From: Syntrophaceae bacterium
GTDB taxonomy: Bacteria; Desulfobacterota; Syntrophia; Syntrophales; UBA2210
Assembly: GCA_030619435.1 (NCBI GenBank)
Contig: JAUXBI010000009.1
Span: forward strand, 1 to 15,208
Direction of reading: 5' to 3'
Length of the DNA: 15,208 nucleotides
Part shown: piece by piece, positions 1 through 15,208 of the stretch
Position numbering within the stretch: position 1 is the first letter of the stretch
Layout of the letters: each line of letters begins with the position of its first letter
Notes under the pieces: model-generated
What the model was told of the DNA's origin: nothing
What the model saw: the letters and a program-made list of their open reading frames with translations, nothing else
Database searches by the model: none
Translations under genes and position numbers: made by a program

Positions 1-467
1 GGGACGTGGGAGAGATCGATGATGAGGGCTATCTCAAGATAACGGACAGGCTGAAAGACCTTATCATCACGGCGGGAGGCAAGAATATCGCACCTCAGTA
101 TATAGAAAACCAGCTGAAATTCTCTCCCTATATCAACGATGCGATAGTAATAGGAGATAAGAGAAAGTATCTGACGGCCATAATCGTGATAGACGAGGAA
201 AACGTCGTGAAGTTCGCCCAGAATGCAAAGGTTCAGTTCACCACATTCGCGACACTTACAAAGACGGAAGAAGTTACGGATCTCATACAGCAGGAGATCA
301 GCAAAGTGAACAGTCAGATGGCCAAGGTGGAGAATATCAGAAAATTCAAGATCCTGGATAAGAAACTTTATACTGAAGACGGTGAAGTGACCCCCACCAT
401 GAAGGTCAAGAGAAAGTCGATAAACGAACAGTTTTCCGACCTTATAGAATCAATGTACAAAGAGTAA
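1..467 (+). CDS. Long-chain acyl-CoA synthetase (AMP-forming), C-terminal part, truncated by window edge
   Basis: This is the C-terminal domain of an AMP-forming long-chain fatty acid-CoA ligase, which activates fatty acids with ATP and CoA for beta-oxidation or lipid synthesis. The frame is open from base 3 and reads GDVGEID...YLKITDRLKDLI, matching the family's hinge motif (TGDxGxxDxxGYLxITDRxKDLI) and the following ITAGGKNIAPQ segment. The conserved lysine near the end (MKVKRK) fits the C-terminal lobe. The GTG at base 6 is an internal valine, not a start, because homology continues upstream to the window edge. The stop at 465-467 is only 4 bp from the convergent epmA stop, leaving no room for a separate terminator. 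Family assignment is firm; chain-length specificity cannot be judged. Confidence 0.9.
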   Translation, partial: DVGEIDDEGYLKITDRLKDLIITAGGKNIAPQYIENQLKFSPYINDAIVIGDKRKYLTAIIVIDEENVVKFAQNAKVQFTTFATLTKTEEVTDLIQQEISKVNSQMAKVENIRKFKILDKKLYTEDGEVTPTMKVKRKSINEQFSDLIESMYKE

Positions 468-471
468 CAGA

Positions 472-1425
472 TTACAGCTCTTCAGGTGTAAACGTCACCA
501 CGTCGTCTATTGATGCACTGTCAGTGAAGATCATTGCCAGCCGGTCAACACCCAGGGCAGTCCCCGAAGATTCAGGCATATTGGCCAGTTCCGATAAAAA
601 CTTTTCGGGCATGGGATAGGGCGCCTTGCCTGATTCACGGCGGTTTTTTCGTTCCTCTTCAAAACGCGCCCTCTGCTCCGCCACGTCGGTCAGTTCCGAG
701 AACGCGTTGGCCAGTTCAAGTCCACCCATATACAGCTCAAACCGCTCCGCCACTTGGGGATCCGTTTTTTTCACCCTCGCGAGTGCACCCAGAACGACAG
801 GGTAATCGTACAGGAATAAGGGTCTTTTTGTTCCGACGAGTCGGGGTTCGATCTCGCTTACCATGATTTCGTCAAAGAGATCGTTTTGCAGCGCCTTTTT
901 CATTGACACAGGGGAATAACGTTTGAAGGCATTTTTTACAGAAATTCTCTCCCACGGCGTCTGTATATCGATCTCTCTTCCACGATAATTGATCTTTCCC
1001 TCATGGCCGAGACTGCGCGCGACATGGATAATAAGCTCTTCGCATTCTTCCATCATCCGGCGGTAGTCAATGCCGCTTTTGTACCATTCGAGGAGTGTAA
1101 ATTCCGGGATGTGGAGTGACCCTCTTTCTCCACCGCGGAAACATTTGGTAACTTGAAATATTCGTGGATATCCGGCGGCCAGCAATCGTTTCATGCACAG
1201 CTCGGGTGATGTGTGAAGGTACCAGCCGTCCGAGGGAATGGCATCGATGTGGCATTCCGGAGCGGGGCCGGGAATTCTCGAGGGTGTTTCCACTTCCAGA
1301 TAATCTCTGTCTATGAAGAATCTGCGTATCGCCCGGATCATAGCAGCACGGATGTGAAGGGCGTCTCTTTTTCGCGCAAGGTTCCAGGTTTCTTCCATTA
1401 TTTGTAACCGCTTGTCATTATTCAA
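472..1425 (-). CDS. epmA: Elongation factor P--beta-lysine ligase EpmA (PoxA/GenX)
   Basis: EpmA is a lysyl-tRNA synthetase-like enzyme without an anticodon domain. In known systems it activates (R)-beta-lysine with ATP and attaches it to a conserved lysine of elongation factor P, which then relieves ribosome stalling at polyproline. The 317-residue product has only the class II catalytic core. Motif 2 is KCFRGGERG near residues 94-102, followed by HIPEFTLLEWY, a PoxA hallmark. Motif 3 is GTALGVDRLAM at 288-298. The longest frame starts at TTG (1425), but an in-frame ATG at 1398 (MEETWNLA) aligns better with the usual family N-terminus and may be the real start; neither has a strong ribosome site. 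It lies 44 bp downstream of efp, its substrate, so co-transcription is likely. The aminomutase EpmB, which makes beta-lysine in E. coli, is not in the window. Confidence 0.93.
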   Translation of the reverse strand: MNNDKRLQIMEETWNLARKRDALHIRAAMIRAIRRFFIDRDYLEVETPSRIPGPAPECHIDAIPSDGWYLHTSPELCMKRLLAAGYPRIFQVTKCFRGGERGSLHIPEFTLLEWYKSGIDYRRMMEECEELIIHVARSLGHEGKINYRGREIDIQTPWERISVKNAFKRYSPVSMKKALQNDLFDEIMVSEIEPRLVGTKRPLFLYDYPVVLGALARVKKTDPQVAERFELYMGGLELANAFSELTDVAEQRARFEEERKNRRESGKAPYPMPEKFLSELANMPESSGTALGVDRLAMIFTDSASIDDVVTFTPEEL

Positions 1426-1465
1426 CAGTGAACCGATAACTGTAAACCGTGAACCGTGAACCGTT
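1424..1465. repeat. Seven-base tandem repeat filling the efp-epmA gap
   Basis: Six consecutive seven-base units with consensus AACCGTG (plus strand) run from 1424 to 1465. Units 4 and 5 are identical; the others differ by one to three bases. The array fills almost the whole 44-bp gap between the efp stop (1470-1472) and the longest epmA frame, and touches the TTG candidate start at 1423-1425. The period-seven structure is seen directly; any function (RNA folding, copy-number variation, intergenic repeat family) is unknown. Confidence 0.75.
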
Positions 1466-1469
1466 ACTA

Positions 1470-2033
1470 TTATTCTTTGACGCGGGTAAGATACTCGCCG
1501 GTACGCGTGTCTATTCTTATTTTCTCCCCTTCTTCGACAAAGGGAGACGCCTGAAGTGCATAGCCCGTTTCCACTTCAACCGGTTTAGTCCTTCCCGTAA
1601 CGGAATCCCCCTTCGCCCAGGGTTCCGCTTTGGTGACTGTAAGGTCTACGAAATTAGGGAGCGTTACTCCGAGCGGTTTCTCTCCGAAAAAAAGGATTTC
1701 CACGTCCAGATTATCCGACATGTAGTTTTTCGCATCCCCCAGCTGGTCTTCTGTCAGGTAGATCTGTTCGTATGTCTCCGTGTCCATGAAACAGTACTGG
1801 TCATCCTCCTCGTAGAGGTACTGCATCTTTTTTTCCCGGAGATTGGCGGGTTCGAAGGTTTCCACGGCACGGAAAGTGCGCTCAAACTGGGTTCCATTGA
1901 TCATGTTCTTGAGTTTGCATCGATAGAGAGACTGTCCCTTGCCGGGTTTTGAAAATGTGAACTCAACTATCACGTAAGGATCACCGTCGATCTGGATCTT
2001 CAGGTTTTTTCTCAAATCGCTTGCATTGTACAT
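1470..2033 (-). CDS. efp: Translation elongation factor P
   Basis: EF-P enters the ribosomal E site and promotes peptide bond formation at consecutive prolines. The 187-residue length matches the three-domain bacterial protein. The KOW-like N-terminal domain carries the loop KPGKGQ at 29-34; Lys32 aligns with E. coli Lys34, the residue modified by EpmA. The C-terminal OB domains contain the family signature around TLPNFVDLTV and end with the typical DTRTGEYLTRVKE. The ATG at 2031-2033 has a clear AGGAG site (2040-2044 on the complement) six bases upstream. Lysine rather than arginine in the loop, together with adjacent epmA, points to beta-lysylation rather than rhamnosylation. A sigma-70-like promoter is visible just upstream. 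Confidence 0.96.
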   Translation of the reverse strand: MYNASDLRKNLKIQIDGDPYVIVEFTFSKPGKGQSLYRCKLKNMINGTQFERTFRAVETFEPANLREKKMQYLYEEDDQYCFMDTETYEQIYLTEDQLGDAKNYMSDNLDVEILFFGEKPLGVTLPNFVDLTVTKAEPWAKGDSVTGRTKPVEVETGYALQASPFVEEGEKIRIDTRTGEYLTRVKE

Positions 2034-2073
2034 GTCTTGCTCCTGTGTTTTTACGAATTTCAGCGAGATTGTC

Positions 2074-2102
2074 CTTCTAATCTATTTGTATGGATATGTC
2101 AA
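2074..2102 (-). promoter_or_regulatory. Putative sigma-70 promoter of efp-epmA
   Basis: On the minus strand a perfect TTGACA (plus-strand 2097-2102) is followed after 17 bp by TAGAAG (2074-2079), which matches the -10 consensus at four of six positions. It lies about 40 bp upstream of the efp start and has optimal spacing. Assigned by pattern only. Confidence 0.45.
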
Positions 2103-2138
2103 AAAATTGTTGAATTTTTCTATGGTGGAGGTTTGAGA

Positions 2139-2345
2139 ATGGATTACATCCCGGCTCCCCTGAGCACTATCTCCGATAGTGGTAATTCTTGCCAGTGCCT
2201 TTCAGGTGCCTGCCTGACTATGGATCTCAGACATTTTGCGAATGTAAGATCAATCTTGGGATTTACCTGTCTCCCGTCATTCCCTTCTCTTGCCATATTT
2301 ACCTTGAAATTTATGGTTATTTGCTTTAGGTGTTCCGAATACTAA
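2139..2345 (+). CDS. Possible small ORF upstream of the enoyl-CoA hydratase gene
   Basis: An ATG at 2139 is preceded by a strong ribosome site (GGAGG, seven bases away) and opens a 68-codon frame ending at 2345, 16 bp before the next gene. The product (MDYIPAPLSTISDSG...) contains five cysteines and a hydrophobic C-terminal half but resembles no family I recognise. It might be a leader peptide, a decayed gene remnant or a chance frame. The ribosome site and operon-like spacing are seen in the sequence; expression is inference. Otherwise the 2034-2361 gap holds only the efp promoter and the ribosome site of the downstream gene. Confidence 0.25.
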   Translation: MDYIPAPLSTISDSGNSCQCLSGACLTMDLRHFANVRSILGFTCLPSFPSLAIFTLKFMVICFRCSEY

Positions 2346-2361
2346 ATATCTGGAGGTCAAC

Positions 2362-3159
2362 ATGGGTGTAGAATTCAAGATAGAAGGTCACATTGCGAAG
2401 GTGGGGCTGAACATACCTGAAACGAAGAATGCTCTCAGTCCCGATGCACTGCTCGATTTATCCAGAATATGGGACGAATGCCAAGAGAACAATGATGTCA
2501 GGGTTGTGATTCTTTATTCTGTTCTGCCCGATATTTTCTGTTCCGGTATGGACCTGAAAACTGCGATACCGATACTCACCGCCTCACGCAAACCGGCAAC
2601 GGAAGCGGAAAGGTGGTTGCTGACGGAGGAAGATCCCGTAGGGAAGGCAATGCTGAAATACCGGGAACTGGACAGACCCGTAATTGCTGCGGTACACGGG
2701 TACTGCCTTACCGGTGGATTTGAGATGACAATGGGTTGCGATCTACGCGTCGCGTCTGAGGATGCAATCTTCCAGATGCGGGAACCCACCCTTGGGATAA
2801 TGCCTGTCGGAGGTTCAAATGTTTTTCTTCCGATGCAGGTGGGAAGGGCTCGTGCCATGGAAATACTTTTGACAGGTAACAATTTTTCCTCTGCCACATT
2901 ATACGATTGGGGGTTTTTAAACAGGGTCGTCCCCAGGGAAAAACTTATGGATGAAGCCATTGTCTTTGCCGAAAGGATAGCCGGCAACGGTCCCGATTCG
3001 GTAAGGGGGATGGTCAGACTGGCAAACCTAATAAAAGGCGAATCCTTTAAAAATGCGATGAAAAAGGAAATGGAAACAGGGATGCCGGTTTTCATGAGTG
3101 AACAGGCCCTCGAAGGTGTACGTGCCCAGAGGGAGCGGAGAAAACCGGATTTTAAATAG
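2362..3159 (+). CDS. Enoyl-CoA hydratase/isomerase (crotonase) family protein
   Basis: This 265-residue crotonase-fold protein probably hydrates or isomerises an enoyl-CoA in beta-oxidation or a related acyl-CoA pathway. The first oxyanion-hole segment is FCSGMDLK (59-66) and the second is HGYCLTGGFEM (112-122). Both glutamates used by classical hydratases are present: Glu121, aligned with rat Glu144, and Glu141 in REPTLG, aligned with rat Glu164. True hydratase activity is therefore plausible, though crotonase substrates cannot be read from sequence. The ATG is preceded by GGAGG five bases away. It is convergent with dnaJ, with an 18-bp perfect palindrome in the gap. The exact substrate is unknown, and its link to the acyl-CoA synthetase at the window start is only thematic. 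Confidence 0.88.
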   Translation: MGVEFKIEGHIAKVGLNIPETKNALSPDALLDLSRIWDECQENNDVRVVILYSVLPDIFCSGMDLKTAIPILTASRKPATEAERWLLTEEDPVGKAMLKYRELDRPVIAAVHGYCLTGGFEMTMGCDLRVASEDAIFQMREPTLGIMPVGGSNVFLPMQVGRARAMEILLTGNNFSSATLYDWGFLNRVVPREKLMDEAIVFAERIAGNGPDSVRGMVRLANLIKGESFKNAMKKEMETGMPVFMSEQALEGVRAQRERRKPDFK

Positions 3160-3161
3160 AA

Positions 3162-3179
3162 TCTGTACGATCGTACAGA
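3162..3179. repeat. 18-bp perfect palindrome between convergent genes
   Basis: TCTGTACGA followed directly by its reverse complement TCGTACAGA forms an uninterrupted 18-bp palindrome three bases after the enoyl-CoA hydratase stop and about 50 bp from the dnaJ stop. It has no loop spacer and no convincing T-run, so it looks more like a dimeric-protein site than a standard intrinsic terminator, although a cruciform or bidirectional terminator role is possible. Confidence 0.5.
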
Positions 3180-3231
3180 CGCTTTTGCATTGTTTCAGCG
3201 GTGTTTCAGTATCAAAGAGAAGCTTTGCCGA

Positions 3232-4290
3232 TCATAGCTCACCGCGCAGTTCGGCAAATTCTTTGAGCAGTTTTTCCTCTTTCCTGCTCAAGCCTGTCGG
3301 TATCTCTACTGCGACCTGAACAAGTTGATCGCCTCTTCCGAATCCTCTGAGATGAGGGATTCCCTTGCCTCTGAGTTTGAATACCTTACCGTGAGGAGTA
3401 TTCTTGGGTATTTTTATTCGTTCTTTGCCTTCCAGAGTGGGGGTCTCGATATTTCCGCCAAGCACGGCCATGCTCATGGGGATGGATATGCGGCACACTA
3501 TATTATTTGCATCTCTTTCAAAGATATCATGAGGTTCTATATATATAAAAACATAAAGATCTCCTCTGGGCCCACCGAATTCTCCCTCTTCACCTTCGCC
3601 GCGAAGCCTCAGACGCGAACCGGTTTCCACGCCCGGTGGTATCTTGATCTGTATGGATTTTCTTGCCTTTGATTTGCCCGTTCCCCGGCAGGCCTTACAG
3701 GGGTTTTCTATTATCCTGCCCGCGCCATGACATTGAGGACAGGCGGAACTGATGCTGAAAAAGCCGCTTGACTTCGTTACCTGTCCCATGCCACGGCAAG
3801 TCGGGCATACTGTCGGTTGTGTTCCGGGCACGCCGCCGCTGCCCCCGCATTCCCCGCACTTTTCAAATCTTTCTATCTCTATTTCCGGAGATGTTCCGAA
3901 TGCCGCGTCCATGAAAGAAATCTTCAGGTCATAGCGGAGATCGGAGCCCTGCCGGGCTGCCGTTCCTGATCTTTCCCTGCCGGGGCCGAATCCGAAGACG
4001 TCTTCAAATATGTCTCCAAAACTCGAAAAGATGTCCTCGAATCCCGAAAATCCCTGAAAACCGGTTCCCCTTAACCCCTCGTGTCCGTATCTGTCATAGA
4101 TTTCCCTCTTTTCCGGATTGGACAGAATCTCGTAAGCCTCGGCTGCTTCCTTGAATTTTTCCTCTGACTCTTTGTCCCCCGGATTCCTGTCAGGGTGATA
4201 TTTCAAAGCCATTTTTCTGTAGGATACTTTTATCTCTTCACTTACAGCGGTTCTGTCTACACCAAGGATTGAGTAATAGTCATTCTTCAT
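3232..4290 (-). CDS. dnaJ: Chaperone protein DnaJ (class I J-domain co-chaperone)
   Basis: DnaJ delivers unfolded proteins to DnaK and stimulates its ATPase. The 352-residue product has the full class I order. The J domain has the HPD motif at 32-34. A Gly/Phe-rich linker follows at about 73-105. Four CXXCXGXG zinc repeats have Cys pairs at 145/148, 162/165, 184/187 and 198/201. A substrate-binding C-terminal domain follows, containing [19 protein letters not shown]. It is slightly shorter than E. coli DnaJ, mainly in the linker and tail. The ATG at 4290 has only a distant AGGA-like ribosome site. dnaK and grpE are not adjacent; instead it lies 131 bp downstream of purC, so it may have its own promoter in that gap. 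Confidence 0.95.
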
Positions 4291-4308
4291 ATTTTATTTT
4301 ATGGAGTC

Positions 4309-4400
4309 CTGTTCGATAAGTAGATTTGCTGTTCGTAAGATCATGACATTAAATATACGAACGGCGAGCCTAAGGTAATGACTGCCCGCCGGCATGTCAA
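4309..4400. promoter_or_regulatory. Repeat-containing region upstream of dnaJ
   Basis: The purC-dnaJ gap contains two direct copies of CTGTTCG(A)TAAG (4309-4320 and 4329-4339). The second starts an inverted pair GTTCGTA (4331-4337) and TACGAAC (4356-4362) separated by 18 bp. On the minus strand a TTGACA (4395-4400) lies 17 bp from a weak TACCTT, and TATATT (4352-4357) is another possible -10. It does not match the CIRCE heat-shock operator. A promoter with operator is plausible but unproven. Confidence 0.3.
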
Positions 4401-4421
4401 GCAAGACGGCTTTGTAAAATC

Positions 4422-5306
4422 TCATCCTACGATACGCCTGAGAGCCTCTGTATATTTTTCCATCGTTTCGGCTATAACATGCTTTGGCAGTTGGGGGGCG
4501 GGAGGGTTTTTGTCCCATTTTATTGAGAGGAGATAGTCTCTCAGGAATTGCTTGTCAAAACTCTTCTGAGGTCTGCCTTCCTCAAAATCATCTACAGGCC
4601 AGAATCTTGATGAATCGGGCGTCAGGAGTTCATCTATCAGTATCAATTCACCTTCGACTGTTCCAAATTCCATCTTGGTGTCGGCAATGATGATTCCACC
4701 CTTTCCGGCAATCTTAAGGGCCCTGTTGTAAATTTTCATACTGATGTCGATGATCCTGTCCGTCATATCACGGCCAATCAAATTTTCCATCTCCCCCTTT
4801 GTCATGGGGGCATCGTGCTGTCCCTCCTCGGCCTTGGTTGACGGTGTGAAGATAGCTTCCGGAAACTTTGCAGATTCTTTCAGACCTCCGGGAAGACGCA
4901 CCCCTGAAACGGTCCCTTCCCTGCAGTAATCCTTCCATCCCGAGCCGCTGAGATATCCCCGTACAATACATTCCACCGGCAGGGCGGCAGCTTTTTTGAC
5001 CAGCATGCTTCTTCCCTGCAGTATGTCTTTATAGGCAGAGCATTCTTCGGGAAATTCATTAACGTCCGTTGAGATCAGATGGTTTGCTATAATGTCTTCC
5101 ATCTTGTTGAACCAGAAGGCAGACATGCGTGTTAGAACTTTGCCCTTCTCAGGCACAGGATCGGCCATAATGACATCAAAGGCGGATATTCTGTCCGTTG
5201 CGACGATAAGGAGGCTATCTCCCACTTCATATACATCCCTTACCTTTCCTCTGCTGAAGAGCTTCAGTCCTTCAAGGTTTGTCTTTATCAAGGCATTATT
5301 ATCCAC
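4422..5306 (-). CDS. purC: Phosphoribosylaminoimidazole-succinocarboxamide synthase (SAICAR synthase)
   Basis: PurC joins aspartate to CAIR with ATP in de novo purine synthesis. At 294 residues it is the longer, yeast Ade1-like form rather than the roughly 240-residue E. coli form. Family markers are SRGKVRDVY near the N-terminus (ATP-binding lobe), DRISAFDV, the signature VECIVRGYLSGSGW, PSTKAEEGQHD, and the second signature IADTKMEFG. The start is GTG at 5306 with a GGAGA ribosome site eight bases upstream. It begins 16 bp after the stop of the metallo-hydrolase gene, so the two are probably co-transcribed. No other purine gene is in the window. Confidence 0.96.
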   Translation of the reverse strand: MDNNALIKTNLEGLKLFSRGKVRDVYEVGDSLLIVATDRISAFDVIMADPVPEKGKVLTRMSAFWFNKMEDIIANHLISTDVNEFPEECSAYKDILQGRSMLVKKAAALPVECIVRGYLSGSGWKDYCREGTVSGVRLPGGLKESAKFPEAIFTPSTKAEEGQHDAPMTKGEMENLIGRDMTDRIIDISMKIYNRALKIAGKGGIIIADTKMEFGTVEGELILIDELLTPDSSRFWPVDDFEEGRPQKSFDKQFLRDYLLSIKWDKNPPAPQLPKHVIAETMEKYTEALRRIVG

Positions 5307-5322
5307 AGGTAATTCTCCTTTT

Positions 5323-5952
5323 TTATCTCAGAAACGGGTTGTTTTCCCTTTCATTTTTTATGGTGGAGGTTGGCATCCTTCCGTAGTTGTGTCCCGGTAA
5401 TACAACGGTATCATCAGGAAGGGTCATCAGTTTGTTCATGATCGATTCATGCATGATCTCCCACGATCCACCGGGAAGGTCTGTTCTTCCAAGAGCCTCT
5501 ACAAACAGGGTGTCGCCGGTGAAGACGTACCCGGGCGTATAGAGAGCCATGCCGCCTGGCGAGTGACCGGGAGTATGTATGACTTTCAGTCCGATCTTTC
5601 CAACTGTAATGAGGTCACCATCCTGCACGGTAATGTCTGCCGGAGGAGAGGGCTTGGCGCGGAACATGCGGAGTACCATGGAAGGGGTGGAAACGAGCAT
5701 GTCGGCGTCATCCTTGTGAATGATAATATCCGCTCCCGTCCGGTCCTTCATGTCGGCGTTGCCGGAGATATGATCAACGTGTCCGTGGGTGTTGACGATA
5801 TATTTGATGGTTATGCCATTGCCGTCGGCCTCTGATATTATGCGTTCAGTCTCCGCGGCGGGATCGATAACCAATCCTTCCCCACTTTCTCTGTCAGCCA
5901 CTATATAGGCGAACACCGCCATATGGCCTACCTGCATCTGTTTCAGAAACAC
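5323..5952 (-). CDS. Metallo-beta-lactamase-fold hydrolase (glyoxalase II-like)
   Basis: A 209-residue cytosolic MBL-fold hydrolase with all metal-site motifs: THGHVDH (His56, His58, Asp60, His61), PGHSPGG (His130), FTGDTLF (Asp147) and LPGHNYG (His188). This is the dinuclear metal set of glyoxalase II-like thioester hydrolases, but it lacks the long C-terminal substrate domain of classical GloB, so the substrate is undetermined. Persulfide dioxygenase-type activity is a less likely alternative. The start is GTG at 5952; AGGAGG lies about 10 bases upstream. It is first in the operon with purC, and a candidate promoter lies at 5988-6014. Confidence 0.85.
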   Translation of the reverse strand: MFLKQMQVGHMAVFAYIVADRESGEGLVIDPAAETERIISEADGNGITIKYIVNTHGHVDHISGNADMKDRTGADIIIHKDDADMLVSTPSMVLRMFRAKPSPPADITVQDGDLITVGKIGLKVIHTPGHSPGGMALYTPGYVFTGDTLFVEALGRTDLPGGSWEIMHESIMNKLMTLPDDTVVLPGHNYGRMPTSTIKNERENNPFLR

Positions 5953-5987
5953 TTGTATCCATCCTCCTGAATATTTTAAGAGTCTCT

Positions 5988-6014
5988 GCTATATTTTTTT
6001 TGATTTAAAGTCAA
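5988..6014 (-). promoter_or_regulatory. Putative promoter of the MBL hydrolase-purC operon
   Basis: On the minus strand TTGACT (6009-6014) precedes an A-rich spacer and TATAGC (5988-5993). The 15-bp spacing is short; shifting the -10 to TAGCAG gives 17 bp with a poorer match. It lies about 40 bp upstream of the ribosome site. Confidence 0.35.
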
Positions 6015-6074
6015 CCTATTTCGGGTGTTCGCGGGTGCGAGTTGGGCGTGCATCTGGAATGCGGTTCTGTCGCA

Positions 6075-6440
6075 TCAGGTGAAAGATCCGTCGGCGTGAA
6101 ATGTTATCACTTGTCCTCCTATATTGTGTTCACATCTGATAGTCAGGTTTGCGGGAGAACGGTCGGTGAGAGTGACATCAACGTTGCCTGATTGTTTAAA
6201 GCCATAGTCTTCCAGACCGGCTATTGTGGCCGGAGCTCAAGCGCTACATGGATTATCAAGGAAATAGAGAACGGCGGCTTTGTACGCGCTTTCCCCGACC
6301 GATATGCATTCAGCCCTGTATGCACTGTTTCTATAGGCATTAAACTGTGGAATAGCAATAGCTGCCAGTATGCCGATGATGGCGATCACTATCATAAGTT
6401 CTACCAACGTAAAACCGCAGTCTGTTTTTCTGTCTGACAT
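6075..6440 (-). CDS. Type IV pilin-like protein with an in-frame TGA at codon 68 (candidate selenocysteine, or interrupted)
   Basis: The N-terminus has a nine-residue leader ending in Gly, then [18 protein letters not shown], the class III prepilin signal and hydrophobic helix with the invariant Glu at mature position 5. The frame ATG 6440 to TGA 6237 gives 67 residues. Beyond that TGA the same frame stays open for 53 codons (to 6075) and reads pilin-like: [20 protein letters not shown], then two beta-strand-like stretches ending in [14 protein letters not shown]. The full 121-residue frame is normal pilin length. The TGA sits in Cys65-Ser-Ala-UGA, a CXXU pattern. A ribosome site (AGGAAAGG) and a strong sigma-54 promoter lie upstream, arguing that the gene is live. 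Selenocysteine insertion, a natural short pilin ending at 6237, and a nonsense mutation or sequencing error are all possible. No pilus assembly genes are in the window. Confidence 0.6.
6200..6222 (-). other. Possible bacterial SECIS-like hairpin downstream of the pilin TGA
   Basis: Counting from the base after the TGA, nt 20-23 (GTCT) pair with nt 27-30 (AGAC) around a GGA apical loop at nt 24-26. An outer stem, nt 15-19 with 33-37, is separated by a two-base bulge. The distance to the loop and the G at its first position agree with the general bacterial SECIS pattern as I recall it. A competing CCGGC/GCCGG hairpin (plus-strand 6217-6221 with 6229-6233) shares the 5' strand and may be more stable, so the fold is uncertain. 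Confidence 0.3.
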
Positions 6441-6487
6441 TTCGTTTGCCTTTCCTGGTTATTCAGACAAATTATACTTAGGAATTT

Positions 6488-6503
6488 AGCAATTTACATG
6501 CCA
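6488..6503 (-). promoter_or_regulatory. Sigma-54 (RpoN) promoter of the pilin gene
   Basis: The minus strand reads TGGCAT, five bases, TTGCT, against the consensus TGGCAC-N5-TTGCW. The invariant GG (6501-6502) and GC (6489-6490) are exactly 10 bp apart. A start site near 6477 would give a leader of roughly 37 nt before the ATG at 6440. RpoN control is established for pilA in Pseudomonas and Geobacter. Confidence 0.65.
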
Positions 6504-6601
6504 ATCTATTTCTTCGATTGTTGTTGTCTACAATGCCTGCAATTGGTGTATTATCCGGTGCGTTTTTCAGTATGCCCGTTCACGTAGAAATCTGTGGTAT
6601 T

Positions 6602-6631
6602 CAACCGATAAGGTGTGATTTTTACCGGTTG
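6602..6631. promoter_or_regulatory. Inverted repeat upstream of the sigma-54 promoter, candidate activator site
   Basis: CAACCGATAA (6602-6611) and TTACCGGTTG (6622-6631) form 10-bp arms with one mismatch around a 10-bp centre. It lies about 125-155 bp upstream of the expected pilin start, the usual position of an enhancer for a PilR/NtrC-type activator. The rest of the 6441-6782 gap shows no gene. Confidence 0.35.
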
Positions 6632-6782
6632 CTTTCGAAAATAGCAGTTTATGCTTTAAGTTTTCTGCAATTTGTGGTACAGCTCTAGGGAAGATAGAAT
6701 TTTTGTAAGAAGAAAGTTTTGAAATCAACTTGTTAAACTCGGACATTGTGGAAGTGAACGACTAACAGGGAGGTGATGCAAC

Positions 6783-6992
6783 ATGCTGGAGACTAGACCA
6801 TATGTAAGGGTGAGGTATTTAGACAACTCATACGATTACATTGTCGGTATGGTGCTTGACAAGCTTATACGTGCAAACAAGATAAAACAGTTCTATCGTT
6901 ACTCCTCAGAAAAGTGGGTCACTCTAGGTATTGATCCCATAAGGGGGATGGGTGGAATCTACAGCGGCGCAGAGAGAAGAAGTGTGCATTAG
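6783..6992 (+). CDS. Small conserved protein, GSU3473-like
   Basis: A 69-residue protein starting at ATG 6783 behind a very good ribosome site (GGGAGGTGAT). The N-terminal half reads VRVRYLDNSYDYIVGMVLDKLI, followed by KIKQFYRYSSEKWVTLGIDPIRG and a C-terminal YSGAERRS motif. That order (short beta-rich start, leucine-rich helix, WVxxGxDPIRG, Y-x-G-x-ERR tail) matches a family of small deltaproteobacterial proteins I know as GSU3473-like; their function is unknown. It is divergent from the pilin gene across a 342-bp gap and convergent with the HD-domain gene, whose stop is 17 bp away. The family name is from memory and moderately sure; that it is a real gene is more certain. Confidence 0.7.
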   Translation: MLETRPYVRVRYLDNSYDYIVGMVLDKLIRANKIKQFYRYSSEKWVTLGIDPIRGMGGIYSGAERRSVH

Positions 6993-7009
6993 CTGTCTGA
7001 CCCGACATC

Positions 7010-7588
7010 CTATACAGAATCTCCCTTCAACCCTATCTCGCCGGCAACTTCACGCATGCCGTTAATGGTGTCTTCGATAAGCTCTCCTATTTCAACTCCC
7101 AGCATCTCAGCGCCCCTCTGGATGATTGAGCGGTCCACACCGGCCGCGAACGAAGGGGTCTTCCATTTCTTCCTGACCGATTTTACACTCATGTCCATGA
7201 CGCTTCTGGAAGGTCTTACCATGGCGTTGGCGGTGATGAGACCTGTCATTTCATCGATCGCGAAAAGTGTCTTTTCCAGGACGCTCTCAGGTTTTACATC
7301 CGAGCATATTCCCCATCCATGGGATACAACAGCGCGTATATACTCCTCCGGCCAGCCATATTCTTCAAGGATCTTCCTTGTCATGGTGCAGTGCTGATCC
7401 GGAAAACGTTCATAATCAAGGTCATGAACGAGGCCGATAATTCCCCATTTGTCTTCATCTTCACCATGTTTCCTCGCACAGTAACGCATAACCCCTTCCA
7501 CCGAATAGGCATGCTTGCGCAGGCTGTCGTTTTCGTTATACTCATGCAGAAGTGCGAGGGCCTCATTGCGGGCAGGTATCTTCTTCAT
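7010..7588 (-). CDS. HD-domain phosphohydrolase family protein
   Basis: A 192-residue HD-superfamily protein. Metal-binding candidates are His26 (RKHAYSVE), His55-Asp56 (GLVHDLDYERFP), His90 (VVSHGWG) and Asp112 (FAIDEMTGLI), the usual H...HD...D order. Such proteins hydrolyse phosphate esters or nucleotides, or act as metal-dependent housekeeping hydrolases; no substrate can be inferred. The frame is open upstream into rsmB, but the real start is ATG at 7588. It lies two bases after the rsmB stop, with the GGGAG ribosome site inside the end of rsmB, indicating translational coupling. It is the last gene of the fmt-rsmB-HD unit. Confidence 0.82.
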   Translation of the reverse strand: MKKIPARNEALALLHEYNENDSLRKHAYSVEGVMRYCARKHGEDEDKWGIIGLVHDLDYERFPDQHCTMTRKILEEYGWPEEYIRAVVSHGWGICSDVKPESVLEKTLFAIDEMTGLITANAMVRPSRSVMDMSVKSVRKKWKTPSFAAGVDRSIIQRGAEMLGVEIGELIEDTINGMREVAGEIGLKGDSV

Positions 7589-7590
7589 AA

Positions 7591-8940
7591 TTATTCTCCC
7601 TTCCTTTTTAATGCTGCCCCGAAAAAGCCATCTGTTCCATGGCGGTGAGGAAATGTTCTGAACATTCCATGCCTGTCCAGCATGTCGGCAGGGGAGGTAG
7701 TTTGGCGGATGCATTCGAAATCAGGGTGAACGGCCAGAAATTCCTTTACGACATCTTCATTCTCCGCAGCCGAAATGGTGCAGGTACTGTACACCATAAA
7801 TCCCCCCTTCTTCAAGTAAGGGACGGATCGATTCAGTATCTCTTTCTGGAGAGGAGGAATTTTTTTGAGATTTTCCGGTGTGGTATTCCATTTGATCTCG
7901 GGATTTCTCCTCAATGTCCCCATGCCGGAGCAGGGGACATCCACAAGAATCCTATCAAATTTTCCGCGAAGATCATCTAGTGGAGCTTTTGTTGCATCGT
8001 GGACGACTGGTTCGATGATTGTTGCACCCAGTCTGATAGACAGGGCCTGTGACATTTCGACTTTTTTGCGGCTTATATCCATCGCCACTATCCTGCCCCT
8101 GTTCTGCATCAATTCAGCCATATGCGTCGTCCTTATGCCTGCGCCGGCGCACACATCCAGCGCCATCTCCCCCGGTTTCGGATCTAAAAGGAGGGATATC
8201 AACTGGGACGCCTCGTCCTGAATCTGCATATATCCTTCTTCATGCAGCCGCATCTTGCCGACAGGTGAAGGCAGGTCGGAGAGCACGATGCCGTCGGGTG
8301 AATATCTTGAGGGCGCCGTGCCACAGCCGCAATCTTCGAGCATTCCGATCAGGTCGGGCCGCGTGGTTTTCAGCCTGTTCGCCCTGATGGTAAGGGGAGG
8401 TATCTCATTATTACTCTTGCACAGTGCAATCGTATCTTCAATACCAAGTTGTTCCACCCACATTTTTACAATCCATAATGGATGTGAGTGTAATACAGAT
8501 ATGTAGAGTAGAGGATCTTCATCAAAGAGAGGATATTTTATCCTGTCCATCCTTCTCACCGCGTTCCGAAGGATTGCGTTAACCAGGTTTGAACGTCCGG
8601 GATACATCCTCTTCGTCATCCTGACCGCTTCGTCCGTCGCGGCATACGCCGGCACCCTGTCCGCAAACATCATCTGGTAGAGTGCCACTCTCAGTATATT
8701 GCGTATCCCCGGCTCCATGCTTTCGAAGTCACCTGTGTACAGGACGCGTATAACCCAGTCCAGGCGGTTTCTGAGACGGAGAGTTCCATAGACAATCCGG
8801 GTCAAAAGCCCCCTGTCCTGTGTATTGGCAAGGATATCCCTTGAAAGGTATGCGTCCAGAAGGGGCTGCGCGAAGGCCTGCTTCTCCTCTACTCTGTTCA
8901 GGATCTGAACAGACAGATTGCGTGGGTTATTCTTTATCAA
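7591..8940 (-). CDS. rsmB: 16S rRNA (cytosine-967-C5)-methyltransferase RsmB
   Basis: RsmB methylates C967 of 16S rRNA using S-adenosylmethionine. The 449-residue product has an N-terminal NusB-like RNA-binding domain (about 1-140) and a Rossmann methyltransferase domain. The SAM-binding motif is DVCAGAG at 262-268, a variant of the usual DxCAAPG. The two family cysteines are Cys337 in VDVPCSGMG (motif IV, product release) and Cys387 in YSTCTIS (motif VI, catalytic nucleophile). The N-terminal NusB-like domain distinguishes it from other Nol1/Nop2/Sun enzymes. The start is TTG at 8940, the first in-frame start after an upstream stop, with a weak ribosome site. It lies 22 bp downstream of fmt, an arrangement common in bacteria. 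Confidence 0.95.
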   Translation of the reverse strand: MIKNNPRNLSVQILNRVEEKQAFAQPLLDAYLSRDILANTQDRGLLTRIVYGTLRLRNRLDWVIRVLYTGDFESMEPGIRNILRVALYQMMFADRVPAYAATDEAVRMTKRMYPGRSNLVNAILRNAVRRMDRIKYPLFDEDPLLYISVLHSHPLWIVKMWVEQLGIEDTIALCKSNNEIPPLTIRANRLKTTRPDLIGMLEDCGCGTAPSRYSPDGIVLSDLPSPVGKMRLHEEGYMQIQDEASQLISLLLDPKPGEMALDVCAGAGIRTTHMAELMQNRGRIVAMDISRKKVEMSQALSIRLGATIIEPVVHDATKAPLDDLRGKFDRILVDVPCSGMGTLRRNPEIKWNTTPENLKKIPPLQKEILNRSVPYLKKGGFMVYSTCTISAAENEDVVKEFLAVHPDFECIRQTTSPADMLDRHGMFRTFPHRHGTDGFFGAALKRKGE

Positions 8941-8962
8941 GTGAGATATCTTTCAAGGTCTC

Positions 8963-9898
8963 CTATTCAAGCATATCATCAGGCAAGAGATGATATCCCC
9001 GCAGGAAGTCTTCAACAGGCATCCTTTTTTTACCTTCAAGCTGCACATCTTTGAGGTATATATGCCCGTCCCCTGTGGCTACCTGCAGTCCCGCCTCCAT
9101 CAGCTTCCCCGGTGTCCCCGGCGCCTTTTCACCTGAAGATTTTTCTTTCCCCGCCACGGCGTAGAATGTCTTCAGTTTCTTGTCCCTGAGAAAGGAATAT
9201 GCCCCCGGGCGGGAGGAAAGCCCCCTGATGAGATTTACGATTTTTTCCGATTCGTTGTTCCAGTCGATGTGCCCTGCCTCGCTGCCAAGGCGTGGTGCGA
9301 AGGTAACGAGGGATGCATCCTGCGAGATTCCGGAAATCGTGCCATCCATCACGCCCTTCACAGCACTGACTAAAAGTTCTGAGCCCATTGCGGACAATTT
9401 TTCATGGAGATCGTCGAATGTTTCATCGGCGCCTATATTCGTTTCCTCCTGCAGGAGAATATCTCCTGAATCCACCCCCTCATCCATAAACATTATAGTA
9501 ACGCCCGTTCTTCTGTCTCCATTAAGAATGGGCCAGTTGATGGGCGCTGCCCCCCTGTACTTCGGGAGCATGGAAGGATGTACATTAAGGCAACCCAGTC
9601 TGGGAAATCTGATAATTTCCTCCGGGAGTATCTGACCGAATGCGACCAGCACTACCATGTCGGGAGATATCTTCCTGAATGTATTCAGGAAATCCTCGTT
9701 GCGGACGCGGTCAGGTTGATAGACGGGTATTCCCATCTCCAGCGCGCAGGCCTTCACAGGTGGAGCGATATATTTCCGCCCTCTGCCCTTCGGTTTGTCA
9801 GGCTGCGTGATAACTCCCGCAACATTATAACCACTTTCCACGAGGGCCTTCAATGAAGGGATGGCAAATTCTGGTGTTCCCATAAAAAGTATATTCAT
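8963..9898 (-). CDS. fmt: Methionyl-tRNA formyltransferase
   Basis: Fmt formylates initiator Met-tRNA using 10-formyltetrahydrofolate. The 311-residue product has normal length. The N-terminal Rossmann domain starts MNILFMGTPEFA and carries QPDKPKGRGR, the tRNA-contacting loop region. The catalytic region LNVHPSMLPKYRGAAPI holds Asn105 and His107, with Asp143 in MDEGVDSGDIL. The C-terminal OB-like domain follows from about residue 207. The ATG at 9898 has a strong GGAGG site. A perfect TATAAT about 47 bp upstream suggests it heads the fmt-rsmB-HD operon. Peptide deformylase (def), which often precedes fmt, is absent; a 500-bp stretch with a mobile element remnant is found instead. Confidence 0.97.
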   Translation of the reverse strand: MNILFMGTPEFAIPSLKALVESGYNVAGVITQPDKPKGRGRKYIAPPVKACALEMGIPVYQPDRVRNEDFLNTFRKISPDMVVLVAFGQILPEEIIRFPRLGCLNVHPSMLPKYRGAAPINWPILNGDRRTGVTIMFMDEGVDSGDILLQEETNIGADETFDDLHEKLSAMGSELLVSAVKGVMDGTISGISQDASLVTFAPRLGSEAGHIDWNNESEKIVNLIRGLSSRPGAYSFLRDKKLKTFYAVAGKEKSSGEKAPGTPGKLMEAGLQVATGDGHIYLKDVQLEGKKRMPVEDFLRGYHLLPDDMLE

Positions 9899-9944
9899 GA
9901 CAGCTCCCTCCTTTCTTAAAAGCTCTGCCGTGTTGTTTTACGAC

Positions 9945-9950
9945 ATTATA
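9945..9950 (-). promoter_or_regulatory. Probable -10 box of the fmt operon
   Basis: A perfect TATAAT on the minus strand, giving a leader of about 40 nt before the fmt ATG. No good -35 hexamer is found at 16-18 bp, so the promoter may be weak or activator-assisted. Confidence 0.4.
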
Positions 9951-10151
9951 CCGGGAAGTATCTTCTGTGAGTTACTTAGAGTCTTTTATACCTTTTTGTT
10001 CTATTTTAATCAATCCTGATAGCTTTGCAAATCCTGGTGCATTAGGGCTGCGGTGCATCGTATACTCGCCTCGCTAATGCCCGCCATGTGGGACGGCGCC
10101 CCATACCATACATGATGACCATTATTCCGTTGGCTCACAAGACCGCTTTTC
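9951..10151. other. Intergenic stretch without a recognisable gene
   Basis: Only short frames occur here. GCATTAG (10039-10045) and CTAATGC (10074-10080) form a widely spaced 7-bp inverted repeat. An open minus-strand frame of about 50 codons running from the mobile element remnant into this stretch has no start codon and no similarity I recognise. Confidence 0.4.
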
Positions 10152-10310
10152 TTATACTTCCGTCATGAAAAGGGAGTAACAAATATGATATGCTTCACAT
10201 AAATCTTTTACAAATCGGAAAGGCTTGGGGATAACCTTTGCTTTCGTGCGCTCATACTCTTCCAAGATCGGTATCCAGCGTTTTACGATGACAATATCGG
10301 CATATTTCAT
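10152..10310 (-). pseudogene. Truncated transposase-like N-terminus
   Basis: ATG at 10310, behind an excellent ribosome site (AAAGGAG, eight bases), opens a 52-codon frame beginning MKYADIVIVKRWIPILEEYE and continuing RFVKDLCEAYHI, which resembles the start of an integrase-core (DDE) transposase with a helix-turn-helix. The similarity ends abruptly after about 43 residues, and the last nine codons look unrelated, as expected after a deletion. A genuine small protein of about 50 residues is the alternative. Together with the repeats at 10355-10394, it is read as the surviving end of an insertion element. Confidence 0.45.
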
Positions 10311-10354
10311 GGGTAACTCCTTTGGTTGTTTTCCCTTTATAACACAGACCAAAT

Positions 10355-10394
10355 AAGTTCCCTAATTCCTGAGTATATACAAGTGTCCCTAATT
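10355..10394. repeat. Two direct terminal-type repeats
   Basis: AAGTTCCCTAATT (10355-10367) and AAGTGTCCCTAATT (10381-10394) are the same motif with one inserted G, spaced 26 bp start to start. Repeated motifs at one end are typical of elements whose transposase binds several terminal sites. Confidence 0.55.
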
Positions 10395-10399
10395 AAATT

Positions 10400-11920
10400 A
10401 TGTTTTTGATTAATCCTCCAGTCGTAAGACCCTGCGAACCGCCCGCGGGAATCGCAAAGCTCCTAGGGACGCTTGGGAAACATAACGTTTACTGCCGCGT
10501 ATTGGATGCCAATCTCGAAGGTCTGATGAGTCTCCTTAAGTGTCCCGTCGAGGCTGACGATACGTGGTCCAGGCGGGCATCGAAACATCTGGATTCGAAT
10601 GTTTCCGCGCTTTTGCACCCAAATCTCTACAAACATATAGACCGCTACAGTCGGGCGGTAAATGATATAGACCGCGTTCTCGATCAGGTCGCGCGCGCTC
10701 ATGGCGTGGCTCTCAGCCTTGTGAATTATCAGGACCTCAGCCTCTCGCCTCTCAGAAGTTCCGATCTCATAAGGGTGTCGGAGCAACCGGAGAGGAGTCC
10801 CTTTTACGGCTATTTTAGGGAGCGACTGTCGGCTGTTTTCGAAGATGAAGAGCCTTCCATTGTTGGAATTTCGCTGAACTATCTGAGCCAGGCCATACCG
10901 GCCTTTTCCATGATCGGTCTTATAAGAAAGCTCTGCCCAGACGCAAGGCTGGTTCTTGATGGGGGTCTTGTAACATCATGGCTTAGCAACCCCGGTTGGA
11001 GGAATCCGTTTGATGGTCTTGTTGACAATATGGTGACGGGGCCAGGCGAGGGCCCTCTCCTTGATATACTCGGATTGTCCCCTTCGGATGGACATGCGTC
11101 ACCGGATTACAGTCCCTTCCATGAAAAACCCTACCTGTCTCCGGGTTTTGTTCTCCCTTACAGCGCGTCAAACGGCTGCTACTGGAGCCGGTGCACATTC
11201 TGTCCGGAAAAGGCCGAGGGCGGTTCCTATTCTCCCTTTCCATTGGAGGAGTCGATCTCCGATATTGAGGGTCTTATCGAACGCGACAACCCCTGCCTCA
11301 TACATTTTCTCGATAACGCGATGAGTCCGGCGCTCCTTACGGCCATAGTCGATAATCCCCCCGGTATCCCCTGGTACGGATTTGCACGCATAACCCGCCA
11401 GCTGACAGACCCTGACTTCTGCAGGAGTCTGAAACGTTCCGGGTGCGTCATGCTGAAGATCGGCCTTGAATCGGGGGATCAGGGTGTTCTCGACGCGCTC
11501 GATAAGGGCATCGATCTGACAGATGCATCCATGGCGCTGAAAAATCTCAGGGATGCCGGCATAGGCACCTACATATATCTCCTCTTCGGAACACCCGCCG
11601 AGACGTACAGGGAGGCGAAAAACACCCTTGATTATGTGACAGAACATCACGAATACATTGGCTATCTCAACCTTGCCATATTCAACATGCCCGCCTATGG
11701 CCCGGACGCGCCAGGTCTGGATACGGAGGATTTTTATTCCGGCGACCTGACCCTATACAGGCAGTTCAGGCATCCCGGGGGGTGGGATAGAAAACATGTC
11801 AGAAAGTTTCTGGATCGTGAATTCAGAAGAAATCCCGCGATCCAGGCTATTTTGCGAAGAGATCCTCCTGTGTTCACATCGAACCACGCCCCGTTTTTTG
11901 TCATGTCCACAGGGGGATGA
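10400..11920 (+). CDS. Radical SAM protein with N-terminal B12-binding-like domain
   Basis: This 506-residue protein starts MFLINPPVVRPCEPPAGIAKLLGTL, the typical opening of B12-dependent radical SAM proteins. The B12-binding-like fold spans to about residue 225 (SIVGISLNYLSQ, RLVLDGGLVTSW, VTGPGEGP). The radical SAM barrel follows, with cluster cysteines 260, 265 and 268 in GCYWSRCTFC. The spacing is CX4CX2C rather than the canonical CX3CX2C. Later barrel motifs include KIGLESGDQGVLDALDKG and YLLFGTPAET. A 60-residue insertion between the first strand and the rest of the B12-like domain is unusual. The ATG at 10400 has no ribosome site, and the mobile element edge lies directly upstream, so its native control region may be lost. 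Substrate and product are unknown. Confidence 0.85.
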   Translation: MFLINPPVVRPCEPPAGIAKLLGTLGKHNVYCRVLDANLEGLMSLLKCPVEADDTWSRRASKHLDSNVSALLHPNLYKHIDRYSRAVNDIDRVLDQVARAHGVALSLVNYQDLSLSPLRSSDLIRVSEQPERSPFYGYFRERLSAVFEDEEPSIVGISLNYLSQAIPAFSMIGLIRKLCPDARLVLDGGLVTSWLSNPGWRNPFDGLVDNMVTGPGEGPLLDILGLSPSDGHASPDYSPFHEKPYLSPGFVLPYSASNGCYWSRCTFCPEKAEGGSYSPFPLEESISDIEGLIERDNPCLIHFLDNAMSPALLTAIVDNPPGIPWYGFARITRQLTDPDFCRSLKRSGCVMLKIGLESGDQGVLDALDKGIDLTDASMALKNLRDAGIGTYIYLLFGTPAETYREAKNTLDYVTEHHEYIGYLNLAIFNMPAYGPDAPGLDTEDFYSGDLTLYRQFRHPGGWDRKHVRKFLDREFRRNPAIQAILRRDPPVFTSNHAPFFVMSTGG

Positions 11921-12036
11921 CTACTCACGTAGTCAGGCTGTCCCGACAAGTCGGGATCATGCCGAAGGTAGATAGGCTAAAGACTGTTAGTTTTTTTGTA
12001 TTGTAACCTAAACGCCTTCAGCCTACAGTCTAAGCA
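11918..12036. repeat. Cluster of hairpins and seven-base repeats between radical SAM and hydrolase genes
   Basis: Three inverted structures follow the radical SAM stop. TGACTAC/GTAGTCA (11918-11935) has a four-base loop and includes the stop codon. TCCCGAC/GTCGGGA (11941-11956) is almost loopless. AGACTGT (11981-11987) pairs with ACAGTCT (12025-12031) and encloses a run of seven T. Inside the last structure, degenerate period-seven units of the type NWAGRCT face each other on opposite strands. The cluster may end transcription of both convergent genes. Confidence 0.5.
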
Positions 12037-12066
12037 ACCTGAGTAGTTACCCTGCGAAGAAACGGA

Positions 12067-13038
12067 TCACTTGTTATCACCCGCCGGTATGCCCGAATCT
12101 TCGATAGGTTTATTCTGCATGAAATCAGCTATCAGCCCCGCGATTTTCTCAGGATATTCCTCCTGCGGTATATGACCGCACTCAGGGATCACCGTAATGA
12201 TGGAGTCGGCAATCTCTTTCCTGAATCTGAAACCGTTTTTAAGGGGTATCCACTTATCCTCTCTCCCCCATATGATCAAGGTCTTCACTTTTATCTCAGG
12301 TATGCGCCCTGTATACTTTTCGAATATGCTGAAATCCAGTGACCTTGCCACTGATATCTGAGCATCCAGCGCGCCGTGGGTGCACATCCTCTTGTAGTAC
12401 GCGTCTACCTTTTCTTCCGTCACGCGGTCAGCATGATAGAACACCTTTTTCATGTTCCATTTTATCGCCCAGCGGCCGAAGAAGAGTTTCGCAAGGCCGC
12501 GTGAAAACGGCATGCCTGCCATCCTTACAACAAAAGGCATTTCTGCCTGGTTGTAAGAGGCCGCGTCTATCAGAACCATGCGCCCTATTCTTTCTGGGTG
12601 TTCAATGGCCATGAGTACCGCGATAGCGCCTCCAAGCGAATTGCCCACAAATGTCACATTATCAAGACCCACCACATCCATCCACCGGTTAACTTCTTCC
12701 ATGAGGGTGACGGGATCATACTTCGCATCCTCCGGCTTATCGGACCACCCGAAACCTTTCATGTCAAGCGCCCAGACATGAAAGCCCTGTTTCTGAAGAT
12801 ATGGTGCCACACCCTCCCACGTATAAGTGGAGGATGCAAAACCGTGAAGGAGGAATACGTTCTCACCCTTGCCGGGATATTCCTGGTAGTGAAAATTCAC
12901 AGCTCCAACCTTGATAAAATGATCCCTCGGGGTCGGAGATATGATTCGACCCTGAGGAATATGTTTTATGAATAAGCCACAGCCTCCCAATACAAGACAT
13001 AGGGTTCCAAGCAGTACAAGCCGTAATATATTTCGCAC
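12067..13038 (-). CDS. Alpha/beta-hydrolase lipoprotein
   Basis: A 323-residue alpha/beta-hydrolase with a lipoprotein signal: a basic start, a hydrophobic stretch (LRLVLLGTLCLVLGGC) and Cys20 in the lipobox LGGC, so it is probably anchored to a membrane on the outer side of the cytoplasm. The catalytic triad is visible: Ser134 in GNSLGG, Asp261 in WGREDKW and His289 in PECGHIP. HGFASS (65-70) supplies the oxyanion hole. The region around 163-225 is the lid. The family includes esterases, lipases, dehalogenases and C-C hydrolases; no substrate can be named. The start is GTG at 13038 with AAGGAGG 12 bases upstream, a rather long spacing. It is convergent with the radical SAM gene and divergent from the flavin oxidoreductase. 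Confidence 0.87.
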   Translation of the reverse strand: MRNILRLVLLGTLCLVLGGCGLFIKHIPQGRIISPTPRDHFIKVGAVNFHYQEYPGKGENVFLLHGFASSTYTWEGVAPYLQKQGFHVWALDMKGFGWSDKPEDAKYDPVTLMEEVNRWMDVVGLDNVTFVGNSLGGAIAVLMAIEHPERIGRMVLIDAASYNQAEMPFVVRMAGMPFSRGLAKLFFGRWAIKWNMKKVFYHADRVTEEKVDAYYKRMCTHGALDAQISVARSLDFSIFEKYTGRIPEIKVKTLIIWGREDKWIPLKNGFRFRKEIADSIITVIPECGHIPQEEYPEKIAGLIADFMQNKPIEDSGIPAGDNK

Positions 13039-13095
13039 AGGTTAACCATGCCTCCTTGATTATTAACCAACAGAATTATTAGTGCCATCTTTTCC

Positions 13096-13123
13096 TTGAC
13101 TTTGCTTACCATGAAAGTAAAAC
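13096..13123 (+). promoter_or_regulatory. Putative promoter of the flavin oxidoreductase-CGGC operon
   Basis: TTGACT (13096-13101), a 16-bp spacer and TAAAAC (13118-13123) match the sigma-70 consensus at five and four positions. The leader to the ATG at 13182 would be about 50 nt. Pattern-based only. Confidence 0.4.
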
Positions 13124-13181
13124 TGGGGTCAAACTTGCAATATACATCTTACCGCTCGAGGCTGTTGAGGAGAGAAAAGAC

Positions 13182-14291
13182 ATGAGCAAACTATTTGAAG
13201 GCAGCGCGATCAATGGTATGGATTTGCCGAATCGATTCGTCCGGTCAGCGACATGGGAAGGGATGGCTGCCGATGATGGAGCTGTCACCCCGAAACTGAT
13301 CGAGACAATGGTCGCTTTAGCCAGGGGCGGCGTTGGTTTGATTATCAGCGGTCATTCTTATGTCCGGCCGGAAGGACAGGGTGGTCCCTGGCAGCTTGGC
13401 ATTTACAAAGATGAGCTCATCCATGGACTTCGGGAAATGACCTCTGCGGTTCACGCGTGTGGCAGAAAGATTGTAATGCAATTGGCCCATGCCGGTTATT
13501 TTGCATCCGGGCAATTAACAGGACAGCCGCTCCTGGTTGTTTCGGATTTTGACGGAATGATGACAGAGTCACCGCGAAAGGAAATAACAACACGGGATAT
13601 CAGAGAAATCATCAGCTCTTTTGCCAATGCCGCACAAAGGGCTAAATCGGCGGGCTTTGACGGAGTTCAAATTCACTCCGCCCATGGCTATCTGCTCAGC
13701 CAGTTTCTCTCTCCCGCTTTTAATAAACGCCGGGATGAATATGGAGGAAGTGTTCGTAACCGAACCCGGATTCATCTCGAAGTGTGTGGCGCCGTCAGAG
13801 AGGTTGTAGGAGAGGATTATCCGGTATTGATCAAGATGAACTGCCGTGATTTCGTGGAGAGCGGGCTGGACCTGGATGAATCTCTTCAAGTCGCAGGGCT
13901 ATTGAGCAATGCCGGTTTTGACGCGATTGAGCTGAGCGGAGGCACCTTTACCAGCGGCAGACTTTCGCCATGCCGATCAAAGATTGATTCTCAGGACAGG
14001 GAGGCATACTTCAGAGAAGAGGCGAACGCTTTTAAGAGGGAGATAGACATCCCCCTGATTCTGGTCGGTGGCATGCGATCCATTGAGGTCGCCGAACAAC
14101 TTGTGGAAGACAAAGTGGCGGATTATATCTCCATGAGCCGGCCCTTAATCAGAGAGCCGGATCTGATCAATCGCTGGAAGGACGGGGATCTCCGAAAAGC
14201 GCAGTGCAAATCAGATAATCTGTGTTTCGGTCCCGGGCTTGAGGGTAAGGGGATATATTGCGTGGTAAAAAAGGATGAGGAGGTAATATGA
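13182..14291 (+). CDS. NADH:flavin oxidoreductase, old yellow enzyme family
   Basis: A 369-residue FMN-dependent TIM-barrel oxidoreductase. The N-terminus (LPNRFVRSATWEGMAADDG) and the segment HSAHGYLLSQFLSPAFNKRRDEYGGS are hallmarks of the family that includes old yellow enzyme and the FMN domain of 2,4-dienoyl-CoA reductase. LVGGMR near 320 is the phosphate-binding loop of FMN. It lacks the C-terminal FAD/NADH domain of dienoyl-CoA reductases but keeps a tail with Cys342, Asp345, Cys348 and Cys360, resembling an iron-sulfur binding motif in which the second Cys is Asp. The ATG at 13182 follows a GAGGAGAG ribosome site. Its TGA overlaps the ATG of the next gene by four bases, so the two are translationally coupled. 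The substrate is unknown; enoate, enoyl-CoA or another activated alkene is plausible. Confidence 0.92.
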   Translation: MSKLFEGSAINGMDLPNRFVRSATWEGMAADDGAVTPKLIETMVALARGGVGLIISGHSYVRPEGQGGPWQLGIYKDELIHGLREMTSAVHACGRKIVMQLAHAGYFASGQLTGQPLLVVSDFDGMMTESPRKEITTRDIREIISSFANAAQRAKSAGFDGVQIHSAHGYLLSQFLSPAFNKRRDEYGGSVRNRTRIHLEVCGAVREVVGEDYPVLIKMNCRDFVESGLDLDESLQVAGLLSNAGFDAIELSGGTFTSGRLSPCRSKIDSQDREAYFREEANAFKREIDIPLILVGGMRSIEVAEQLVEDKVADYISMSRPLIREPDLINRWKDGDLRKAQCKSDNLCFGPGLEGKGIYCVVKKDEEVI

Positions 14292-14740
14292 AAATGGGTG
14301 CAAAAATCAAAATAGGAATAATCATCTGTGATCGATACCGCAGATGCGCGGGCGGAAAATGTTTCCGATCACTGCGAAACAGGGAGGGAGCGTTCAACCG
14401 GTACAAGGAGATGGAAATTGAAGCTGTCGGCTACACAACCTGCGATGGATGTCCCGGGGGCAACATCGAATATGCCGTGGATGAAATGACGAGAAACGGG
14501 GCAAGAGTGATACACCTTGCCACCGGGCTGATTGTGGGATATCCACCATGTCCTTATATCACCTATTTTCATGATTTTATCGAAAAGAAATACGGGATTG
14601 AAGTAGTCTATGGCACCCATCCCATACCGCAAAAATACCTTACCATGCACGAAAAATTGGGGACATGGAATGAGCCTGAGTGGAAAGAGATTATACAGCC
14701 GACATTAGTAGATGAAGAAATTCGTTTATCCTATGATTAA
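14288..14740 (+). CDS. CGGC-domain, Cys-rich putative metal-binding protein
   Basis: A 150-residue protein resembling the CGGC domain family, small proteins suggested to bind metal. It begins with a beta-strand KIGIIICDRYRRCAGGKC, giving Cys14, Cys20 and Cys25. The signature region GYTTCDGCPGGN carries Cys52 and Cys55, where the family consensus CGGC is CDGC here. VIHLATGLIVGYPPCPY supplies Cys88. HPIPQKY near the C-terminus is also typical. The ATG overlaps the flavin oxidoreductase stop (ATGA), with GAGGAGG just upstream. A second in-frame ATG at 14294 is a possible alternative start. The family has no established activity; pairing with a flavin enzyme suggests a redox or metal-handling role. 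Confidence 0.8.
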   Translation: MKMGAKIKIGIIICDRYRRCAGGKCFRSLRNREGAFNRYKEMEIEAVGYTTCDGCPGGNIEYAVDEMTRNGARVIHLATGLIVGYPPCPYITYFHDFIEKKYGIEVVYGTHPIPQKYLTMHEKLGTWNEPEWKEIIQPTLVDEEIRLSYD

Positions 14741-15137
14741 TGAATCCTGGTTTTCTCAAGACATCAGGTTCACCAACCAGGCCTTCGACAGTCATTCGTT
14801 CATTGTATATCAGTTCACCACCACGGGCCAGTGATGCCGGACTCTTCTGTCTCTGTTAAGGGTTGCAACATGTAACGAGATAGTAGTATTATCCAGCAGA
14901 CAATATCGAATCATTCGATACTCGTTTCTTTCTCTTTACCACTCGGTATATACACGGAAGGACTCTCATGTTCGGACTGAGTGCAGCACTCAAGGCGGTT
15001 CGATTCGTATGGTGTAGGTTCTGACTTGCTTTGCCAGGTTTCCTTCATTAAACCGGATAAATTTTTCTATATCAGATTCATCCGGTATTTGTACTTCTAC
15101 CGCATATATGCCGGTAAAGTGATGTGAAAGGGATCCC
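14741..15137. other. Intergenic region with three inverted repeats, no convincing gene
   Basis: About 400 bp without a supported gene. CCTGGTT (14746-14752) with AACCAGG (14775-14781) lies just after the CGGC gene stop and may form part of a terminator. TATCGAA/TTCGATA (14904-14920) has a three-base loop. TGAGTGC/GCACTCA (14978-14992) is a near-perfect palindrome with a one-base centre. A 49-codon minus-strand frame (14990-15139) is open but lacks a ribosome site. Confidence 0.45.
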
Positions 15138-15208
15138 ATGAAAAGATCTGTCATCATCTCTTTTTTTATCCTTGTATTTGCCGCAGCGCCTGTTCATGGC
15201 TTCAAACA
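15138..15208 (+). CDS. N-terminus of a secreted protein, truncated by window edge
   Basis: ATG at 15138 follows an AAAGGG ribosome site about seven bases upstream and starts MKRSVIISFFILVFAAAPVH, then GFK: two basic residues, a hydrophobic core of about 12 residues and a likely signal-peptidase site after Val-His-Gly. Only about 23 codons are in the window, so the mature protein cannot be identified. It is the next gene on the plus strand, about 400 bp after the CGGC gene, so probably a separate transcription unit. Confidence 0.65.
   Translation, partial: MKRSVIISFFILVFAAAPVHGFK

Follow-up and report, generated by a model that had tools for sequence, protein, structure and literature searches.

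A type IV pilin gene of the Syntrophales with a conserved in-frame UGA: a probable selenocysteine pilin

Known pilins, known selenoproteins, and the UGA gene

Among pilins of known structure, the closest in fold to the protein described here is PilA4 of Thermus thermophilus (PDB:6xxd). PilA4 is 32% identical to the UGA pilin and is not known to be a selenoprotein. For the N-terminal half, the best PDB sequence matches are chains of Geobacter geopilin domain 1, or PilA-N (PDB:9egp, 7tgg, and 2m7g). (In Geobacter, PilA-N and PilA-C/Spc form a two-part pilin.) Ordinary PilA-like pilins share the leader, the N-terminal helix, the length, and the C-terminal layout (the listed sense matches are 42-54% identical over 67-100% of the query), but their genes have no in-frame UGA. 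In bacterial selenoproteins with a CXXU motif, as in this gene, the UGA lies three codons after a cysteine codon. Those that we know of are enzymes or thioredoxin-like proteins and none is a pilus subunit; to our knowledge, no selenocysteine pilin has been described.

We analyzed a stretch of 15,208 nucleotides from a Syntrophaceae bacterium (the window). A type IV prepilin gene with an in-frame UGA lies at 6075..6440 on the minus strand; read through, it encodes 121 residues, with the proposed selenocysteine at position 68, and ends with a TGA at 6075..6077. The start codon is the ATG at 6440-6438, and a putative Shine-Dalgarno-like sequence, AGGAAAGG, can be read directly before it (6449..6456, minus strand). 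Codons 1-67 (6240..6440) encode the leader MSDRKTDCG, the N-terminal helix, and Cys65 (codon at 6246..6248), which is the partner residue in the motif C-S-A-U. From the prepilin motif, cleavage is expected before Phe10. The in-frame TGA is codon 68 (6237..6239), three codons after Cys65, and 53 sense codons lie behind it (6078..6236) before the second TGA at 6077-6075.

A sequence-only reading of the window had described a canonical prepilin N-terminus, a TGA at codon 68 preceded by Cys-Ser-Ala, and a frame open for 53 more codons that read like the C-terminal half of a pilin. The coordinates and the description were right, with the gene on the minus strand. The N-terminus matches the prepilin motif family PF07963 (38.9 bits, cut-off 21.2) and TIGR02532 (37.1, cut-off 16.3), and it has a class III leader with the GFTLxE motif. 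By itself, the open frame gives weak support, because 7.9% of mononucleotide shuffles of the stretch behind the TGA also stay open for 53 codons. It is conservation that carries the case.

As for the part behind the TGA, AlphaFold2 modeled the read-through protein (on the alignment A3, described below) with a pLDDT of 85.3 and a pTM of 0.67. The model has a helix at residues 12-62, a short helix at 73-77, and strands at 87-92, 100-105, and 111-114, so that all three modeled strands lie in the half behind the UGA. Cys65 and residue 68 are in the modeled loop 63-72. The best fold match in the PDB, and the only one with E < 0.001, is Thermus PilA4 (TM 0.66 over 115 columns). We predict that the read-through protein folds as a complete type IV pilin, in line with the earlier description of its C-terminal half. 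A product that ended at the UGA would have nearly the same length as geopilin domain 1. The UGA gene, however, continues in frame with 53 codons that are under selection (see below), and on this ground we do not count it among the Geobacter-type short pilins (PilA-N).

Conservation and setting of the gene in related genomes

We searched 155 genomes of the order with a single sequence and then with a profile. (Sampling by class gave the same number of genomes.) The frame with one internal TGA is present in five of them, which are separate genomes from two families and three genera. Besides the window's own genome (G000), these are two genomes of the same genus (G004 and G005, with 92 and 68% identity to the window's gene), one from another genus of the same family (G011, 51%, the most distant), and one from another family (G061, 62%). 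When these genes are read as DNA, codon 68 is TGA in all five and never TAA or TAG. (In G061 it is codon 69, with one extra codon at the front.) The terminal stop varies, being TAA in G004 and TGA in the other four; in G011 (L114, G011:C53, around 7537-7940) the frame ends with TGA TGA. The sequence-only reading had warned that a simple nonsense mutation or a sequencing error would give the same picture. The same TGA in four further genomes (92, 68, 62, and 51% identity) rules out a base error or a fresh nonsense mutation.

In searches with a profile (A2) that was built from 11 rows, the five TGA genes score 199.6-219 bits, and the next listed place, which has no stop, scores 125.9 bits. Because the five genes are among the 11 rows, this gap marks them as a distinct type but does not count as an independent search. 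We also sampled 395 genomes from the phylum (the window's own included), scoring at most 11 candidates per genome, and found no further member at E 1e-36; one sense pilin reached this threshold.

The codons behind the TGA seem to evolve as protein. In each of the ten pairs of genomes, synonymous changes outnumber non-synonymous changes in this stretch (Nei-Gojobori-type counts), with one-sided Fisher p values from 1.5e-2 (G004-G005) to 3.2e-8 (G005-G011). (The pairs share branches, the counts are rounded, and comparisons that involve G011 have saturated synonymous sites.) In every genome, each of the two alternative frames of the stretch is interrupted by 3 to 5 stops, and the pilin frame contains none. 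By these counts, the codons behind the TGA encode protein and are under purifying selection. The sequence-only reading had named mutations downstream of the TGA as evidence against its proposal, and what we found is a conserved frame. Selection on those codons also led us to reject the idea of an ordinary stop followed by dead sequence.

The two sides of the UGA, and the DNA beyond the gene, differ in how closely the genomes agree. G000 and G005 agree at 99% over the 110 bases that follow the pilin gene (window 5965-6074, compared with L112 in G005) but at only 66% over the coding part that follows the UGA. Between G005 and G061, which belong to different families, dS is 0.60 behind the UGA versus 1.60 before it. 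This pattern looks like the exchange of C-terminal pilin cassettes by recombination.

A sigma-54-type promoter site, TGGCATGTAAATTGCT, lies 63 nt before the ATG (6488..6503, minus strand) and is the only match in the window, with 0.03 expected. Such a site precedes the gene in four of the five genomes (at -63 in G000, -55 in G004, -63 in G005, and -103 in G061); the exact pattern is absent in G011, where there is a near match by eye. The pattern is not confined to the UGA type: 46 of the 122 loci examined contain it (a count over whole loci, not per position). Because many of these are loci of ordinary pilins, the site is a sign of a pilin gene and carries no information about selenocysteine.

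The neighbors vary. In G061, the UGA gene has an ordinary pilin gene as its neighbor on one side; on the other are genes for a PilS-like kinase and a sigma-54 response regulator. This is the classical setting of pilA. In G000, G004, and G005, the nearest recognized neighbors encode a metallo-beta-lactamase-fold protein and an HD-domain protein, and their order is the same in all three. A search of the neighbors in G011 gave PAS, radical SAM, UbiA, methyltransferase, and YjbR genes and no pilus gene. The window's genome has ten places with a prepilin motif: eight on C122 and C219, two contigs that carry type II secretion genes, one by a gene for a PilB/GspE-like ATPase (C196), and the UGA gene itself. 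Three of the other nine were named by the family search. On the plus strand of the window, 6783-6992 is an open frame of 69 residues with 80% identity in G004; it has no match among the G005 frames compared and none in Pfam. A scan of viral contigs gave 18 partial pilin matches.

The cysteine, the selenium genes, and the candidate hairpin

A protein search found 7072 relatives, of which 120 were listed. Among those listed, 26 have fewer than 100 residues (67-85), and all 26 end in C-X-X-stop, with the stop taken from the end of the protein. The endings are CSA (13), CSH (3), CSV (3), CAV (2), and CGA, CLA, CSN, CTA, and CAA (1 each). (The cluster P0006, which is among the 26, apparently contains the short frame of the window itself.) P0028 is a 67-residue relative ending in PCLA whose longest contig has 2,586,994 bases, so a long contig from a carrier of P0028 seems to exist. 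The alignment A3 combines the window's protein with 92 of the 120 listed relatives and omits P0086, P0091, and the 26 short relatives. In A3, a cysteine is present at position 65 in 8 of the 8 rows with U or Trp at position 68 and in none of the 85 other rows. The sense PilA-like pilins in the alignment thus lack this cysteine.

It had been proposed from the sequence alone that homologs with TGA or cysteine at the column of codon 68 would support selenocysteine and that other residues would argue against it. The expectation of TGA held (five of five genes), but that of cysteine did not, and other residues do occur. There is no CXXC pair at this column in A1 or A3. The sole cysteine there is a lone one in P0043, a distant sense pilin with threonine at position 65, and it sits beside an alignment gap. 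(Cysteine relatives are common in selenoprotein families, but they are not obligatory.) P0004 (78% identity) has leucine at the column and tyrosine in place of Cys65, so both members of the pair are gone. Seven relatives from metagenomes have tryptophan at the column (P0005, P0007, P0011, P0012, P0014, P0018, and P0023). Because two short proteins from the same subgroup, P0083 and P0096, end at exactly this point, the tryptophan may be a TGA that was translated with genetic code 4 on short metagenome contigs.

The genes that the sequence-only reading had named for a check of the genome are all there: selA (602 bits), selB (352), the tRNA-Sec gene selC (77), and selD (386) score above their curated cut-offs in the window's genome. 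The selD gene (L068, G000:C70:3086-4015) has an in-frame TGA of its own, in the context GAGUACKIG, with a strong hairpin behind it. In the four other carrier genomes, we sought selA and selD. All five carriers have selA. At E 1e-40, selD is present in two of the four others and was not found in G004 and G005, which counts mildly against selenocysteine or reflects draft assemblies. The sel genes are not specific as a correlation test, because 137 of the 155 genomes of the order have selA. A general change of the genetic code is unlikely, since TGA is the ordinary stop for 5 of the 14 clear genes in the window.

A SECIS element is plausible: behind the UGA there is a candidate hairpin that is only weakly better than synonymous shuffles. 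In the window, it lies at 6200..6222 (minus strand; positions 18-40 from the U of the UGA), has the apical loop GGA, and is reached by 4.3% / 5.5% of synonymous shuffles. All five genes have a stem-loop with a G among the first two loop bases within positions 7 to 40. The loop is GGA in G000, G004, and G011, as it is in three of the four SelD genes of the group, and GGUCU in G005 and G061, which resembles the loop of E. coli fdhF. In addition, GCCGGTCTGG is identical in G000, G004, G005, and G061; it also encodes a conserved A-G-L. The observed energy was reached by 4.3% (G000), 9.0% (G004), 32.7% (G005), 50.7% (G061), and 27.0% (G011) of codon-synonymous shuffles, and by 7.7% for the sum. The four SelD genes, whose elements we presume to be true, gave 4.0-10.5% in the same test. 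Because presumed true elements reach just 0.04-0.105, the test is blunt and has little power.

Hairpin energies are -6.3 to -10.8 kcal/mol for the UGA type versus 0.0 to -9.1 for sense pilins (the 8 of 15 loci that could be placed), and two of these eight (L017 and L018) have shuffle fractions of 0.015 and 0.040, which is better than the UGA genes. For the window's gene alone, the sequence that follows the UGA has unremarkable thermodynamic z-scores (0.50, -0.95, and -0.56), and there is no Rfam match in the UGA pilin loci. As a further SECIS control we tried FlpD (PF02662): it matched in three of the five genomes, with no in-frame TGA, and had no match in the other two.

Alternative readings and what the gene would mean

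We put the probability at roughly 0.85 that this gene encodes a selenoprotein of a new family: a type IV pilin whose alpha-beta loop carries CXXU. The suggestion of a selenocysteine pilin, which the sequence-only reading had raised, is supported by the conserved TGA, by the selection behind it, by the coupling of the cysteine to the TGA, and by the sel genes.

Other readings of the UGA are less likely. If it were a true stop, the gene would make a short pilin of ~58 mature residues like geopilin domain 1, and the rest would be a relic or untranslated. This would fit the geopilin chains among the best sequence matches (the 2m7g chain has 61 residues) and the listing of the 67-residue frame as a protein in databases. 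But the codons behind the TGA are open in all five genomes, evolve as protein in all ten pairs, and complete a pilin fold in the model, and the codon is always TGA; we consider a true stop very unlikely. Slightly easier to accept, though still distinctly unlikely, is that the UGA is read through as an amino acid other than selenocysteine, such as tryptophan by near-cognate decoding or a changed code. Tryptophan would be a natural residue at this column if the seven metagenome relatives encode it with TGG. Against this, TGA is a normal stop in the window, the genes for selenocysteine are present, and the ends of P0083 and P0096 hint that the tryptophan may be TGA in code 4. Also, tryptophan would leave the strict cysteine at -3 unexplained.

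The same cysteine is left unexplained if the gene has split into a two-part pilin, with the UGA as the end of part one and a new start nearby for part two. The likeness of the N-terminal half to geopilin domain 1 agrees with such a fission, and in G005 and G061 a separate start would be possible at an in-frame GTG that lies 3 codons behind the TGA. However, in G000, G004, and G011 the next 30 codons offer no in-frame start (ATG, GTG, or TTG), and in the model the two halves form a single pilin domain. We consider a fission highly improbable. Finally, since the assembly of the window's genome is a draft, in 247 contigs and 80.63% complete, a nonsense mutation, a pseudogene, or a base error in one assembly might be suspected. 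Conservation refutes this: the same TGA occurs in five genomes and the same end in all 26 short listed protein clusters. We regard the chance of such an artifact as negligible.

For the selenocysteine pilin, we infer that the UGA is decoded as selenocysteine, that the subunit is exported and assembled into a pilus, and that the CXXU pair is redox-active. SelB with Sec-tRNA(Sec) would decode UGA 68, guided by the hairpin within the next 40 nucleotides, to give a prepilin of 121 residues. The prepilin peptidase would cut it before Phe10. Cys65 and Sec68 would then form a C-X-X-U pair in the alpha-beta loop, directly after the long N-terminal helix. (In pilins, this loop tends to face outwards.) The pair could form a selenenylsulfide, or a bond to a substrate or a neighbor, and each subunit of the pilus would carry a low-potential redox pair.

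The UGA might conceivably also act as a selenium-dependent length switch, which we think unlikely. Without selenium, the cell would make a short geopilin-like pilin (~58 mature residues), and with selenium, the full-length CXXU pilin. If so, one gene would give two kinds of pilus according to the supply of a trace element.

If the gene does encode a selenocysteine pilin, the residue should have a real use: cells produce major pilins in very large numbers, so selenocysteine in a pilin would be costly. Possible uses are redox linking of subunits, attachment, and exchange of electrons or thiols outside the cell. The 26 listed relatives that are recorded as fragments of 67-85 residues ending at the same place suggest that standard annotation cuts the members of this family in half. 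A selenocysteine pilin would add a structural surface fiber to the range of selenoproteins.
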